DNA of 64,000 nucleotides from positions 62,001 through 126,000 of the forward strand of contig NZ_UXAW01000033.1 in assembly GCF_900609055.1 (NCBI RefSeq), written 5' to 3'. Both the position numbers and the translations under genes were made by a program. This stretch comes from Pseudogemmobacter humi (GTDB lineage Bacteria > Pseudomonadota > Alphaproteobacteria > Rhodobacterales > Rhodobacteraceae). Below the pieces are notes generated by a model, which worked only from the letters and a program-made list of their open reading frames with translations, did no database searches and had not been told where the DNA came from. This document shows positions 1-64,000 of this stretch, in pieces (positions within the stretch are counted from its first letter, which is position 1; each line of letters opens with the position of its first letter).

Positions 1-370
1 TCATCGCCAGCACGATCCAGGCGATCGGCGGCACCCCGAGGATCACCGTCAGGATCGGCCGCGACAGCCGCAGGGTCGCGGGCGAATAGCCCGCCGCCAC
101 CCCGAGCGCGACGCCGATCACCGCCGACAAAGCGAAGCCCATCAGCGCGCGAAGCGTGGTCAGCTCCAGCAGATCCCGCGCCGCGCCGTCGTGCAAGAGG
201 CGCCAGGCGGCATTCAGCGTCTCGACCGGGGCGGGCAGGATGAAACTGCCGTAAGCCTCATGCCCGGCCTGCCAGAGGGCCGCCAGCAGGCACAGCCCGG
301 CAAGCCCCGCCCAGCCGGACCACAGGAACCGGCCGAGGCGCGAGAGACGGTCAAGGCAGGCGGCGATCAT
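1..370 (-). CDS. ABC transporter permease, nitrate/sulfonate/taurine type (5' part only)
   Basis: This is the N-terminal part (about 123 codons) of an inner-membrane permease; the gene runs off the left edge. The frame is open from an ATG at 370. After a first hydrophobic segment (about residues 10-35) it carries the family-typical stretch ILPAPVETLNAAWRLL, then TTLRALMGFALSAVIGVALG and a segment starting SRPILTVILGVPPIAW, as in SsuC/TauC/NrtB permeases. Its start lies 4 bp past the stop of the binding-protein gene, so the two are co-transcribed. The ATPase of this importer is not in the window and is probably just beyond position 1. The substrate cannot be read from the sequence. Confidence 0.85.
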   Translation of the reverse strand, partial: MIAACLDRLSRLGRFLWSGWAGLAGLCLLAALWQAGHEAYGSFILPAPVETLNAAWRLLHDGAARDLLELTTLRALMGFALSAVIGVALGVAAGYSPATLRLSRPILTVILGVPPIAWIVLAM

Positions 371-374
371 GGCG

Positions 375-1340
375 TTACAGCGCGTAGAAACCATCGTCGG
401 GCAGATGGCCGCCGATGATCGCCGGGTCGTCCCTGGCCATCAGCGCCAGCATGGCCTCGATGGCGGGGCGCGCCTCGCTCGCCGCGCGGGTGATCAGCCG
501 CGAATGCGGGATCGAGGCGGCGATCACCGGGGCGGGCAGGTCGAAGGCCGGGGCAGCGGCGGCAGCGGCGGCTTCGGGGTCGGCCAGCACATCGGCCGTG
601 GCCTGCACCAGCGCCGCCTGCAAGGGCGGGATCAGCGTGGCGTCGAAGGCTTCCGTCACCGCCAGCCCGGCCTGAGGCAGCGCGAGGCCGTTGCTGATCG
701 CCGCCCATTCGTCCTGCAAATCCACCGCGCGGGCGAAGGTCTTTCCGGCCATGCCGCCCATCAGGATCACCCCCGAGGATGCGGGCTCGGACAGAAGCGC
801 GGCGCCGATCCGGCCGGACAGCAGCATCTGCGCCGCCTCGATCGGGCTGCCGGTCGGCACCAGTTCCACGCTTTCGGTCAGCCCGTGATGCGTCAGCACC
901 GCGCGCAGGATGAAATCGGGCGTGTCGTTGACGAAGGGCACCGCCAGCCGCTGCCCGGCCAGTCCGGCCAGCCCCGTCAGCGCCCCCTCGGGCGCGAGGA
1001 TGCTCAGCAGCCCGTCGGTCATCGTATTGACCAGCCGCAGCCCCATGCCGCGGTTGTAAAGGTTCGCGGCGGTCTGCACCGGCACCACCGAAGCCGCGAT
1101 CTGCCCCGAGGCGAGGCCCGCGCGCAATTCATCGGGGTTGCGCCAGATGGTCAGCGTGACCTCGCCCGCCAGTTCCGCCAGCGCGCCCGAGGCCACCGCC
1201 TGCGCGAGCGTCACCGAAGGCCCGGCGGGCGGGCCGTAAAGCGCAAGCTGCGGTGCGGCGGCGCGCAGGATCGCGGGCAAAGCCAGCGCGGCGGCGGCGC
1301 TGCCGATCAGGGCGCGGCGGCTGAGAGGAAGGGAACGCAT
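375..1340 (-). CDS. ABC transporter substrate-binding protein, NitT/TauT family
   Basis: A 321-residue periplasmic binding protein. The N-terminus has a Tat-like SRRALIGS motif followed by an alanine-rich hydrophobic core, giving a signal peptide of about 28 residues. The mature part resembles the nitrate/sulfonate/taurine-binding family: a periplasmic fold with AAQMLLSGRIGAALLSEPAS, the helix by which such proteins score 'availability of the site'. GGAGG lies 5 bp before the ATG. It is the first of two visible genes of an importer. A dyad (1421-1449) sits 81 bp upstream of the start, so this gene may have its own regulated promoter although the genes upstream run in the same direction. Possible ligands include a metal or metallophore complex or a sulfonate; none is shown by the sequence. 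Confidence 0.8.
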   Translation of the reverse strand: MRSLPLSRRALIGSAAAALALPAILRAAAPQLALYGPPAGPSVTLAQAVASGALAELAGEVTLTIWRNPDELRAGLASGQIAASVVPVQTAANLYNRGMGLRLVNTMTDGLLSILAPEGALTGLAGLAGQRLAVPFVNDTPDFILRAVLTHHGLTESVELVPTGSPIEAAQMLLSGRIGAALLSEPASSGVILMGGMAGKTFARAVDLQDEWAAISNGLALPQAGLAVTEAFDATLIPPLQAALVQATADVLADPEAAAAAAAPAFDLPAPVIAASIPHSRLITRAASEARPAIEAMLALMARDDPAIIGGHLPDDGFYAL

Positions 1341-1420
1341 GAGGACCTCCGGGGGGATAAGAGGGGTGGAGGCTGGCGCCTGGGCTGGCCGGTCGGGATA
1401 AGCATAGGGCTTGAGCGGGG

Positions 1421-1449
1421 AATTACATGAGCGAAAAGTTCAGGTAATT
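1421..1449. promoter_or_regulatory. Candidate operator: inverted repeat with TGA-N9-TCA core
   Basis: The left arm AATTACATGA (1421-1430) and right arm TCAGGTAATT (1440-1449) are complementary at nine of ten positions and separated by 9 bp. The site lies 81 bp upstream of the binding-protein ATG. A second dyad with the same TGA-N9-TCA core and AT-rich flanks lies 78 bp upstream of the TonB receptor start (5128-5154). Shared architecture and shared distance suggest one regulator. That the Rrf2 protein encoded between them binds here is inference. Confidence 0.55.
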
Positions 1450-1457
1450 GCGCTGCG

Positions 1458-1757
1458 TCAAACGCCGGGGGCTTTCGGCGCGGGCTGCGGCAAAGCGCAG
1501 AACTCGACGAAGAACCGCACCGCGCCCTGCGGGGCCACCTCGTGCCGCGCTTCGGGGCGGATCAGCGGATGGATACCGGGGCCGATCAGATGGTCGCGCC
1601 CGGTCTCCAGATCGCGAAACATGAGGAGCCCCGAAAGCACATGCAGCCGCGCCCAGGTGCCTGGCTTCGTCGCATGGGCGCGCAACAGGCCCGCCGGGAT
1701 CGTCGCCGCGGTGAACTCAGTGGTGCGGCGGTAAGGGGTCAGCGCCTCGGGCCACAT
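1458..1757 (-). CDS. DUF1971 (cupin-like, TehB-associated) protein
   Basis: A 99-residue protein matching the small DUF1971 family. The visible landmarks are PYRRTTEFTAATIPAGLLRAH near the N-terminus, a central LHVLSGLLMFRDLE strand pair, and HEVAPQGAVRFFVEF towards the C-terminus. Family members have a cupin-like fold, occur alone or fused to TehB-type methyltransferases, and are often found beside genes for nitrogen-oxide stress or respiration; their biochemical role is not established. The start is 3 bp downstream of the FmdE-domain gene stop, so both come from one transcript. Whether it binds a metal or a small ligand is unknown. Confidence 0.75.
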   Translation of the reverse strand: MWPEALTPYRRTTEFTAATIPAGLLRAHATKPGTWARLHVLSGLLMFRDLETGRDHLIGPGIHPLIRPEARHEVAPQGAVRFFVEFCALPQPAPKAPGV

Positions 1758-1760
1758 GGC

Positions 1761-2372
1761 TCAGGTGTCCCAGTCGTAGACATGGATCAGCCGGGGGTCT
1801 CCGGCCGCCGCGAAGATCCGCCGCACCCGGTCCTGCCACAGCAGGGCGAAGCGCGCCTCTGTCTCGGGGGCCGCCTTTCCCGCCAGAACGGCGGGCATCA
1901 GCGCACGCATCTGCGGGTCATGCGGCACCAGCCCGGTGTCGAGATCCACCGCCACCCCGGCGCCGGTATCCAGCCGCCGCAGGCCGATCGCCCCGCCGAT
2001 CGGCGCCCCGAAGTGAAGCAGCCCGCGCCGCGCATGGCGCCCGCCGATTCCTTTGAACCCGCCCGGCCCCGCCGCCCCGGTGATCAGCGTCGCGACAGAG
2101 GCCAGCACGCCCGCGGTGCCCTCGTCCTCTTCCTCGCGCAAAGCGACGGCGATGCCGCCGCGCTCGGGTATCTCGTCGGGGTAAAGCCAGTCGAGCCCGG
2201 CCAGCACCATCAGCCAGGCCCCCGCCACCGCCGGGCAGGAATGGCCTTGCAGCCGCACCGCATCGGCATAGGTGAAATGCAGAAGGCCCGCCTCGCTGCT
2301 GCCCAGAAGCCCCGCCAGCGGATCGCGCAGGGTGATCCCGGGGGCCTGTGCGAAGAAATCCGGGAAGGTCAT
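1761..2372 (-). CDS. FmdE-domain protein (formylmethanofuran dehydrogenase subunit E-like)
   Basis: A 203-residue protein. The start at 2372 was chosen because it overlaps the stop of the Rrf2 gene by ATGA and because the domain begins directly after it; an open frame upstream has unrelated, arginine-rich content. Around residues 33-45 it carries YADAVRLQGHSCPAVAGAW, the H-x-C-P motif of FmdE-type domains, which are thought to bind a metal near the conserved His/Cys. The rest is a compact alpha/beta domain with GIGGRHARRGLLHFGAP. There is no C-terminal zinc ribbon, so this is the stand-alone form. Stand-alone FmdE proteins have no settled function. Linkage to a TonB receptor and an ABC importer suggests handling of an imported metal or cofactor, which is inference. 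Confidence 0.7.
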   Translation of the reverse strand: MTFPDFFAQAPGITLRDPLAGLLGSSEAGLLHFTYADAVRLQGHSCPAVAGAWLMVLAGLDWLYPDEIPERGGIAVALREEEDEGTAGVLASVATLITGAAGPGGFKGIGGRHARRGLLHFGAPIGGAIGLRRLDTGAGVAVDLDTGLVPHDPQMRALMPAVLAGKAAPETEARFALLWQDRVRRIFAAAGDPRLIHVYDWDT

Positions 2373-2803
2373 GGCACCGCTCCTTTTTCCCGCGCGAGGC
2401 GGTCTTCTTCCGTGATCAGGCTGGCCAGGGTGCGGCGGTCCATCTCGGCCATGAAGGCGGCCATGGCGGCGGTGATGGCGATGTCCAGCGCCTCGGGGCG
2501 GCCGGGGTCGCGGATCTCGTCGGGGCCGAAACATTCGATGGCGGCCATGTCCGGCTCGGTCACGCGAAGCACCCGGCCGAGCGTCAGCGCCTCGGGGCGG
2601 CAGCCCATCTCCAGCCCGCCGGTGCGGCCGCGCACCGCGCGCAGAAAGCCCGCGCGGGTCAGCACATTGGCCACCTTGGTCAGATGCCCGCGCGAGATGT
2701 CATAGGCGGCGGCCGCCTCTTCGGTGGTGATCAGCCGCCCGGGATGGCGGGCGGCATAGATCAGCAGGCGCAGGGCATAATCGGAGAAATTGGTCAGTCG
2801 CAT
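2369..2803 (-). CDS. Rrf2-family transcriptional regulator (NsrR-like, incomplete cysteine set)
   Basis: A 144-residue winged-helix regulator; the frame is open 13 codons further upstream, but the family start MRLTNFSDYALRLL is at 2803. The DNA-binding helix region is YDISRGHLTKVANVL (about residues 34-48), followed by the wing RGRTGGLEMG. NsrR and relatives bind an Fe-S cluster through three cysteines after the VxATEPD segment. Here VTEPDMAAIECFG keeps Cys91, but the two later cysteines are absent (the only other Cys is Cys68). Asp8, a cluster ligand in one characterised NsrR, is present. It sits between the TonB receptor and fmdE genes in the same direction. It is likely an autoregulator of this locus that may sense something other than NO, or hold a cluster differently. 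Confidence 0.8.
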   Translation of the reverse strand: MRLTNFSDYALRLLIYAARHPGRLITTEEAAAAYDISRGHLTKVANVLTRAGFLRAVRGRTGGLEMGCRPEALTLGRVLRVTEPDMAAIECFGPDEIRDPGRPEALDIAITAAMAAFMAEMDRRTLASLITEEDRLAREKGAVP

Positions 2804-2881
2804 CTGGCGCCTGTGAAACCTGGGGCTGGCCAAGTGAATCACGCGCCGCCGCCCGGGGTCAATCGGGCGGCGGCCCCGCGA

Positions 2882-5050
2882 TCAGAAGTTCAGCCGCGCG
2901 CCGAGGTAGAAGGCGCGGCCGGTGCCGGGGATGAAGGCGGCCTGATCGGGCCGCGCCTGGTCGAGCACCAGGGTAGACGACGCATAACGCTCATCGAACA
3001 GGTTCGAGACCCGGGCGAAGACCACCGCCGTTTCCGAGACCGCATATTCCGCCCCCACATCCACCAGCGCATAGGAATCGTTGAAGAGCGTGTTCATATT
3101 GTCCACCGGCGTCCTGCCCGGCACCCAGTGCAGTTTGCCGTTCAGGCTGAGGGCCTCGGTCGCCTGCCAGGCCAGCGCGAGGGTGATCACGTTCTCGGGC
3201 GCCCCGGCCAGTTTGTTGTCGCCGCGCAAAGGATCGTTGTCGAAGCGGAAGTCCTGCCAGGTCCAGGCAAGGCGGGCGGAAAGCGTCTCGCTCAGCTCGC
3301 CGCTCAGCCCCAGTTCCAGCCCGGAATGCACCGTGCGCCCGGCGTTCACCGCGGCGAGCTGCACCCCGCTGGAATCGCGCAAAGACAGCAGTTCGTTCTT
3401 CAGCCGCGAGTGGTAGGCCGTCACGTCCCAGGTCAGCGCGCCCCGGGTGCCGCGCCAGCCGGCCTCCAGCGTGACGGCGCTCTGCGCCTCCAGATCCGGG
3501 GTGGCAAGGCCGGTCGGGCCCGAATTCGGCGTGCCGCCGATGGCGCCGATCAGATCGTCATGGGTCGGCGGCTCATAGCTTTTCGACAGCGAGATCCAGG
3601 CGAACTGGTCCGCGGCCGGCTGCCAGGACAAGGCCAGCGAGGGCGCGAAGCCCGACCAGCTGCGGTCGTAATCGGTGGCGGTGAAAGGCGCGCTTCCGAT
3701 CACCGGGCCGGCCGGGGTGAAGGTCAGCGTCGGCCGGGTCGCCCCGGTCCACAGATCGTTGTTGCGGCGTTCGGCATGGATGAAGGCCACCGCGGGCGAC
3801 AGGGTGAAGCCGCCGATTTCGACATTCGCCCCGGCATAGAGCGAAAGCGTCTCGGCCTTCAGCCGGTTGCGCCCGAAAGCCGGGCCGGGATTGCCGCGCA
3901 GGTTGTGGTTCCAGTCGCGGTCGGCCTCGCCGAAGGACCAGGACAGACCGGCCTCGAACAGCGGCAGATCGCCGGTGCCTTGCAGGGCATAACGCGCGGT
4001 CAGCGTGGCGTCGTTGCCGTCGGTCGCCCGCACCGCGCCCGAGACCGGGAAGGTGAAACTGTCATCGGTGCGCGAGAGGCTGAGGCCGAGGTCCCAGACC
4101 TGGGCGCCGTTCTCCCAGGTGGTGCGCAGGCCCGCAAGCGTCTGCACCGTGTCGCGGTGCGGCAGGTCGCGCAGCACGTTGGGGCCGGGTTGCGTGGGCA
4201 CGCCGCCCACCGGCACCGGCCCGGCATGATGCGAGGTCGGGTTGTTCAGCATCGCATCCCAGGTCAGCGGACCGGCCACGTCAAAGCTGAGGTCGGTATG
4301 GCTGAAGAACAGCCGCGTGGTCGCCGCGCCGGTGGCAAAGGTGACGTTGCCGCCGACCGAAGTGCGTCTGGACCCGTTGTAATCGCGGTAGCCCTCGGCC
4401 TCGGAATGTTCGAACCGCAACAGGGTATCGGCCGCCTCGCCGTCGATCCCGTAGCTGGCCGCCAGATCGCCGCGACCGAAACTGCCGCCGCCGACCGAGA
4501 GCCGCAGCCCCGGCGCCGAGGCGCCCGAGGGCGAGGCGAAATTGAGCGCGCCGCCCAGCACCGTCGCCCCCAGCCGGTTCGCGCTGGCACCGCGGAAGAT
4601 CTCGATCGACTCGGCCTGGCCCGGCAGCGCCAGACCCACGACATAGGACCCGTCGGCCCGATTCACCGGCATCCCGTCCATCAGCACGAGGAGCCCGCGC
4701 TCGGCCGGGTTCTGCTGCTGGCCCGAGCCGCGGATCTGGATGCGCGGCTGGTCGTTGCCGCCGAAGAACTCCTGCACCACCACGCCGGGCGTGCCGGACA
4801 GTGCCTCGGACAAGGTGGGCGCCGCCTTGTCTCCGGGCGTGTCAGAGCGGTCGATCAGCGCCACCCCGCCCGCGGTCGCGCCGAAGCGCAGCTTCACCGG
4901 ATTGTCGGCGTCAAGATGGATGGTGCCAAGCTGGATCGTCGCCCCGGGGGCGACCGATTGCGCCAAGGCGGGCAGGCCGGGCAGCGCCGCGATCAGCGCA
5001 AGGGAAAGCGGGCGGGAAAATCGGGGCAAAGACACGGGTGTCACCTTCAT
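2882..5050 (-). CDS. TonB-dependent outer-membrane receptor
   Basis: A 722-residue outer-membrane receptor. Residues 1-30 form a signal peptide ending PALAQ. The plug domain (about residues 70-180) has IQIRGSGQQQNPAERG, VLMDGMPVNRADGS and ESIEIFRGASANRLGA, followed by GGALNFASPSG. The remainder is a 22-strand-type barrel ending in a terminal aromatic (GRAFYLGARLNF). Such receptors take scarce metals, siderophores, haem or cobalamin across the outer membrane with TonB energy; no substrate-specific motif is recognisable. It is the first gene of the minus-strand series that includes the Rrf2, FmdE and DUF1971 genes and, past a possible second promoter, the ABC importer. The dyad at 5128-5154 lies in its promoter region. 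Confidence 0.93.
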   Translation of the reverse strand: MKVTPVSLPRFSRPLSLALIAALPGLPALAQSVAPGATIQLGTIHLDADNPVKLRFGATAGGVALIDRSDTPGDKAAPTLSEALSGTPGVVVQEFFGGNDQPRIQIRGSGQQQNPAERGLLVLMDGMPVNRADGSYVVGLALPGQAESIEIFRGASANRLGATVLGGALNFASPSGASAPGLRLSVGGGSFGRGDLAASYGIDGEAADTLLRFEHSEAEGYRDYNGSRRTSVGGNVTFATGAATTRLFFSHTDLSFDVAGPLTWDAMLNNPTSHHAGPVPVGGVPTQPGPNVLRDLPHRDTVQTLAGLRTTWENGAQVWDLGLSLSRTDDSFTFPVSGAVRATDGNDATLTARYALQGTGDLPLFEAGLSWSFGEADRDWNHNLRGNPGPAFGRNRLKAETLSLYAGANVEIGGFTLSPAVAFIHAERRNNDLWTGATRPTLTFTPAGPVIGSAPFTATDYDRSWSGFAPSLALSWQPAADQFAWISLSKSYEPPTHDDLIGAIGGTPNSGPTGLATPDLEAQSAVTLEAGWRGTRGALTWDVTAYHSRLKNELLSLRDSSGVQLAAVNAGRTVHSGLELGLSGELSETLSARLAWTWQDFRFDNDPLRGDNKLAGAPENVITLALAWQATEALSLNGKLHWVPGRTPVDNMNTLFNDSYALVDVGAEYAVSETAVVFARVSNLFDERYASSTLVLDQARPDQAAFIPGTGRAFYLGARLNF

Positions 5051-5127
5051 GGGGCTGCGTTGGCGAAGGTGCTGGCGTCATGCTGGCAAGAGGGCGCGGC
5101 CCTGGGGCGGCGCGGGAAACAGATGCT

Positions 5128-5154
5128 ATAATATGAATGGACAGGTCATATTAT
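5128..5154. promoter_or_regulatory. Candidate operator/promoter: ATAATATGA-N9-TCATATTAT
   Basis: A perfect 9-bp inverted repeat with 9-bp spacer lies between the divergent TonB receptor (start 5050) and nitronate monooxygenase-like gene (start 5234), almost equidistant (78 and 79 bp). The left arm overlaps TATAAT at 5127-5132, a consensus -10 on the + strand. The local AT-richness stands out in otherwise GC-rich DNA. It matches the dyad at 1421-1449 in core and spacing. Binding by the Rrf2 regulator is proposed, not shown. Confidence 0.6.
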
Positions 5155-5233
5155 CCAGCCGACATTCTGTCGCATCCCGGGGTGGCTGGCGGGCGGCGGC
5201 TCTGGCATGATCGAGACAACAGGAGGAACGGCG

Positions 5234-6277
5234 ATGTCGGTTTTGAGAACCCCGGTCTGCGATCTTCTGGGCTGCGAGGTGCCGGTGCTGCTGGCCGGGA
5301 TGGGCGGCGTCTCGCGCCACGAGCTGGCGGCGGCGGTGGCCAATGCCGGCGGCTTCGCGCAGCTTGGCATGGTGCGCGAGGATCCGGCGCTGATCGCTGC
5401 CGAAGTGCGCGCCTTGCAGGCGGCAACCTCGCGGCCGTTTGCGGTGAATGTGATCCCCTCGGCCACCGATCCGGCGCTGCTCGACCGGCAGATCGGCACC
5501 TGTCTGGATCTCGGCGTGAACATCTTCTCGTTCTTCTGGGATGTGATGCCGGACGTGATCCGCCGGGTGAAGGACCAGGGCGCGAAGGTGATCCACCAGA
5601 TCGGCACAACCAGGGCCGCGCAGGAGGCCGAGGCGGCGGGCGCCGACGTTCTGGTGGCGCAGGGGGTCGAGGCCGGCGGCCACATCCACGGCACCGCGCC
5701 GATGCTGGCGCTGGTCGAGACGGTGGCGGGCGCGGCGCGGGTGCCGGTCATCGCCTCGGGCGGGATCGCCAGCGGCGCGGGCCTTGTCGCCGCGCTGGCG
5801 GCGGGGGCGCAGGGGGTGCATATCGGCACCGCCTTTCTGGCCACAGCTGAGTCCTTCGCGCATGACTACCACAAGCAAAGGGTGATCGAAGCAGGCGCCG
5901 ACGACACGCTGCGCACCGATGTCTTCGTGCTGAACTGGCCCGCCCATGCCGCGGTGCGGGTGATCGCCAACAGCGTGACCCGCCCGCTCGGCTTCGGCCT
6001 GATGGGTCACGATCCCGACAGCCTGCCGCGCGAGGTGATCGCGGACGAGGGCGGCCGCCCGATCCTGCGCTACAGCACGGATTCGCCCCTGCGCATCACC
6101 ACCGGCGATCTGGAGGCCATGGCGCTGTTCGCGGGCCAGGGAGTGGATGCGATCACCGCCATCGTCCCCGCCGCCGAGCGCCTGCGCAGCATCGTCAGCG
6201 GCGCCGAAGCCATCCTGTCGCGGCTGAGCCGGGCAAAGCCAGACCCGGTCTGGAACTATGGGAAGAGCCCAGGGTAA
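5234..6277 (+). CDS. Nitronate monooxygenase / 2-nitropropane dioxygenase family FMN enzyme
   Basis: A 347-residue TIM-barrel flavoprotein. The start at 5234 is set by AGGAGG at 5221-5226; an in-frame ATG at 5207 lacks this spacing. Family landmarks are LLAGMGGVSRHELAAAVANA near the N-terminus, the VAQGVEAGGH loop with the active-site His (around residue 150), and the FMN-phosphate site VPVIASGGIASGAG plus GAQGVHIGTAFLAT. Related enzymes oxidise nitronates or act as NAD(P)H:quinone reductases, and sequence alone does not separate these. It diverges from the TonB receptor across the 5128-5154 dyad, so it may share regulation with that locus. Confidence 0.85.
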   Translation: MSVLRTPVCDLLGCEVPVLLAGMGGVSRHELAAAVANAGGFAQLGMVREDPALIAAEVRALQAATSRPFAVNVIPSATDPALLDRQIGTCLDLGVNIFSFFWDVMPDVIRRVKDQGAKVIHQIGTTRAAQEAEAAGADVLVAQGVEAGGHIHGTAPMLALVETVAGAARVPVIASGGIASGAGLVAALAAGAQGVHIGTAFLATAESFAHDYHKQRVIEAGADDTLRTDVFVLNWPAHAAVRVIANSVTRPLGFGLMGHDPDSLPREVIADEGGRPILRYSTDSPLRITTGDLEAMALFAGQGVDAITAIVPAAERLRSIVSGAEAILSRLSRAKPDPVWNYGKSPG

Positions 6278-6397
6278 GCCGGGGCGATTTTATCGGCAAT
6301 GACGGACAGACGGGCCATTCGGGAAAACGGATCGACCCTGCCACCGGCGAAGCCTTGGACAACATTCTCCCGGGCGTTCCACCAACATCGACGCCGC

Positions 6398-6431
6398 GGT
6401 GCAAGGGGCCGCCCTTTCCGCCCCTGGCACC
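6398..6431 (-). terminator. Hairpin just downstream of the LysR gene
   Basis: GGTGCAAGGGG (6398-6408) pairs with CCCCTGGCACC (6421-6431) with one mismatch around a 12-nt loop. It abuts the stop codon of the minus-strand LysR gene and also lies downstream of the plus-strand monooxygenase gene. No T-run follows on either strand, so it would be at best a weak or Rho-assisted end. Confidence 0.35.
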
Positions 6432-7273
6432 TACAGAAGCCCTTCGGCCTCGTGCAGCAGACCCGGGATCCAGGGAAAATCCGCCAGCCTCTCGCTGCGC
6501 CAGGCAAAATAGCAGGGGCGCTCGAAGACCGGGCTTGAGCGAACGGGAAACAGCCGGCCGCAGGCGAAATGCTCGCACACCAGCCGTTCGGGCAGATAGG
6601 CCGAGCCGCCCTGTTGCAACAACAGCCTGAGCCCCCAGTCGGGATGGCCGATGGTGGCATGGGCGATGTTGTCGTCAGGCCAGTGGCTGATGTGCTGGGC
6701 GTCGAAATTCTCGTCATAGGAGATGCGGATATAGCCCGGATCCCATTTCACCGCCCAGCGATCGGTGGAAGAGGCCTGGATCAGCCGGTCGGTATAGATG
6801 TGCTGACAACTGATGTTCGGCCGGCTCAGCGGCCCGGGGACAAGGATCGCATCGGCCAGTCCGCTTTCCAGCGCTTCGGTCATCGCGGCCATGGAGCCGC
6901 ATTGCACCTGGAAAGCGGTGCCCTCGTCCAGACCACGCGCGAGCTTATAGATCCGCTCGCCCAGCCCGGTCCACAGATCGAAAGTGCAGCCGAAGGTGAA
7001 CATCATCGACAGGCCATGCGGCAGGATCAGCTTCTGCTGCGAGAGTTGCCAGTTCTCGACGATCTGCCGGGCGTGACGCAGGAAGACCGATCCGGCCGCC
7101 GTCGGCGTCGCCCCCTTTTTCGAGCGGTTCACCAGCCGCTGACGCAGGTGATCCTCCAGCGCGTCGATCCGCCCGGCGATGGTGGATTGGGTCACGTTGA
7201 GCTGTTCTGCCGCGCGGGACAGGCTGCCAAGCCTGACGACGACCAGGAAGGTCTGGATTGCTTCGATCTGCAT
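6431..7273 (-). CDS. LysR-family transcriptional regulator
   Basis: A 280-residue LTTR. The N-terminal helix-turn-helix spans about residues 2-60 (IQTFLVVVRLGSLSRAAEQL, then NVTQSTIAGRIDALEDHL). The C-terminal effector domain is slightly short for the family and carries three or more cysteines. It is transcribed away from the monooxygenase operon that starts at 7378. A palindrome of LTTR type (7280-7300) lies 7 bp upstream of its start, so autorepression plus effector-dependent control of the divergent catabolic operon is likely. The effector is probably the operon's substrate or an intermediate. Confidence 0.9.
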   Translation of the reverse strand: MQIEAIQTFLVVVRLGSLSRAAEQLNVTQSTIAGRIDALEDHLRQRLVNRSKKGATPTAAGSVFLRHARQIVENWQLSQQKLILPHGLSMMFTFGCTFDLWTGLGERIYKLARGLDEGTAFQVQCGSMAAMTEALESGLADAILVPGPLSRPNISCQHIYTDRLIQASSTDRWAVKWDPGYIRISYDENFDAQHISHWPDDNIAHATIGHPDWGLRLLLQQGGSAYLPERLVCEHFACGRLFPVRSSPVFERPCYFAWRSERLADFPWIPGLLHEAEGLL

Positions 7274-7279
7274 GGCTGT

Positions 7280-7300
7280 ATTGTCGGAAATTCCGATAAT
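7280..7300. promoter_or_regulatory. LysR-type palindromic operator in the divergent promoter
   Basis: Arms TCGGAA (7284-7289) and TTCCGA (7291-7296) around a single A are extended by ATT (7280-7282) and AAT (7298-7300) at symmetric positions. The site contains the T-N11-A signature of LTTR binding sites, and lies between the LysR gene start (7273) and the operon start (7378). The AT-rich stretch 7320-7350 next to it probably holds the operon promoter. Confidence 0.7.
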
Positions 7301-7377
7301 TCTGTCAAGAAAATCCCGTTTTACAGATCATACATAATCTACATAACTAAGATTCAGCGTTTCAGAAGGAGCAGGCG

Positions 7378-8412
7378 ATGCTGTTCAGCAACCAGTTGTC
7401 GGCCGATTACCCGCAGAAGAACTATGGCACCGCCCGCGTCTACGGCGACATGCTCGAACAGGCGGTTCTGGTGGAAAAACTGGGCTTCGATGCGGTCTCG
7501 ATCACCGAGCATCACCTGGTGAATGTGCTGATGATGCCGGCTCCGCTGCAATTCGCGGTGAAAATCGCGGCGATGACGAAACGGCTTAAGCTGCTGACCT
7601 CGGTCGCGGTGCTGCCGCTGCACGATATGCGGACCTATGCGGGCGAGCTGGTGGTGACGGATCTTCTGACCGAGGGGCGGCTTTACCTCGGGGTCGGGCG
7701 CGGTGCTTTCGCCTTCGAGATGGAGCGAATGGGCGTGCCGATGGCCGAGACCCGCGAGCGTTTCGACGAATCCCTCGCGGTGCTGCAAAAGCTGCTGACC
7801 GAGGAAGAGGTGTCCTGGCGCGGCAAATATTACAATTTCGACCCGATCACCGTCATGCCGCGGCCCGTGGATCCGGCCGGGGTCAAGATGATGATGGCGG
7901 TGCTGAACCCCGAGGGGGTCTATCACTGCACGAAGCGCGGCTTCCACATCCAGACCACGGCGCTGTCGGGCAATCATCAGTTGCTGGTCGATCAGGTCTC
8001 GGCCTTCCGGCGCGCGAAAGAAGAGATGGGCGAGGCCGGCGCGCATCTGACCATCTCGCTGTCGCGGCTGGCGCATGTGGCGAAAACCCCGGCGGAACGG
8101 CAGCGCAAGCTGGAAACCGCGCAATCCTATTACGCGCGTTTCGACAATGTATACACCGGGCCGGGGCTGGTCGATGCCGGAATGGTGCGGCCCCTGCCGC
8201 GGGCGCAGAGCATCGACGAACTGGCGGCGAGCCAGCTTATCTGCTCGCCCCAGGAGATGGTCGACCAGCTCGGGGTCTATGCGGATCTCGGGGTGGACCG
8301 GGTGATCATCAATCCGAATTTCGGCCTGCCGCAGCAGGAAACGCTCGATGCGCTTCAGGCTTTTGCCGAAGAGGTCATGCCCGCCTTTCCGGGCCTGTCC
8401 GCCGCGGCCTGA
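7378..8412 (+). CDS. LLM-class (luciferase-like) flavin-dependent monooxygenase
   Basis: A 344-residue TIM-barrel monooxygenase using reduced flavin and O2. AAGGAG precedes the ATG. Visible family features: AVLVEKLGFDAVSITEHHLV (early barrel strand with the conserved EHH), TSVAVLPLHDMRTYAGELVV, LTEGRLYLGVGRG, and the C-terminal CSPQEMVDQLGVYADLGVDR. It needs a flavin reductase partner, and one is encoded two genes downstream. As first gene of the operon it likely carries out the key oxygenation of the imported compound, for example ring opening or C-N/C-S cleavage. The exact substrate is not readable. Confidence 0.88.
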   Translation: MLFSNQLSADYPQKNYGTARVYGDMLEQAVLVEKLGFDAVSITEHHLVNVLMMPAPLQFAVKIAAMTKRLKLLTSVAVLPLHDMRTYAGELVVTDLLTEGRLYLGVGRGAFAFEMERMGVPMAETRERFDESLAVLQKLLTEEEVSWRGKYYNFDPITVMPRPVDPAGVKMMMAVLNPEGVYHCTKRGFHIQTTALSGNHQLLVDQVSAFRRAKEEMGEAGAHLTISLSRLAHVAKTPAERQRKLETAQSYYARFDNVYTGPGLVDAGMVRPLPRAQSIDELAASQLICSPQEMVDQLGVYADLGVDRVIINPNFGLPQQETLDALQAFAEEVMPAFPGLSAAA

Positions 8413-8445
8413 CCCGCGCGCAAAAAGATAACCAGGGAGAAAACG

Positions 8446-8634
8446 ATGCCTGTCATCCGTGTGGAAATGTTCGAGGGCCGCAGCACCGATCAGAAGCGCG
8501 AACTGGTGCGCGAACTGACCGATGCCTTCGTGCGCAGCTGCGGCGGCACGCCCCAGTCGGTGCAGATCGTCATCAGCGATGTGGCGAAAAGCGACTGGGG
8601 CTCGGGCGGCCAGCTCTGCATCGACAAAGCCTGA
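8446..8634 (+). CDS. 4-oxalocrotonate tautomerase-family enzyme
   Basis: A 62-residue protein of the smallest tautomerase type. After removal of Met1 the N-terminal residue is Pro, the catalytic base of this superfamily (MPVIRVEMFEGRS). The helix TDQKRELVRELTDAFVRS and strand QSVQIVISDVAKSDWG complete the beta-alpha-beta unit. 4-OT enzymes keto-enol isomerise unsaturated oxo-acids formed by ring cleavage and work as hexamers. AGGGAG precedes the ATG. Its place between monooxygenase and flavin reductase suggests that the pathway yields an unsaturated 2-oxo acid or similar enol. Confidence 0.85.
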   Translation: MPVIRVEMFEGRSTDQKRELVRELTDAFVRSCGGTPQSVQIVISDVAKSDWGSGGQLCIDKA

Positions 8635-8654
8635 CGCCGGGCGGGGAGGGGAAA

Positions 8655-9179
8655 ATGGGCTGCACGCCGTCAGACTTCGTTGCCGCGATGCGGCGCTATC
8701 CGGCCAGCGTCTCGATCATCGCCACCGGGCGGCCGGGGCGGCGGGTGGGGATGACCGTCTCGGCGGTCTGTTCGCTGACGGCCGAGCCGCCGCAGCTTCT
8801 GACCAGCATGAACCTCTCCAGCGGAACCACGGCGGCGATCCGGGCGGTCGGCTGGTTTTCGGTGAATGTGCTGCGCGAGGATCAGGCGGCGCTGGCGGTC
8901 CGTTTCGCCTCGCGCGAGGCGGGCGTGCATGGTGAGGCGCGCTTCGCCGAGGGCGACTGGTGCGACAGCGACGAGGGGGTGCCGTTCCTCGCCGATGCAG
9001 CGCAGTCCTTCATTTGCCGCAGCGCGGGCCAGATGGAGACGGCGAGCCATCTGATCATGATCGGAGCGGTCGAGCGGCTGGTTCTGCCGCCGCCGGAACC
9101 CGCGCCGGTGCTGATGTATCACGACGGCGCCTGGGGCCATTTCAGCACCGCCGCCGCGCAGCGGGGGATCGGCGCATGA
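8655..9179 (+). CDS. Flavin reductase-like (split-barrel FMN) protein
   Basis: A 174-residue split-barrel flavin reductase. Family landmarks are FVAAMRRYPASVSIIATG, GMTVSAVCSLTAEPPQLLTSMN (flavin-binding loop), WFSVNVLREDQAALA and the closing LMYHDGAWGHF. Such proteins reduce FMN or FAD with NAD(P)H and supply it to a partner monooxygenase, here the LLM enzyme at 7378, as RutF does for RutA. It overlaps the next gene by ATGA, so translation of the importer ATPase is coupled to it. Confidence 0.87.
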   Translation: MGCTPSDFVAAMRRYPASVSIIATGRPGRRVGMTVSAVCSLTAEPPQLLTSMNLSSGTTAAIRAVGWFSVNVLREDQAALAVRFASREAGVHGEARFAEGDWCDSDEGVPFLADAAQSFICRSAGQMETASHLIMIGAVERLVLPPPEPAPVLMYHDGAWGHFSTAAAQRGIGA

Positions 9180-10207
9180 GCGCACCCGCCATCGAATGCC
9201 GCGGCGTTTACAAGCTGTTCGGCAATCCCGCCTGCCATGACGAAGTGATCGGGCTTCTGCGCGAAGGCAGGATCGACCGCACCGGCGCGCAGCAGCGCTT
9301 TGGCTGCATCGTCGCGGTGAACGACGCCAGTTTCGCGGTGCCGCGCGGCGAGATTTTCTGCATCATGGGCCTGTCGGGCAGCGGCAAATCCACGCTGATC
9401 CGCCATATCAACCGGCTGATCGAGCCGACCGCGGGCGAGATCTTCATCGACGGCAGGCCGATCAGCGGGCTCGACGCGGGGCAGTTGCGCGAATTGCGCG
9501 CGCGCCAGATCGGCATGGTGTTCCAGAACATGGCGCTCTTGCCGCATCGCAGCGTGATCGACAATGCCGCGCTGGCGCTGGAATTGCGCGGTGACGATCC
9601 GCAAAGCCGCCGCCGGGTTGCAGCCTCGATGCTGGCGCGGGTCGGGCTGGCGGGCTGGCACGACAGTTCTCCGGCGCAGCTTTCGGGCGGCATGCAGCAG
9701 CGCGTGGGGCTGGCGCGGGCGCTGGCGGCCGATCCGCAGATATTGCTGATGGACGAGCCCTTTTCGGCGCTCGACCCGCTGATCCGGCGGCAGTTGCAGG
9801 ACGAATTCCGGCAGTTGTCCACGCGGATGGGAAAGACCACGCTTTTCATCACCCATGATCTGGACGAGGCGATCCGCATCGGCGACCGCATCGCGATCAT
9901 GAAAGACGGCGAGATCTGCCAGACCGGCACGCCCGCGCAGATCGTCGGCAGCCCGGCGAACGATTACGTGGCGGAATTCGTGCGCAATATCTCGCGCCTG
10001 CATCTGGTGACGGCGGGCGAGATCGCCGCCCCCACGGCAGAGCCGCCCACGGACGCGCGCCGCGTAGCCCCGGGCGCGCCGCTGGCCGAGGTGATCGACA
10101 TCATGGCCGAGACCGGCGCCCCGGTCGCGGTGGCCGCGCCCGATGGCACCGCCGGGCTGGTCACGCCCCGGGATGTGCTGCGCGCACTGGCAGGGAGACC
10201 GCAATGA
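9176..10207 (+). CDS. Glycine betaine/quaternary amine ABC importer, ATP-binding protein (ProV/OpuAA-like)
   Basis: A 343-residue ATPase. The start at 9176 overlaps the previous stop (ATGA); an open frame further upstream is antisense-like filler. The N-terminus GVYKLFGNPACHDEVIGLLR is diagnostic of the ProV/OpuAA subfamily. Walker A is GLSGSGKST, the signature LSGGMQQRVGLARAL, Walker B ILLMDEPFSALDPL, and the H-loop FITHDLDEA. A C-terminal part (about residues 285-343) resembles one reduced CBS repeat, GTAGLVTPRDVLRAL, rather than the full CBS pair of osmosensing homologues. This suggests a nutrient-uptake rather than osmotic role. Confidence 0.9.
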   Translation: MSAPAIECRGVYKLFGNPACHDEVIGLLREGRIDRTGAQQRFGCIVAVNDASFAVPRGEIFCIMGLSGSGKSTLIRHINRLIEPTAGEIFIDGRPISGLDAGQLRELRARQIGMVFQNMALLPHRSVIDNAALALELRGDDPQSRRRVAASMLARVGLAGWHDSSPAQLSGGMQQRVGLARALAADPQILLMDEPFSALDPLIRRQLQDEFRQLSTRMGKTTLFITHDLDEAIRIGDRIAIMKDGEICQTGTPAQIVGSPANDYVAEFVRNISRLHLVTAGEIAAPTAEPPTDARRVAPGAPLAEVIDIMAETGAPVAVAAPDGTAGLVTPRDVLRALAGRPQ

Positions 10208-11403
10208 GCCGCACGGATGAGGTGAACATGCACATATCGTCAGGGGCTCCGATCCTGTGGCGGGGTCTGGTTGCGCCGGTCTCCTGCGCGCGGGAGGGAC
10301 GCCGGGTCCGGTTCGGGCTGGTCGCGGTCGCCGATTGCCTTGCGCTGGCGCTGCTGCTGAACGGCCGGTTTCTGGCGGGCGGCGCGGTGCTGGCCGGGGT
10401 GCGCGCGGTCCTTGTCGCGGCTGATCTCGCCGGGTTCGGGCGCGGGGCCGCACAGCCGGAGACCGCGCCCTGGCGGCTGGCCATTCTCGCCTGGCTCATG
10501 GCGCTGGCGGCGGTGCTGGCGGCCGGTCTGCCGGGCCAGCCCGCAGACTGGCTGCGCCGCTTTCCCTCCTCGCGCGAGCTGTTCCAGAGCGTCTCGGGCG
10601 GTATCGACCAGGTGATCCGCTCTCTGACGCAAAGCCTGGGGCCGGTCTTCGACCAGATCCGCAATGTGCTGAATTTCCTGATCTCGGCGATCGAGCAGGG
10701 CCTCGGCCTGCTGCCATGGCCGGTGTATTTCCTGTTCCTTGGCCTTATGGCCTGGCGGCGGGGCGGGGCGGGCGTCCTGGCGGTGGTCTGGCTCTGCCTC
10801 GGCTATCTCGGGCTGTTCGGCTATTGGGACAAGGCGATTGTCACCTCGGCGCTGGTCCTCGCCTCGCTTTGCGTCTGCATGGTGATCGGCATCCCGCTCG
10901 GCATCCTGATGGCCAAGAACCGCGTGGTCGGCGCGGTGCTGGAGCCGGTGCTGGATTTCATGCAGACGCTGCCGAGCTTCGTCTATCTGCTGCCGGCGGT
11001 GGCCTTCTTCTCCATTGGCAAACCCCCGGCGCTGATGGCCACGGTGATCTTCGCCATGCCGCCGCTGATCCGGCTGACCGCCCTGGGGATCGGCCAGGTG
11101 CCCACCTATGTGCGCGAGGCGCTTTACGCCCATGGCGCGACGCCGATGCAATGCCTCGTCAAGGCGGAACTGCCGCTGGCGCTGCCCTCGATCCGCGCCG
11201 GGGTGAATCAATGCATCATGATGAGCCTTGCCATGGTGGTGATCGCCGCGCTGATCGGCGGCGGCGGCCTTGGCTACGACGTGCTCTTCGCGCTTCAGAA
11301 CGTGCAGCACGGCCAGGGGCTGCTGGCCGGGATCGGCATCGTCGCCTGCGCCATGCTGTTCGACCGCATCATGGGCCGCAGCCGCGGCCCCAAAGACCGC
11401 TAA
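10204..11403 (+). CDS. Glycine betaine-type ABC importer permease (ProW/OpuAB-like)
   Basis: A 399-residue inner-membrane permease. It overlaps the ATPase stop by ATGA. The C-terminal half is the ProW-like permease: the EAA-type loop region reads GQVPTYVREALYAHGATPMQ with the downstream LPLALPSIRAGVNQCIMMSL. An N-terminal region of about 130 residues holds extra hydrophobic segments (residues about 25-75 and 95-110), and PVYFLFLGLMAW starts the conserved core. Together with the ATPase and the binding protein downstream it forms a complete importer. The ligand is presumably a betaine or other quaternary amine. Confidence 0.9.
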   Translation: MSRTDEVNMHISSGAPILWRGLVAPVSCAREGRRVRFGLVAVADCLALALLLNGRFLAGGAVLAGVRAVLVAADLAGFGRGAAQPETAPWRLAILAWLMALAAVLAAGLPGQPADWLRRFPSSRELFQSVSGGIDQVIRSLTQSLGPVFDQIRNVLNFLISAIEQGLGLLPWPVYFLFLGLMAWRRGGAGVLAVVWLCLGYLGLFGYWDKAIVTSALVLASLCVCMVIGIPLGILMAKNRVVGAVLEPVLDFMQTLPSFVYLLPAVAFFSIGKPPALMATVIFAMPPLIRLTALGIGQVPTYVREALYAHGATPMQCLVKAELPLALPSIRAGVNQCIMMSLAMVVIAALIGGGGLGYDVLFALQNVQHGQGLLAGIGIVACAMLFDRIMGRSRGPKDR

Positions 11404-11455
11404 CCGCAAAACCCCGGCGCAAGACCGGGCCCCTCAGCACCGACAAGGAGAGACC

Positions 11456-12460
11456 ATGACCTCACTTCGCTTCTTCCTCGCCGCCGGCACCAGCCTGTTT
11501 GCCCTTGCCGCGCAGGCACAGACGACCATCGTCCTGGGCGAGCTGACCTGGGACGAGCCCCGGGTCGTCAACGCGGTTCTGACCGAACTGCTTACCGCCG
11601 AATTCGGCGCGAGCGTCTCGCAGATCGCCGCCGACCAGGGCGCGATCTTCGGCGCCATGGCGCGCGGCGACGGCACCGTCGATGTGCACCCCGCGGTCTG
11701 GTCCGCCGCCCAGCAGTCGAACATCGACCGCTATGTCACCGAAGAGGGCAGCGTTCGCCTCAACAGCCGGCCCTATCTGGCGACGGACGGATTCTATGTC
11801 ACCAAAGCCACTTCGGAACGGCTTGGCGTGACCAGCATCGAGGATCTGAAGGATCCCGAAATCGCCAAAGCCTTCGACGTGAACGGCGACGGCCGGGGCG
11901 ATTACTGGCCCGGGGCGCCGGGCTGGGGGGTGACGAACATCTACACCGTCAAGGCGCAGAGCTACGGTCTGACCGGGCATTTCGACGCGCTGGTCGCCTC
12001 GGACGCGCTGTTCAAGGCGCAGCTGGAGGCCTCCGAGGCCAAGGGCGAAGGGCTGCTGTTCTACTACTGGGAACCCGAGGCGCTGCATGCGCGCTATGAG
12101 CTGGTGAAGTTGCAGGAGCCCGAATTCACCGGCTTCGCCTCGGAGGACAAGAAGGACGATCCGCAATACAACCCGGAAGGCTGCTACGATTACACCGATC
12201 CGGCCAACAGCCCCGACTGGCTCGCGCTGTCGAAGATCGACTGCGCCACGCCCGCCCAGCCGATCTACATCGCCTACAGCGCCTCGCTCGACGAGCGCGC
12301 GCCCGAGATCGCGCATTTCCTGTCGAATGTCTCGTTCGAGCCGGCCGAGATCGGCGAGATGATCTACAAGCTGACCGAAGAGAACATGGACCTGACCGCG
12401 ATTGCGAAGGAGTGGCACAGTGCCAATGGCGAGCGCGTCGCCGGCTGGAAGGCACACTGA
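11456..12460 (+). CDS. Glycine betaine/proline betaine-type substrate-binding protein (OpuAC/ProX domain)
   Basis: A 334-residue periplasmic protein. The start at 11456 follows AAGGAG (11445-11450) and gives a signal peptide ending LAAQAQ. The OpuAC-type domain shows GELTWDEPRVVNAVLTELL, HPAVWSAAQQSN, and FYYWEPEALHARYELVKLQE. In this family aromatic residues form a cage for the quaternary ammonium group, and several Trp and Tyr are suitably placed. Two cysteines in the C-terminal third (EGCYDY and KIDCAT) could form a disulphide. It is encoded directly after the permease, and a UUCG-loop hairpin follows its stop. Confidence 0.88.
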   Translation: MTSLRFFLAAGTSLFALAAQAQTTIVLGELTWDEPRVVNAVLTELLTAEFGASVSQIAADQGAIFGAMARGDGTVDVHPAVWSAAQQSNIDRYVTEEGSVRLNSRPYLATDGFYVTKATSERLGVTSIEDLKDPEIAKAFDVNGDGRGDYWPGAPGWGVTNIYTVKAQSYGLTGHFDALVASDALFKAQLEASEAKGEGLLFYYWEPEALHARYELVKLQEPEFTGFASEDKKDDPQYNPEGCYDYTDPANSPDWLALSKIDCATPAQPIYIAYSASLDERAPEIAHFLSNVSFEPAEIGEMIYKLTEENMDLTAIAKEWHSANGERVAGWKAH

Positions 12461-12479
12461 GCCGCCTGACCCTCCGACA

Positions 12480-12499
12480 GGCGCCCCTTCGGGGGCGTC
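12480..12499 (+). terminator. UUCG-loop hairpin after the binding-protein gene
   Basis: CGCCCC (12482-12487) and GGGGCG (12492-12497) pair around a TTCG tetraloop, extended by a G-T and a G-C pair. A short TTT follows at 12502. It sits 20 bp after the stop of the binding-protein gene and 33 bp before the hydrolase start. It could lower expression of the downstream hydrolase or protect the upstream mRNA. Confidence 0.45.
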
Positions 12500-12532
12500 C
12501 GTTTCCCTGCCTTCGCCTGACCGGAGACCATC

Positions 12533-13309
12533 ATGGCGCCCGAACGCTACAGCATCACCGGCAACGGTCCCGATCTGATCCTGATCCACGGCATCGGCGC
12601 GACCCGTCAGGTCTGGGACGGGGTGATCGGCCGGCTTGCCCCGCATTTCCGCTGCATCGCCTATGACCTGCCCGGTCACGGCGTCTCGGAGATACCTGCG
12701 CGGCCGCTGAGCCTTGACGATCTGGTCGCGGATCTGGCCGCCCTGCAAGAGCATCTCGGCATTGCCAGCGTCCATCTCGCCGGTCATTCGCTGGGCGGAA
12801 TGATCGGCCCGGCCTATGCCCTTCGTTACCCCGAACGGGTGCGCTCGCTCGGGCTGATCTCGACCGCGGCCTTCCGCTCGGACGAAGACCGCGCGAAGGT
12901 CCGGGCCGTGATCGACGGGATGCGCGCGCGCTCTGTCGCCGCCGATCTTGGCGTATTGACGGCAAGGTGGTTCACCGATGCCTTTGCCCTGCGCCATCCC
13001 GAAGTGATCGCGCAGCGCCGCCAGCAGGTGCTGGACACCGACCCGGAGGTGTTCCTGAACGTCTTCGACATCTATGCCGGGACCGAAATGGCGCCCTGGC
13101 TGAACCGGGTGAGCGCACCGGCGCTGGTGCTGACCGGCGCGGAGGATGGCGGATGCAATCCTCACCTGAACCGACAGATTGCGGCCGCGCTGCCCGACGC
13201 CCGCCTGTGCATCGTGCCGCAGGTGAAACATGCGATTCTGCTGGAGGCGCCCGAGAGGGTGGCCGAAGAACTCCTGACATTCTGGCGTGACCGCCAGATG
13301 GATGGCTGA
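12533..13309 (+). CDS. Alpha/beta-hydrolase fold protein
   Basis: A 258-residue alpha/beta hydrolase. It has the oxyanion region LILIHGIGATRQVWDGVI, the nucleophile elbow GHSLGG (Ser around residue 86), the acid GAEDGG (Asp, around residue 202) and the catalytic His in PQVKHAILLEAPE. Sequence style is that of carboxylic ester, lactone or C-C hydrolases such as 3-oxoadipate enol-lactonase and RutD. As last gene of the operon it may hydrolyse an amide, ester or lactone formed after the monooxygenase and tautomerase steps. The RBS is GGAG just upstream of the ATG. Confidence 0.85.
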   Translation: MAPERYSITGNGPDLILIHGIGATRQVWDGVIGRLAPHFRCIAYDLPGHGVSEIPARPLSLDDLVADLAALQEHLGIASVHLAGHSLGGMIGPAYALRYPERVRSLGLISTAAFRSDEDRAKVRAVIDGMRARSVAADLGVLTARWFTDAFALRHPEVIAQRRQQVLDTDPEVFLNVFDIYAGTEMAPWLNRVSAPALVLTGAEDGGCNPHLNRQIAAALPDARLCIVPQVKHAILLEAPERVAEELLTFWRDRQMDG

Positions 13310-13840
13310 GCGATCGGGCTCTTGCATATAAACCCATAGCTGCGCGCAATCCGGAACGGGCCGGACGTTTCCCGACGCGAGCTGCGTTCCGGTTCCGCCC
13401 ACCAGAGCGGGACGGCTGTTTTCGGACAGGTGCGCCGCCAGTCTGAACCCCGGAAATGACAGCTTGCCAAAGCGCCGGCCCATCTGGATGCGCCCAGGGT
13501 GTCATGTCGTCCGCGCGCCGCACCGGCTCGGGTGGGGCAGGGCGAATTTTCCTGTCAGCTTGCGGAACTTCTGTCCCGCAACGGCTCGGCATCCGGGCAT
13601 GCGCGGCGCTGCGCCATCGGCGGCGCCAGCGGATCCCCTGGTTTTCTGCGTTCTTCCGGCGGATTCAGAATGCGTCGCTTTTCCCGTTGACCTTGTGCCG
13701 GGCGTTCGGTCCCGGCAGGGCCGGGTGTGCGGAGAGAGGCTTGCGGAAACCGCCGGTTCCGACAAGGATCGTCTCTGGCCCCGCCGCCCGGGGTCGCATA
13801 ACACAGGCCCGGCCCGGCGCAGAGGAAAGAACGAAACGAT
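13310..13840. other. Intergenic region without a supportable gene
   Basis: This 531-bp stretch separates the catabolic operon from the epimerase gene. Open frames on both strands have no recognisable domain and look like chance frames in GC-rich DNA. An 8-bp inverted repeat CCGGAACG/CGTTCCGG (13351-13358, 13385-13392) and a small AT-rich patch at 13322-13336 are visible. The promoter of the epimerase gene is expected here, but I cannot place it. Confidence 0.5.
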
Positions 13841-14854
13841 ATGACGCGAACGGCGCTTGTGACCGGCTCTTCGGGATTCATCGGCTATCATCTCTGTCTG
13901 CGGCTGTTGGCCGATGGCTTTCGTGTTCTGGGCCTCGACAATCTGTCCGACTATTACGATGTGGGACTGAAGCGGCAGCGCCAGGCCCGGCTGTCGCAGA
14001 ACCCGGGCTTTTCGGTGGTCAATGACTCTGTAGAGGCGCCAGGGTTGCTGATGCGCCTCTTTGGCGAACACCGGCCCGAGGTCGTCGTGCATCTCGCCGC
14101 CCAGGCCGGGGTGCGCTGGTCGATTGAAAACCCGCGCGCCTATCTGGAAAGCAACATCCAGGGCACGTTCGAGATGCTGGAAGCCGCCCGCGCGCATCCG
14201 CCCGAGCATATGCTGCTGGCCTCGACCTCTTCGGCCTATGGCGCGAATACGAAGATGCCCTATGCCGAAACCGACCGCGCCGATCACCAGATGTCCTTCT
14301 ACGCCGCGACCAAGAAGGCCACCGAGAGCATGGCGCATTCCTATGCCCATCTCTACGATCTGCCGGTGACGATGTTTCGCTTCTTCACCGTCTACGGCCC
14401 CTGGGGGCGCCCCGATATGGCGCTGTTCAAATTCACCCGGGCGATCCTGGAAGACCAGCCGATCGACGTTTACAACCACGGCGACATGCGGCGCGATTTC
14501 ACCTATGTCGACGATCTGGTCGAGGGGATCCGGCTTCTGATCGACGCCGCGCCGGTCCGCCCCGCGGACGGAGAGGTGCCCGAGGGCGACAGCCTCTCGC
14601 CGGTCGCGCCGTGGCGGGTGGTGAACATCGGCAATTCCGAACCCGTGCAGCTGACCGATTTCATCGCCGCCATCGAGGCCGCCATCGGGCGCCCGGCGAT
14701 CCGCAATCTGATGCCGATGCAGCCGGGCGATGTGCCCGCGACCTGGGCCGATGCGGATCTGCTGAAACGGCTGACCGGCTATGCGCCGAAAACCCGCGTT
14801 TCCGAGGGGGTGAAGGCTTTCGTCGACTGGTATCGCGATTATTACCGGGTCTGA
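13841..14854 (+). CDS. NAD-dependent epimerase, UDP-glucuronate 4-epimerase-like
   Basis: A 337-residue extended SDR. The N-terminal Rossmann motif is VTGSSGFIGYHL (GxxGxxG), NAD contacts continue at LDNLSDYYD, the catalytic triad is Ser in LASTSSAYG with YxxxK in YAATKKATE, and substrate-binding elements include FTVYGPWGRPDMAL and DMRRDFTYVDDLVEG. This pattern is typical of UDP-glucuronate 4-epimerases (LpsL/Cap1J type), which make UDP-galacturonate for lipopolysaccharide or capsule. It is isolated: no other glycan gene is adjacent, and the next gene starts about 100 bp on with its own RBS. The substrate assignment rests on overall similarity. Confidence 0.82.
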   Translation: MTRTALVTGSSGFIGYHLCLRLLADGFRVLGLDNLSDYYDVGLKRQRQARLSQNPGFSVVNDSVEAPGLLMRLFGEHRPEVVVHLAAQAGVRWSIENPRAYLESNIQGTFEMLEAARAHPPEHMLLASTSSAYGANTKMPYAETDRADHQMSFYAATKKATESMAHSYAHLYDLPVTMFRFFTVYGPWGRPDMALFKFTRAILEDQPIDVYNHGDMRRDFTYVDDLVEGIRLLIDAAPVRPADGEVPEGDSLSPVAPWRVVNIGNSEPVQLTDFIAAIEAAIGRPAIRNLMPMQPGDVPATWADADLLKRLTGYAPKTRVSEGVKAFVDWYRDYYRV

Positions 14855-14962
14855 CTGCAGGCCACGGGGCGGCTGCCGGAACGATGGACGGCTTTGGCCC
14901 CGGGCCACAGGAAGGGACGGAGGCCTGCGCAAGCGAAGGACGCGCGGATGAAAGGAAATGCG

Positions 14963-15730
14963 ATGACGCCCGAGAGCCTGGACGATCTGTTCTCACTTGC
15001 CGGGCGCCGCGCGCTGGTGACGGGCGCGAGCCGTGGTCTCGGCCAGGCCATCGCGCTGGGTCTTGCGCGGGCGGGGGCGGATCTGGCGATCACCGCGCGC
15101 GATGCCGCCTCGCTCGGGGACACCGCGGCACAGATCCGGGCGCTTGGGCGAGCGGCCGATTGCCTCGCGCTGGATCAGCGCGATGCGGACGGCATCGGGG
15201 CGGCGCTGGAGGGCGCGGGGGCCTTCGACATCCTGATCAACAATGCCGGGGTCGAGGAGATCTGTCCGTCGGAGAACGTGACTCCGGCGCTTTGGGACAA
15301 GATCGTCGACACCAATCTGAAAGGCGCGTTCTTCACCACCCAGGCGGTGGCGAGGGGGATGCTGGCGCGCGGGCGTGGCGCCATCGTCAACCTCTGCTCG
15401 CTGACCTCTTTCGTCGGCGTGCCGACCGCCACGCCCTACGGCTCGTCGAAATCCGGGCTGTTGGGTATGACGCGGGCGCTGGCCGCCGAATGGGCGCCGC
15501 GCGGGTTGCGGGTGAACGCGATCGCGCCGGGCTATTTCCGCACCGAGATGACCGAAGTCTTTTACCAGAACGAGGCCTGGGCCAATCAGATGCTGGGCAA
15601 GATCCCGCAGGGCCGCTTCGGCCGGGGCGCGGATCTGGTGGGAGTGGCGATCTTCCTTGCCTCCGACGCCTCAGCCTATATCACCGGCCAGTGTATCGGG
15701 GTGGACGGCGGTTATCTGGCCTCGATCTGA
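14963..15730 (+). CDS. Short-chain dehydrogenase/reductase
   Basis: A 255-residue classical SDR. The start at 14963 follows AAAGGA with a 6-bp gap; an in-frame ATG at 14948 is an alternative. Cofactor motif VTGASRGLGQAIALG, NNAG in LINNAGVEE, catalytic Ser in NLCSLTS, YxxxK in YGSSKSG, and C-terminal ITGQCIGVDGGYLAS are present. It begins a gene set that also holds a Pot-type importer, an HpsN-like dehydrogenase and a zinc alcohol dehydrogenase. In 2,3-dihydroxypropane-1-sulfonate (DHPS) degradation an SDR (HpsO) and a second dehydrogenase oxidise C2 while HpsN oxidises C3, so a polyol or sulfonated polyol substrate is plausible. This is inference from context. Confidence 0.83.
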   Translation: MTPESLDDLFSLAGRRALVTGASRGLGQAIALGLARAGADLAITARDAASLGDTAAQIRALGRAADCLALDQRDADGIGAALEGAGAFDILINNAGVEEICPSENVTPALWDKIVDTNLKGAFFTTQAVARGMLARGRGAIVNLCSLTSFVGVPTATPYGSSKSGLLGMTRALAAEWAPRGLRVNAIAPGYFRTEMTEVFYQNEAWANQMLGKIPQGRFGRGADLVGVAIFLASDASAYITGQCIGVDGGYLASI

Positions 15731-15733
15731 GGT

Positions 15734-16846
15734 ATGGAACGGAGGGGCGGGATCGTGGCAGCGGTGCGCAGCGAACAACCGGCGGTCGTGGTGCAGGGGG
15801 TCGATATGGATTTCGGCACCGGCGCGATGGCGGTGAAAGGGGCCAGTTTCGCGCTGGAACCGGGGCGGTTCCTGACCATCCTCGGCCCTTCGGGTTCGGG
15901 CAAGACCACGCTCTTGCGGATGATCGCCGGCTTTCAGGCGCCAACCCGGGGCGAGATTCTGATCGGCGGCCGTCCGGCGGATGCGGTGGCGCCGCACCGG
16001 CGCTCGATCGGGATGGTGTTTCAGAAACTGGCTCTGTTCCCGCATATGACGGTGAACGCGAACGTCGCCTTTCCGCTGAAGATGCGGCGGCACGATCCGC
16101 GCACGATTCCGGCCAGGGTGGCGCGCTATCTCGATCTGGTGCGGCTTGGCGGCTACGGGAACCGGCGCATCCACGAGCTTTCCGGCGGCCAGCAGCAGCG
16201 CGTCGCCATTGCCCGCGCGCTGGTGTTCGAGCCGGATCTCCTGCTGCTCGATGAGCCTCTTGCCGCGCTGGACCGCAAGCTGCGCGAGGAGATGCAGCTT
16301 GAGTTCCGCCGGATCCAGAAGGAACTGGGCGTCACCACGATCAATGTGACCCACGATCAGCGCGAGGCGCTGGTGGTCTCGGACGAGATCATCGTCATGG
16401 ACCACGGCGAGATCCAGCAGCACACTTCGCCGGTGGACATGTATCGCAGCCCCGCCAACCCGTTCGTTGCCAGTTTCATCGGCGTGTCGAGCTTTCTGGA
16501 GGGCCTCAGCAGTCCGCGCGGGCTGATGGTGAACGGGGTGGATTGCGCCGGGGTGGCGGCGGGGGCGATCCTGCCGGGCATGCCGGCGCGCGGTGCGATC
16601 CGGGCGGAACAGACCCGCATCGGCGCGGCGGCCGAAGCCTGCGACACCGTGCTGGAGGGGCGCATTACTGACACGATCTTCGAGGGCGAGCGGCTGATGT
16701 ATTTCGTCGATCTGCCCGCGCTTGGCACCGGGGTGCGGATTTACCACCACGACCCGGCGGAACATGCGCCCTTTGAAAAGGGTGCGACGGTTTCGACCGG
16801 CTGGAATGCAAGAGACCTGCTGATCTTTCCCGCAAAAGACCGTTAA
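15734..16846 (+). CDS. Spermidine/putrescine-type ABC importer, ATP-binding protein (PotA-like)
   Basis: A 370-residue ATPase starting 3 bp after the SDR stop. Walker A LGPSGSGKTT, Q-loop GMVFQKLALFP, signature LSGGQQQRVAIARAL, Walker B LLLLDEPLAALD, switch His in VTHDQREA. After about residue 245 it has the TOBE-type regulatory domain (ARGAIRAEQTRIG). Layout and length match PotA/FbpC-like proteins. It energises the two permeases at 18124 and 19068, with the binding protein at 16884. Family members carry polyamines, but also putrescine-like acids, opines, thiamine or iron, so the ligand must come from experiments. Confidence 0.88.
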   Translation: MERRGGIVAAVRSEQPAVVVQGVDMDFGTGAMAVKGASFALEPGRFLTILGPSGSGKTTLLRMIAGFQAPTRGEILIGGRPADAVAPHRRSIGMVFQKLALFPHMTVNANVAFPLKMRRHDPRTIPARVARYLDLVRLGGYGNRRIHELSGGQQQRVAIARALVFEPDLLLLDEPLAALDRKLREEMQLEFRRIQKELGVTTINVTHDQREALVVSDEIIVMDHGEIQQHTSPVDMYRSPANPFVASFIGVSSFLEGLSSPRGLMVNGVDCAGVAAGAILPGMPARGAIRAEQTRIGAAAEACDTVLEGRITDTIFEGERLMYFVDLPALGTGVRIYHHDPAEHAPFEKGATVSTGWNARDLLIFPAKDR

Positions 16847-16883
16847 AAGGCGGCAAGACCGCACCAACAAGGAGACCTGACCA

Positions 16884-17993
16884 ATGGCAAATGACGTTTT
16901 CCGTCCGACCCGCCGCTCGCTGTTGCGCGGCTCGGCCGCCGTGGGCGCCGCGGCGCTTTTCTCCGGCCTGCCGGCCCGCCGCCTGATGGCGCAGGACGCG
17001 CCCGGGAAACCTGCGGAACTGATCGTGCGGGCCTGGGGCGGCTCCTGGGTGGATGCGCTGAAGAAAGGCGTCTCGGACCCGTTCACCGAGGCGACCGGCA
17101 TCGCCATCCGCCACGACCTGACCGAGGACAATGAGATCCAGCCCAAGGTCTGGGCCGCGGTGGCGCAGGGCCGCGTGCCGCCGATCCACATCAACTGGGA
17201 CACCACGGTCAACGCGACGAAATCGGCGCTTCGTGGCGTGACCGAGGACCTGTCGGATCTGCCGAACCTGGCGAATACCACGGAACTGGCGAAGCCTGTC
17301 GGCCTCGACGGCTATCCGATCGTCAACACCTACGGCTATGTCTACGTTCTGGCCTACCGCCCCGAGGCCTTCCCCGATGGCGCGCCGACCTCGTGGCATG
17401 CGCTGCTGGATCCGAAGTTCAAGGGCCGGATCGCGCTTTATAACGACGGGATCGGCTTCCACTTCCCGGCCCAGGTGGCGGGCGGCGGCAAGCTGGAGGA
17501 CATCCCCGGCAACATGCAGCCGGCCTGGGATTTCATTGCGAAGGTCAAGGAACAGCAGCCGCTGCTCGGCGAAGACCCCGATTTCACCAACTGGTTCCAG
17601 AACGGCGAAATTGACCTCGCCTGCACCATCTCGACCAATGCGCGCGAGGCGAAGAAGAACGGCGTCGATCTGGCCTGGACCGTGCCGGAAGAGGGCTGCA
17701 AGTTCGACACCGACGGGCTGTGGATCCCGAAGGGCCTGCCCGAGAACGAGCTTTACTGGGCGAAGGAATATATCAACTTCGCGCTGACGCAGGGCGCGCA
17801 GCAGGTCTGGCTCGATGGTCTGGGCCTGCCGGGCGTGGTGCCGGGCCTGACCCCGCCCGAGGATCTGGTGAATGATCCGTCCTACCCGACCACGCCGGAA
17901 CAGATCGCCGAGCTGATCCGCATCTCGACCAAAGTGCAGGTCGAGAACGAGAGCGAATGGTTCGCGAAGTTCAAGGAAATCATGCAGGGCTGA
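16884..17993 (+). CDS. Extracellular solute-binding protein, PotD/PotF-like
   Basis: A 369-residue periplasmic binding protein with a Tat-type leader: TRRSLLRGSAAVGAAALFSG, followed by cleavage near LMAQDAP. The mature domain resembles spermidine/putrescine-type family-1 binding proteins: LIVRAWGGSWVDALKKGVSD at the N-terminus, HINWDTTVN, and GLWIPKGLPENELYWAKEYI. An AAGGAG sequence precedes the ATG. It lies between the ATPase and permease genes. A long hairpin with a G15 run follows its stop (18009-18078), a usual position for elements that leave the binding protein more abundant than the permeases. Confidence 0.87.
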   Translation: MANDVFRPTRRSLLRGSAAVGAAALFSGLPARRLMAQDAPGKPAELIVRAWGGSWVDALKKGVSDPFTEATGIAIRHDLTEDNEIQPKVWAAVAQGRVPPIHINWDTTVNATKSALRGVTEDLSDLPNLANTTELAKPVGLDGYPIVNTYGYVYVLAYRPEAFPDGAPTSWHALLDPKFKGRIALYNDGIGFHFPAQVAGGGKLEDIPGNMQPAWDFIAKVKEQQPLLGEDPDFTNWFQNGEIDLACTISTNAREAKKNGVDLAWTVPEEGCKFDTDGLWIPKGLPENELYWAKEYINFALTQGAQQVWLDGLGLPGVVPGLTPPEDLVNDPSYPTTPEQIAELIRISTKVQVENESEWFAKFKEIMQG

Positions 17994-18008
17994 CCCCCTC
18001 GCGAGATG

Positions 18009-18078
18009 CCTTGCGCCCGGCCAGGACAAGATTTGTCCTGGCCGGGCGCAAGGGGGGGGGGGGGGGACAAGTCCCCCC
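18009..18078 (+). repeat. Perfect 21-bp hairpin, G15 tract and second hairpin
   Basis: The arms 18009-18029 and 18033-18053 are perfectly complementary over 21 bp around the 3-nt loop GAT. The right arm runs into 15 consecutive G (18052-18066). GGGGGGAC (18061-18068) then pairs with GTCCCCCC (18071-18078) around AA. The element lies 15 bp after the binding-protein stop and 45 bp before the permease ATG. It has no T-run, so it is more likely an mRNA-stabilising or attenuating structure, or a REP-like dispersed repeat, than an intrinsic terminator. The G15 length may be uncertain because of slippage. Confidence 0.85.
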
Positions 18079-18123
18079 GCCCCCCCTTCACCGCCCCTTT
18101 CGCGGCCACCGGAACCTGGACCC

Positions 18124-19071
18124 ATGCCCGAGACCCCTGCCGATTTCCGCTATCCTTTGCGCTGGCGTCTGATGGACGGCATCGAGGCGCTGGCGGACCG
18201 GATCTGGCCGCGCCGCCTGGCGCCCTGGACCGGCTGGCTGCTGATCACGCCGGCGCTGCTCTTGGTGGGGCTGCTGGTGCTTGGCCTGATCCAGATCGCG
18301 GATTCGTCTCTGCGCACGCTGGATACCGCGACCTTCCTGCCGTCTGAGGACTGGTCGCTGGCGAATTTCGAGAAGGCGCTGGCCTCGCGGGTCTATCTGA
18401 CCGTGGCCTGGCGCTCGCTTCTGGGGGCGGCGCTGACGACTTTCCTGACGCTCGCGCTGGCCTTTCCCTATGCCTATGCTTTGGTGCGCACCCGGCGGCC
18501 CTGGGTGCGCAAGGCGCTGCTGATCACTTTGTTCCTGCCGTTCTTCATCGGCCAGGTGGTGCGCGCCTATGGCTGGCTGATCATCCTCGGCAATTCCGGC
18601 ATGGTGAACGAGGCTTTGTCGCTGGTCGGCGTGGCGCCGATGCGGCTTTTGTTCAACTACCCTGCGGTGATCTTCGGCATGGTGCAATATATGCTGCCCT
18701 TCGCGGTCCTCTTGATGGTGCCCGCGCTGGCGGCGATTCCGGCAGAGACCGAGACGGCGGCCGGGTCACTCGGCGCGAACTGGCTGCGGACCACCTGGCA
18801 TGTGGTGCTGCCGATGGCGAAGCCGGGGCTGATCGGCGCCGGGCTTGTGGTCGCCACGCTGAGCCTGACCGATTTCGCGGTGCCCGCCATGCTGGGCGGC
18901 GGCAGTCAGGATTTCATCGCCAATGCGATCTATGACCAGTTCTTCCGCACCGCCGACCAGGGCCTCGGCTCGGCGCTGGCCTTGATGCTGGTGGCAGCGG
19001 GCTCGGTGCTGGTGGGGCTGGTGTTCTTGGTCTTTGGCGCGGGCACGCTCTCGATGGGGGGCCGCCGATGA
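18124..19071 (+). CDS. ABC importer permease, PotB-like
   Basis: A 315-residue inner-membrane permease. About six hydrophobic segments are visible, starting LAPWTGWLLITPALLLVGLL (residues about 34-55). The cytoplasmic EAA loop appears as AAGSLGANWLRTTWHVVLPM (about residues 214-233). This is the first of two permeases of the Pot-type importer. It overlaps the second permease by ATGA. It lies downstream of the hairpin/G15 element, which may tune its level relative to the binding protein. Confidence 0.88.
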   Translation: MPETPADFRYPLRWRLMDGIEALADRIWPRRLAPWTGWLLITPALLLVGLLVLGLIQIADSSLRTLDTATFLPSEDWSLANFEKALASRVYLTVAWRSLLGAALTTFLTLALAFPYAYALVRTRRPWVRKALLITLFLPFFIGQVVRAYGWLIILGNSGMVNEALSLVGVAPMRLLFNYPAVIFGMVQYMLPFAVLLMVPALAAIPAETETAAGSLGANWLRTTWHVVLPMAKPGLIGAGLVVATLSLTDFAVPAMLGGGSQDFIANAIYDQFFRTADQGLGSALALMLVAAGSVLVGLVFLVFGAGTLSMGGRR

Positions 19072-19865
19072 TCTCGCGCGGCCAGCGTCTCACCATCTGG
19101 AGCCTCGTCTGGCTCTCGATCATCACGCTTTCGCTGCCCACGGTGGTGGTGCTTGGCGCGAGTTTCACCGCCGGCAACATGATCGCCTTCCCGCCCGAGG
19201 GCCTGTCCTTGCGCTGGTATGAGAAGATCGCGCTGGCCCGCGATCTGCGCCAGGCCTTCTTCCGCTCGTTGATCGTGGCCGGGGTCTGCACACTGGTGTC
19301 GATTCCGGTCGGGACGCTCGCCGGGCTGGCGCTCAGCCGCTTCCGGCTGCGTTTCGCCGGTGTGATCCAGGTCTATCTGCTCCTGCCATTCACCATCCCG
19401 CTGATCGGCTCGGGGATCGGGCTGATGCTGGTGTTCGGGCAATGGGGGGTGCTCGGCAGCCTCTGGCCGGTCGGCGTGGCCTGCGCGGTGATCAACCTGC
19501 CGTTCATCGTCTGGTCGGTCTCAAGCTCGGCCGTGCTGCTCGATCCCGATCTGGAGCTGGCGGCGCAGAATTGCGGGGCGGGGCGGGTGCAGACCTTCCT
19601 CTACGTCACTTTGCCCGCGGTGATGCCCGGCGTGATCACCGGAAGCCTGTTGATGTTCATCCTGGCGATGAACGAGTTTCTCGTCAGCCTCTTGCTCACC
19701 GATGCCCGCATCGTCACCCTGCCGGTGCAGATCTACAACTCGATCCGTTCCATCATCACGCCCGATCTGGCGGCGGTCTCGGTGGTGTTCATCGTGATCG
19801 CGCTGGCGGCGATCTGGCTGCTCGACCGGCTGGTGGGGCTGGAAATCTTCCTGAAATCGAAATGA
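19068..19865 (+). CDS. ABC importer permease, PotC-like
   Basis: A 265-residue second permease subunit. An N-terminal membrane segment WSLVWLSIITLSLPTVVVLG (residues about 8-27) is followed by five more. The EAA loop is LAAQNCGAGRVQTFLYVTLP (about residues 164-183). It overlaps the upstream permease by ATGA and is 11 bp before the HpsN-like gene, which shows that importer and enzyme genes form one transcript. With the ATPase and binding protein it makes a complete Pot/Fbp-type transporter. Confidence 0.88.
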   Translation: MISRGQRLTIWSLVWLSIITLSLPTVVVLGASFTAGNMIAFPPEGLSLRWYEKIALARDLRQAFFRSLIVAGVCTLVSIPVGTLAGLALSRFRLRFAGVIQVYLLLPFTIPLIGSGIGLMLVFGQWGVLGSLWPVGVACAVINLPFIVWSVSSSAVLLDPDLELAAQNCGAGRVQTFLYVTLPAVMPGVITGSLLMFILAMNEFLVSLLLTDARIVTLPVQIYNSIRSIITPDLAAVSVVFIVIALAAIWLLDRLVGLEIFLKSK

Positions 19866-19876
19866 GGGGGCCCGCG

Positions 19877-21202
19877 ATGGCTGAGGTCAATTTCAAACGG
19901 CTGGCCGATCTGACGCCCGGCGGGCGGGCGGAACTGCTTCTGCGGTCCGAGACCGATCTGTCCGCGTTCCTCGAAAAGGCGCAGCCGATCATCGATGCCG
20001 TGCGCGCCGAGGGCGATGCGGCGCTGGTGCGGTTCGGTGTCACGCTCGACAAGGCCGAGGGGCTGACCGAAGCCGGCCTGAAAGCCTCGGAGGCTGAGTT
20101 CGACGAGGCTTTCACCGAGCTGGACCCGGCAGTGACCGAGGCGATCCGCTACGGGATCGAGAACATCCGCTCGTTCCACGAGGAACAGCGCCCCGAGCCG
20201 ATGTTTCTGAAGGAAATCCGCCCCGGCGCCTTTGCGGGCGACCGCTTTCTGCCGATCCGGTCGGTCGCGCTCTATGTCCCGCGCGGCAAGGGTTCGTTCC
20301 CTTCGGTGACGATGATGACCAGCGTTCCGGCGGTGGTGGCCGGGGTGCCGGAGCTGGCAATCTTCACTCCGCCGATCCCGGGCGGCAAGGTCGATGCGGC
20401 GACGCTGGTGGCCGCGCGTCTGGCAGGCGTAGAGACGGTTTACAAGGCCGGCGGCGCCCAGGCGGTGGCTGCGGCGGCTTATGGCACCAGGACCATCCGC
20501 GCCGCGCATAAGATCGTCGGGCCGGGCAGCCCCTGGGTGGTGGCGGCGAAGCGGCTCTTGTCGGGCGTGATCGACCCGGGCCTGCCCGCCGGGCCGTCGG
20601 AATCGATCATCTTCGCCGATGAGACGGTTCACGGCGGCCTCGCCGCGCTGGACCTCCTGATCGAGGCCGAGCATGGGCCGGACAGTTCCGCCTGGCTGGT
20701 GACGAACTCGGCCCTGGTGGCCGAACAGGCGCTGGCGGCGCTGCCCGGCCATTGGGCGCAGATGACCGAACAGCGCGCGGAATTTTCCCGCGCCGTGCTG
20801 ACCGGCAAGACCGGCGGCATCCTGCTGACCGAGACGCTGGACGAGGCCTACGCTTTCATCAACGACTATGCGCCCGAGCATCTGCAACTCTTGTCGGAAA
20901 AGCCGTTCGAGCATCTGGGCAAGATCACCTCGGCCGCCGAGGTGCTGATGGGCCCGCATACGCCGGTGACGATCGGCAACTTCTGCCTCGGGCCGAATTG
21001 CGTGCTGCCGACCTCGCGCGGGGCGCGCACTTACGGGCCGCTGTCGGTGAGCGATTTCATGCGCCGGTCCTCGGTCGGATACGTCACTGCGCCTGCCTAT
21101 CCGGGCCTCGCGCAGGCGGCGAAGGTGCTGGCGGATTACGAGGGCTTCTCCAGCCACGCCAATGCGGTGTCGGCCCTGCGCGATCAGTATCTGAAGGGGT
21201 AG
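19877..21202 (+). CDS. Histidinol dehydrogenase-family enzyme, sulfopropanediol 3-dehydrogenase (HpsN)-like
   Basis: A 441-residue zinc-dependent, NAD-linked four-electron alcohol dehydrogenase. The start at 19877 gives the family N-terminus AEVNFKRLADL. The active-site Glu-His pair is present in DYAPEHLQL, one zinc ligand His in EAEHGPDSS and another in GFSSHANAV. Compared with true HisD, the Gln ligand before EHG is Glu here and the Asp ligand in the NxVLPT region is Asn (IGNFCLGPNCVLPT). The catabolic context, with importer and two other dehydrogenases and no his genes, argues against histidine synthesis. HpsN-type enzymes turn DHPS into sulfolactate. No sulfolactate-degrading gene is in the window. 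Confidence 0.8.
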   Translation: MAEVNFKRLADLTPGGRAELLLRSETDLSAFLEKAQPIIDAVRAEGDAALVRFGVTLDKAEGLTEAGLKASEAEFDEAFTELDPAVTEAIRYGIENIRSFHEEQRPEPMFLKEIRPGAFAGDRFLPIRSVALYVPRGKGSFPSVTMMTSVPAVVAGVPELAIFTPPIPGGKVDAATLVAARLAGVETVYKAGGAQAVAAAAYGTRTIRAAHKIVGPGSPWVVAAKRLLSGVIDPGLPAGPSESIIFADETVHGGLAALDLLIEAEHGPDSSAWLVTNSALVAEQALAALPGHWAQMTEQRAEFSRAVLTGKTGGILLTETLDEAYAFINDYAPEHLQLLSEKPFEHLGKITSAAEVLMGPHTPVTIGNFCLGPNCVLPTSRGARTYGPLSVSDFMRRSSVGYVTAPAYPGLAQAAKVLADYEGFSSHANAVSALRDQYLKG

Positions 21203-22192
21203 ATGATGCGCGCGGTCAGGCTTCACGGCATCCGGGATCTGCGGGTCGAGGAGGTGGCGGAGCCGCTGCCGCCCGGCCCCGGCGAGGTCACGCTTCGGGT
21301 GACGGCTGCGGGAATCTGCGGATCCGACCTGCACAATTACGCCACCGGCGCCTGGATCAGCCGCGCGCCCTCGGTCGCCGGGCATGAATTCGCGGGCGTT
21401 GTGACGGCCCTGGGCGAGGGCGTCGCCCGTGTCGCTTTGGGCGACAGCGTGGCGGTGGACAGCCGGGTGATCTGCGGCACCTGCGACAATTGCCGCGAGG
21501 GGCTGACGCAGATCTGCGAAAACCTCGGTTTTCTGGGCGAGGTGATCGACGGCGGTTTTGCGGAATATGTCACTATTCCGGCCCGAAACGTGGTGAATGC
21601 CACTGGCATCGCACCCCGCCATCTGGCCATGGCCGAGCCGCTGGCGGTCGCCATCCACGCGGTGAACCGGCTGAACCCGCCCGCGGGGGCCGGGGTTCTG
21701 GTGACCGGCGCCGGTGCCATCGGCGCGCTGTCTGCGCTGGTGCTGGCGCAGCGGGGCCACAAGGTCGGCGTCAATGATCGTCACCAGGCCCGGGCCGCCC
21801 GCACGGCGCAAGCGGTGGGAGGCGCGGTCGCCGGGCTGGAGGCGCCTGGGGTCCGTTACGCGGTGGATGCGACCGGCAGCCCCGAGGTGATCGCGGCGCT
21901 GGCCCAGAACCTGTGCGGCGGCGGGGCGATTGCGCTGGTGGGGATCGGTTCGCGCGATCTGACCTTCAACCCCGCGCTGCTGGTCGAGCGTGAGATCGCT
22001 CTGATCGGCTGCCATGCTTTTGGCGGCGAACTTGCGGAGGCGGTGGCGTTGCTGCCGCAGCTTGCCCCGGCGCTCGACCGGCTGATCGACGCGGAAATCC
22101 CGTTGGCCGAGGTGCCCGCCGCCTATGCCCGCCATCTCGCGGGCGAGGTCATCGGCGCGAAGACCATCATCCTGCCGGGTGCGGGCGCATGA
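21203..22192 (+). CDS. Zinc-dependent medium-chain alcohol dehydrogenase
   Basis: A 329-residue MDR enzyme, directly abutting the HpsN-like stop. The catalytic zinc site shows Cys in TAAGICGSDLHNY and GHEFAG; the structural zinc has the four-Cys cluster CGTCDNCREGLTQIC. The NAD site is VLVTGAGAIGALSALV. Sorbitol/threonine dehydrogenase-like members oxidise secondary hydroxyls. Here it could oxidise C2 of the polyol used by the neighbouring SDR and HpsN-like enzymes (HpsP-like role). It ends in an ATGA overlap with the kinase gene. Confidence 0.86.
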   Translation: MMRAVRLHGIRDLRVEEVAEPLPPGPGEVTLRVTAAGICGSDLHNYATGAWISRAPSVAGHEFAGVVTALGEGVARVALGDSVAVDSRVICGTCDNCREGLTQICENLGFLGEVIDGGFAEYVTIPARNVVNATGIAPRHLAMAEPLAVAIHAVNRLNPPAGAGVLVTGAGAIGALSALVLAQRGHKVGVNDRHQARAARTAQAVGGAVAGLEAPGVRYAVDATGSPEVIAALAQNLCGGGAIALVGIGSRDLTFNPALLVEREIALIGCHAFGGELAEAVALLPQLAPALDRLIDAEIPLAEVPAAYARHLAGEVIGAKTIILPGAGA

Positions 22193-23466
22193 GCCGCACC
22201 GCGGAAATCCGCGCCCTCGCCGCGCGTGACCCGGTTCAGGCCGAGGCGCGGCTGGCGGCTCTCCTGGGCGAGTTGTTCGGCATCACCGCCCGCGATCTGC
22301 GCATCAACCACGATCAGTATTCGCTGAACTCGCTGAACGGTTTCTTCACCTGCGAGCGGGGCGCATGTTTCTTCAAATTCCACCAGGAGGAAGGCGAAGA
22401 ACAGATGCGCGGCGAATATTACCGCGCCGATATTCTCGCCCGCGCCGGTCTGCCGGTGGACCAGCCGATCCTGACCTCGACCCTGCCGGGCGAGCAGATC
22501 CTCGTCTACCGCCGCCGCCAGGATCCGCGGTTTTCCGACGTTTTGCGGGCGCTGGACCTCGCGCCGGATGCGCAGGCAGAGGCGCGCGCTCTGGCGGCCG
22601 AGCGCGATCTGAACGCCCGGCTTCTGGAGGTGGCGAAGGCCAGTTTGCACCCGATCACGCCCGCCGAGGCGCGGGCCGAGCCGATCCACCGCCTGTTCCA
22701 CGAGCGGCTGATCGACCCCGCGACCGGGCGTTACCCCGCCGGGCGGCTGGCGTCTTTCTACATCGGCAAGGACTTCGATCTGCCGGGCATGACTGCGCCG
22801 TGGGAGCAGATCTCCCGCGCCCGGCCGGTGATCAACGGCGTTGCCTACCGCCACAGCCTTGCCGAACTGTTCGATGCCGCGCACGACCGGCTGGCACCCG
22901 AAAACCTTGCCGATGCGGGCGGGATCGTCGCGCATGGCGACGCGCATAACGCCAATGTCTGGTATGAGCGCGGGGCCGCGCGCGACCGGCTGGCCTTCTT
23001 CGATCCGGCCTTTGCGGGGGAGAATGTGCCCTCGCTGCTGGCCGAGGTGAAATCGACCTTCCACAACATCCTCGCCCATCCATTGTGGCTCTATGACAGC
23101 GAAATGGTGCCGGGGCGCTGGCAGGTCAGCGCCCGGCTGACGGGCGATGCGCTGCATATCGACACCGACTGGGCTCCCGGGCCGCTGCGTGAGGCGCTGC
23201 TGGCGGTGAAGGCAGAGACGTTCTGGAAGCCCTGGCTCGCGCATCTGGCAGAACGGGGGCTCTTGCCCGCCGACTGGGAGCGGGTGGTGCGGCTTGCGCT
23301 GTTTCTGTGCCCGACGCTGGTGATGAACCTGCGCGCGGGCGAGGGGGGCGGGCGGCACAATCCGGCGAGCTCAGTGATCGGGCTGGCCCAGGCGGTGGTC
23401 TGCGGATCGGCGCCGCTGACGGGCGAGGACCGGATGAGCCGGTTCTTCGACGCTATCCGGCCTTAA
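22189..23466 (+). CDS. Phosphotransferase/kinase of the APH (aminoglycoside/choline kinase) fold
   Basis: A 425-residue protein-kinase-like-fold phosphotransferase. The catalytic loop is GGIVAHGDAHNANVWYE (HGDxxxxN, Asp about residue 246) and the metal-binding Asp follows in LAFFDPAF. The N-terminal lobe has GACFFKFHQEEGEEQMRGEY, with Lys and Glu at the expected positions. It is longer than usual by a C-terminal helical part. It overlaps the dehydrogenase stop by ATGA and ends the operon. It could phosphorylate the imported substrate or an oxidation product. It is not a standard member of DHPS pathways, which makes the substrate assignment of the whole set uncertain. Confidence 0.72.
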   Translation: MSRTAEIRALAARDPVQAEARLAALLGELFGITARDLRINHDQYSLNSLNGFFTCERGACFFKFHQEEGEEQMRGEYYRADILARAGLPVDQPILTSTLPGEQILVYRRRQDPRFSDVLRALDLAPDAQAEARALAAERDLNARLLEVAKASLHPITPAEARAEPIHRLFHERLIDPATGRYPAGRLASFYIGKDFDLPGMTAPWEQISRARPVINGVAYRHSLAELFDAAHDRLAPENLADAGGIVAHGDAHNANVWYERGAARDRLAFFDPAFAGENVPSLLAEVKSTFHNILAHPLWLYDSEMVPGRWQVSARLTGDALHIDTDWAPGPLREALLAVKAETFWKPWLAHLAERGLLPADWERVVRLALFLCPTLVMNLRAGEGGGRHNPASSVIGLAQAVVCGSAPLTGEDRMSRFFDAIRP

Positions 23467-23729
23467 CCTGCGGTCCGCGCGGCCTCGCGCCGGCTGATGT
23501 CCTGCGCCTGCTGACGCAGCCATTCATTCGCCGCCGCCTCGCCGTCGCGCGAGCGGCGCAGCCAGAATTCGGGTTCCAGCTTGCGGACCTCGGCCTCGAC
23601 CCGGGCCTTCGCGGCGGCATCCAGCACCGGCTCGGCGGCCGCGGCGGGTGGCCGTGTGGCGGCGGGCTGCGGCTCGCTGGCGACGCAGCCGGCAAGGGTC
23701 AGCAGCGCCAGTTTCAGCATGGTTTTCAT
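23463..23729 (-). CDS. Small hypothetical lipoprotein
   Basis: An 88-residue protein of no recognised family. The start at 23729 gives MKTMLKLALLTLAGCVAS, a lipoprotein signal with lipobox LAGC (Cys15). The mature part is first Pro/Ala-rich, then a charged helical region ARVEAEVRKLEPEFWLRRSR with QQAQDISRRE near the end. The stop codon overlaps the kinase stop on the other strand by a few bases, so the two genes converge without a spacer. Codon pattern and lipobox support a real gene. The function is unknown. Confidence 0.6.
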   Translation of the reverse strand: MKTMLKLALLTLAGCVASEPQPAATRPPAAAAEPVLDAAAKARVEAEVRKLEPEFWLRRSRDGEAAANEWLRQQAQDISRREAARTAG

Positions 23730-23816
23730 GGCGGCGTTCTTTCCCCTGATCCGTTCCGGCCCACAGAATACCGGCTTTCGCGGCGGGGGCAAAAGGCCTG
23801 GGCAGCTTTCCGCGCG

Positions 23817-24917
23817 TCAGAGGATGCGCCGGCCCGCCTGCCAGACCGCGCGCAGGCTCAGATCGGGGCCGAGATGGATGAAATCCGCCCGCGCGCCCGC
23901 GCGAAGATGGCCGATATCGTCGCGCCCGATCGCCCGGGCGGGGCGGCTCGTGGCCATGGCGAAGGCAATCTCCGGCGCCACGCCTGCGCCGATCATGGTG
24001 GCGATGGCCTGTGGCAGGGTCAGATCCGCACCGGCGAGAGTGCCGTCTTCCAGCGTCAGCCGACCGTCCCGGCGCAGGATGCGCCGCCCGTTCAGATCGA
24101 AAGCGTCAAGGCGGGTGCCGGCCGGAGCCATTGCATCCGACACCAGATGAATCCGCCCGCCCGCTGCCGCCATGGCGATGCGGATCGCGGCGGGGTGGAC
24201 GTGGAAGCCGTCGGCGATCAGCCCGATGGCGGGGGCGAGATCCAGTGCCGCGCCGACCAGCCCGGGCTCGCGGGTTGTGAGCTGGCTCATCGCGTTGAAC
24301 AGATGCGTCACGCCCGAAGCGCCCGCCGCAAAGGCCGCAGCCGCCGCGTCATAGCCGCAATCGCTGTGGCCGAGGCTGACCAATACCCCAGCCGCCGCCA
24401 GCGTGGCGATCTGGCGGGCATCAGCGGCCTCGGGCGCAAGCGTCACCATCAGCGCGGGCAGATCCGAGCGCGCCTCGCAGATCAGGTTCAGATCGGCGTC
24501 GCTCATCGGGCGGATCAGCGCGGGGTCATGCGCGCCTTTGCGGCGCGGGTCGAGATGCGGCCCTTCCAGATGCAGGCCGAGAAAGCCCGGCACAGCGGCG
24601 CGGGTGGCCTCGGCTCCGGCCTTCAGCACGGCGCGGGTGGCGGCGGGGCTGTCGGTGATCAGCGTCGGCAGGATCGAGACCGCCCCAAGCCGGGCATGCG
24701 TGGCGCAGATCCGCGCCAGGTCGGCGGCACTGGTCTGGCCGCCGATCATGATCCCGTCGCCGCCGTTCACCTGAAGATCGACGAGGCCGGGCAGGATCCA
24801 GCCGCCGTCCAGCTCTATATGTTGCGGCTCCGCTGGCTGGCCAGCGGGGTGCAGCACGGGATCATCAAGGAATTTTTGCCCGTCGAAAACCGTGGCGCCG
24901 GAAAAACGGATCGTCAT
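23817..24917 (-). CDS. nagA: N-acetylglucosamine-6-phosphate deacetylase
   Basis: A 366-residue amidohydrolase that removes acetate from GlcNAc-6-phosphate in amino-sugar and peptidoglycan recycling. The start at 24917 begins the family sequence MTIRFSGATVFDGQKF; upstream in-frame codons lie in the intergenic region. Motifs: WILPGLVDLQVNGGDG, metal ligand Glu in GLHLEGPHLDP, His in VSLGHSDCGYD, THLFNAMSQL, ADGFHVHP and catalytic Asp in HLVSDAMAPAG. No nagB, nagK or sugar transporter is adjacent; the gene stands alone, divergent from the adhesin gene. A DnaA-box-like sequence lies about 60 bp upstream of its start. Confidence 0.92.
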   Translation of the reverse strand: MTIRFSGATVFDGQKFLDDPVLHPAGQPAEPQHIELDGGWILPGLVDLQVNGGDGIMIGGQTSAADLARICATHARLGAVSILPTLITDSPAATRAVLKAGAEATRAAVPGFLGLHLEGPHLDPRRKGAHDPALIRPMSDADLNLICEARSDLPALMVTLAPEAADARQIATLAAAGVLVSLGHSDCGYDAAAAAFAAGASGVTHLFNAMSQLTTREPGLVGAALDLAPAIGLIADGFHVHPAAIRIAMAAAGGRIHLVSDAMAPAGTRLDAFDLNGRRILRRDGRLTLEDGTLAGADLTLPQAIATMIGAGVAPEIAFAMATSRPARAIGRDDIGHLRAGARADFIHLGPDLSLRAVWQAGRRIL

Positions 24918-25230
24918 CGGGCCTCTGCCGCATTGTCCGAGGTGATGATCCGGCTTGTAGTGGGTTGTGCCGCGCTTATCCACAACAGTTAGGCGAGAGC
25001 GCGGCAAATCGCCTTCTACCCCGGGTGGCGCGCGCCGCAGACAGGGTTGCCGAAAAGACTCACATTTGGGCAACAATAAGGAAAATTTATGTCTGGCTGC
25101 TTTAGCATCGCCTCATACCTACTGGAAATAAAAGTGAAACCAGCGTATGGCTGCCAGCAATAGACGCCACAATGTGCGTCGAGAATAAAAATGTCGGGCA
25201 ACGTCCCGGCGTCATGAGGCGGAGTAGAAA
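24918..25230. promoter_or_regulatory. Divergent nagA/adhesin intergenic region, AT-rich
   Basis: This 313-bp region holds no gene. The half nearest the adhesin (about 25060-25230) is clearly richer in A+T than its surroundings, which fits a regulated promoter and long leader for the adhesin. An imperfect hairpin GACG-CACA/TGTG-CGTC with one bulged base lies at 25163-25180 in the likely leader. GGCGGAG precedes the adhesin ATG by a suitable distance. Confidence 0.5.
24976..24984 (+). promoter_or_regulatory. Single consensus DnaA box (TTATCCACA)
   Basis: TTATCCACA at 24976-24984 is a perfect match to the bacterial DnaA box. It stands alone: I see no second copy or AT-rich unwinding element beside it. 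It is 59 bp upstream of the nagA start. A chance match in 64 kb is possible. Confidence 0.3.
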
Positions 25231-28200
25231 ATGGTTAAGGCGATTCAGTTCGTCGTCCGCGATTCTGCGGGCGGCACGGCGCGCGGTTCGATTGCAGGCG
25301 ACGGCAGCAGCAATTTCATTCAGATGGGCATCGGCGACGAAGTGTCGCTGAACCTCTCGCGGCAGAGCATCGCGAGCTATATCCAGCAGGGCGACGATCT
25401 CGTCATTACGCTGATCGACGGGCGCCAGATCGTCCTCGACGGGTATTTCAACACCGCGGGCGAGCCGAACCAGCTTTACCTCTCGCAGAATGGCGAGGTG
25501 ATCGCGGTTGAATTCTCGCCAGCGGGCGACGGCACCCTGTTCGCCAGCTATGGCGGGGCCGAGGGCTGGGACAAATATTCCTCGCTGGATGCGCTGCGGT
25601 TCGCTCAGGGCGACGACCTGGCGCTGGCGGGCGGCGCGGTGGATGAACCCGCCGGCATGGCGATGTTCGCGCCGGGTCTGGTCGGTCTGGGCGGTATTGG
25701 TACCGGTCTGGCCGGCCTGGGTGTCGCGGGCGCCATCGTCGGTGGCGGCGATGGTGACGGCGACGGCGACGGCAGCACCGGCGGCGATGGAGACGGTGAC
25801 GGAGATGGCGGGACCGGCGGCGATGGCGATGGGGACGGCGATGGAGACGGTGGCGACACCGGCACCGGCGGCGACGGTGATGGTGACGGAGATGGCGGCA
25901 CCGGCGGAGATGGCGACGGTGACGGGGATGGCGACGGCGATGGGGATACCGGCGGCGACCGGCGGCCTCCGGCTGTAGATCCGCAGGATCCGACCACGGT
26001 CACCACCAATTCCGATGACAAGACGCTTGATGTTTCCGGCACCGGCGAGCCCGGCGACAGCGTGACCGTCACCATCGGCGGTGAGACGCAGACCACCATC
26101 ATCGGCGAGGATGGCACCTGGAAGGTCGAGTTCCCCGAGAGTGATCTGCCCGCCGACGGCAATTATGTCGCCGAAGTGGTGTTCGACCATGGCGACGGCA
26201 CCACGACCACTCTGCCAGGCCCGGATTTCATCCTGGACCTGACGCCCCCGGATGTGCACATCACCGAGGGTTCGCAATCGGTCGGCCATATCGAGAATGC
26301 CGCCGATTACACCGATGGCGTGCGCATCGCCGGCAGCGGCGAGGTGGGCGCGACGGTGACGGTCGAGATCAACGGCCACAGCCACACCACGGTGATCGGC
26401 GGCGGGGGCACCTGGTCGGTCGTGTTCCCCACCAGCGAGATCGGCACCGGGGAATATACCACCGGCATCACGGTGACGGCGCGTGACCCGCTGGGCAATA
26501 CCACGGTGATCACCGACACGCTGGTGGTCGATACCGTGCCGCATCCGATCGCGTTCAGTCAGGTGACGGCGGACAATACCGTCAGCGGCGGCGAGAACAC
26601 CAACGGCTTCGCGGTGAACGGCACTTCGACCGCCGGCGCGGTTCTGACCGTGACGGTCGAGGCCCAGGGCGCGACATATACCCAGACGGTGACGGTGCGC
26701 GCCGACGGCAGCTGGACGCTGAACATTCCCTCGGGCACCCTGCCCGGTGGCGAATACAATGCGACGGTGACGGCCAGCACGGTGGATGGCGCCGGAAATG
26801 CCAGCACAGAGACGCATAGCTTCCGGGTGGATACTCTCGCGTCGGTGGGCTTCACCGGCACCGTGGCGGGCGACAATATCGTCAACCGGGCGGAATCGAC
26901 CAATGTGGTGCTGACCGGCACCGCCGAGCCGGGCTCGGTGGTTTCGGTCTCCTGGCAGGGCTCTACCCTGCCGGCGACGGTGGCGTCGAACGGCAGCTGG
27001 TCGGTGACCTTCCCGGCGATTTCGGGCAGCTCGATCATGACCGCGACCACCGCGACGGTGACCGCGACCGACGCTTACGGCAATACCGCCACGGCGAGCC
27101 GGGTGATCCAGGTCGATCTCGGCACTTCGGTCGCCTTCGATGCGGTTCAGGCGGGCGACAACGTGGTCTCGGGCACCGAGCGCAACGGCGGCGTGACCCT
27201 GACCGGCACCGGCGAACCCGGTGCCACCGTCACGGTCGAGTTCGGCTCGGGCACGCGGGTCCTGACCGTGGGCTCCGGCGGCACCTGGAGCGCGCATTTC
27301 GTCCAGGCCGAGATCCCGACCGGCAACGGCGGCATCGAGACTGCCCGCGTGACCCTGACCGACCAGGCCGGTAACACCGCCAGCGCCAGCCATGCGGTGG
27401 TGATCGACACGCTGGTCGCGCCTCTGGCGATCACCAGCACCTCGACCGGCGCCGACAACGTGCTGAACAACGCCGAGGCCGCGGGCGGGCTTGCCGTTAC
27501 CGGCAGCGTCGAGGCCGGATCGCAGGTCATGGTCGGCTTCGGGAGCTATGGCACCTTCCCCGCCACCGTCTCCGGCGGCACCTGGTCGGTGATCATCCCG
27601 GCGGGCGTGATCCCGCAGGGCGAAACCACGGTGAACATGACCGTCACCGCCACCGACCGCTACGGCAACAGCCTGACCCTGCCAAACCATACCGTGGTGA
27701 TCGACCGCATCGTCCGCAACTTCACCGCCGATACGGTGCTCAGTGACGACGGCTACGTCAACGCGCATGAGCGGCTGGCCGGAGTGCCCTTCGGCGGCAC
27801 CGCCGAGCCGGGTGCACGGGTCGAGGTGATGCTGTCGAACGGTCACAGCCTGACCACCTGGTCCAACAGCAGCGGCGGCTGGTCGGTGACCATTCCGGCG
27901 GATTACCTGCCGGAAGGCAACGGCGTAACCCTGACCGCGACGGTCCGCGCGACCGATATCGCGGGCAATACCGCCGACCTGCCGGCCCGCTCGGTCACGG
28001 TGGATACGGTCGCGCCCGATCCGGTCGATCCGCTCAAGATCGTGCGCGACGGCACGATGGTCAGCGGGCTCTACACCGATACCGATGGCGAGAATGTGGC
28101 GATCTATCGCATCGATACCCGCGGCGGCGCGGTCGAGGTCGAGTTCGACGCAAACGAGAACGTGACCACCACCGTGGGCACTTCGCGCGTGCTGACCGAT

Positions 28201-28596
28201 CACTACGACTTCCACACCGGCGTGCCGGACGGCAGCTATCTGGTGATCCAGAACACCGATGTGGCGGGCAACGAAAGTTCGACCCTGTTCATCGTGGACA
28301 ACACCGGGCGGGTTGATGTCTCGCTGAACCGCGAGGGGCTTTCGGACTTCGACTTCGGTCAGATCGACCTGACGCTGGCGCCCGAGGCGCGGCTGACGCT
28401 GACCAACGCCGATCTGCTGGCGCTGACCGGCGGCGACAACGAACTGATCATCCGGGCAGACCGGCATGACTCGGTGCGCCTGGAAGATGCCGATGCGGCG
28501 GGAACCAGGGTCGTCGATGGCCACACCTACGCGGTCTATACGATGGAGAGCGGCACCGTCCTCATCTCCGAGGAAACCCCGACCTCGATCTTCTGA
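25231..28596 (+). CDS. BapA-like large surface adhesin with Ig-like repeats, type I secretion substrate
   Basis: A 1121-residue protein without Sec signal. Residues 1-140 resemble the BapA 'prefix' domain (VSLNLSRQSIASYIQQGDD and LVITLIDGRQIVLDGYF). A Gly-rich hydrophobic stretch (about 150-170) leads to a Gly-Asp linker (171-243). Seven Ig-like modules of about 95 residues follow, each opening with a TGTGEPGATVTV-like strand and closing with a VTVDTVAPD-like strand. The C-terminus (about 1010-1121) has LTLAPEARLTLTNADLLALT and a final VLISEE segment, the usual end of such type I substrates. No RTX nonapeptides are visible. The three genes downstream are the fitting exporter. Likely role: attachment and biofilm. 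Confidence 0.88.
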   Translation: MVKAIQFVVRDSAGGTARGSIAGDGSSNFIQMGIGDEVSLNLSRQSIASYIQQGDDLVITLIDGRQIVLDGYFNTAGEPNQLYLSQNGEVIAVEFSPAGDGTLFASYGGAEGWDKYSSLDALRFAQGDDLALAGGAVDEPAGMAMFAPGLVGLGGIGTGLAGLGVAGAIVGGGDGDGDGDGSTGGDGDGDGDGGTGGDGDGDGDGDGGDTGTGGDGDGDGDGGTGGDGDGDGDGDGDGDTGGDRRPPAVDPQDPTTVTTNSDDKTLDVSGTGEPGDSVTVTIGGETQTTIIGEDGTWKVEFPESDLPADGNYVAEVVFDHGDGTTTTLPGPDFILDLTPPDVHITEGSQSVGHIENAADYTDGVRIAGSGEVGATVTVEINGHSHTTVIGGGGTWSVVFPTSEIGTGEYTTGITVTARDPLGNTTVITDTLVVDTVPHPIAFSQVTADNTVSGGENTNGFAVNGTSTAGAVLTVTVEAQGATYTQTVTVRADGSWTLNIPSGTLPGGEYNATVTASTVDGAGNASTETHSFRVDTLASVGFTGTVAGDNIVNRAESTNVVLTGTAEPGSVVSVSWQGSTLPATVASNGSWSVTFPAISGSSIMTATTATVTATDAYGNTATASRVIQVDLGTSVAFDAVQAGDNVVSGTERNGGVTLTGTGEPGATVTVEFGSGTRVLTVGSGGTWSAHFVQAEIPTGNGGIETARVTLTDQAGNTASASHAVVIDTLVAPLAITSTSTGADNVLNNAEAAGGLAVTGSVEAGSQVMVGFGSYGTFPATVSGGTWSVIIPAGVIPQGETTVNMTVTATDRYGNSLTLPNHTVVIDRIVRNFTADTVLSDDGYVNAHERLAGVPFGGTAEPGARVEVMLSNGHSLTTWSNSSGGWSVTIPADYLPEGNGVTLTATVRATDIAGNTADLPARSVTVDTVAPDPVDPLKIVRDGTMVSGLYTDTDGENVAIYRIDTRGGAVEVEFDANENVTTTVGTSRVLTDHYDFHTGVPDGSYLVIQNTDVAGNESSTLFIVDNTGRVDVSLNREGLSDFDFGQIDLTLAPEARLTLTNADLLALTGGDNELIIRADRHDSVRLEDADAAGTRVVDGHTYAVYTMESGTVLISEETPTSIF
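25741..25960 (+). repeat. Tandem GGCGATGG/GACGG-type repeat coding for the Gly-Asp linker
   Basis: About 220 bp of near-repeats of GGNGAYGGNGAY with interspersed ACCGGCGG encode runs of GDGDGD broken by TGG. The reading frame is kept throughout. Such tracts are prone to length change by slippage. In the protein it forms an acidic, flexible and possibly calcium-binding spacer between the N-terminal anchor domain and the Ig modules. Confidence 0.85.
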
Positions 28597-28619
28597 GCAA
28601 CCTAACCAGAGGTCCGGTC

Positions 28620-29972
28620 ATGGATGTCCAGATCCGGCAGGCAGGCCAGGCGAGGCGGATGATCCGCCCCGTCGCTGCCCCCCTCATGGCAGGGGTGATC
28701 CTTCTTGCGCTCTCGGGTTGTCTCGGCGGCCCGCAAGTCTCCAGGTCGGCGGATTCTCCTGCCGATCCGGTGACGGGAGAGGGCGGTCCGGGCCATATGA
28801 ACGCCAGGGGCGAGGTCGTCTCGCCCCTGATCGACCAGCTTCGCCTGCGCCAGTCGGTGCTGCCGAAGGGCGGCTCCTTCGCCACGGTGGGCGATGCGGT
28901 GCTCAGCCAGGGCCGCGCTTCGGCCGAGGCGGAACTGCGGGTAAAGCGGCTGGCGGCGCGGGCCAGATCGAAGAACTGGCTGCCGAAACTGGGGCCGGAC
29001 GTCAATCTGACCTCGCTGAGTTCCATCGCGGCGAGCCTTGTGATGGATCAGGCGATTTTCGACCGCGGACGCCGCGCGGCAGAACGTGATTTCGCCGCCG
29101 CCGATGTCGAAGTGGCGGCGGTTTCCCTGGTCGCCGACCTGAATAAAAGGGTCTATGACGGCCTGAAACTCTATATCGAGGCGCAGCGCGCGGCAGAACT
29201 GGCCGGCATCACCGAAGCCGCCCTGACGCAGATGGCGGAATTCGAGCGCATCACCCGGATCCGGGTCGAGGGCGGGTTGTCGGACGGGTCGGAATACCGC
29301 ATCGTCTCGCAGCGCCGGGCCGAGATCGAGTCCACGCTGTCCTCTTACCGCGAAGGCGGGATCAGCGCGCGGACCGAGCTGGCGGCGCTGGCCGGCAGCT
29401 CCTTCGACGGGCTGGAGGGGATTTCCGTCCTGCCGCCCGACAGTGGTGCGCCCGAGCCGCTTTCCGTGCTGATCACCAAAGGCGAGGCCGCCCGCACCAT
29501 GGCCGAGGTCGCCGTGGCGCGCTCCGGCCTGTTGCCCGGTATCGGCGCCGGGGCTTCGGTCGCGAAGGACGGCGATCTGAGCGGGGGCCTGTCGCTCGAC
29601 GGGGATATCCTCGGCTTCGGGCGCGCGGATTCGCTGAAGGCGCTGGAGGAAAGCGAGGAGGTCGCCCGCCGCAAGGTGGACGAGGCCCGCCGCGACTCGG
29701 ATCGCCGTATCGTCGCGCTTGGCCGCGAGATCGCCTCGCTTGCCGCGCGCGAGCAAACCGACGGTGCGGTCATCGCGCAGATGGAGGCCAATATCAGTCT
29801 CTATACCGACCAATACAAGGCCGGGCGGCGCAGCCTGATCGAACTGACAGGCCAGTTCGAGACGCTGACTTCGATGAAACGCGACCATGCGTCGCTGAAA
29901 TACCAGATCGCGGTGGCGCGGCTGGAAATCGCGCTGATGCGCGGGGTTCTGGTGGACGGAGGCTCGATGTGA
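28620..29972 (+). CDS. TolC-family outer-membrane protein with lipobox (type I secretion)
   Basis: A 450-residue outer-membrane factor. The N-terminus has a hydrophobic segment ending ILLALSGCLGG, a lipobox, so a start at the in-frame ATG 28659 (MIRPVAAPL) is an alternative to 28620. The rest is alpha-helical with heptad-like repeats typical of TolC barrels and tunnels (RVEGGLSDGSEYRIVSQRRA; DQYKAGRRSLIELTGQFE). It lies 23 bp after the adhesin and overlaps the ABC exporter gene by ATGA. It is the outer-membrane conduit for the adhesin. Lipid-modified TolC homologues are known in the OprM branch. Confidence 0.85.
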   Translation: MDVQIRQAGQARRMIRPVAAPLMAGVILLALSGCLGGPQVSRSADSPADPVTGEGGPGHMNARGEVVSPLIDQLRLRQSVLPKGGSFATVGDAVLSQGRASAEAELRVKRLAARARSKNWLPKLGPDVNLTSLSSIAASLVMDQAIFDRGRRAAERDFAAADVEVAAVSLVADLNKRVYDGLKLYIEAQRAAELAGITEAALTQMAEFERITRIRVEGGLSDGSEYRIVSQRRAEIESTLSSYREGGISARTELAALAGSSFDGLEGISVLPPDSGAPEPLSVLITKGEAARTMAEVAVARSGLLPGIGAGASVAKDGDLSGGLSLDGDILGFGRADSLKALEESEEVARRKVDEARRDSDRRIVALGREIASLAAREQTDGAVIAQMEANISLYTDQYKAGRRSLIELTGQFETLTSMKRDHASLKYQIAVARLEIALMRGVLVDGGSM

Positions 29973-32188
29973 CCGCGAACCGGGTGATTGCTTTCGAGAT
30001 GAACGCGGCTCAGGTCGGAGCGGTTCGCCCGCCCGCCCCCGCTTCCGGTCCGGTCAGCCAGCGTTTCTCGAACCGGGCGAAGAACCGCGCCTCGCTGGCC
30101 GCGGTCTATGCCGGGCTCCTGGGATCGGATCTGTCGGTCAGCGATCTGCTGGAGCGGATCCAGCACGCGGCGGATGTTTCCGGCAACGCCCCGGGCCTTG
30201 ACGAGATGGCGGTGGCGCTTGGCGCCGGAGGGCTTTCGACCCGTATCCTGCGAGAAGTCGGACTACCCCGCGAGGGCTGGCCCGCCGTCGCCGAGATGAC
30301 CAACGGCCAGGCGGTGCTGGTTCTGGGTGTCTCGGACGGCGCCGTGCAGATCTACGACAAGGCTGCGCCCGATCAGCGGGCCGAACTGGCGCTGGAGGAT
30401 CTGAACAGTCTCTATGCAGGCCGAATCCTGCAAGCGCGCGCCGCCCTGTCCGAGCTGGAAAGCCGTCATATCGAGGCGAAGGCGAAGCCGCATTGGTTCT
30501 GGGGCGAGTTCCGCCATTTCCGCCGCCCCTTCGCCGAGGTCTCGGCCGCCTCGCTGGTCGCGAATATCCTTGCGGTGGCGGTCTCGCTGTTCTCGATGCA
30601 GATTTACGACCGGGTGATCCCCTATCAGTCGCAGCCCACGCTCTGGGTGCTGGGGATCGGCGTGCTGCTGGCGGTCTGTCTTGAGGCCACGCTGAAGATC
30701 GCCCGCGCGCTTTTGATGGACAACACCGGCCGCACCGTCGAGCTTGCGGTGCAAAAACGGCTGATGGCGCGGCTTCTGGGCATGAAGATGGGGCCCGGAG
30801 AGCGCAAACCCTCGGAGATCTTCGCCTCGATGCGCGAATTCGGCTCGGTGCGCGAGTTCTTCACCGCCTCGACCGTTGGCACTCTGGCCGACCTGCCGTT
30901 CCTTTTGCTGTTCCTGGTGCTGGTGGCCACAATCGCCGGAAACGTGGTCTGGATCCTGGTGATCGGCGGCGTGCTGATGGTGCTGCCGGGCTTTTTGTTC
31001 CAGAAAAAGATGGTGCGGCTGGCGAATGAGACGCAAGGCGCCTCGATCCGCCAGGCGCGGCTGCTCTACGAGACCGTTTTCGAGCACGAGACCCTGACCA
31101 CGCAGCGCGGCGAGGATCGGGCGAACCGCCTTTGGGCCGAGTTGGTGACGATAAATGCCGTCAAGGGCGGCGATCAGCGGCGGCTGACCACCTTCCTGAC
31201 CACCTGGTCGCAGGCGGTGCAGCAGGCGACCTATATCGCCACGGTGATCGCCGGAACCTATCTGGTCTTCGCCGGGCAGTTCACGGTGGGCACGATCATC
31301 GCGGTCGGCATCCTGACCGGGCGGACGCTGGGGCCACTGGCGCAGATTTCGCCGATGATGGCGCGCTGGAGCCAGGTAAAGACCGCGCTGACCGCGCTGG
31401 AAAAGGTGGCGCAGTCGCGCCAGGCCGAGGAAGACGGCCGCCGCTATCTGCGCCGCGACCGGCTGACAGGGCATTACGAATTGCGCAACCTGGAATTCCG
31501 CTACGATCCGCAATCCTCGCCCTCGGTCGAGATTGCCGCGGCCTCGATCCCGCCGGGGCAGCATGTGGCGGTGCTGGGCTCGAACGGGTCCGGGAAATCG
31601 ACGCTTCTGCGGATGCTGGCCGGGCTTTACGAGCCGAGCCAGGGCCGGGTGCTGATCGACGGGGTGGATCTGGGTCAGGTCCATCCGCGCGACATCCGCC
31701 GCGGCATCGGCTATCTCGGTCAGGAGGTGCGGCTGATCGCGGGCACCATTCGCGAAAACCTGAACATGAACCAGCTGGAGCGCGACGACGACCGGCTGCT
31801 CCAGGCGCTGGATTTCGCGGGCCTGGGGCCTTTCGTGCGCAACCATCCGCGCGGGCTGGATCTGGAAGTGCGCGAACTGGGCGAGGGGTTGTCGGTCGGG
31901 CAGCGCCAGTCGATCGGCTGGGCGCGGCTCTGGCTTCAGGATCCGCAGGTGGTGCTTCTGGATGAGCCCACGGCGGCGCTGGACCAGACGCTGGAGGCGA
32001 CCCTCGTCAGCCGGCTGCAAAGCTGGCTGAAGGGCCGCACCGCGGTGATCGCCACCCATCGGGTGCCGATCCTGCAACTGACCACGCGCACGCTTATTCT
32101 GCAAAACGGCAAGCTGGCGGTGGACGGGCCGAAAGAGGCGGTGCTGGCGCATCTCGCCAGGGCACAAACGGCAGGAGCGGGGGCATGA
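29969..32188 (+). CDS. Type I secretion ABC exporter with C39-like domain (LapB/HlyB type)
   Basis: A 739-residue ABC exporter. Residues about 40-175 form a peptidase-C39-like domain lacking the catalytic Cys, as in exporters of large adhesins and RTX toxins. The membrane domain spans about 185-460 (AEVSAASLVANILAVAVSLF and later segments). The ATPase has Walker A LGSNGSGKST, Q-loop YLGQEV, Walker B VVLLDEPTAALD and H-loop ATHRVP. The signature motif reads LSVGQRQ instead of LSGGQRQ. It sits between the TolC-like and HlyD-like genes with ATGA overlaps on both sides. It drives export of the adhesin at 25231. Confidence 0.9.
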   Translation: MTANRVIAFEMNAAQVGAVRPPAPASGPVSQRFSNRAKNRASLAAVYAGLLGSDLSVSDLLERIQHAADVSGNAPGLDEMAVALGAGGLSTRILREVGLPREGWPAVAEMTNGQAVLVLGVSDGAVQIYDKAAPDQRAELALEDLNSLYAGRILQARAALSELESRHIEAKAKPHWFWGEFRHFRRPFAEVSAASLVANILAVAVSLFSMQIYDRVIPYQSQPTLWVLGIGVLLAVCLEATLKIARALLMDNTGRTVELAVQKRLMARLLGMKMGPGERKPSEIFASMREFGSVREFFTASTVGTLADLPFLLLFLVLVATIAGNVVWILVIGGVLMVLPGFLFQKKMVRLANETQGASIRQARLLYETVFEHETLTTQRGEDRANRLWAELVTINAVKGGDQRRLTTFLTTWSQAVQQATYIATVIAGTYLVFAGQFTVGTIIAVGILTGRTLGPLAQISPMMARWSQVKTALTALEKVAQSRQAEEDGRRYLRRDRLTGHYELRNLEFRYDPQSSPSVEIAAASIPPGQHVAVLGSNGSGKSTLLRMLAGLYEPSQGRVLIDGVDLGQVHPRDIRRGIGYLGQEVRLIAGTIRENLNMNQLERDDDRLLQALDFAGLGPFVRNHPRGLDLEVRELGEGLSVGQRQSIGWARLWLQDPQVVLLDEPTAALDQTLEATLVSRLQSWLKGRTAVIATHRVPILQLTTRTLILQNGKLAVDGPKEAVLAHLARAQTAGAGA

Positions 32189-33363
32189 CGGCAGTCTGGT
32201 CGGACGAATTCGGGTTCCGCTCGCGCCGCCCCTCGGCGGTGATCTGGGCGGTGGGCGCGGCGGTGGCGGTGTTCCTGATCTGGGCGAGCTTCGCCTGGCT
32301 GGACGAGATCGTCAGCGGCCAGGGCACGGTGGTGTCGTCCTCGCGGCCGCAGATCATCCAGAATCTGGAGGGCGGGATCCTCGCCGAGCTGAACGTGGCC
32401 GAGGGCAATGTGGTCGAGCCGGGCCAGGTGCTGGGCCGGCTGCAATCGACGCAATATCACGCCGCGGTGGACGATTATTCCGACCAGCTTGCCGGGCTGG
32501 AGATCCGCCGGCTGCGGATAGAGGCCGAAATGCGGGGCGAGAGCCGTTTTCTGGTGCCCGAGAACCTGGCGGAGCGGGTGCCCGACATCGTGGCCTCGGA
32601 AGCGTCGCTGCTGAAAGCGCGCGCGGCGGATTTCACCGCCCGCAAAGAGGGGGCCCAGGCCGTGCTGGACCAGGCGGCACGCGAGCTCGATATCATGGAG
32701 CGGATGTTCAAACAGGAGGTCGCCCCGGCCATCGAAGTGACCCGCGCCCGCAAGGCGCATCGCGACGCCGAGAACAAGCTTTCCGACACGATCACCCAGA
32801 CCGAGCTGGAACGCGCACGGGAATATTCCGACACTCTGGCCGAAATCTCGTCGCTGGAGCAGAAGCTGAAGATCGCCCAGGATCAGCTGGCGCGCACCAT
32901 GCTGGTCGCGCCGATGAAGGGCGTGGTGAACAAGATCGGCATCACCACCATCGGGGGGGTGGTGCGGCCGGGTGAGGAGATCCTGCAAATCATCCCGCTG
33001 GATGAGGAGCTGTATATCGACGCGAAGGTGAAGCCGCGCGACATCGCCTCGGTGCGTGAGGGGCAGACGGCGGTGATCAAGCTGTCGGCTTACGACTATA
33101 CGATCTATGGCTCGCTGAAGGGCGAGGTTACTTTCGTTTCGGCGGATACTTTCATCGACGAACGCTCGCGGGCGGCAGACGGCGATCCGCATTACATCGT
33201 GACGCTGAAGGTGGATCTGTCGGAGCTGAGCGAACGGCAGAAGAACCTGGAGATCCGGCCCGGGATGCAGGCCAGCGTCGAGCTGGAGACCGGAGCCAAG
33301 ACCGTGCTGACCTATCTGCTGAAACCGCTTTACAAATCGAACGAGGCTTTGCGCGAGCGCTGA
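32185..33363 (+). CDS. HlyD-family membrane fusion protein (type I secretion)
   Basis: A 392-residue periplasmic adaptor. One membrane segment (AVGAAVAVFLIWASFAWLDE, residues about 21-40) is followed by the biotinyl-lipoyl-like halves (QIIQNLEGGILAELNVAEGN and the C-terminal counterpart LVAPMKGVVNKIGITTIGGV) flanking a long coiled coil (about residues 95-230). The C-terminus has IRPGMQASVELETG, typical of the HlyD/LapC branch. It overlaps the exporter gene by ATGA and ends the adhesin-export operon. A pair of hairpins follows the stop. Confidence 0.9.
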   Translation: MTAVWSDEFGFRSRRPSAVIWAVGAAVAVFLIWASFAWLDEIVSGQGTVVSSSRPQIIQNLEGGILAELNVAEGNVVEPGQVLGRLQSTQYHAAVDDYSDQLAGLEIRRLRIEAEMRGESRFLVPENLAERVPDIVASEASLLKARAADFTARKEGAQAVLDQAARELDIMERMFKQEVAPAIEVTRARKAHRDAENKLSDTITQTELERAREYSDTLAEISSLEQKLKIAQDQLARTMLVAPMKGVVNKIGITTIGGVVRPGEEILQIIPLDEELYIDAKVKPRDIASVREGQTAVIKLSAYDYTIYGSLKGEVTFVSADTFIDERSRAADGDPHYIVTLKVDLSELSERQKNLEIRPGMQASVELETGAKTVLTYLLKPLYKSNEALRER

Positions 33364-33391
33364 GATCCGCTCTTCCCTCCCTTGCGGGCGG

Positions 33392-33422
33392 TCATCGCTG
33401 AGCGATGAGGCCCGTGAGGGCC
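33392..33422. terminator. Double hairpin between convergent hlyD-like and agmatinase-like genes
   Basis: TCATCGC (33392-33398) pairs with GCGATGA (33402-33408) around TGA, directly followed by GGCCC (33409-33413) and GGGCC (33418-33422) around GTGA. The pair sits 28 bp after the HlyD stop and 14 bp before the stop of the opposing gene, so it can serve both directions. The A-run after it (CCGAAAAG) is a short T-tract only for the other strand's upstream side, so strength is uncertain. Confidence 0.5.
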
Positions 33423-33435
33423 GAAAAGCGGCAGG

Positions 33436-34380
33436 TCAGCGCTGCGGCACACCGGGCAGCACGCAGAGCATTTCATAGAGCAGGTTGGCCCCGATCAGCG
33501 CGGTGTTGCCAGAAGGATCGTAGGGCGGCGAAACCTCGACCAGATCGCCGCCAACGAGGTTCAGCCCCGCGCAGCCGCGCACGATCTCCAGCCCCTGCCA
33601 GATGGTCAGCCCGCCGGGCTCCACCGTGCCGGTGCCCGGCGCGAAAGCCGGGTCGAGGCTGTCGATGTCGTAGCTCAGATAGACCGGGGCATCGCCGATC
33701 CTGGCGCGGATCTCTGCCATCAGCGGTTTCAGCGATTTGTGCCAGCAGTCTTCGGCCTGGATCACCGTCCAGCCGTTCGCGCGGCCCCAGTCGAAATCTT
33801 CGGGCGCATAGCCGGTGCCGCGCAGCCCGATCTGGAATACCTTGTCATTGATCAGGCAGCCGTCCTCGAAGGCGCGGCGGAACGGGCAGCCATGCGCGAC
33901 CTTTTCGCCGAACATCGTGTCGTTGATGTCGGCATGGGCATCGACATGGATCAGCGCCACCGGCCCGTGTTTCTTTCTGATCGCGCGCAGGATCGGCCAG
34001 GTCAGGGTATGGTCGCCGCCCATGGTCAGCGGCAGCGCGCCATGAGCCAGGATGCGGTCGTAATGGTCTTCGATGATGGCGACCGATTTCTTCAGATCGA
34101 ATGTGTTGATCGGCACGTCGCCGATATCGGCGCATTGCAGGTGATCGAAGGGCGCGGCGCCGGTGGCCATGTTGAAGGGGCGCAGCATCCGGCTCTCATC
34201 CCGGATCTGGCGGGGCCCGAGCCGCGTGCCCGGCCGGTTCGAGGTGCCGATGTCCATCGGGATGCCGCAGAAGGCGACATCCAGCCCCTCGGCCGAGGCG
34301 GCCGTGGGCAGGCGCATGAAGGTGACTGGCCCGCCGAAACGCGGCATCTCATTGCCGCCGAGCGGTTGATTGAACGCCAT
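33436..34380 (-). CDS. Arginase/agmatinase-family ureohydrolase (guanidino-acid hydrolase-like)
   Basis: A 314-residue binuclear manganese hydrolase releasing urea from a guanidino compound. The start at 34380 follows GGAGG. The N-terminus PLGGNEMPRFGGPVTFMRLP is characteristic of the agmatinase-like group containing guanidinobutyrase and guanidinopropionase. Metal motifs: GGDHTLTWP, VDAHADINDT and SYDIDSLDPAFAPGTGTVEP. The start is 54 bp after fliP in the same direction, so it could be read from the fliF transcript, but no functional link to the flagellum is known. Agmatine, 4-guanidinobutyrate and 3-guanidinopropionate are all possible substrates. Confidence 0.87.
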   Translation of the reverse strand: MAFNQPLGGNEMPRFGGPVTFMRLPTAASAEGLDVAFCGIPMDIGTSNRPGTRLGPRQIRDESRMLRPFNMATGAAPFDHLQCADIGDVPINTFDLKKSVAIIEDHYDRILAHGALPLTMGGDHTLTWPILRAIRKKHGPVALIHVDAHADINDTMFGEKVAHGCPFRRAFEDGCLINDKVFQIGLRGTGYAPEDFDWGRANGWTVIQAEDCWHKSLKPLMAEIRARIGDAPVYLSYDIDSLDPAFAPGTGTVEPGGLTIWQGLEIVRGCAGLNLVGGDLVEVSPPYDPSGNTALIGANLLYEMLCVLPGVPQR

Positions 34381-34434
34381 TCTTGCCTCCGTCTTTCGGC
34401 AGAGCAGGCCACAGGCGGGGGCGATGCGCAAGCC

Positions 34435-35157
34435 TCAGGTATAGCTGCGCACCAGCGCTGCGGCGAGCAGGCTCCAGCCATCGGCGACCACGAAGAACGC
34501 CAGTTTGAACGGCAGCGAGACCACGGCGGGCGGCACCATCATCATCCCCATCGACATCAGGATCGCCGAGACCACCAGGTCGATGATCAGGAAGGGCAGA
34601 TAGACCAGAAAGCCGATCTCGAAGGCGCGCTGGATTTCCGACAGGAGGAACGAGGGCACCAGAACCGACAGCGGCGCCTCGGGGATCGGTGTAGGTTCGC
34701 GCGGACGCAAAGCGTCGAGCCGGGCGAAAGTGTCGGGGTCCATCCGGGCCGACATGAACCGGCGGAATGGCTCGGCCGCCTCGTGAAAGGCGGTGGGGAT
34801 GTCGAGCGCGCCCTCGGTGAAGGGGCCGATGCCGCGCGTCCAGGCTTCGGTGAACACCGGATCCATCACGAACCAGGTCAGAAACATCGCCAGCGTGATG
34901 ATCAGCATGTTCGGCGGTGCCTGCTGCAACCCGATGCCCTGGCGCAGGATCGACAGCACGGTGACGATGAAGGGGAAACAGGTCACCATGATCGCAAGGC
35001 CCGGCACCACCGACAACACGGTGATCAGCAGCAGAAGCTGCACCGACCGCGCCGCGAGGCTGCCGCCTTCGCCGAGGTCCAGCGTCAGTTCCTGCGCCGC
35101 GGCGGGCATGAGGCCGGCCAGCAGAAGCAGCGCCGCAAGCGGGAGGATGCGCTTCAC
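34435..35157 (-). CDS. fliP: Flagellar export gate protein FliP
   Basis: A 240-residue core gate subunit of the flagellar type III export apparatus. It has a cleavable signal peptide (about residues 1-21, ending PAAAQ), then SVQLLLLITVLSVVPGLAIM and later membrane segments, the conserved GIGLQQAPPNMLIITLAMFL, and LVPSFLLSEIQRAFEIGFLV. The C-terminal MGMMMVPPAVVSLPFKLAFF is the family signature. Last gene of the minus-strand fliF-fliH-fliN-fliP operon, overlapping fliN by ATGA. Its partners FliQ and FliR are encoded at 50313 and 45037. Confidence 0.97.
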   Translation of the reverse strand: MKRILPLAALLLLAGLMPAAAQELTLDLGEGGSLAARSVQLLLLITVLSVVPGLAIMVTCFPFIVTVLSILRQGIGLQQAPPNMLIITLAMFLTWFVMDPVFTEAWTRGIGPFTEGALDIPTAFHEAAEPFRRFMSARMDPDTFARLDALRPREPTPIPEAPLSVLVPSFLLSEIQRAFEIGFLVYLPFLIIDLVVSAILMSMGMMMVPPAVVSLPFKLAFFVVADGWSLLAAALVRSYT

Positions 35158-35423
35158 AATCCACCCTTCAGGCTGGCGACCTCGGTCAGACGCACCGCGA
35201 GCTGGCCGGCCATCTCGCCCTCCAGCTCGGTCAGCTCGCCGCGCGCGATCAGCCGGTCGCCGACGTAAAGCTCGACCGGATCGTCGACCCGGCGGTCGAG
35301 TTGCAGCACCGCGTCGCGCCCCATGCGCAGCAGATCCTGCACCTTTGGCCGTGCGCGGCCGACCGAGACGGTGATCTCGATCGGCACCTGGGCGAAGGGG
35401 CTGCTGGAGGACAGGTCATCCAT
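35154..35423 (-). CDS. fliN: Flagellar switch/C-ring protein FliN
   Basis: An 89-residue SpoA-domain protein. The sequence VPIEITVSVGRARPKVQDLL and ELYVGDRLIARGELTELEG match the FliN C-terminal beta-domain. It is the short form without the long acidic N-terminal region of enterobacterial FliN. It forms the lower C-ring and docks FliH. It overlaps fliH by 8 bp and fliP by ATGA. FliM and FliG, its switch partners, are not in the window. Confidence 0.93.
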   Translation of the reverse strand: MDDLSSSSPFAQVPIEITVSVGRARPKVQDLLRMGRDAVLQLDRRVDDPVELYVGDRLIARGELTELEGEMAGQLAVRLTEVASLKGGL

Positions 35424-36012
35424 CGGGGTTCTCCTGCGACAGGGTAAAGAAATTGCGGACAGCGGCGGTGATCTCGGCGGTGGCGCGGCTCAGATCGACC
35501 TTCACCTCGCGCAGGCCGAGCCGGATGTAGACCTGCCCCTCGCCGAGGCTCGGTTCCTCTTCGATGACCAGCGGCAGGCCGGTGGCGGCGGTCAGCATGG
35601 TTTCCACCCGGGTGCGCACCGCGGGGTTCAGCACCAGGGTGGCGGGCTGGTCGGCGGCCTCGGCCGCCAGCGGCATCAGCTGTTCCAGCACCATTGGCGC
35701 GAGGCTCTCGCGCGCCAGTTCCGGCAGGATCCGCTCGACCATGCCGGTCAGCAGCGGCTCCACCGCCGAGAGGATATGCGCGCGGGCCTCCTGCCAGGTG
35801 AAGGCCAGGGCCTGAAGGTTGCGCGCGAGGTCGGCGGCGATCTTCTCCTTCTCACCGGCCTCGGCCGAGACGGCATCGTCCCAGCCGGCGCGGTAGCCCT
35901 GTTCCCAGGCGGCCAGCCGGGCCTCTTCGACCGAGGCGCGGTCGGTCACCACCACTTCGGGGGCGGTATCGGGCGTCGCGGTCTCAAACACTTCAAGTTG
36001 CGGCAAGGGCAT
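35416..36012 (-). CDS. fliH: Flagellar export ATPase regulator FliH-like
   Basis: A 198-residue protein by position and shape FliH, the stator-like partner of the FliI ATPase. It has an Ala/Glu-rich helical middle (EEARLAAWEQGYRAGWDDAV), where FliH proteins carry GxxxG-type helix repeats, and a C-terminal alpha/beta part (IEEEPSLGEGQVYIRLGLRE). Sequence conservation of FliH is low, so the call leans on its place between fliF and fliN and on length. Its start is directly at the fliF stop, and it overlaps fliN by 8 bp. Confidence 0.82.
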   Translation of the reverse strand: MPLPQLEVFETATPDTAPEVVVTDRASVEEARLAAWEQGYRAGWDDAVSAEAGEKEKIAADLARNLQALAFTWQEARAHILSAVEPLLTGMVERILPELARESLAPMVLEQLMPLAAEAADQPATLVLNPAVRTRVETMLTAATGLPLVIEEEPSLGEGQVYIRLGLREVKVDLSRATAEITAAVRNFFTLSQENPDG

Positions 36013-37595
36013 CAGGCCTGGCCCTCCTCGGGTTCGAGCCAGCCGCGCAGGATCTCGATCGATTCGGCCTGACGCTCCTCGATCAGACGGCGCAGGCGGG
36101 TTGCGGGATCCTCGGCCGGCCCGGATTCGGCGGCGAAATCGACCATCGGCAGTTCGGGCAGGCGGAAGTCGCCGTCGATCTCGCCGGTCAGCGCTTCGGG
36201 CACGTCGCTTGCTGCCATGGGAAGCGCCAGTTGCGCGGAGGGCGGCGGCAGCCGCGCGGCCCTGCCCGAGGCGAGGATCGGGCGCAGCACGAAGAGCCCG
36301 AGGATCAGCGCAACCAGGCTGAGGGCGGCGATGCGGATCGCTGACATCGTATCGACCGGGCCGAAGGCGGGCAGCAACCCGCCGCTGGCCTCGCTGCCCT
36401 GGAGCGGAACCGGCTGGAATTCCAGCGACTTCAGGGTGAGCGTATCGCCGCGCGCCTCGTCGATCCCGGCGGCGGCCGCCACCAGGTCGCGCAGGGCGGA
36501 AAGCTCTTCCTCGCTGCGTGGCTGCCAGGTCTGGCTGCCGTCGGTGCCGGTGACCATCTGGCCGTCGATCAGCACCGCCACCGTCATGCGGCGGATGCCG
36601 CCGGGGCCGCGCAGAAGCTCGCGCTGCGTCTCGGAGACCTCGTAATTCACCCGCTCGCGCGTCTCGCTTGAGCTCGACTTGCCGCCGTTCTGGCCGCTGG
36701 CATCGCCCTCGGGCAGATTCGAGGCGACGGTCACGTCGCCGCCGGGCTGTGCATCCTGCTTGCTGCGCTCCTCGGTGTCTGAAGAGATCGCCACCCGGCC
36801 CTCGGGGTCGAAGCGACGCTCGGTGATCTGTTCGCTCTCGGTGATCAGTTCCAGCGCGACTTCGACCACCGCCTTGCCCGCTCCGACGCGGGCGGCGAGC
36901 AACCGCTCGACGCTGCGGCGGATCTCATCCGCGCGGCTGCGCGGGCCGACGGTGCCTTCGTCTTCCGAAGACACCAGTCCGCCCGCGGTGTCGATGATCT
37001 GCACATCCGCGGGCCGCATCCCCGCCACCGCCGAGGCGACCAGATGTTTCAGCGCCTTTGCCAGTTCCGGCGGAACCTGGCCCGAGGCGGTGGTGACCGC
37101 CACGCTGGCCGTGGGCGCGCTGTCGCGGCGGAACGGATCCGAGGGCCCCTGCGCGATATGAACCCTGGCGGCGCGTACCTCGGGCACCGCAAGGATTGTG
37201 CGCGCGAGTTCCCCCTCTTTCGCGCGCCAGTAGGCCGCGTCGAACATCTGCGCCGTGGTGCCGAAGCCCGAGAGCGAATCGAGCAGTTCATAGCCCGTGC
37301 CCCCGGCCGCGGGCAGCCCCTCGCCCGCAAGCGACATGCGCAGCGAATCCCGGCTGGACGCATCGACCCAAATCGAATCGCCGCGCACCTCATAGGTCAC
37401 GGCGCGCTGGTCGAGCGCGGTGATCACCTCGCCCGCCGCCCGCCCGTCCAGCCCGGCGTAAAGCAGCACCATCTGCCCGCCGCCGGACATGCGCGCCAGC
37501 AGCAAAACCGCCAGAAAAACGGCGATCGTCGCGCCGACGACCACGGCCTTGCGCCGCAGTTCAAGCCCGTTCCAGATCGAGATCACATTCTGCAC
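36012..37595 (-). CDS. fliF: Flagellar MS-ring protein FliF
   Basis: A 527-residue MS-ring subunit. Translation starts at GTG 37595 preceded by GGAG. The first membrane segment is AVVVGATIAVFLAVLLLARM (residues 17-36). Ring-building motifs follow (GYELLDSLSGFGTTAQMFDA; YWRAKEGELARTILAVPEVR; VHIAQGPSDPFRRDSAPTAS). A variable periplasmic loop includes a Ser/Lys/Glu-rich part around 280-310. The second membrane segment is IRIAALSLVALILGLFVLRP (about 421-440), and the short C-terminal tail that binds FliG follows. First gene of the operon fliF-fliH-fliN-fliP. A CtrA-like site lies 55 bp upstream. Confidence 0.95.
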   Translation of the reverse strand: MQNVISIWNGLELRRKAVVVGATIAVFLAVLLLARMSGGGQMVLLYAGLDGRAAGEVITALDQRAVTYEVRGDSIWVDASSRDSLRMSLAGEGLPAAGGTGYELLDSLSGFGTTAQMFDAAYWRAKEGELARTILAVPEVRAARVHIAQGPSDPFRRDSAPTASVAVTTASGQVPPELAKALKHLVASAVAGMRPADVQIIDTAGGLVSSEDEGTVGPRSRADEIRRSVERLLAARVGAGKAVVEVALELITESEQITERRFDPEGRVAISSDTEERSKQDAQPGGDVTVASNLPEGDASGQNGGKSSSSETRERVNYEVSETQRELLRGPGGIRRMTVAVLIDGQMVTGTDGSQTWQPRSEEELSALRDLVAAAAGIDEARGDTLTLKSLEFQPVPLQGSEASGGLLPAFGPVDTMSAIRIAALSLVALILGLFVLRPILASGRAARLPPPSAQLALPMAASDVPEALTGEIDGDFRLPELPMVDFAAESGPAEDPATRLRRLIEERQAESIEILRGWLEPEEGQA

Positions 37596-37649
37596 TTCTT
37601 GCTCCGGCGGAATTTCTTTCCTGACCGGGCCAGATTTGAAGGGTCTGTA

Positions 37650-37664
37650 TTAACAATCGGTTAG
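37650..37664. promoter_or_regulatory. CtrA-like binding site between fliF and fliL (TTAA-N7-TTAG)
   Basis: TTAACAATCGGTTAG at 37650-37664 matches the CtrA consensus TTAA-N7-TTAA at seven of eight positions with exact spacing. It lies in the 114-bp divergent region, 55 bp from fliF and 45 bp from fliL. CtrA control of flagellar genes is established in Rhodobacterales and other alphaproteobacteria. The site could govern both operons. Confidence 0.65.
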
Positions 37665-37709
37665 TGACATTCGATCTATTTTCGTTCCCATCCCGGAACG
37701 GAGGTCACC

Positions 37710-38207
37710 TTGTCCGACACCGCGCTTGCAGCAGATCCGCCCGACGCCACCGATGCGGGCGGGCGAAAAAAGTCGAAACTGCCGCTGATCATCGGCCTTT
37801 TTCTGGCGCTCCTGTTGGGCGGGGGCGGGTTCTATGCCACCTGGTCGGGGCTGGTCCTCGCGCCGGGGGGGCATGACAGCGCCCATCCGGCGCCGGGCGC
37901 GCTGCCCGACATCGCTTTCGTGCCGATTGATCCGATCATCATCTCGCTGGGGCCGGGGGCGGCCAGCCGGCATCTGAAATTCGTCGCCCAGATCGAGGTG
38001 GCGAAGCCCCATGCCGCCGAGGTGACATTGCTGATGCCGCGCATCCTCGACGTGCTGAACAGCTATCTGCGCGCGGTAGATCCGGCGCAGCTTGAGGATC
38101 CCGGCGCCATCACCCGGCTGCGCGCGCAGATGCTGCGCCGCATCCAGATCGTCACCGGCGAGGGGCGCGCGCGCGACCTTCTCATCACCGAATTCGTCCT
38201 GAACTGA
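37710..38207 (+). CDS. fliL: Flagellar basal-body-associated protein FliL
   Basis: A 165-residue single-pass membrane protein associated with stator units. The start is TTG at 37710, with GGAGG at 37700-37704; no ATG or GTG fits. A positively charged segment RKKSKLP precedes the membrane helix LIIGLFLALLLGGGGFYATW (residues about 30-50). The C-terminal FliL domain shows IDPIIISLGPGAASRHLKF and RLRAQMLRRIQIVTGEGRAR with LLITEFVLN at the end. It opens the long plus-strand operon that runs to the FliJ-like gene at 47198. A second FliL-like gene lies at 47199. Confidence 0.92.
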   Translation: MSDTALAADPPDATDAGGRKKSKLPLIIGLFLALLLGGGGFYATWSGLVLAPGGHDSAHPAPGALPDIAFVPIDPIIISLGPGAASRHLKFVAQIEVAKPHAAEVTLLMPRILDVLNSYLRAVDPAQLEDPGAITRLRAQMLRRIQIVTGEGRARDLLITEFVLN

Positions 38208-38218
38208 GGGAGGCACAG

Positions 38219-38596
38219 ATGGATCTGATCGCCGATTCGCTCCTGCTGGCCGCGACTCTGGGGGCGGCGCTCTATTGTTACGTGCTCGCGGCGCGGCTGC
38301 GGCGCTTTACCACGCTGGAAACCGGGATGGGCGGCGCGATCGCGGTGCTCTCGGCCCAGGTCGACGAGATGACCCGCGCGTTGGAAAAGGCGCAGGGAAT
38401 CGCCGGCCATTCCGAGCGCCGGCTGGCCGAACTGACCGAACGCGCCGAGGCCCTGTCCTCGCGGCTGGAGCTGATGGTGGCCTCGCTGCATGATCTGCCG
38501 GACGAGGCGCCGCCGCCCGCCGCCGCGGATGAGGCGCGCCGGTTGCGGTTCATCCGCCGCCGTTCGCCGCGCGAGCCGCTTGAGGCCGCGGAATGA
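38219..38596 (+). CDS. Flagellar-operon protein of unknown function, membrane anchor plus coiled coil
   Basis: A 125-residue protein. An N-terminal membrane segment (LIADSLLLAATLGAALYCYV, residues 3-22) is followed by a predicted coiled coil with regular Leu/Ala spacing (about 30-100, LSAQVDEMTRALEKAQGIAG), then a short basic tail RRLRFIRRRSPRE. GGGAGG precedes the ATG, and the gene overlaps the MotE-like gene by ATGA. It lies between fliL and motE/motA, so a role near the stator or basal body is likely. I recognise no characterised family. Confidence 0.75.
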   Translation: MDLIADSLLLAATLGAALYCYVLAARLRRFTTLETGMGGAIAVLSAQVDEMTRALEKAQGIAGHSERRLAELTERAEALSSRLELMVASLHDLPDEAPPPAAADEARRLRFIRRRSPREPLEAAE

Positions 38597-39153
38597 AGCG
38601 GCGGGCCGGGCGCGGGACGCTGATCCTGATCGCGCTGCTCTTCGCCTCGTCTGGGGCGATCAGGCTGGGCGACGGGTTCGGGCTGTCGCTGGCGCGGGCG
38701 GCGGACAATGCGCTGGCGCCGAAAGCCGAAGAGGGGGGCTGCGCGCCGACCCCGGCCGCGCTGGCGGCGGCGCTTTCCGCGCGCGAGGCGCGGGTGCTGG
38801 CGCAGGAGACGGCGCTGGCCGACCGTTCCGCGGCGCTGGATCTGGCAAATGCCGCGCTCGACGGGCGGCTTGAGGCGCTGGAACAGGCCGAGGCCAGGCT
38901 GCGCCAGACGCTTGCCATCGCCGATGGCGCGGCCGAGGCGGATCTGGCGCGGCTGACCGCGGTCTACGAGACGATGAAGCCACGCGACGCCGCCACGTTG
39001 TTCGATGCGATGGATGCGCGGTTCGCGGCCGGGTTCCTCGGCCGGATGCGGCCCGATGCGGCGGCGGCGGTGCTGTCAGGCATGAGCCCCGACAAGGCCT
39101 ATGAGATCAGCGCGATCCTTGCCGGGCGCAATGCACTCGCCCCGCAGGAATAG
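38593..39153 (+). CDS. motE: MotE-like periplasmic protein
   Basis: A 186-residue protein. An N-terminal signal or anchor (GTLILIALLFASSGAIRLGD, residues 8-27) is followed by a coiled coil (about 60-110). The C-terminal domain has VYETMKPRDAATLFDAMDAR and FLGRMRPDAAAAVLSGMSPD, the MgtE N-terminal-like helical repeat found in MotE. In rhizobia MotE is a periplasmic chaperone for the stator-associated MotC. Here it is immediately upstream of motA and a large periplasmic protein that could be its client. The symbol is used for family membership; function here is not proven. Confidence 0.78.
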   Translation: MKRRAGRGTLILIALLFASSGAIRLGDGFGLSLARAADNALAPKAEEGGCAPTPAALAAALSAREARVLAQETALADRSAALDLANAALDGRLEALEQAEARLRQTLAIADGAAEADLARLTAVYETMKPRDAATLFDAMDARFAAGFLGRMRPDAAAAVLSGMSPDKAYEISAILAGRNALAPQE

Positions 39154-39202
39154 ATTTCAGCACCCGCCGGGACGGATCCCGCCGGGCCAGGAGATGTGAT
39201 TT

Positions 39203-40072
39203 ATGTTCGGATTCATCGGGATCGGCATCATCTTCGTCATGGTGTTCGGCGGTTATGTGGCTGCCGGCGGCAAACTGGGGATCATCCTCAAGTCGCTGCC
39301 GTTCGAACTGGCCATGATCGGCGGCGCGGCGGTCGGCGCCTTCCTGATCTCGAACGGTCTGGCCGAGGTCAAACAGGCGCTCCGCGACATCGGCAAGGTG
39401 TTCAAAGGCCCGCGCTGGAAGCCCGGGGATTACCGCGATCTGCTGTGTCTGTTGTTCGAGCTGGTCCGGCTGGCGCGCTCCAACCCGGTCGCGCTGGAGG
39501 AACATGTCGAAAACCCCTCCGGCTCGGCCATTTTCGGAAAATATCCCCGGATCCAGGCCGATCATGATGCGGTGGAACTGATCTGCGACACGCTTCGCGC
39601 GGCCTCGATGAATTACGACGATCCGCATCAGGTGGAAGAGGTGCTCGACAAACGGATGGAGGTGCAGATGACCCACGCGCTGCACTCCAGCCATGCGCTT
39701 CAGAACGTGGCCGACGGCCTGCCCGCGCTGGGGATCGTCGCGGCGGTGCTGGGGGTGATCAAGACCATGTCCTCGATCGATCAGCCGCCCGAGGTGCTGG
39801 GAAAGATGATCGGCGGTGCGCTGGTCGGCACCTTTCTCGGCGTGTTCCTCGCCTATGGGCTGATGGGGCCGTTCGCGGCGCGGGTGAAGACCGTGGTCGA
39901 AGAGGACGGTCATTTCTACATGCTGATCCGTGAGGTGCTGGTCGCCAATCTGCACCGCCATCCGGCGAATATCTGCATCGAGGTCGGGCGGCAGAATACG
40001 CCCCATCACATGCGCCCCGATTTCGGCGATCTGGAGGAAGCGCTGCGTGCCCTCAAGCAGGAGGCGGCATGA
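39203..40072 (+). CDS. motA: Flagellar motor stator protein MotA
   Basis: A 289-residue proton-channel subunit with four membrane segments: about residues 2-20, 33-50, 170-190 and 205-225. The conserved loop and third helix read DGLPALGIVAAVLGVIKTMS with the essential Pro, and helix 4 GTFLGVFLAYGLMGPFAARV carries the second conserved Pro. The large cytoplasmic loop (about 55-165) interacts with FliG. AGGAG precedes the ATG. motB does not follow, as it does in most genomes; instead a 712-residue periplasmic protein overlaps the motA stop by ATGA. Confidence 0.95.
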   Translation: MFGFIGIGIIFVMVFGGYVAAGGKLGIILKSLPFELAMIGGAAVGAFLISNGLAEVKQALRDIGKVFKGPRWKPGDYRDLLCLLFELVRLARSNPVALEEHVENPSGSAIFGKYPRIQADHDAVELICDTLRAASMNYDDPHQVEEVLDKRMEVQMTHALHSSHALQNVADGLPALGIVAAVLGVIKTMSSIDQPPEVLGKMIGGALVGTFLGVFLAYGLMGPFAARVKTVVEEDGHFYMLIREVLVANLHRHPANICIEVGRQNTPHHMRPDFGDLEEALRALKQEAA

Positions 40073-42207
40073 GAGCCCTTGCGCTGATCATATGGGTCTT
40101 GCTGGCCGGGGGGGCCGCAGCTGAAACCGCCCGGGTCCGCGGCGGCGAGCATCGCGGTTTCACCCGCATCGTGATCGAGGCCGGCGCCCTGTCGGACTGG
40201 CGCTTCGGCCGCACGCCCGATGGCTATGAATTCCAGGCGGATGAAGCGGTCACCGGCTTCGATCTGAGCCAGGCATTCGACAAGATCCCCAGGAGCAGGG
40301 TCTCGGCGCTCTGGCGCGACCCGGACAGCGGCCGCCTGCGGCTGAAGATGCCCTGCACCTGCCATGCCATCGCCTTCGAGGTGCGCCCCGGCGCGGTGGC
40401 GATCGACGTGACGCCTGGCCCGGCGCCGGAAGGGTCTTCCTTTGAACTGGCGCTGGATGAGCCGCCCGCTCCGACAAAGGCGGTGACACCGCAGCCGGCA
40501 TATGACTGGCTGGCGATCCGGCGGGAAAAGCCGGAGGTGCCCGCCCTTCCGGTCATCGTGGCGCCGGAGGCCACCACGGATCCGCTGCTCGATGCGCTTG
40601 TGCGTCAGATCAGCCGCGGCGTGGCCGAGGGGATTATCGGAATCGACGGGCTGCATCCGATGCCGGATCCCGCGCTTTCCTCGCTGGCCGAGAAGGGGGG
40701 GGTGCGGATCTCGAACGGCGAGATGCCGGGAATGAGCGTTGCCACTCCCGCCGTGCCCAGCCCCAATCTGACCGCCGGAGGCAAGCCCTGCCTGGCGGAT
40801 CCGGCGCTGGATCTGGCGGCATGGCTGACGGATGCGCCGATCACCGGACAGATCGCCGATTCGCGCAAAGCGCTGCTGGCGGAATTCGACCGACCCGACC
40901 AGGATCAGGTGTTGAATGCGGTGCGGCTCCATCTCGCTGCGGGCCTCGGTGCCGAGGCGCGGCAACTTCTCGATCTGCTGGAGGAAGAGCAGCCCATTCT
41001 GCGCAGTCTCAGCTATCTGGCCGATCTCGATCCGCCGGCGCAAAACGCCTTTGCCGGGATGGAAAGCTGCGACACGGCGGCGGCGCTCTGGGCCGTGGTC
41101 GCGCAGGTGGCGGCGGGGCCCGCCGATCCGGCCATAGCGCATCTCTTCAACAATGCTGCGGTTTCGCGCAGTTTTTCGGCGCTGCCGTCCGGGTTGCGCC
41201 GTCATCTCGGCCCCCCGCTGGTCGGTTTCTACCTGTCCCTCGGCGACGAGACCACCGCGCGCCGTCTGCGGGACGCGATCCTGCGCGCACCGGGGGAGGC
41301 GGGACAGGAGGTCACCCTGATGGACGCCGGTCTGCAACTGGCCACCGGCGATCCGGCGCGCGCGGCCGCACTGGCGCAGGAGGTGCTTGAGGATCCGGGC
41401 GGGCGTGCGGCCGAGGCCGCGGTGCTGACCGCAGAGACCGCCTTCGCAGGCGCGCGCGTGGTGTCGCCCGCTCTTGCCGACCAGCTTGCGGCACTTGCAG
41501 GCGAATTCAGGGGAACGGGGCAGGAGGCCGCGATTCTGCGCGCCGAGATTCTCGCCGCCGCCATGAGCGGGGATTTCGCCCGTGCCTTTTCTTTGCTGAG
41601 CGCATCGCCGCAGACGGCGCCGGATCTCTGGCTGCTGGCGGCGGGGGATGCGCCTGACGATTTGTTCCTGACCGAAGCGCTGAATGCCGCAGTGGAGCTG
41701 CCGCAGGTCAGACCGGATACTGCTTTCGCCATCGCGGAAAGGCTGCATCGGGCCGGTTTTGCGGCGGAAGCCCTGGCCTGGCTTGGCCCGGTTTCTGCCG
41801 GGGATGACCCCGAACGGAGACTGCTGGCGGCAGAGGCGGCGCTCATCCTGCGCGATGCGCGCGGTGTGTTGTGGCTGCTGGCGGGGATGACCGATCCCGC
41901 GGCCAGGGATCTGATGGCGCGGGCGGCGCTGCAACTCGGCGATGCGGCGGGTGCGGCAGAGATTCTCGCAGGGGTGGGGGATGAAGCCGCAGTGCAGCGT
42001 GCCGAAATCCGGGCGGGCCGCTGGAGCGATCTGGCGGTGGCCGAAGTGCCTGCCTGGAGCGAGGCCGCCGCGCTCACCCTGCCGTCTGCTGCGTCGGCAC
42101 CGGACGAGGGGCCGCTTGCCGAAGGTACCCGGCTGGTGAGCGAGGCCGGCGCGGCACGGGCGGCGATCGGATCGCTGCTGGCTGCGGTGGAATCGCCCGC
42201 ACCGTAA
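40069..42207 (+). CDS. Large periplasmic protein of the motor operon (AMIN-like domain plus helical repeats)
   Basis: A 712-residue protein of no characterised family. It has a signal peptide (ALIIWVLLAGGAAAETARVR, cleavage near residue 19). Residues about 22-110 resemble an AMIN-type beta domain (GFTRIVIEAGALSDWRFGRT; GYEFQADEAVTGFDLSQAFD). After a Pro-rich spacer the part from about 260 to 690 is rich in Ala/Leu helices with TPR-like periodicity. Four cysteines are present (two in PCTCHAI, others at KPCLAD and ESCDTA). It is translationally coupled to motA and near a MotE-like gene. In rhizobia MotE serves MotC, so this may be a MotC-like stator partner anchoring to peptidoglycan; that is inference. 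Confidence 0.7.
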   Translation: MRALALIIWVLLAGGAAAETARVRGGEHRGFTRIVIEAGALSDWRFGRTPDGYEFQADEAVTGFDLSQAFDKIPRSRVSALWRDPDSGRLRLKMPCTCHAIAFEVRPGAVAIDVTPGPAPEGSSFELALDEPPAPTKAVTPQPAYDWLAIRREKPEVPALPVIVAPEATTDPLLDALVRQISRGVAEGIIGIDGLHPMPDPALSSLAEKGGVRISNGEMPGMSVATPAVPSPNLTAGGKPCLADPALDLAAWLTDAPITGQIADSRKALLAEFDRPDQDQVLNAVRLHLAAGLGAEARQLLDLLEEEQPILRSLSYLADLDPPAQNAFAGMESCDTAAALWAVVAQVAAGPADPAIAHLFNNAAVSRSFSALPSGLRRHLGPPLVGFYLSLGDETTARRLRDAILRAPGEAGQEVTLMDAGLQLATGDPARAAALAQEVLEDPGGRAAEAAVLTAETAFAGARVVSPALADQLAALAGEFRGTGQEAAILRAEILAAAMSGDFARAFSLLSASPQTAPDLWLLAAGDAPDDLFLTEALNAAVELPQVRPDTAFAIAERLHRAGFAAEALAWLGPVSAGDDPERRLLAAEAALILRDARGVLWLLAGMTDPAARDLMARAALQLGDAAGAAEILAGVGDEAAVQRAEIRAGRWSDLAVAEVPAWSEAAALTLPSAASAPDEGPLAEGTRLVSEAGAARAAIGSLLAAVESPAP

Positions 42208-42284
42208 CCCTTTGGCAACCAGCGGCGGCGAAACTGGGGCGTGACCATCAGATTCGGGCGAAGCCCGGCCTCAGGCGAGACAGA

Positions 42285-42959
42285 ATGTCAAAATCGCGCT
42301 TCCTTGTCCTTATGATATGCTGGCCTGTGCTTGCGCAGAACGTGCAGGCGGCCAGCCCGGCCGAACAGTGCCATCAGGCAATCACACTTGCGGCCGGACA
42401 GACGGAGGTGCCGCGGGAAATCCTGCTTGCGGTAGCGCTGACCGAAAGCGGCCGCGCAACGGCCCAGGGCCATCAACCATGGCCCTGGGCGCTGAACCAG
42501 GGTGGTGAGGGGTTCTGGTTCGCCAGCAAGGCCGATGCGCTCGACCATCTGAACGCGATGCTGGCCCAGGGGGTCAGCAATATCGACATCGGCTGTTTTC
42601 AGCTCAACTGGCGCTGGCATGGTGAGGCTTTCGCCTCGGTCGAGGCAATGATCGACCCGGGGCAAAACGCGGAATATGCGGCGCGCCACCTGTTGCGTCT
42701 TCGCCGACAGACCGGATCCTGGGAAAAGGCCGTCTCCGCCTATCACTCGGCCACGCCGGACCTGGCCGAGCGCTACATGGCACGGTTCATGCCGATCTAT
42801 GCCGCCGTGCTGGATGGCGGTTCGGCGCCCGCAACACCTCTCGTCCCGGCCGGGCCGCGGGTGAACAGCTATCCGCTGCTTCAGGCCGGCGCCATGGCAT
42901 CGGCAGGCTCGCTGGTCCCCGCCGCCGCCGGGCTGCGCCCGCTGTTCGGCGCACCATAG
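42285..42959 (+). CDS. Flagellar lytic transglycosylase (SltF-like)
   Basis: A 224-residue secreted protein. A signal peptide ends near NVQAAS (about residue 23). The SLT domain has the catalytic Glu in LAVALTESGRATAQG (about residue 53), followed by DIGCFQLNWRWHGEAF and QNAEYAARHLLRLRRQTGSW. The C-terminal 50 residues are Ala/Pro-rich. Rhodobacter flagellar clusters encode SltF, a peptidoglycan-cleaving enzyme that opens the cell wall for the rod and binds rod proteins. Rod-binding protein FlgJ of this window (56755) lacks a muramidase domain, which makes such a separate enzyme necessary. Confidence 0.85.
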   Translation: MSKSRFLVLMICWPVLAQNVQAASPAEQCHQAITLAAGQTEVPREILLAVALTESGRATAQGHQPWPWALNQGGEGFWFASKADALDHLNAMLAQGVSNIDIGCFQLNWRWHGEAFASVEAMIDPGQNAEYAARHLLRLRRQTGSWEKAVSAYHSATPDLAERYMARFMPIYAAVLDGGSAPATPLVPAGPRVNSYPLLQAGAMASAGSLVPAAAGLRPLFGAP

Positions 42960-42967
42960 GACACCGG

Positions 42968-45040
42968 ATGATGAAGCTCTCGGTTGCCAATCTGTTTCAG
43001 CCCACGGTGCTGCTGGCGCTCGCCCTGATGGCGGTGATCGGCATGATGATCCTGCCGGTGCCGCCGATGCTGCTCGACATCGGCCTCGCCGCCTCTTTCG
43101 CGCTGGCGATCCTGATGCTGACGGTCACGCTTTTCGTCGAGCGGCCACTGGATTTCTCGGCCTTCCCGACGATCCTGCTGGCCTCGCTGCTTTTGCGGCT
43201 GGCGATGAACGTATCTTCGACGCGGCTGATCATCAGCCAGGGTCATACCGGCACCTCGGCCGCCGGCCATGTGATCGAGGGCTTTGCCAGCTTCATCATG
43301 GGCGGCAATATCGTCATCGGTCTGGTGATCTTCGTCGTCATCCTGATCGTGAATTTCATCGTGATCACCAAGGGCGCCGGCCGGATGGCCGAGGTTGGGG
43401 CGCGTTTCGCGCTGGACGGGATGCCCGGCCGCCAGCTCGCCATCGATGCCGATCTCTCGGCGGGGGCGATCACCCATGACGAGGCGAAGAAGCGCCGCGA
43501 GTCGGAACTGGCCGAGACCACCTTCTTCGGCTCGCTCGACGGGGCGTCGAAATTCGTCAAGGGCGATGCGATCGCGGGGCTTCTGATCACCGCGCTGAAC
43601 CTGGTGGTCGGTCTTGCGGTCGGGATCGGCCTGCATGACATGGACGTGAGCCGCGCGTTTTCGACCTATGCGATCCTGACGGTGGGCGACGGGCTCGTCA
43701 GTCAAATACCGGCGGTGATCATCTCGGTCGCGGCAGCGCTTCTGCTGGCGCGGGGCGGCTCGAAAGGTGCGGTCAACGTCAGCTTTTTCCAGCAGCTTGG
43801 CCGTTATCCCGCCGCCCTGGCCACGGTGGCGGGGCTGATGGCGCTGCTCGCGCTGCTTCCGGGGATGCCGTTCCTGCCCTTCATCGCCGGGGCTGCGATT
43901 CTCGGCGGCGTGGCGTGGATGGGGGTCCGCAAACCGCCAACGGATCCTCCCGCCCCGCGCGAGCCGGAAGCGGCGCCCGCCCGGCGTCATATCGGTGATG
44001 TGCTGGACTTCGACGAAATCCACATCGAATTCGCCCCAGATCTGGTCGATATGGCGCTCGATCCCGCGACCGGCCTTGACGGGCGGATCGCCAATATGCG
44101 CAATCACATCGCCTCGGGCTATGGGTTGATCCTGCCCGAGATCCGGCTGACCGATGAAGCGGCGCTGCTCCCAGGCCATTACCGCATCCGCATCCAGGGG
44201 GTCGAAAGGGTGGCCGACCAGTTGCGCCCCGACCGGGTGCTGGTGCTGTTGAGCGAGGGCGTCACCGCGCCCGAGGGCGAGGATGTGCGCGAGCCTGTCT
44301 ACGGCGCGCCCGCCCGTTGGATCCGCCCCGGAATGCAGGAGGATGCGGTGCTGTCCGGCCTTACGGTGGTCTCGCCCGCCGAGGTGCTGGCAACGCATCT
44401 GCTGGAAGTGTTGAAGTCGAACCTTGCGCGGCTCTTGTCCCTGCGCGGGATGCGGCGCTTGCTCGATGAGTTCACTGATCTCTCGGACCGCGCCCGGGCC
44501 GAGGCCAACCGGCGTCTGCTCGACGATATGATCCCCGAAAAGGTGGCGCCGGACCTGTTGCATGCGGTGATGCGGCTTCTGCTGGAAGAGCGGGTCTCGA
44601 TCCGCAATCTGCCGCTGATCCTTGAAGCGGTGGCCGAGGCGCGCGGTCTCGGCCCGCCCGAGGCGGTCTGCGAACATGTGCGCCAGCGGCTCGGCTTCCA
44701 GATCGTCGCCGAACACCGGCGCGAGGACGGCACTGTGCCCCTGATCCAACTGGCCCCGGAATGGGAGCGCACATTCCAGAGCCATCAGATCGACGGTGAA
44801 CGCGGCCCGCGCGACGTGGCGCTGCCGCCGGATCTGTTCGCGAAACTCGCCAACGGCATCGCCGAACGCATCGCCCAGGTCGGCGAGAACGGCACGCTGC
44901 CGGCCATCGTCACCTCGGCCAGCCGGCGGCGCTTTCTGCGCACCGTGGTTCAGGCCCGCGGCTTGCAGACGCCGGTGCTGTCTTACGAGGAAATCGGGAT
45001 GGAGAGCCGCCCGGCGCTGATGGGCCAGGTCGCGGCATGA
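42968..45040 (+). CDS. flhA: Flagellar export gate protein FlhA
   Basis: A 690-residue export-gate subunit. Eight membrane segments lie in the first 330 residues, with the FHIPEP-type loop represented by RLAMNVSSTRLIISQGHTGT and KGAGRMAEVGARFALDGMPG. The cytoplasmic linker and C-terminal domain (about 345-690) form the nonameric docking ring for chaperone-substrate complexes (RVRQRLGFQIVAEHRRE-like region and GLQTPVLSYEEIG at the end). It starts 8 bp after the SltF-like gene, and overlaps fliR by ATGA. Confidence 0.97.
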   Translation: MMKLSVANLFQPTVLLALALMAVIGMMILPVPPMLLDIGLAASFALAILMLTVTLFVERPLDFSAFPTILLASLLLRLAMNVSSTRLIISQGHTGTSAAGHVIEGFASFIMGGNIVIGLVIFVVILIVNFIVITKGAGRMAEVGARFALDGMPGRQLAIDADLSAGAITHDEAKKRRESELAETTFFGSLDGASKFVKGDAIAGLLITALNLVVGLAVGIGLHDMDVSRAFSTYAILTVGDGLVSQIPAVIISVAAALLLARGGSKGAVNVSFFQQLGRYPAALATVAGLMALLALLPGMPFLPFIAGAAILGGVAWMGVRKPPTDPPAPREPEAAPARRHIGDVLDFDEIHIEFAPDLVDMALDPATGLDGRIANMRNHIASGYGLILPEIRLTDEAALLPGHYRIRIQGVERVADQLRPDRVLVLLSEGVTAPEGEDVREPVYGAPARWIRPGMQEDAVLSGLTVVSPAEVLATHLLEVLKSNLARLLSLRGMRRLLDEFTDLSDRARAEANRRLLDDMIPEKVAPDLLHAVMRLLLEERVSIRNLPLILEAVAEARGLGPPEAVCEHVRQRLGFQIVAEHRREDGTVPLIQLAPEWERTFQSHQIDGERGPRDVALPPDLFAKLANGIAERIAQVGENGTLPAIVTSASRRRFLRTVVQARGLQTPVLSYEEIGMESRPALMGQVAA

Positions 45041-45813
45041 CCCCGCTGATCGCCCAGCTTACCGAACTGGCGCAACTGACCGAGGCCGCGATCTGGCAGG
45101 CGGCGCTGGTGTTTTTCCGCGTGGGCGCCGCGGTCGCGCTGCTGCCCGCGCTCGGCGAGCATTTCCTGCCGCAGAGGGTGAAGCTGGCGGCGGTGGTGAT
45201 GCTGACGCTGATCGTTGCGCCCGCGGTGCCGGGCGCGACGCTTGCGGCGGTGGGGTTCGACGGCGCCGCGATCCTGACCGAAGTGCTGGCCGGGCTGTGT
45301 CTTGGCGTCGTGATGCGGCTGCTGATCCTCGGGTTGCAGACCGCCGGGACGCTGATCGCGCAATCGGTCTCGCTGGCGCAGATGTTCAGCGGCACCGGGC
45401 CCGAGCCGCAGCCGATCGTCTCGAACCTGCTGGTGCTGGCGGGGATCGTGCTGTTCTGCACGCTTGGCGGGCTGGCGCGCTCGGTCGAGCTGCTGGTCCT
45501 GTCCTATGATCTGCTGCCGTCCGGCAAGCTGCCCGATTCCGGTGCGCTCAGCCAATGGGGCCTTGCGCGGATCAGCCGGATCTTCGCGCTGGCCTTCACT
45601 TTGGCCGCGCCTTTCGTGATTGCGGCGCTGCTTTACAATCTGGCGCTGGGCGCGATCAACCGTGCCATGCCGGGGCTGATGGTGACTTTCATCGGCGCCC
45701 CGGCGCTGACGCTTGGCGGGCTGATCCTGCTGGCGCTGTTGTCGCCGTTCCTGTTGCAAAGCTGGCAGGATGCGGTTCTCGGTAGTTTCGCCGATCCGTT
45801 CGGAATCAGGTAG
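45037..45813 (+). CDS. fliR: Flagellar export gate protein FliR
   Basis: A 258-residue membrane protein with five to six hydrophobic segments. Family landmarks: VFFRVGAAVALLPALGEHFL, GLCLGVVMRLLILGLQTAGT, LIAQSVSLAQMFSGTGPEPQ and IVSNLLVLAGIVLFCTLGGL. FliR completes the FliP5-FliQ4-FliR1 gate. It overlaps flhA by ATGA and is directly followed by flhB without a gap, as in most flagellar clusters. Confidence 0.95.
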   Translation: MTPLIAQLTELAQLTEAAIWQAALVFFRVGAAVALLPALGEHFLPQRVKLAAVVMLTLIVAPAVPGATLAAVGFDGAAILTEVLAGLCLGVVMRLLILGLQTAGTLIAQSVSLAQMFSGTGPEPQPIVSNLLVLAGIVLFCTLGGLARSVELLVLSYDLLPSGKLPDSGALSQWGLARISRIFALAFTLAAPFVIAALLYNLALGAINRAMPGLMVTFIGAPALTLGGLILLALLSPFLLQSWQDAVLGSFADPFGIR

Positions 45814-46884
45814 ATGTCGGGCGAAGAAGAGGACAGCAAGCAGTTCGACCCCACGCCCCGCCGGCTGGAGAAAGCGCGCGAAGAGGGCGACGCGATCCGG
45901 TCCGAGGACATCCAGGCTGCGCTGGCGATCCTTGGTCTGCTGCTTGCGGCGGGGGTCATGGGATCCTGGGCGTTGCGTCGGTCGGGCGAGGCGGCGATGC
46001 TGTTCCTCGGCGGTGCCGACCGGCTCTCGCTTTCCGCGGGCGGGCCGGTGCTGCGGGCGGCGGTGGCGATGGCGGGGCCGGTGGTTCTTTTGCTGATGGC
46101 GCCCGCGGTGCTGATCGTCCTGTGGCTGATCGCCTCGCGCGGGCTGGTGTTTGCGCCGTCGAAACTGGCGCTGAAGCCCTCTCGCCTGTCGCTGATCGGC
46201 AATTTCAAACAGAAATTCGGCCGCGCCGGCCTGGTCGATTTTTTGAAGAAGACCGCGAAGCTGCTGCTGATCGCCGCGGCACTGACGCTGTTTCTGCAAA
46301 GCCGGGCCGACAGCCTGTTTCAGAGCCTGCGGCTGGAGCCCCGGCAGATCGTGCTCTTGCTCGGGCGGATGGTGTTCGGGTTCATGCTGGTGGTGATGGC
46401 GCTGAATGCGGTGATCGGGGCGCTGGATTTCCTCTGGCAGCGGTTGGAATTCCTGCGCCGCAACCGGATGACGCGCAAGGAAATGACCGACGAGATGAAG
46501 GACAGCGAGGGCGATCCGCATATGAAGGCGGACCGTCGCCGCCGCGCGCAGGAGATCGCAAACCGCCGGATGCTGGCAGATGTGCCTGGCGCCGACGTGG
46601 TGATCGTGAACCCCACCCATTACGCGGTGGCGCTGAAATGGGACCGTGCGAAGGGCCGGGCGCCGGTCTGCGTGGCGAAGGGTGTCGACGAGATCGCCGC
46701 CCGGATCCGCGAGGCGGCACAGGAGGCCGGGGTGCCGATCCGCCGTGACCCGCCGACGGCGCGGGCACTCTGGGCGGTGGTGGATCTGGGCGAGGAGATC
46801 CGGCCCGAACATTACGCTGCCGTGGCCGCCGCGATCCGCTTCGCCTCGGCCATGCGGCTCAAGGCACGGAAGGGCTGGCGATGA
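45814..46884 (+). CDS. flhB: Flagellar export switch protein FlhB
   Basis: A 356-residue protein with four membrane segments (about residues 30-210) and a cytoplasmic domain that cleaves itself at the conserved NPTH (residues 266-269, VNPTHYAVALKWDR). This cleavage switches export from rod/hook to filament substrates in concert with FliK (57140). The N-terminus KQFDPTPRRLEKAREEGDA is the family start. The C-terminus EHYAAVAAAIRFASAMRLKA is slightly short. The gene begins right at the fliR stop and overlaps the next gene by ATGA. Confidence 0.96.
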   Translation: MSGEEEDSKQFDPTPRRLEKAREEGDAIRSEDIQAALAILGLLLAAGVMGSWALRRSGEAAMLFLGGADRLSLSAGGPVLRAAVAMAGPVVLLLMAPAVLIVLWLIASRGLVFAPSKLALKPSRLSLIGNFKQKFGRAGLVDFLKKTAKLLLIAAALTLFLQSRADSLFQSLRLEPRQIVLLLGRMVFGFMLVVMALNAVIGALDFLWQRLEFLRRNRMTRKEMTDEMKDSEGDPHMKADRRRRAQEIANRRMLADVPGADVVIVNPTHYAVALKWDRAKGRAPVCVAKGVDEIAARIREAAQEAGVPIRRDPPTARALWAVVDLGEEIRPEHYAAVAAAIRFASAMRLKARKGWR

Positions 46885-47198
46885 AGGACGAACGACTTGC
46901 CCGGCTGCGGCAGATGGCGGAGATGGTGCTGGAAACCCGCTCCGCCGAACTCGCCCGTGCCACCGCCCGGCGCGATGCCTTGCGCGAGCAGCTGACGGCG
47001 CTGGACCGCCTGCCGCCCGCAGGCGCGGATCTGGCGGCCTCGCAAAGCTGGTTTGCATTCGAGCAATGGGCCTCGGCCCGGCGGGCGGAGATCAACCTGA
47101 ATCTCGCGGCACGCGAGGCCGAACGGCTTGGGCAATTGCAGGAAACCCGGCGCGCCTTCGGGCGCAGCCAGGTTCTGGGCAGGCTGAAGAAGGTCTGA
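46881..47198 (+). CDS. FliJ-like small coiled-coil protein
   Basis: A 105-residue, almost fully helical protein (DERLARLRQMAEMVLETRSA; ARREINL-like second helix; LGQLQETRRAFGRSQVLG). Two antiparallel helices with a break around residues 50-60 give the shape of FliJ, the stalk of the FliI ATPase, which is also poorly conserved in sequence. It overlaps flhB by ATGA and ends the plus-strand operon. The next gene converges with its start at the adjacent base. I find no other fliJ candidate in the window, which favours this assignment. Confidence 0.6.
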   Translation: MKDERLARLRQMAEMVLETRSAELARATARRDALREQLTALDRLPPAGADLAASQSWFAFEQWASARRAEINLNLAAREAERLGQLQETRRAFGRSQVLGRLKKV

Positions 47199-47660
47199 TC
47201 AGCTGTCCTGCCGGGCAATCTCGGTGATCAGCACGTCGCTGACCACATTGCCCATGATCAGTTTCGCCTGTTCCATCAGCGCACGGCGCAGCACCACCAG
47301 ATTGGCGGCATCGGTGAAGGAGCCGCGGAAACCGCCGGTATTGGCGTGATCGAACATGACCTGAAGGAAGGCGTCGCGCAGTTTGGGCTCGCGGGCGAAC
47401 ACCTGTTCGGAATTGCCGGTGGCGATTTCCAGGCTGAGCGACATCGCAACCAGCGAGGCCACTCTTCCGCCCTCCAGCACCGGCACGATGAACTGATTGT
47501 TCAGTTTGACATATTCGACCAAAGCGGGATCGGGCACCGCCGGGGCGGCCCCGGCCGCCGGATCGGGCTCCTCAGCGGGCTTGCGCAACATCAGACCGGC
47601 GCCCGCGCCGGCGGCCAGCCCGATGATCGCGATCAGGAGAGGGAGGATCTTGCGCATCAT
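47199..47660 (-). CDS. Second FliL-like flagellar basal-body-associated protein
   Basis: A 153-residue single-pass protein. A membrane helix ILPLLIAIIGLAAGAGAGLM (residues 5-24) is followed by a Pro/Ala spacer and a FliL-type domain (YVKLNNQFIVPVLEGGRVAS; REPKLRDAFLQVMFDHANTG; NVVSDVLITEIARQ). Two ATG codons start the frame. It is the last gene of the flgB-to-flgH operon, 2 bp downstream of flgH. With the FliL at 37710, the window encodes two such proteins of different sequence. Different positions at the stator or L/P-ring region are possible. Confidence 0.8.
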   Translation of the reverse strand: MMRKILPLLIAIIGLAAGAGAGLMLRKPAEEPDPAAGAAPAVPDPALVEYVKLNNQFIVPVLEGGRVASLVAMSLSLEIATGNSEQVFAREPKLRDAFLQVMFDHANTGGFRGSFTDAANLVVLRRALMEQAKLIMGNVVSDVLITEIARQDS

Positions 47661-47662
47661 GG

Positions 47663-48388
47663 TCAGAACGGCAGCAGGATGTCGCTGATCTGCTGCCCGT
47701 AGCGCGGCTGCTGCACTTCGGAAAGCTGGCCGCGCCCGCCATAGGATATCCGGGCTCCGGCGATCTTGTCATAGGTGATTTCGTTCTGGCGCGAGATGTC
47801 GTTGGGCCGGACATAGCCGGTGATGAGCAACTCGCGCAGTTCGTAATTCACCCGCACCTCCTGTTGGCCCTCGATCCTGAGCACGCCGTTCGGCAGTTCC
47901 TCGACCACGGTGGCGGCGATGCGCAGAGTCAGCTCTTCCGAGCGCGCGACCTTGCCATTGCCGGAGAAGGTGGAGGAGGATTTGCTGTCGACCGCCGTCG
48001 CCATGCTGGCGCCGTCTGGCAGTTTCTCGTCGAGCCGCTGCGGAATGCCCAGCATCTGCGGTATTCCCATGCTTTGCGATCCGCTGCGTGAGCGACCGCT
48101 GGAATTGGATATCTCGGCGCTGTCGTCGATTTCGATCACCACGGTCAGAATGTCGCCGCGCCGCGCCGCCCGGCGGTCGCCGAGCAGGGAATGCGAGCTC
48201 GCGGTCCAGAGCGAGGAGGCGTCGGTAGGGCCCGAAGGGTCGGCTACCTCGGGCATCGGGGTCGAATAGATGGCGTGATGCTGGTAGCTGCCTTCGAGCG
48301 GGCTGAATTCGGGTGCGCGCCCGACCTGGGAAAGGTTGCCGCAGGCGGCGAGGGCAAGGCCCGGCAGGAACAGAATCGGTCGCTTCAC
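47663..48388 (-). CDS. flgH: Flagellar L-ring protein FlgH
   Basis: A 241-residue outer-membrane lipoprotein forming the L-ring. Translation starts at GTG 48388, which overlaps the flgA stop (GTGA). The lipobox is LALAACGN (Cys16). Family motifs: SLWTASSHSLLGDRRAARRG, DILTVVIEIDDSAEISNSSG, LRIEGQQEVRVNYELRELLI and TGYVRPNDISRQNEITYDKI. The P-ring gene flgI is not adjacent or elsewhere in the window. Confidence 0.95.
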   Translation of the reverse strand: MKRPILFLPGLALAACGNLSQVGRAPEFSPLEGSYQHHAIYSTPMPEVADPSGPTDASSLWTASSHSLLGDRRAARRGDILTVVIEIDDSAEISNSSGRSRSGSQSMGIPQMLGIPQRLDEKLPDGASMATAVDSKSSSTFSGNGKVARSEELTLRIAATVVEELPNGVLRIEGQQEVRVNYELRELLITGYVRPNDISRQNEITYDKIAGARISYGGRGQLSEVQQPRYGQQISDILLPF

Positions 48389-48804
48389 GGCAATTCTCCG
48401 ACATGGATCAGGCCATCGGGGCCGATCAGCCCCGTGACCGTCGTTTTGGATTCGATGTTCATGACGCGGATCGTCTCGCCCGCTGCTCCGCGCGCGAGCG
48501 CCCGGCCCTCGGCCCGGATCACCAGCCCTCCGGCGCGATACTCCAGCGCCACCAGCGCGTTGCGCTCGACGAGAGCAGGAGGGCCCAGATCGCCTGTGCG
48601 TACCGGCCTGCCGGCATAGATCGCCCGCCGCGTCTCCTGCCCCACTGCGGCTTCGGTGCTGGTCAGCGCGCCTTCGATCACGGCGGCCGCCAGCATCAGA
48701 TCGCCTTCGGCGATCACGGTCTGCGCCGGCAGGTTGCGCGCGGCGATCACGCTGTCGGCCTGTGCCGTCAGGGGCCAGCAGGCAAGGATCAGCGCCCGCC
48801 ACAT
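48385..48804 (-). CDS. flgA: P-ring assembly chaperone FlgA
   Basis: A 139-residue secreted chaperone needed to assemble the FlgI P-ring. A short signal peptide (ALILACWPLTAQADS) precedes the SAF-type domain: AARNLPAQTVIAEGDLML, VGQETRRAIYAGRPVRTGDL and ETIRVMNIESKTTVTGLIG. Only the conserved C-terminal SAF half of longer FlgA proteins is present, as is common in alphaproteobacteria. It is coupled to flgG (TGATG overlap) and flgH (GTGA). Confidence 0.92.
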   Translation of the reverse strand: MWRALILACWPLTAQADSVIAARNLPAQTVIAEGDLMLAAAVIEGALTSTEAAVGQETRRAIYAGRPVRTGDLGPPALVERNALVALEYRAGGLVIRAEGRALARGAAGETIRVMNIESKTTVTGLIGPDGLIHVGELP

Positions 48805-49589
48805 CAGCGCAGCTGCGTGGTTGCGCCGAGCATCTGATCGGCGGCGGTGATGACCTTGGCGTTCAGCTCGTAGCCGCGCTGCGCCTTGATCAGTTCGGTG
48901 ATCTCACGCACCGCATCGACCGAGCTTTCCTCCAGATAGCCCTGGCGTAGGGTGCCGAGACCGTCCACGCCGGGGTCGTTGACGATCGGCGGGCCAGAGG
49001 CGGCGGTTTCCAGAAACAGGTTCGAGCCGATGGCTTCCAGCCCCTTGTCGTTGGTGAAATCGGTCAGGGTGAACTGGCCCAGTAATTCCGGCTCTACCCG
49101 GTCGCTGAAATAGGCCCAGACCTCGCCCGAGGCGTTGATCGCGATGGAACGCGCCTCGGAAGGGATGGTGATGCCGGGCACCACCGGATAGCCGTCCGAG
49201 GTGACGATCAGCCCGTCGGCCGAGCGCTTCAGCGCCCCGTCGCGGGTGTAGGCCGAACTGCCCGAGGGCAGAGTGACCTCAAGATAGCCGTTGCCGTCGA
49301 TCGCCACGTCGAGATCGCCGTTGGTCATCGAAAGCGAGCCTTGCGCCAGCACGACAGACACCGACGAGGGCCGCACGCCGAGGCCGATCTGCACTCCGGT
49401 CGGCAGCACGGTGCCGTCGCTGGCCGAGACCGTGCCGGGCCGGGCGTATTGCTGGTAGTGGAGGTCGGCGAAATCCGCGCGCCGGGCGTTGTAGCCGTTC
49501 GTCGACATGTTCGCGAGGTTGTTCGAGACCACATCGACCTTCATCTGCTGGGCCGACATGCCCGTCGCGGCGATTTGCAGGGCTTTCAT
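48804..49589 (-). CDS. flgG: Distal rod protein FlgG
   Basis: A 261-residue rod subunit. It starts with MKALQIAATGMSAQQMKVDV and VVSNNLANMSTNGYNARRAD, the rod/hook family N-terminal helix and the FlgG-specific loop. The middle holds GNGYLEVTLPSGSSAYTRDG and the C-terminus GYLEESSVDAVREITELIKA, QRGYELNAKVI, the second coiled-coil helix. Its length is typical of FlgG. It lies downstream of flgF and ends by a 1-bp overlap with flgA. Confidence 0.96.
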   Translation of the reverse strand: MKALQIAATGMSAQQMKVDVVSNNLANMSTNGYNARRADFADLHYQQYARPGTVSASDGTVLPTGVQIGLGVRPSSVSVVLAQGSLSMTNGDLDVAIDGNGYLEVTLPSGSSAYTRDGALKRSADGLIVTSDGYPVVPGITIPSEARSIAINASGEVWAYFSDRVEPELLGQFTLTDFTNDKGLEAIGSNLFLETAASGPPIVNDPGVDGLGTLRQGYLEESSVDAVREITELIKAQRGYELNAKVITAADQMLGATTQLR

Positions 49590-49603
49590 GATTATTGTCC
49601 CAA

Positions 49604-50311
49604 TTACTGTCCCAGTGTCTGGATCACCTGGCGGGCGCGGTTGTCCTCGGCGTCGAGGAATTTCTGGCCCATCTCATAGGCGCGCTGCACTTCGATCATC
49701 CGGGCGATTTCCGCGACCGGATTGACGTTGCTTTCCTCAAGGAAGCCCTGCATCAGCCTGCTGCCTTCCGCGGGTTCGACCGCGCCGCCGTCGAAGAAGG
49801 TGCCGGACTGGTGGCGCAGGGCCAGCGGGTCGGCGGGCTGCCAGAGGCCGATCTGGCCGATCGCCTCGCCATTGGCAGAGATCGTGCCGTCCTCGCCGAT
49901 GGCGATCTTCGCGCCCGGGGGCACGAAAACAGGGGCGCCGCCGGCGTCGAGCAGGCGAAAGCCCCCGGGCGTGACCAACTCGCCCTCGGCCGAGGGGGTG
50001 AAGCTGCCGGCGCGGGTCAGCCGCTCGCCCTGCGGCGTCTCGACGAGGAAAAATCCGTCACCCTGGATCGCCAGATCAAAGGCGCCGCCGGTCTGGGTCA
50101 GGCCCGCCTGGCTCAGATCGACCATCCGGGCGTTGCCATGGGCCATGGAGAGCGAGGGCTCGCGTTCCAGCCGGGCGACATGTTCGGAGAAGACCATCCC
50201 CTCGCGCCGGAAGCCGTTGGTGGAAAGGTTCGCGATGTTGTTGGCGACCATCTGCATCTCGCGCATCAGGCCCGACTGGCGGCTGAGTGCGACGTAACCG
50301 GCGGAATCCAT
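49604..50311 (-). CDS. flgF: Proximal rod protein FlgF
   Basis: A 235-residue rod subunit. N-terminal MDSAGYVALSRQSGLMREMQ and VANNIANLSTNGFRREGMVF belong to the FlgF branch. The centre has GDGFFLVETPQGERLTRAGS, and the C-terminus GFLEESNVNPVAEIARMIEV QRAYEMG (split here for length) is the family end helix. It is slightly shorter than FlgG, as usual. It is 1 bp after the fliQ stop and 14 bp before flgG, in the minus-strand rod operon. Confidence 0.95.
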   Translation of the reverse strand: MDSAGYVALSRQSGLMREMQMVANNIANLSTNGFRREGMVFSEHVARLEREPSLSMAHGNARMVDLSQAGLTQTGGAFDLAIQGDGFFLVETPQGERLTRAGSFTPSAEGELVTPGGFRLLDAGGAPVFVPPGAKIAIGEDGTISANGEAIGQIGLWQPADPLALRHQSGTFFDGGAVEPAEGSRLMQGFLEESNVNPVAEIARMIEVQRAYEMGQKFLDAEDNRARQVIQTLGQ

Positions 50312-50312
50312 T

Positions 50313-50579
50313 TCAGCCCCCCGCGATCATCGGGATCACAATATCCCCGTAGAAGGATGACAGCGTGGCGGTCATGAAGCTCATCGAAACCCAGAACACC
50401 GCCAGCATCGCCGCGACTTTGGGAACGAAAGTCAGCGTCATCTCCTGCACCGAGGTGAGCGCCTGGAAAAGGCCGATCACCACCCCGGTCACCAGCGCCA
50501 CCATCAGAAGCGGCGCCGAGATCTTGACGGCGATCCAGAGCCCGTGGCGCATCACGTCGTAGAATGCGGCCTCGGTCAT
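50313..50579 (-). CDS. fliQ: Flagellar export gate protein FliQ
   Basis: An 88-residue membrane protein with two hydrophobic hairpin helices (about residues 15-37 and 52-75). Family motifs include LWIAVKISAPLLMVALVTGV, IGLFQALTSVQEMTLTFVPK and AMLAVFWVSMSFMTATLSSF. Four copies wrap around the FliP/FliR core. It overlaps fliE by ATGA and is placed between rod genes, as in many alphaproteobacterial clusters. Confidence 0.95.
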   Translation of the reverse strand: MTEAAFYDVMRHGLWIAVKISAPLLMVALVTGVVIGLFQALTSVQEMTLTFVPKVAAMLAVFWVSMSFMTATLSSFYGDIVIPMIAGG

Positions 50580-50860
50580 ACCGGCATCCTCAGGATTTCC
50601 TGATAGGCCTCGACCACGCGGTCCCGGACGGTGGCGACGGTTTCGACCGCGAGCTGCGACGAGGACAGCGCCTCGACCAGCGCGTGGGGGTCCGCGCCGC
50701 CGGTCATGGCGGCGCGGGCTGTTTCTTCATGGCCGCGCAGGGCATCGGCGAAATTTTCGGCGAGTTTTCCGAAATTCACCCCGCCCGCTGCGGGTGCCGG
50801 CGCTGCGGCCGTTCTGGCCCGCGCATAGCTGTCTGCGGCAAAGGACGTGATCGCATCCAT
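50576..50860 (-). CDS. fliE: Hook-basal body junction protein FliE
   Basis: A 94-residue protein linking the MS ring and export gate to the rod. The start at 50860 begins MDAITSFAADSYARA; the longer open frame upstream covers flgC and flgB in another frame. The conserved region is VNFGKLAENFADALRG and PHALVEALSSSQLAVETVAT VRDRVVEAYQEILRMPV (two pieces), the typical FliE C-terminal helix. It lies 11 bp after flgC and overlaps fliQ. Confidence 0.93.
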   Translation of the reverse strand: MDAITSFAADSYARARTAAAPAPAAGGVNFGKLAENFADALRGHEETARAAMTGGADPHALVEALSSSQLAVETVATVRDRVVEAYQEILRMPV

Positions 50861-50871
50861 TCTGGTGTCTC

Positions 50872-51252
50872 CTATCGGCGCAGGATCTCGAACAGGCTTT
50901 GCGTCATCTGACGGGCCTGGTCGAAAAGTCTGAGATTGGCGTCGTAGCTTCGCTGCGCCTCGCGGGCGTCGGCGATTTCGATGATCAGATCGACGTTCGA
51001 GCCCCGGTAATGGCCAGTCTCGTCGGCCAGCGGATTGCCGGGGTCGTAGATCTGCGGCAGCTCGCTCTGGTCCAGCCGGACTGGGCCGGGGCGCACGAGT
51101 CCGGTTTCCATCGCCTGGTCGAAGCTGACGACCTTGCGGCGGTAGCCGGGTGTATCGGCATTGGCGATGTTTTCCGAGACATGGCGCAGGCGGCTGGCCT
51201 GGGCCTCCATCCCGGCGGCTGAAACGGCGAGCGAGGCGGTGAGTCCGTCCAT
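50872..51252 (-). CDS. flgC: Proximal rod protein FlgC
   Basis: A 126-residue rod subunit. The N-terminal helix LTASLAVSAAGMEAQASRLR and HVSENIANADTPGYRRKVVS are typical. The central part mentions EIADAREAQRSYDANLRLFD, the family C-terminal coil, ending RQMTQSLFEILRR. Length is close to the usual 130-140. It follows flgB by 9 bp in the minus-strand rod operon. Confidence 0.94.
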   Translation of the reverse strand: MDGLTASLAVSAAGMEAQASRLRHVSENIANADTPGYRRKVVSFDQAMETGLVRPGPVRLDQSELPQIYDPGNPLADETGHYRGSNVDLIIEIADAREAQRSYDANLRLFDQARQMTQSLFEILRR

Positions 51253-51261
51253 GGCGCGCCC

Positions 51262-51642
51262 TTACCCGTTCTTGCCCAGCGAGGCGCGGATCACGCCCGA
51301 GGTGGCACGATAGATCGACAGGGCCATTTCGTGGTCCTGCCGGGCGGCGGCGGATTTCACCATCTCCATTTCCAGCGAGACATCGTTGCCGTTCGGTGCC
51401 TCGGCGCCGCCGCCGGCGATGATTTCGGGCGGTGTGCGCTCGCTTGTGGCGCCGATGTGGCCGGGTCGGGTGGCGCGCAGGCTGCCGCCGCTGTCGTAGA
51501 CGCTTGCGAAATCCGCCACGTCGCGGGCGCGGTAGCCCGGTGTGTCGGCATTGGCGACATTCTGCGCGATGACGCCCATCCGGGCGCCGGCATGTGCGGC
51601 CAGCGACTGGGCCATTCTGGTCAGTTCGAGCTTTTCGAACAT
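51262..51642 (-). CDS. flgB: Proximal rod protein FlgB
   Basis: A 126-residue rod subunit. The start at 51642 (MFEKLELTRMAQSLAAHAGA) was chosen over an upstream in-frame ATG that lacks family sequence; a GGGAG sequence lies upstream. The motif VIAQNVANADTPGYRARDVA is the rod-protein N-terminal signature, and VSLEMEMVKSAAARQDHEMA the C-terminal helix. It is the first gene of the operon flgB-flgC-fliE-fliQ-flgF-flgG-flgA-flgH-fliL2, divergent from fliI over an 84-bp promoter region. Confidence 0.93.
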   Translation of the reverse strand: MFEKLELTRMAQSLAAHAGARMGVIAQNVANADTPGYRARDVADFASVYDSGGSLRATRPGHIGATSERTPPEIIAGGGAEAPNGNDVSLEMEMVKSAAARQDHEMALSIYRATSGVIRASLGKNG

Positions 51643-51726
51643 CGGGGCTTCTCCCTCGATCTGCTTCACCAAGGTTTAAGGGTGATTCCTTTAGAAAGGG
51701 TAATTGACGAACAAAGGGGGACCAGA

Positions 51727-53037
51727 ATGGCCGTCGAATTCGAATCTTTGCGCGCAGAGATCGCCGCCGTGATGCCGGTGCGCGAGGTGGGGCGGGTGTC
51801 GGGAACCTCATGGGCCTCATTTTATATCAATGGCTTGCGCAGTGCGGCATTGGGCGACCGGGTGGTCGTGACGAGCGCCGCTGGCCCGTTGGGAGGCGAG
51901 GTGATCGCGATCTCTGATCAGGGCGCGAAGATTCTGCCCGAGGGCGAGACCGGAGGGTTGAGCATCGGCGACCGGGTGGAACTGGAGGGGGCGGCGACCA
52001 TTGCGCCGGACGACAGCTGGCTCGGGCGGGTCGTCGATCCTCTGGGCCGGCCCCTGGACGGGCGGCCGCTTCTCTGTGGCGCAGCGCGACGGCCGATGAC
52101 CGGGGCGCCGCCCGCGCCCGCGCGGCGTCGTGGTCTTGGTGCGCGGCTTTCCACCGGGGTGGCAGTGTTCGACACCATGCTGCCTTTGGTGCGCGGTCAG
52201 CGGATCGGGCTCTTTGCGGGCTCGGGCGTGGGGAAATCCTCGCTGCTGGCGAAATTCGCGCGCGGGGTGTCGGCCGATGTTACGGTGATCGCGCTTGTGG
52301 GCGAACGCGGGCGCGAACTGCGCGAGTTCACCCAGAAGGTGCTCGGGCCGGAGGGGCTGGCGCGTTCGGTGGTGGTCACCGCGACTTCGGACCAGTCGCC
52401 GCTGACCCGGCGGCGCTGTCTGCTCTCGGCCATGGCGGTGGCCGAACATTTCCGCGACCAGGGGCTGCACGTCCTGCTGCTGGTCGATTCGGTCACGCGT
52501 TTCGCCGAGGCGCATCGCGAAGTGGCGCTGGCCTCGGGCGAGGCGGCCTCGCTGCGCGGCTATCCGCCCTCGACCGCCCATGCACTGATGTCCTTGTGCG
52601 AGCGCGCCGGACCGGGAGCGGAAGGTGCGGGCGACATCACCGCGGTGTTTTCGGTGCTGGTCGCGGGTTCGGATATGGAAGAGCCGGTGGCCGATATCAT
52701 CCGCGGCACGGTGGACGGCCATGTCGTCCTCAGCCGCGCCATCGCCGAACGGGGGCGCTATCCGGCGATCGATGTTTTGCGCTCGGTGTCGCGCAGCCTG
52801 CCCGCCGCCGCCAGCGCCGAGGAAAACGCACTGCTGACCGAAGCGAGGCGGCTGCTGAGCGCCTATGACCGCGCCGAGATGATGATCCAGGCAGGGCTCT
52901 ACGTCGCGGGCAGCGATGCGCTGATCGACCGGGCGGTGAAGCTCTGGCCGGCGCTGGACGGTTTCCTGGCCGAAGAGGCCCCCGCCGGCGGTCCGGCTGC
53001 CAGTTTCGACCGGCTGCGGCTCTTGTTAAAAGGCTAG
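51727..53037 (+). CDS. fliI: Flagellum-specific ATPase FliI
   Basis: A 436-residue F1-beta-like ATPase energising export. The start at 51727 follows GGGGG; the frame is open upstream but antisense to flgB. Walker A is FAGSGVGKSSLLAKFARGV, with catalytic Glu in VGERGRELREF, Walker B VLLLVDSVTRFAEAHREVAL and the RGYPPSTAHALMSLCERAGP segment. The N-terminal part (about 1-80) is the FliH/membrane-associating domain. It is monocistronic and divergent from flgB. Its last bases overlap the stop of the opposing DUF1217 gene by 4 bp. Confidence 0.96.
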   Translation: MAVEFESLRAEIAAVMPVREVGRVSGTSWASFYINGLRSAALGDRVVVTSAAGPLGGEVIAISDQGAKILPEGETGGLSIGDRVELEGAATIAPDDSWLGRVVDPLGRPLDGRPLLCGAARRPMTGAPPAPARRRGLGARLSTGVAVFDTMLPLVRGQRIGLFAGSGVGKSSLLAKFARGVSADVTVIALVGERGRELREFTQKVLGPEGLARSVVVTATSDQSPLTRRRCLLSAMAVAEHFRDQGLHVLLLVDSVTRFAEAHREVALASGEAASLRGYPPSTAHALMSLCERAGPGAEGAGDITAVFSVLVAGSDMEEPVADIIRGTVDGHVVLSRAIAERGRYPAIDVLRSVSRSLPAAASAEENALLTEARRLLSAYDRAEMMIQAGLYVAGSDALIDRAVKLWPALDGFLAEEAPAGGPAASFDRLRLLLKG

Positions 53038-53822
53038 CGGCGGGCCAGAAGTTGCAGCGCCGATTGCGCCGGTGAGACCGAGGCGGTGGAGAGCGAATCG
53101 CGCACCAGATAGTTGCGCACCAGCTTTTCCATCTTGCCGCTGTCGGTGAACTGGCTGAAGGAGGCCGAGCCGAACAGACTCTGCGCCCGTGATTTCAGCA
53201 CTTTCAGCTGCTGATCGATGTCGAGCCGGCCGAAACCCGAGGGCAGGCCGAAGGCGCTCTCGAACACCTGGCGCAGGGGTTTGTTGCCCATCACGGTGAA
53301 CCATTTGGCATTCTCGCTGGCCGAAGAGCCGGCCAGCGCCGCGATCTCGCGCTCGGCGTTCAATGCGAGCCGGAACGAGGAATTCCGCTCGCCCACCGCG
53401 CTTTCGAACTGGCGTGCATAATATTGGTCGATCATCGCATTGGCGAAGCCGTCCTCCAGCGTAGCCGGAACTTGGGTTCCGTCGAGGCCGAGCGCGCGGG
53501 CGAAGGCGTAATAGCGTTTATCGGCCAGCCGGTTGGCCAGCGCGTCGGACGAGGAAACCCCGTCCGACAGCACCTTTTTGATGAAGGCTTTGGCGTTGAG
53601 GTCTTCCTCCAGGCCGAAGGCGGTCAATGCGACTTTCAGCAGGCTGCGGTCCGCGACCAGATCTCCGGCGCTGGTGACGGTGCCGATGTTGCGGCGGAAA
53701 TACTCCGCCTCGCGCTGGTTGACGACCGAGGCGCGATGCGCCTGCTGCTGGGCCGGCAGCGTCTTTTTCAGAAGCAGCCAGCCCGTATAGCCCTCGGCCG
53801 GAATGACCGGGGCAAAGCTCAT
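53034..53822 (-). CDS. DUF1217 flagellar protein
   Basis: A 262-residue member of DUF1217, a family found in flagellar clusters of Rhodobacterales and rhizobia. Landmarks are QREAEYFRRNIGTVTSAGDL, VADRSLLKVALTAFGLEEDL, AFIKKVLSDGVSSSDALANR and FTDSGKMEKLVRNYLVRDSL. It is predicted helical and cytoplasmic with no membrane segment. It follows flbT by ATGA overlap. Suggested roles of relatives include filament or hook assembly. The mechanism is unknown. Confidence 0.85.
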   Translation of the reverse strand: MSFAPVIPAEGYTGWLLLKKTLPAQQQAHRASVVNQREAEYFRRNIGTVTSAGDLVADRSLLKVALTAFGLEEDLNAKAFIKKVLSDGVSSSDALANRLADKRYYAFARALGLDGTQVPATLEDGFANAMIDQYYARQFESAVGERNSSFRLALNAEREIAALAGSSASENAKWFTVMGNKPLRQVFESAFGLPSGFGRLDIDQQLKVLKSRAQSLFGSASFSQFTDSGKMEKLVRNYLVRDSLSTASVSPAQSALQLLARR

Positions 53823-54223
53823 GCCCGGCCCGCCGCCATCAGCCGGGTCTCGCGCGGCAGCAGTCCGCGCAGCGCCTTCAGCACCTGGTAATGCTGCTCC
53901 TCGATCACCGCGGTGCCGGCCTGGGCGAGCAGCCGGCGGCTGTCGTGATCGGTCAGCACCTGGCTGAGCTGCTCGATGCCGCGCAGCAGTTGCCCGCGGG
54001 TCTCGGCCGGTTCGGCATCGCCCGAAAGCACCAGCTGGGCGATATAGCAGACCCGGCGCACGGGCGTATTGGCCTCTTCCGGGTGCAGCGCATCGCGCAG
54101 CCGCAGGATATTGGCGTTCGGCGTCATCACCGCCAGCCGCGAGCGCTTGTCGCCGTTCTCGATCACCGCACCGTTGATCAGCACCCGCTCATGCGGGCCG
54201 AGTTTCAGGACGAGGCCGCTCAT
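53819..54223 (-). CDS. flbT: Flagellin post-transcriptional regulator FlbT
   Basis: A 134-residue protein. The family N-terminus MSGLVLKLGPHERVLINGAV and central SRLAVMTPNANILRLRDALH, CYIAQLVLSGDAEP are clear. In Caulobacter FlbT binds the flagellin mRNA leader and promotes its decay until the hook is complete; in other alphaproteobacteria it can act positively. It is in an operon flaF-flbT-DUF1217 on the minus strand, directly downstream of flagellin. Confidence 0.93.
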   Translation of the reverse strand: MSGLVLKLGPHERVLINGAVIENGDKRSRLAVMTPNANILRLRDALHPEEANTPVRRVCYIAQLVLSGDAEPAETRGQLLRGIEQLSQVLTDHDSRRLLAQAGTAVIEEQHYQVLKALRGLLPRETRLMAAGRA

Positions 54224-54591
54224 GTCGCGGCTCCGTCGCCGCGCAAGCCTTTCAGAACGGCCTTGTTAATGTCGATCAGAACTTCGGCATCCGCGGCGTT
54301 CTGGCGGATCTTGCGGCTGTGATCGGCGGTGAAGCGGTAGAGATAGAACAGCCGCGCGCGCAGAGCGGCGGGCAGGCCATTGCCGGGTTCGGCCACGTCT
54401 GCGGCAAGAGTGGACCAGAGCCTCTCGTTGCGGAAGACCGCTTCGAGCAAGCCGGTAAAATCCTGATCGCGGCGGGCGTTCGCGGCTACCAGTTGCTGGG
54501 TGATGCGGGCGATCACCTCGTATTCGGCGGCGCGCGCGGTGCGGATCGGCGCGGCGGGCCGGGCGTAGGCGATACTGGAATGGTGGGTCAT
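54220..54591 (-). CDS. flaF: Flagellin biosynthesis protein FlaF
   Basis: A 123-residue helical protein. Family features are RTARAAEYEVIARITQQLVA and ANARRDQDFTGLLEAVFRNE, with LWSTLAADVAEPGNGLPAAL RARLFYLYRFTADHSRKI (two pieces). FlaF is required for flagellin translation or export and acts together with FlbT. It starts 72 bp after the flagellin stop, behind a strong hairpin, and overlaps flbT by ATGA. Confidence 0.93.
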   Translation of the reverse strand: MTHHSSIAYARPAAPIRTARAAEYEVIARITQQLVAANARRDQDFTGLLEAVFRNERLWSTLAADVAEPGNGLPAALRARLFYLYRFTADHSRKIRQNAADAEVLIDINKAVLKGLRGDGAAT

Positions 54592-54630
54592 TCTGACTTG
54601 TTCCGATGCTGAAAGCGGTTAAAGCCGGTC

Positions 54631-54656
54631 GGGCCGGGGGCCGATGCCCCCGGCCC
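54631..54656 (-). terminator. Terminator-like hairpin after flagellin
   Basis: An 11-bp perfect GC-rich stem (54631-54641 with 54646-54656) around CGAT lies 7 bp past the flagellin stop. On the minus strand a short TTT follows about 8 bases later. It would reduce read-through from the abundant flagellin mRNA into flaF-flbT or protect the mRNA 3' end. Confidence 0.65.
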
Positions 54657-54663
54657 GGGCGGA

Positions 54664-56229
54664 TTAGCGGAACAATGCCAGCAGGTTCTGCGGCTGCTGG
54701 TTGGCGATCGACAGCGCCTGGATCCCCAACTGCTGCTGCACCTGAAGCGCCTGGAGACGGGCCGAGGCTTCCTCCATATCGGCATCGACCAGGGTGCCGA
54801 TCCCGGCGGTCAGCGCATCCGTCAGAGAGGTGACGAAACTGGCCTGAATGTCGATCCTGCCCTGGGCCGAGCCGAATTCGGCCGCCGCATCGATGGCGCG
54901 CGAGATCATCGATTCGATGTTCTCAAGCGCCGAGCGCGCCGATTCTTTCGTGGTCACGTCCAGCGAGTCGAGGCCGAACATGCCGCCCGAGGCGGTGCCG
55001 CCGCTGTAGCCGCTGACGGTCACGGCGCGCGAGGTCACGGCCGCATCGTCCTTGACGCCACTGAAATCGACCTTCAGCTCCCATTTGCTGCTGGTGTCGT
55101 TGAAGGCGACGCGGGTGCTGATCCCCTCGACCTTGCCCGAGTCGATGGCGATCTTCAGGCCGCGGGCGACATCCTCCATCGTCTCGCCCTTGCCGGCGAC
55201 ATAGCTGTAGGCCTTGCCGTCGATGCTGAGCGAATAGCCGTCGCCTTCGTTCACATTGGCGGCGTTGGAGAATTCGATCTTCTCTGCGCGTTCGGCAATC
55301 TTTCCCGAAGCTCCGGCGACATGGCTGGGATCGGCGCTGAGCGCGGTGACCTGCGCGGTGCCGCCCGAAGCCGCCGCCGCGACATTCACATCCTCGAACG
55401 CATTGGCCGAGGTGATGGTGATGACGCCGCCCGCTCCGGCCGCCGCGCTGACACCCTGGATGCCGAGGCCGTTGATCGCGCCCGACAGCGCCGCGGCGAT
55501 GTCGTCGACCGTATCGCCGGTCTGCCAGGCGTAGGAGACCTGGGCGCCGTTGATGGTCACATCCGCGGTGTTTCCGGCCGCGAAAGTGCCGGCGATGGTG
55601 ACGGTGGCGTTGTTGCCGGCCTTGCTTACCGTGGTCGGCGTGCCGCCCGGCACCGGGGTTGCCCCGGCAAACTGGACGTTGCTGTTGAGCGAGACGCCAT
55701 CGGCACCGCTGCCCATCACCCCGGCCTTCGTGCTCATGTCCTGGCGTGCGACAGTGATATCCGAGGTGGTCACGCCGGCATCCGAACGGTCGAGCGACGA
55801 GAGGAACTTCACATCCTCGGTGCCCGAGATCAGGTTCAGCCCGCTGAACTGTGCTGCGCCGACAATGCCAGCGATCTGATCGCGCAGCGCGTTGATATCG
55901 GTTTGCAGCTTCTCGCGCGGGACGTTTTCGCCTTGGGCGGTGACGATCTTCTCCTTCATATCGGACAGCAGGCCCTGGATCTTCTCGGACGCCTCTCGCG
56001 CCACGGTGAGGGTCGAGGAGCCGAGCGAGAGGCTGTCGGAGATGCCCTTGAAGCCCTTAACGTCCGATTCCATCACCTTCGAGATCGACCAGACCGCGGC
56101 ATTGTCGCGCGCGGTGGCCACGGATTTCCCGGTGGAAATCTCGGACTGGACCTTGGTCAGGTTGGTGTTGATGGATTTCATGGTCTGAAGGGCGACCATG
56201 GCGCTGGTATTCGTCAGGATGGACGACAT
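54664..56229 (-). CDS. fliC: Flagellin
   Basis: A 521-residue filament protein. The start at 56229 gives MSSILTNTSAMVALQTMKSI; 17 in-frame codons upstream are not flagellin-like. The conserved N-terminal D0/D1 part runs to about residue 165 (ARDNAAVWSISKVMESDVKG; GAAQFSGLNLISGTEDVKF), the C-terminal D1/D0 part from about 420 (RSALENIESMISRAIDAAAE to NQQPQNLLALFR). Between them a long variable region holds two modules with V-x-I-N/D-G and GDT/GET-x-D/E-D patterns, like flagellin IN domains. Alphaproteobacterial flagellins are often 270-400 residues, so this one has an extended outer domain. It has its own promoter region with a CtrA-like site. Confidence 0.95.
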   Translation of the reverse strand: MSSILTNTSAMVALQTMKSINTNLTKVQSEISTGKSVATARDNAAVWSISKVMESDVKGFKGISDSLSLGSSTLTVAREASEKIQGLLSDMKEKIVTAQGENVPREKLQTDINALRDQIAGIVGAAQFSGLNLISGTEDVKFLSSLDRSDAGVTTSDITVARQDMSTKAGVMGSGADGVSLNSNVQFAGATPVPGGTPTTVSKAGNNATVTIAGTFAAGNTADVTINGAQVSYAWQTGDTVDDIAAALSGAINGLGIQGVSAAAGAGGVITITSANAFEDVNVAAAASGGTAQVTALSADPSHVAGASGKIAERAEKIEFSNAANVNEGDGYSLSIDGKAYSYVAGKGETMEDVARGLKIAIDSGKVEGISTRVAFNDTSSKWELKVDFSGVKDDAAVTSRAVTVSGYSGGTASGGMFGLDSLDVTTKESARSALENIESMISRAIDAAAEFGSAQGRIDIQASFVTSLTDALTAGIGTLVDADMEEASARLQALQVQQQLGIQALSIANQQPQNLLALFR

Positions 56230-56380
56230 CTGTCTTTCCTTTTGCTGCCCGGGTGCTTTGCACAGGGTCAGAAGTGCCACCCGGATCGGGGGCTGTTCCG
56301 GCTTTCTCGCCGTTGCCGGGGATTTGGACCCGCAGCGCCATCCCCGTATCGGGATGCCTGGTCAGATTCCCTTCCAAGGC

Positions 56381-56395
56381 TTAGAAATCCGTTAA
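56381..56395. promoter_or_regulatory. CtrA-like site upstream of flagellin (TTAG-N7-TTAA)
   Basis: TTAGAAATCCGTTAA at 56381-56395 matches TTAA-N7-TTAA at seven of eight positions with exact spacing. It lies 152 bp upstream of the flagellin ATG and 52 bp beyond the stop of the FlgN-like gene, in a 217-bp intergenic region with no other gene. Together with the site at 37650 it suggests CtrA-dependent expression of this flagellar set. Confidence 0.6.
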
Positions 56396-56446
56396 GTGCC
56401 ACCCGTCCCCTTCGTCCGAATGCCGCGGATTTTCACCAAATTCGCT

Positions 56447-56758
56447 TCACACGCGCCGCGGCGTTGCGGAAGGCTGGGCCGCTATCGTGCCGCGCCGTCC
56501 GCTTGCATCGTAAGTGGTCAGCGTCTCCTGGCGGCGCAGTCTTTGCCGCGCGGCGGCGATGCCGCGGGCAGCCGCTTCGATCAGCCCGGCGTTCTCGCCC
56601 GCCATGACCTGCAACCGGCGCAGCGTCTCGGGCCCGCCGCTCAGCGGTGCATCCAGAATCTCTCCGGTGCGCAGGGCCAGAAGGTCGAGGGCCGCGAAAT
56701 CACCTGCCAGCAGCGCGGCGCGGGTCTCGGCCAGCACGTTTTCCAGGGGGCCGCTCAT
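56447..56758 (-). CDS. FlgN-like small flagellar protein
   Basis: A 103-residue helical protein. The start at 56758 overlaps the rod-binding gene stop; the longer open frame upstream is a different frame of that gene. Sequence: LENVLAETRAALLAGDFAAL, LDLLALRTGEILDAPLS, LQVMAGENAGLIEAAARGIA and a basic tail. Length, helix pattern and operon position next to flgJ fit FlgN, the chaperone of FlgK and FlgL, but no diagnostic motif exists. FlgK and FlgL themselves are not in the window. Confidence 0.6.
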   Translation of the reverse strand: MSGPLENVLAETRAALLAGDFAALDLLALRTGEILDAPLSGGPETLRRLQVMAGENAGLIEAAARGIAAARQRLRRQETLTTYDASGRRGTIAAQPSATPRRV

Positions 56759-57030
56759 TCCTGCCCCCCGCCCATGGCGCGGAACAACTGTTCCGCCAGC
56801 CCGATTCCGCCGCGTTCGACCATCAGCTTCGCCTGTTCCGCACGCAGGAACGAGCCGAACTGATCCTCGCCGATACCGCCGCCGAAGCTCTCCGGCGCGG
56901 CGCCCAGCCCGCCGTGCCCCAGCATTTCGGCCAGAAACGCCGCTTCGAGATCGCGCGCTTTCTGCATGAGGGCCTTGTCGCCGGCCGTTGCGGGCAGCGG
57001 CAGCCCGCCAGTCGCTGTAATGGGTGTCAT
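56755..57030 (-). CDS. flgJ: Rod-binding protein (FlgJ N-terminal domain)
   Basis: A 91-residue protein with the FlgJ rod-cap domain only: KARDLEAAFLAEMLGHGGLG, EDQFGSFLRAEQAKLMVERG and GIGLAEQLFRAMGG. The muramidase domain of enterobacterial FlgJ is absent, consistent with a separate SltF-like enzyme at 42285. It is the first gene of a two-gene minus-strand unit with the FlgN-like gene, and divergent from fliK over about 109 bp. Confidence 0.88.
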   Translation of the reverse strand: MTPITATGGLPLPATAGDKALMQKARDLEAAFLAEMLGHGGLGAAPESFGGGIGEDQFGSFLRAEQAKLMVERGGIGLAEQLFRAMGGGQE

Positions 57031-57139
57031 TCATCTGCCTCGTCGATCTGCGGATTTTCGGGACTATGCCGGGAGCTGGTAAAGAAGCGGTAACCAGATG
57101 AGGGTTAGATAGGCGGCATCCATCAGCGATGCGTGACCC

Positions 57140-59044
57140 ATGCAGTCCCTACAGATCAGCCCGGCTCCGACTTTCGCCCTGCCGTCCCGTGGTGGGGCTG
57201 GGCAGGAAAATCTTTCCGATGAAACCGAAGTGGATATCCCCTGCTTTACGCTCGGGGAGGAGGAGGTAACGGCAACGATCCCCCCGGAATTTCCGCCCGG
57301 GGATGCCTTGTTCGGGGTGCCGGTGGCGACCGTATCTGTGCTGACCCACATGCAGATGCCGGAAGCCAGCCCGACGGAGGAGGTTCTGCCAGCCCGGGCT
57401 GCTGCAAGTGACGCTCTAGCCGAGGCGGAGACTGACGCGGATCTGGTCACGATCCCTGCCGATGGGATGGTGCCGCCCGTTCCGCTGGCTGCCCTGCCGT
57501 TACCGTCTGATTCTGCGGAGGAGGAGCCCGCCTCCTTCATGGGGATTGATGATCCGGCAGATCCCGAAAAGGTTGCGGCGCCCACAATCATGCCTCACCC
57601 GGGAATGCCGCTCTTCGCCCCCCATCCCGGGCAGGAAGCGCCTGTCGTCGGCGACAGATCGGTGGGCAGAGAGACGGAGATTGCCGAAGCGCGAGCATCG
57701 GTGCCGGAGGTTCACAGCGCGAATACCGCATATGCAGAGACTGTTTCACGCACTCCGTTGCCCGATTCGGGCGATGAGGCGGCCGAAGCTCTGCCGCATG
57801 TCGAACGGATCGCGTCGCCGGCTTCCGCCGTGCCGGGGGAGGCGCCTGAGGCCGCGGTGCCAACCCCGCGCGACGACTGGCGGATGGCCCGGAGTGAGAT
57901 GGCTTTGCGGTTCCGCGCCGGGCTCTTGCCGCTGCCGTTCATCCTCGGCACGCCGCCCGATTCGCCGATTGTTTTGCCGGATGCGGCTTCTGATACGGCG
58001 GCGACCGGATTGCCGCCCGGGCCGGCCCCCGGCATCGGGCCGCCGATCCTGGCAGCCCCGCTCCCGGACGCCGCAACCTTGCCTGATCGCGCACCGCCTC
58101 CGCAGGCTGGTGTGGTGGCTTTCATGTCGGTGACATCCTCGACGACGGAAGGAATCGCTCTGCCTGAAGGCATGAACGCGATTGCCGTTTCCGAAGAGGT
58201 GATTGCGGTTTCACCAGCACCAGCACCAGCACCAGCACCATCCGTTTCGGCTCTGGCATTTCCACCTGAGGGGACTGCGGCTGCTCCGGCGCCTGACACG
58301 GCCCGGGCAATGGCGGATCTGGACATGGCCGCTCTGCCGCAACCTGCGCGGGATAACAACCGGGCCGTAACGGTGGTGCCGTCGGTCGGCGGTACGGCGG
58401 GTGATTCCACGACGGTCGGGGACGGCGAGACTTTGAAGGGCGCCGAGCCCGGCAGCCAGGACCTGCCGCCCGGTCGCCCCGTGCCCGAAGCCGCCCCCGA
58501 GAGAACGCGTTCGCCTGTCCTGGCCCCCGGCGACGGGTTCAGTTCTGCGCAGGCCCTTGCCGTTCCCGCGGATGAGGCCGTTTTCACCGCGGCGATTCCG
58601 CCCCCGGCGACGGCTCATCCTGACCCTGCGCTTCCGCCGATCGCGAATCGTCCGCTGCCGGCAACCCTGCCGGTGCAGATCGCCCATGCGGCGGTTTCCG
58701 CGGAAGGGCCGGTGACGGAACTGCGTCTTTCGCCCGAAGAGCTTGGTTCGGTCAGGATCGAACTGGTGACCGAAGGCGAGAAGGTTTCCGTCACTATTCT
58801 GGCGGAACGGCCCGAGACGCTCGATCTGATGCGCCGCCACGCCGACCGGCTGGCGGCGGAACTGCGCACGGCGGGGTTCTCGCAGCTGGATCTGGGCTTC
58901 GGCCAGGGCGGGGCGGGCGAAACCGGCAGCCGGGCGGAAGCGGGCGGCCGGATCTTTCATGGAAATACTGCCGACAGCCCCGGTCCGGTGCCCGTCGCGG
59001 CCCCGCGCCCGATGGCGGGCAGCAATCTTTACCTTCGTCTCTGA
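57140..59044 (+). CDS. fliK: Flagellar hook-length control protein FliK
   Basis: A 634-residue secreted ruler protein. The N-terminal 500 residues are Pro/Ala/Glu-rich and low in conserved structure, as usual for FliK. The C-terminal Flg_hook domain (about 525-610) is clear: LPVQIAHAAVSAEGPVTELR, LSPEELGSVRIELVTEGEKV and DLMRRHADRLAAELRTAGFS. It measures the hook during export and triggers the FlhB switch. A hexanucleotide repeat (58213-58240) encodes APAPAPAP in the ruler region. flgD follows 9 bp later. Confidence 0.88.
   Translation: MQSLQISPAPTFALPSRGGAGQENLSDETEVDIPCFTLGEEEVTATIPPEFPPGDALFGVPVATVSVLTHMQMPEASPTEEVLPARAAASDALAEAETDADLVTIPADGMVPPVPLAALPLPSDSAEEEPASFMGIDDPADPEKVAAPTIMPHPGMPLFAPHPGQEAPVVGDRSVGRETEIAEARASVPEVHSANTAYAETVSRTPLPDSGDEAAEALPHVERIASPASAVPGEAPEAAVPTPRDDWRMARSEMALRFRAGLLPLPFILGTPPDSPIVLPDAASDTAATGLPPGPAPGIGPPILAAPLPDAATLPDRAPPPQAGVVAFMSVTSSTTEGIALPEGMNAIAVSEEVIAVSPAPAPAPAPSVSALAFPPEGTAAAPAPDTARAMADLDMAALPQPARDNNRAVTVVPSVGGTAGDSTTVGDGETLKGAEPGSQDLPPGRPVPEAAPERTRSPVLAPGDGFSSAQALAVPADEAVFTAAIPPPATAHPDPALPPIANRPLPATLPVQIAHAAVSAEGPVTELRLSPEELGSVRIELVTEGEKVSVTILAERPETLDLMRRHADRLAAELRTAGFSQLDLGFGQGGAGETGSRAEAGGRIFHGNTADSPGPVPVAAPRPMAGSNLYLRL
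58213..58240 (+). repeat. ACCAGC hexanucleotide tandem repeat in fliK
   Basis: About 4.7 copies of ACCAGC at 58213-58240 encode an alternating Pro-Ala run in the unstructured ruler part of FliK. In-frame gain or loss of copies would change the ruler length by two residues each. Confidence 0.8.
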
Positions 59045-59053
59045 GGTTTCCCC

Positions 59054-59722
59054 ATGCAGGTCAATACAACCGGCAATGCCTGGTCCAGCAATACCCCCAC
59101 CGTCAGCCAGGGCGGCGCCAGCGCGCTGACCTCTGATTTCACCACCTTTCTCAAGATGCTGACGGTCCAGATGCAGAATCAGGATCCGCTCAATCCGATG
59201 GAGGCCACCGATTTCTCGGTTCAGCTTGCGACGTTTTCGGGCGTGGAACAGCAGGTGCAGACCAATCAGCTGCTGAATGCGATGGCCGGGCAGTTCTCGC
59301 TGATGGGTATGGCGCAACTGGCCGGCTGGGTCGGGCAGGAGGCGCGGGCGGCGGCTGATGTGGTCTGGTATGGTGGCAGCCCGGTCACGCTCTCGCCCAA
59401 TCCGGTGGCGACGGCGGATCGTGCGGTACTGACCGTTCATGACTCAAAGGGCAATCTGGTGGCGCGTGAGGATCTTCCGGTCAGTGCCGAGCCATATCAA
59501 TGGTTTGGCGCCGATTCCCAGGGCGATCGCCTGCCCGATGGCCGTTACGTTCTGACGCTGGAAAGCTGGCGGGGCGATGAACTGCTCGCGGAGGATCCGG
59601 TCGAATATTACGGCAGGGTGGTCGAGGCTCGCGGCGGCACCAGCGGCGCGATTCTGGTGTTCGAGGGCGGGATCGAAGTTCCCGCCAGCCAGATCACCGC
59701 CCTGCGGATGGCGGGCGGCTAG
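59054..59722 (+). CDS. flgD: Hook-cap (scaffold) protein FlgD
   Basis: A 222-residue hook assembly scaffold. The conserved N-terminus has LTSDFTTFLKMLTVQMQNQD, PLNPMEATDFSVQLATFSGV and EQQVQTNQLLNAM. The C-terminal beta part (about 85-222) includes ADRAVLTVHDSKGNLVARED and DSQGDRLPDGRYVLTLESWR, the FlgD Ig/tudor region. It is co-transcribed with fliK. The hook gene flgE, usually next, is missing; the following gene is ubiB on the other strand, overlapping the flgD stop by 4 bp. Confidence 0.94.
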   Translation: MQVNTTGNAWSSNTPTVSQGGASALTSDFTTFLKMLTVQMQNQDPLNPMEATDFSVQLATFSGVEQQVQTNQLLNAMAGQFSLMGMAQLAGWVGQEARAAADVVWYGGSPVTLSPNPVATADRAVLTVHDSKGNLVAREDLPVSAEPYQWFGADSQGDRLPDGRYVLTLESWRGDELLAEDPVEYYGRVVEARGGTSGAILVFEGGIEVPASQITALRMAGG

Positions 59723-61260
59723 AGCATGTGTGCCAGCAGCAAAGCCAGCCCCAGAGTGGTCGCGGTCATCGCGCAGGACAACAGCACCACTGCCCCCCAG
59801 CCGAAACCGCGGGGCTGACGCGGATGCTGGCGGTGTTGCTCCAGAGACTGCAACTGCGCCTCGGCCAGCGCGGGCAGTTTCGGCAGGAACCGCGACAGCA
59901 CGCGCGAGGTGCGCCAGAGGTCGCGCAGCATGGCTTTGGGGCCGATATTGGTGCGGATATAGCCCTCGACCACCGGGCGGGCGACCTCCCACATGTTCAG
60001 ATGCGGGTCGAGGCTGCGGGCGACGCCTTCGACCACCACCATGGTGCGCTGCAACAGGATCAGTTCGGTCCGGGTCTCCATCCCGAAGCGCTCGGTCACC
60101 TCGAAAAGGTAAGCCAACAGCCGCGCCATCGAGATCCGGCTGGCCTCCATGCCGAAGATCGGCTCTCCGACGGCGCGCAGGGCACGGGCGAATTCGTCGA
60201 TGTCGCGGTCGGCGGGAACGTAGCCCGCCTCGAAATGCACCTCGGCGATGCGGCGGTAGTCCTTACGGATGAAGCCCATCAGAATCTCGGCATAGACCCG
60301 GCGGGTATATTCGTCGATCCGGCCCATGATGCCGAAATCATAGACGATGAGATCGCCGTTCGGCGCCACCTTGAGGTTGCCCTGGTGCATGTCGGCATGG
60401 AAGAAACCGTCGCGCAGGGCATGCGACAGGAACAGCGTCAGCACCCGGCGCCCCAGCTCCGCGCGGTCGATTCCGGCGGCGTCGATGGCCGCGATCTCGT
60501 TCAGCCCGATACCTTCGGCCCAGCCGATGGTCAGCACCGCGCGGCCCGACAGATCCCACCAGGGGCGCGGCACGACCAGCTTTTCGTCCTTCGCGGTGTT
60601 CTCGGCAAATTCCGCAGCCTCGGCGCATTCCAGCCGCAGGTCCAGTTCGCCCTGCACCACGCCGTCGAAATGGGCGACGACATCGGTCGGCCGCAGCCGG
60701 CGCGAGAACGGGGCCAGCCGCTCGATCCATGTCGCGGCGTAGTAAAAGGCGTCGATGTCGCGGCGGAAAGCCCGCTCGATCCCCGGGCGCAGCACCTTGA
60801 CCGCCACTTCCTCGCCGGTGCCTTTCAGCCGCGCGTAATGGACCTGGGCGATCGAAGCCGCCGCCACCGGCTCGGAGAATTCGGAAAACAGCGCATCGGT
60901 GTCTTCGCCCAGTTCCGCCGCGATGGTGGCGCGGGCCGCGGCGACCGGAAAGGGTGGCAGCTTGTCCTGAAGATATTTGAGCTGCTCTGAAAGCTCCGGC
61001 CCGACGATATCGGGTCGGGTCGAGAGAATCTGGCCGAATTTGATATAGGCCGGGCCGAGCGCGGTGATCGCCCTCGTCACCGGCGGCAGGCTGGGGTCGC
61101 CCTTCAGGCCCAGCCATTTGAACGGCCAGCCCAAAAGCCGCGCCGCGAAACGCAGCCGGGGCGAGACCTCCATCGCCTCAAGCGCGACGGTCATCGCGCC
61201 GGTGCGCTCGAAAGTGGCGCCGGTGCGGATCAGCCGCCAGATGTTATGCGGTCCGCGCAT
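59719..61260 (-). CDS. ubiB: Ubiquinone biosynthesis kinase-like protein UbiB
   Basis: A 513-residue atypical ADCK-family protein needed for ubiquinone synthesis. It has the diagnostic KxGQ motif in YIKFGQILSTRPD, the Ala-rich nucleotide loop AAASIAQVHYARLKGTGEEV with the following AVKVLRPG lysine, HADMHQGNLKV and YDFGIMGRID in the catalytic lobe. Two C-terminal hydrophobic segments (about 475-513, GAVVLLSCAMTATTLGLALL) anchor it in the membrane. It directly follows ubiE (1 bp), forming an operon for the ring-methylation and assembly steps. Confidence 0.95.
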   Translation of the reverse strand: MRGPHNIWRLIRTGATFERTGAMTVALEAMEVSPRLRFAARLLGWPFKWLGLKGDPSLPPVTRAITALGPAYIKFGQILSTRPDIVGPELSEQLKYLQDKLPPFPVAAARATIAAELGEDTDALFSEFSEPVAAASIAQVHYARLKGTGEEVAVKVLRPGIERAFRRDIDAFYYAATWIERLAPFSRRLRPTDVVAHFDGVVQGELDLRLECAEAAEFAENTAKDEKLVVPRPWWDLSGRAVLTIGWAEGIGLNEIAAIDAAGIDRAELGRRVLTLFLSHALRDGFFHADMHQGNLKVAPNGDLIVYDFGIMGRIDEYTRRVYAEILMGFIRKDYRRIAEVHFEAGYVPADRDIDEFARALRAVGEPIFGMEASRISMARLLAYLFEVTERFGMETRTELILLQRTMVVVEGVARSLDPHLNMWEVARPVVEGYIRTNIGPKAMLRDLWRTSRVLSRFLPKLPALAEAQLQSLEQHRQHPRQPRGFGWGAVVLLSCAMTATTLGLALLLAHML

Positions 61261-61261
61261 C

Positions 61262-62011
61262 TCAGATCTTCCAGCCAGAATGCAGCGCCGCGATCCCCAT
61301 CGAGAGATTGCGATATTTCACCTGGGCGAAACCGGCCTGGCGGATCAGGGTGGCGAAGGCCTCCTGATCGGGGAATTTCCGGATCGACTCGACCAGATAT
61401 TGATAGGAGTCGCGGTCCCCCGTCACGATCTGGCCCATGGCGGGGATGACGTTGAAGGAATAGAGGTCATAGGCCTTCTGCATCAGATCGTTGGGGATAT
61501 GGCTGAATTCCAGCACCATCAGCCGCCCGCCGGGCCGCAGCACGCGATACGCTTCGGAAAGCGCATCGGCGATCCGGGTCACGTTGCGGATACCGAAGCT
61601 GATCGTATAGCTGTCGAACGCGCCCGAGGGGAAGGGCAGCGCCATCGCATCGCCCACCACCCAGTCGAGATGATCCGACAGGCTGTCGGCCTCGGCGCGC
61701 TTGCGGCCCGCGACCAGCATCCCTTCGGTCATGTCGCAGACCACGGCGCTGGCGCCCGGCGCGCGTTTCAGGAATCGGAAGGCCACGTCGCCGGTGCCGC
61801 CCGCCACGTCCAGCAGCCGCTGACCGGGGCGCGGCGCCAGCCAGTCCATCATCGCATCCTTCCAGATCCGGTGGACGCCGGCCGACATCAGATCGTTCAT
61901 CACATCGTATTTCGAGGCGACCGAGGAGAACACGCCATGGACCAGCCCGGCTTTTTCCTCTTCCGGCACGTCGCGAAAGCCGAAATGCGTGGTCTTGCCC
62001 GGATCGTTCAT
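61262..62011 (-). CDS. ubiE: Ubiquinone/menaquinone C-methyltransferase UbiE
   Basis: A 249-residue SAM-dependent methyltransferase acting on demethylmenaquinol or 2-polyprenyl-6-methoxyphenol intermediates. The start at 62011 begins [20 protein letters not shown]; further upstream codons lack family sequence. Motifs: [23 protein letters not shown] motif [21 protein letters not shown], the [20 protein letters not shown] region and [11 protein letters not shown]. It is divergent from mutM across 181 bp. The ubiE-ubiB pair opposite mutM is a common arrangement near dnaA in alphaproteobacteria. Confidence 0.95.
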
Positions 62012-62192
62012 CGTCAGCGCCTCGCGAAACCCGCCCTCAGAGGGGTACATTGGGGATATAGCCCATGCGCGGCGGGAGAAACCAGCCATCCCTTTGCAGG
62101 TGCGACCATCTACAGCCGGGCGGCGCGGCATAGCCCTTGGCCCCGGCGGCGGCGCGGCTTAGGTTCGGCGGGTCGTCCGAGGGGGATCCGCC

Positions 62193-63044
62193 ATGCCAGA
62201 ACTGCCCGAAGTGGAAACCGTCCGGCGCGGGCTGGAGCCGGTGCTGACCGGCGGCAGGATCCTCTCGGCCCGGGTCAACCGCGAGGGTCTGCGCTGGCCG
62301 TTTCCCGAGGGCATGGCCGACCGGCTGACCGGCGCGCGGGTCGATGCGCTCAGACGGCGGTCGAAATACATCCTCGCCGATCTTTCGACCGGCGAGACGC
62401 TGCTGATCCATCTGGGCATGTCGGGGCGGATGCTGATCTCGGGCGCGCAGCTCGGCGGGTTCCACCACGACCATCCGGCGCCCGCGAAACACGACCATGT
62501 GGTGCTGGAGGTCGAGGGAGGCGCGCGCGTCACCTTCAACGACGCGCGGCGCTTCGGGGCGATGGATCTGATGCCTACCGCGACCGCCGGGGCGCATCCG
62601 CTGCTCGCGGTGCTGGGGCCCGAGCCTTTGGGCAACGCTTTCGACGGCGACTATCTGGCGGCGCGGCTGAAGGGGCGCAGGACGCCGGTGAAGGCGGCGC
62701 TGCTCGATCAGCATATCGTCGCGGGGCTGGGGAACATCTATGTCTGCGAGGTGCTCTGGCGCGCGCATATCGCGCCGGCGCGGCTGGCGGGCGACCTGAG
62801 CCCCGACGAGGCCGCCGGCCTTGTGCCGCTGATCCGCGAGGTTCTGACCGAGGCGATCGACGCCGGCGGCTCTTCGCTGAAGGATTACCGCCAGGCCGAC
62901 GGCGAACTCGGCTATTTCCAGCATTCCTTCCGGGTCTACGACCGCGAGGGGCAGAACTGCCTCGCCCCGGGCTGCACCGGAACCGTCGCGCGCATCGTCC
63001 AGAGCGGGCGGTCCTCGTTCTTCTGTCCGCATTGCCAGGGCTGA
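62193..63044 (+). CDS. mutM: Formamidopyrimidine-DNA glycosylase (Fpg/MutM)
   Basis: A 283-residue DNA repair glycosylase/AP lyase for 8-oxoguanine and ring-opened purines. The N-terminus [15 protein letters not shown] gives the catalytic Pro1 (after Met removal) and Glu2. The helix-two-turn-helix reads [20 protein letters not shown]. The C-terminal zinc finger has [10 protein letters not shown] and FCPHC (Cys4), with the QSGRSSFFC loop holding the DNA-contacting Arg. Length and motifs are standard. Confidence 0.96.
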
Positions 63045-63111
63045 GCGGCGCGCTTGCCTTCGCGGCCCCAGGTGGTAGGAGTCGCGGCAAAGTGAAAACC
63101 GGAGATCCGCG

Positions 63112-63888
63112 ATGGCCTATCAGAACCTGATCGTCGAGATCGAGGATTACACCTGCCTGATCCGCCTGAACCGGCCCGATGCGCTGAATGCGCTGAACTC
63201 GGCGCTGATGGCGGAACTGGCGGCGGCGGTGACCGCGGCCGACCGCAACGACAAGGTGCGCTGCATCGTCATCACCGGCAGCGAAAAGGCCTTCGCCGCC
63301 GGGGCCGACGTGAAGGAAATGGCGACCAAAGGCTTCGCCGATGTCTTCTTCGACAATCTTTTCGGCCCCGAGGCCGAGGCGATCGCCCGCTGCCGCAAGC
63401 CGGTGATCGCCGCCGTGGCGGGCTACTGCCTTGGCGGTGGCTGCGAGCTGGCGATGATCTGCGACTTCATCCTGGCCGCCGATACCGCGAAATTCGGCCA
63501 GCCCGAGATCAATCTGGGCATCAGCGCCGGGATGGGCGGCACGCAGCGGCTGACCCGTTGCGTCGGCAAGTCGAAGTCGATGGACATGCATCTGACCGGC
63601 CGTTTCATGGACGCGGTCGAGGCCGAGCGCGCGGGCCTCGTCAGCCGGGTCTTCCCGGCGAAATCGCTGCTGGAAGAGGCGATGAAGATCGCCGCGAAGA
63701 TCACCGAGAAATCCACGATCACCGCGATGATCGTGAAAGAGGCGGTCAACCGCGCGCAGGAGACCACGCTCGCCGAAGGGCTGCTGTTCGAGCGGCGGAT
63801 GTTCCACGCCGCCTTTGCGACCGAGGATCAGAAGGAGGGCATGGCGGCTTTCCTCGAAAAGCGCACGCCGCAGTTCCGCGACCGCTGA
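63112..63888 (+). CDS. Enoyl-CoA hydratase (crotonase family)
   Basis: A 258-residue crotonase. The oxyanion-hole parts are [16 protein letters not shown] and [20 protein letters not shown]; both catalytic glutamates of classical enoyl-CoA hydratases are present (GGGCELA and FGQPEINLG), followed by [11 protein letters not shown]. It hydrates 2-trans-enoyl-CoA in fatty-acid beta-oxidation. GGAG precedes the ATG. In many Rhodobacterales this gene lies between mutM and rpsT-dnaA. Confidence 0.92.
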
Positions 63889-64000
63889 TTCCCGTTTGCA
63901 ACCGGGGGGGCTTTGCTGTAATGGCCCGCCCTACATGCGCGTGGGCCCGCTTAGGCATTGATGATTCCCGTCCTTTGGGCCGTTCCGGTCCTGTGGCGGG
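63889..64000 (+). promoter_or_regulatory. Possible promoter region at the right edge (upstream of an unseen gene)
   Basis: After the crotonase stop no coding start is visible to the end of the window. TTGCAA (63896-63901) and TGTAAT (63917-63922), 15 bp apart, resemble sigma-70 promoter elements on the plus strand, though the spacing is short; TTTGCA one base earlier gives 16 bp. By synteny the next gene is expected to be rpsT. The promoter call is weak. Confidence 0.3.

Follow-up and report, generated by a model that had tools for sequence, protein, structure and literature searches.

Two inverted repeats with a TGA-N9-TCA core, standing at the head of a TonB receptor–Rrf2–FmdE–DUF1971 / ABC importer–NnrS locus, are probably operators of the locally encoded Rrf2 protein, which judged from its sequence descends from NsrR with a shifted specificity and would repress the TonB-receptor operon and probably also the ABC–NnrS operon. 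In the 64-kb window (the whole stretch of DNA analysed), the locus lies on the reverse strand and comprises genes for the TonB-dependent receptor (P0003, 2882..5050), the 144-aa Rrf2-family regulator (P0001, 2369..2803), an FmdE-like protein (P0002, 1761..2372), a DUF1971 protein of the cupin-like TehB/YeaR type (1458..1757), an NMT1/SsuA/MqnA-like ABC substrate-binding protein (P0004, 375..1340) and the 5' part of an ABC permease (PF00528, 2..394), whose gene runs past the window edge (L003) and is completed there, followed by genes for an ATPase (PF00005) and NnrS (PF05940). A nitronate-monooxygenase-like gene (P0005, 5234..6277) diverges on the forward strand. The nearest solved sequences to the receptor, YncD and a PQQ transporter, are too distant for a ligand name to be assigned. 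The FmdE-like protein scores just under the Pfam cut-off (22.7 vs 22.9), and its weak structure model (pLDDT 64.9) has a single plausible fold match, the FmdE structure 2gvi (E 0.0045); FmdE used as a wide probe hit 1/198 family and 1/385 class genomes, each time the window's own.

Both dyads are confirmed at their places. Site 2 (5128..5154, no strand assigned), the predicted operator of the TonB–Rrf2–FmdE–DUF1971 operon, reads ATAATATGA-atggacagg-TCATATTAT and is perfect, with 9/9 arm pairs matched, while site 1 (1421..1449, likewise unstranded), the less well supported candidate operator for the ABC importer operon, reads ATTACATGA-gcgaaaagt-TCAGGTAAT at 1422-1448 with 8/9 pairs and an additional A/T pair at 1421/1449. 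Site 1 lies 81 bp from the ATG of the binding protein (1340), as first reported from the sequence, and site 2 lies 77 bp, rather than the 78 bp then given, from that of the receptor (5050); its distance to the divergent monooxygenase start (ATG 5234) is indeed 79 bp, or 52 bp with an alternative ATG at 5207. That such a pair is improbable by chance is borne out by simulation: of the 27 TGA-N9-TCA occurrences in the window (67% GC), only these two have at least 5/6 outer pairs, against 0.08 expected per 64 kb and a maximum of one in 200 first-order Markov simulations, none of which produced a dyad that also had AT-rich outer arms. A scan of the complete 4.47-Mb genome with AWWAYATGA-N9-TCANRTWWT gave nothing beyond the two sites at zero or one mismatch and six others at two mismatches (reversed-pattern control, 0 matches), and this lack of further strong sites in the genome points to a local regulator. 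With a weight matrix built solely from the sites of other genera, site 2 ranks first (29.3 bits) and site 1 second (17.9 bits) in the window. In a 20-Mb simulation the score of site 2 was never reached, so that the motif alone suffices for it; that of site 1 was reached 17 times (0.05 per 64 kb, but about four per genome by chance), and site 1 therefore also rests on its symmetry and position.

The dyad lies upstream at 7/7 loci of the one-Cys Rrf2 clade to which P0001 belongs (the window, four Paracoccus species, and G378 and G785 from another genus), covering three lineages, since the near-identical Paracoccus sites were counted as one; a fifth Paracoccus record (H1) was left out. It occupies the TonB promoter in the four Paracoccus species and precedes the Rrf2–FmdE pair in G378 and G785, some 280–310 bp ahead of Rrf2, within the intergenic region from which an oxidase operon also diverges, with no TonB gene within the fetched stretches of these two genomes (gene calls at unannotated loci came from a simple script, with a Pfam check on six neighbours). 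The strict dyad occurs at 0/12 homologous TonB promoters lacking a clade Rrf2, several start codons in this comparison being estimates; together with its presence at all clade loci, this upholds P0001, the Rrf2 protein whose gene lies between the two dyads, as the simplest candidate regulator. Two same-genus genomes (G204, G199) encode the binding protein and a receptor 73% and 67% identical, respectively, but have neither Rrf2 nor dyad there. Among 394 family genomes, a relative above 66% identity was found only in G000 and G378, both with the strict pattern at that locus; the final genome search yielded only a three-Cys relative (G901), and a blastn search of plasmids with the site-2 promoter gave best E-values of 0.4 and above.

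The initial idea of one regulator for receptor, importer and flavoenzyme survives unevenly. Conservation of the dyads in orthologous promoters, the lack of which was named at the outset as refuting it, was seen for site 2 and not for site 1. Control of the receptor is favoured by the conserved dyad at site 2. For the ABC importer the case is weaker, because site 1 scores lower and no dyad was found before the Paracoccus ABC gene, which limits the two-operon model to the window. Site 2 could also serve the monooxygenase-like gene, but this remains unsupported: the adjacency is not conserved, and the annotated Paracoccus locus has another divergent neighbour.

The leading arms of both sites are also candidate -10 elements, TATTAT at 5128..5133 in site 2 (reverse strand; promoter scan, with TGGATA at -35, an 18-bp spacer and 9/12 consensus matches) and TGTAAT at 1422..1427 in site 1 (reverse strand; read by eye, and not reported by the scan), so the dyads might be AT-rich promoter cores resembling palindromes, or sites of some other, unlinked factor. 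The strict pattern is indeed present in 21 further family genomes, in seven of which it represents another palindrome, and it marks the promoter of an unrelated HTH_11/DeoR-type regulator in other genomes. Moreover, five of the 12 TonB promoters lacking a clade Rrf2, all from Rhizobiaceae (Shinella 2, Agrobacterium 3), carry a looser related dyad (22.2–23.4 bits vs 24.4 for site 1 with the same matrix) in the absence of a local Rrf2, so such sites may be recognised by a regulator encoded at another place in the genome. We nevertheless consider this explanation very unlikely, as a perfect 9/9 dyad recurs in three lineages together with the clade Rrf2 and sister genomes without this protein also lack the dyad.

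A putative NnrR/FNR-like box, TTGACGCAGCGCAA (1448..1461, reverse strand), adjoins site 1; it fits the pattern TTG-N8-CAA, which occurs three times in the 64-kb window; in a functional box of this type the symmetric core would be expected near -41.5 from the start site. Such a box would be shared with the NnrR-activated nnrS-type promoters of Alphaproteobacteria, and TTGCG-N4-CGCAA or FNR-like boxes are present in the TonB–ABC–NnrS operons of related bacteria, including 7/12 of the TonB promoters lacking a clade Rrf2. In contrast, none of five dyad-bearing TonB promoters has one (0/5).

P0001 matches Pfam PF02082 (85.9 bits) and falls inside the NsrR-like part of the Rrf2 tree, in a seven-member one-Cys clade (support 100/98, the bootstrap not having settled) whose nearest outside relatives are three-Cys NsrR-like proteins. 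Its best NCBIfam model is NsrR (88.1 bits), under the equivalog cut-off of 182; the RirA model gives 85.3 bits (cut-off 193) and the IscR model 28 bits (cut-off 207.55), with an alignment ending at residue 102. Whereas NsrR holds its cluster with three cysteines and Asp8, P0001 keeps Asp8 and the first cysteine and has Arg98 and Glu104 in place of the others; on this sequence evidence it is a descendant of NsrR that has lost two of the three cluster cysteines. Thermus NsrR retains all three (PMC5748679, accessible part). A deletion of the Cys loop was ruled out, the alignment giving an equal-length substitution in the window and Paracoccus proteins; the G378 and G785 proteins align with three additional residues in this loop. 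The HLTKV of the clade also occurs in relatives outside it, so no recognition-helix change is assigned. Canonical NsrR-type sites lie upstream of 7/14 relatives above 50% identity, and an old-type operator precedes a Cupriavidus necator pHG1 homologue lacking the Cys triad; this homologue and the three-Cys relatives with the old operator would, if the model is right, provide intermediates for comparison.

Retention of Asp8 and the first cysteine would also suit a protein that still binds an Fe-S cluster through a single Cys and other ligands, that is, an unusually ligated NsrR sensing NO or redox state. Such single-Cys binding is described for Rhodobacter sphaeroides IscR (PMC4618611, in the part available), and the operon is tied to denitrification through NnrS and, at the loci of relatives, through the nap, nirK and nor genes accompanying the importer. 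We regard a retained cluster as rather unlikely, given that Arg98 and Glu104 replace the lost cysteines, that loop length varies among clade members, and that 77/88 collected Rrf2 homologues have at least three cysteines in the fixed stretch of residues 85-125 used for counting; the variable loop and lost cysteines together suggest relaxed constraint.

The clade operator, yATGaAT-N5-ATtCATr, is when centre-aligned the published NsrR consensus, gATGyAT-N5-ATrCATc (PMC1274295, as far as accessible), with two symmetric substitutions that yield TGA-N9-TCA: the frame is kept and half-site positions 1 and 5 depart from the consensus. The sequence-only reading, which saw no likeness to NsrR sites, was mistaken here. 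An identical core occurs in the IRO box that RirA reads at fhuA, TGACTAAAATAATCAT (PMC10510648, in part). Relative to NsrR sites, -9 G becomes C/T and the pyrimidine at -5 becomes A, and relative to the sites of the nearest relatives (a canonical table of five three-Cys proteins and the C. necator homologue, L062 being left out) -6 A becomes G; TGA stands at the core position in 12/12 half-sites of the six tabulated sites. Lineage, dimer-operator geometry, outer and inner A/T positions, the two retained ligands and the tie to nnrS and denitrification genes are shared with NsrR; the sub-cut-off score, the two lost cysteines and a TonB/ABC importer as the predicted target are not.

TonB receptors are frequently iron-regulated, and the dyads could be iron boxes recognised by a different Rrf2 protein of the genome, either RirA-like or the IscR that in Rhodobacteraceae acts through the Iron-Rhodo-box, the importer being simply under iron control; this we hold to be quite improbable. 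The fhuA box has the same core (PMC10510648, in part), the IscR of Rhodobacteraceae recognises a related palindrome, 19 bp long (PMC4618611, in part), and another Rrf2 gene of the same genome (L047) groups with likely RirA proteins. However, a global box would be expected before iron genes, and there is none elsewhere within one mismatch and, by eye, no iron gene at the six two-mismatch sites; G204 and G199 also hold relatives of L047 (L022, L027) among their other Rrf2 genes and still have no dyad at the TonB promoter. A wider Iron-Rhodo/IRO regulon was considered and set aside, no further strong sites having been found with a pattern tuned to this locus and the Iron-Rhodo-box considered without its letters. 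P0001 shares with RirA the core, the (here predicted) control of a TonB receptor and 85 bits to the model, but differs in its sub-cut-off score, missing Cys set, other bases within the core and lack of a visible genome-wide iron regulon; with Rhodobacteraceae IscR it shares a single-Cys Rrf2 protein and a palindromic box near promoters (PMC4618611, in part), but has a weak model score (28 bits) and local rather than global sites. SifR and other monothiol, cluster-free Rrf2 repressors of Gram-positive bacteria resemble it in having a single conserved Cys, half-sites spaced by N9 and an uptake system as target (a predicted one for P0001), and differ in operator (TGTAA-N9-TTACA) and Cys position, a distinction drawn from their published description (PMC9218516, in part).

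Under operator control by the clade Rrf2, its dimer would bind the dyad and mask the -35/-10 region in front of the TonB-receptor operon; as the Rrf2 gene belongs to this operon, it would be autoregulated. The promoter of the ABC–NnrS operon, with its adjoining putative NnrR/FNR-type activator box, would probably be covered likewise. Release of the repressor would allow the importer to be made, the ABC promoter firing only if the denitrification activator were also present; binding, repression, promoter positions and this double control are what we infer from the arrangement. More tentatively, an NsrR branch may have given up its NO-sensing Fe-S cluster, shifted its operator by two symmetric bases and become the local repressor of a TonB/ABC/NnrS importer elsewhere under NnrR/FNR-type activators, so that the importer would answer, besides denitrification, to a further signal, which might be a metal or the compound it imports, the FmdE-like protein perhaps acting as partner.

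No description of the operator or of importer control was found in open-licence papers (supplements excluded). The accessible parts of a P. denitrificans zinc-limitation RNA-seq study (PMC5387054) do not mention NnrS, Rrf2 or FmdE, nor do those of a copper review (PMC7558416) mention NnrS, and a term search of the available text of PMC12774639 gave no match. If true, the model, which is open to test in Paracoccus denitrificans, would be a worked case of a sensor family changing its cofactor as well as the DNA code it reads, and it offers a prediction of how an uncharacterised importer is controlled, one whose association with nnrS, nap, nirK and nor genes bears on the import needs of denitrifiers.

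The two inverted repeats with a TGA-N9-TCA core, before the ABC binding-protein gene (site 1, 1421-1449) and before the TonB receptor gene (site 2, 5128-5154), are real and conserved, and are most likely the operator of the local Rrf2 protein; the predicted control is a modified NsrR-type control, not a separate kind. Their coordinates and start-codon distances, as claimed in the sequence-only reading, were borne out within 1 bp. The core occurs 27 times in the window, with at least 5/6 outer pairs only in sites 1 and 2, against a mean of 0.08 such dyads per window in a simulation of 200 windows, none of which held one with AT-rich arms. Across the whole genome, the 27-bp pattern with at most one mismatch is found only at these two sites, which are also the two best matches in the window to a matrix built from the sites of other genera alone. 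A looser 19-bp consensus (up to three mismatches) gave 94 genome-wide matches per strand versus 8 in the reversed control, site 2 being one of three places at two mismatches, and a few scattered genomic sites are therefore possible. Other perfect 9-bp dyads, GC-rich and with a 9-bp spacer, lie at 18485-18511 and 42463-42489 and are possible terminators.

On the minus strand, the genes of the TonB receptor (5050-2882), the Rrf2 regulator (2803-2369), an FmdE-like protein (2372-1761) and a DUF1971 protein (about 1757-1458) are separated by the gap holding site 1 from those of the ABC binding protein (1340-375), permease, ATPase and NnrS (the last three from Pfam matches, the final genes lying past the window edge in the continuing locus L003), while an NMO-like gene starts divergently at 5234. 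The P. ferrooxidans annotation has the same order, an uninterrupted TonB-Rrf2-FmdE-DUF1971-SBP-permease-ATPase-NnrS, with FmdE labelled 'hypothetical'. All four Paracoccus records compared (L051, L052, L053 and L066, of five found) carry the dyad AAAATATGA-N9-TCATGTTT ahead of their TonB gene. In another lineage, formed by G378 and its congener G785, ATTAYATGA-N9-TCATGTTTT precedes an Rrf2-FmdE pair that diverges from an operon encoding a cbb3-type oxidase and a heavy-metal ATPase; the stretch examined there has no TonB gene. Common to all three lineages are the dyad, an Rrf2 protein of the window's type (P0001) and FmdE. Two genomes of the window's own genus, G204 and G199, have the TonB receptor (at 73% and 67%, respectively) and the binding protein, in a locus lacking P0001-type Rrf2, FmdE and dyad. 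The strict dyad was found in 0/12 TonB promoters without P0001-type Rrf2, 7/12 of which have an NnrR/FNR-like box; this box occurs in 0/5 of those with such a regulator.

Some findings count against a strictly local Rrf2 operator. In TonB promoters of Shinella (2) and Agrobacterium (3), where the stretch examined contains no Rrf2 gene, AACATGYAWRNAAAACTCAWGTT precedes an NnrR box by about 23 bp and scores 22.2-23.3 with the matrix that gives 24.4 for site 1; in the Rhizobiaceae TonB-ABC-NnrS promoters (L055:7810-7860, L142, L056, L140, L141) the dyad so paired with an NnrR/FNR-like box has the form AACATG-N11-CAWGTT. Either these dyads are read by a trans-acting Rrf2 protein, or the dyad predates the local Rrf2 gene. 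Near the TonB genes of Azospirillum (3), Cereibacter and Bartonella no score exceeded 18. Family-wide, the strict pattern occurs in 23/394 genomes, including both that have a close Rrf2, at that very locus; in the remaining 21, a close Rrf2 does not account for it. In seven of these 21 Rhodobacteraceae genomes the match is a separate palindrome, ATGACA-N5-TGTCAT (L147, L149, L153, L156, L163, L167, L168), with an HTH_11/DeoR-type regulator gene visible beside it in 5/7 loci.

The sites of the P0001 clade, yATGaAT-N5-ATtCATr, share their centre with the NsrR consensus of Rodionov and co-workers, gATGyAT-N5-ATrCATc (PMC1274295). All 12 clade half-sites have C or T at -9, G at -6 and A at -5, and 12 NsrR-type half-sites from six relatives have G, A, and C or T at these positions, each in 10. 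Classical sites lie upstream of 7/14 nearest non-clade relatives (L063 included), with none in the stretch examined for the other seven. The fhuA IRO box TGACTAAAATAATCAT has the same TGA-N9-TCA core (PMC10510648), and this spacing is therefore common to several kinds of Rrf2 operator.

P0001 falls far short of the cut-off for both the NsrR model (88 bits) and the RirA model (85 bits), and forms a single clade with the four Paracoccus, G378 and G785 proteins in a 90-row tree (support 100/98); of the NsrR triad, one Cys is kept, with Asp8, in 7/7 members. The cluster stretch (residues 85-125) holds fewer than three Cys in 11 of the 88 further homologues gathered: five clade members, four distant proteins, L092 and the Cupriavidus necator H16 pHG1 protein (L064:6001-6447). 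L092, the clade's nearest neighbour (unstarred support 86/90), has none of the cluster Cys, and its gene sits within a nitrous-oxide-reductase cluster. The pHG1 protein lacks the Cys triad yet has a classical NsrR-type site upstream, and cysteine loss and operator change are therefore separable. Release of the repressor may involve a cluster held by unusual ligands, given that the cluster of R. sphaeroides IscR is bound with just one Cys (PMC4618611), but SifR shows that single-Cys Rrf2 proteins are able to work without a cluster (PMC9218516). An NsrR-like protein without any cluster cysteines is encoded in a nitrous-oxide-reductase gene cluster at L139:9020-9523, and another NsrR-like gene in the genome that contains the window (L119:4300-4988) adjoins a DUF1971 gene sharing 69% identity with the one in the window.

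As for the proposed repression by the local Rrf2 protein, the leading arms of site 2 (TATTAT) and site 1 (TGTAAT, by eye) are candidate -10 elements, and each dyad lies about 80 bp upstream of the start codon, so that RNA polymerase would be blocked by a bound dimer at the same position in both promoters. The Rrf2 gene itself would lie within an operon under this repression. Abutting site 1 on its upstream side is an NnrR/FNR-like box of the form TTG-N8-CAA, a pattern that occurs three times in the 64 kb. If the -10 is at 1422-1427, the box would be centred near -40, a usual activator position, which suggests that a denitrification regulator activates this promoter, with Rrf2 repression superimposed.

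NnrS is present in nearly all the importer-relative loci read, and importer relatives adjoin nap, oxidase or hemerythrin genes at different loci. FmdE relatives lie beside nirK, with nor as well in one of two Azospirillum loci (L059:6791-9196 and L060:6789-9220), where nirK is directly followed by the FmdE-like gene and then by a hemerythrin-domain gene. By eye, window positions 6431-12460 hold LysR, luciferase-like and flavin-reductase-like genes and another ABC cassette, whose binding protein is of the glycine-betaine type.
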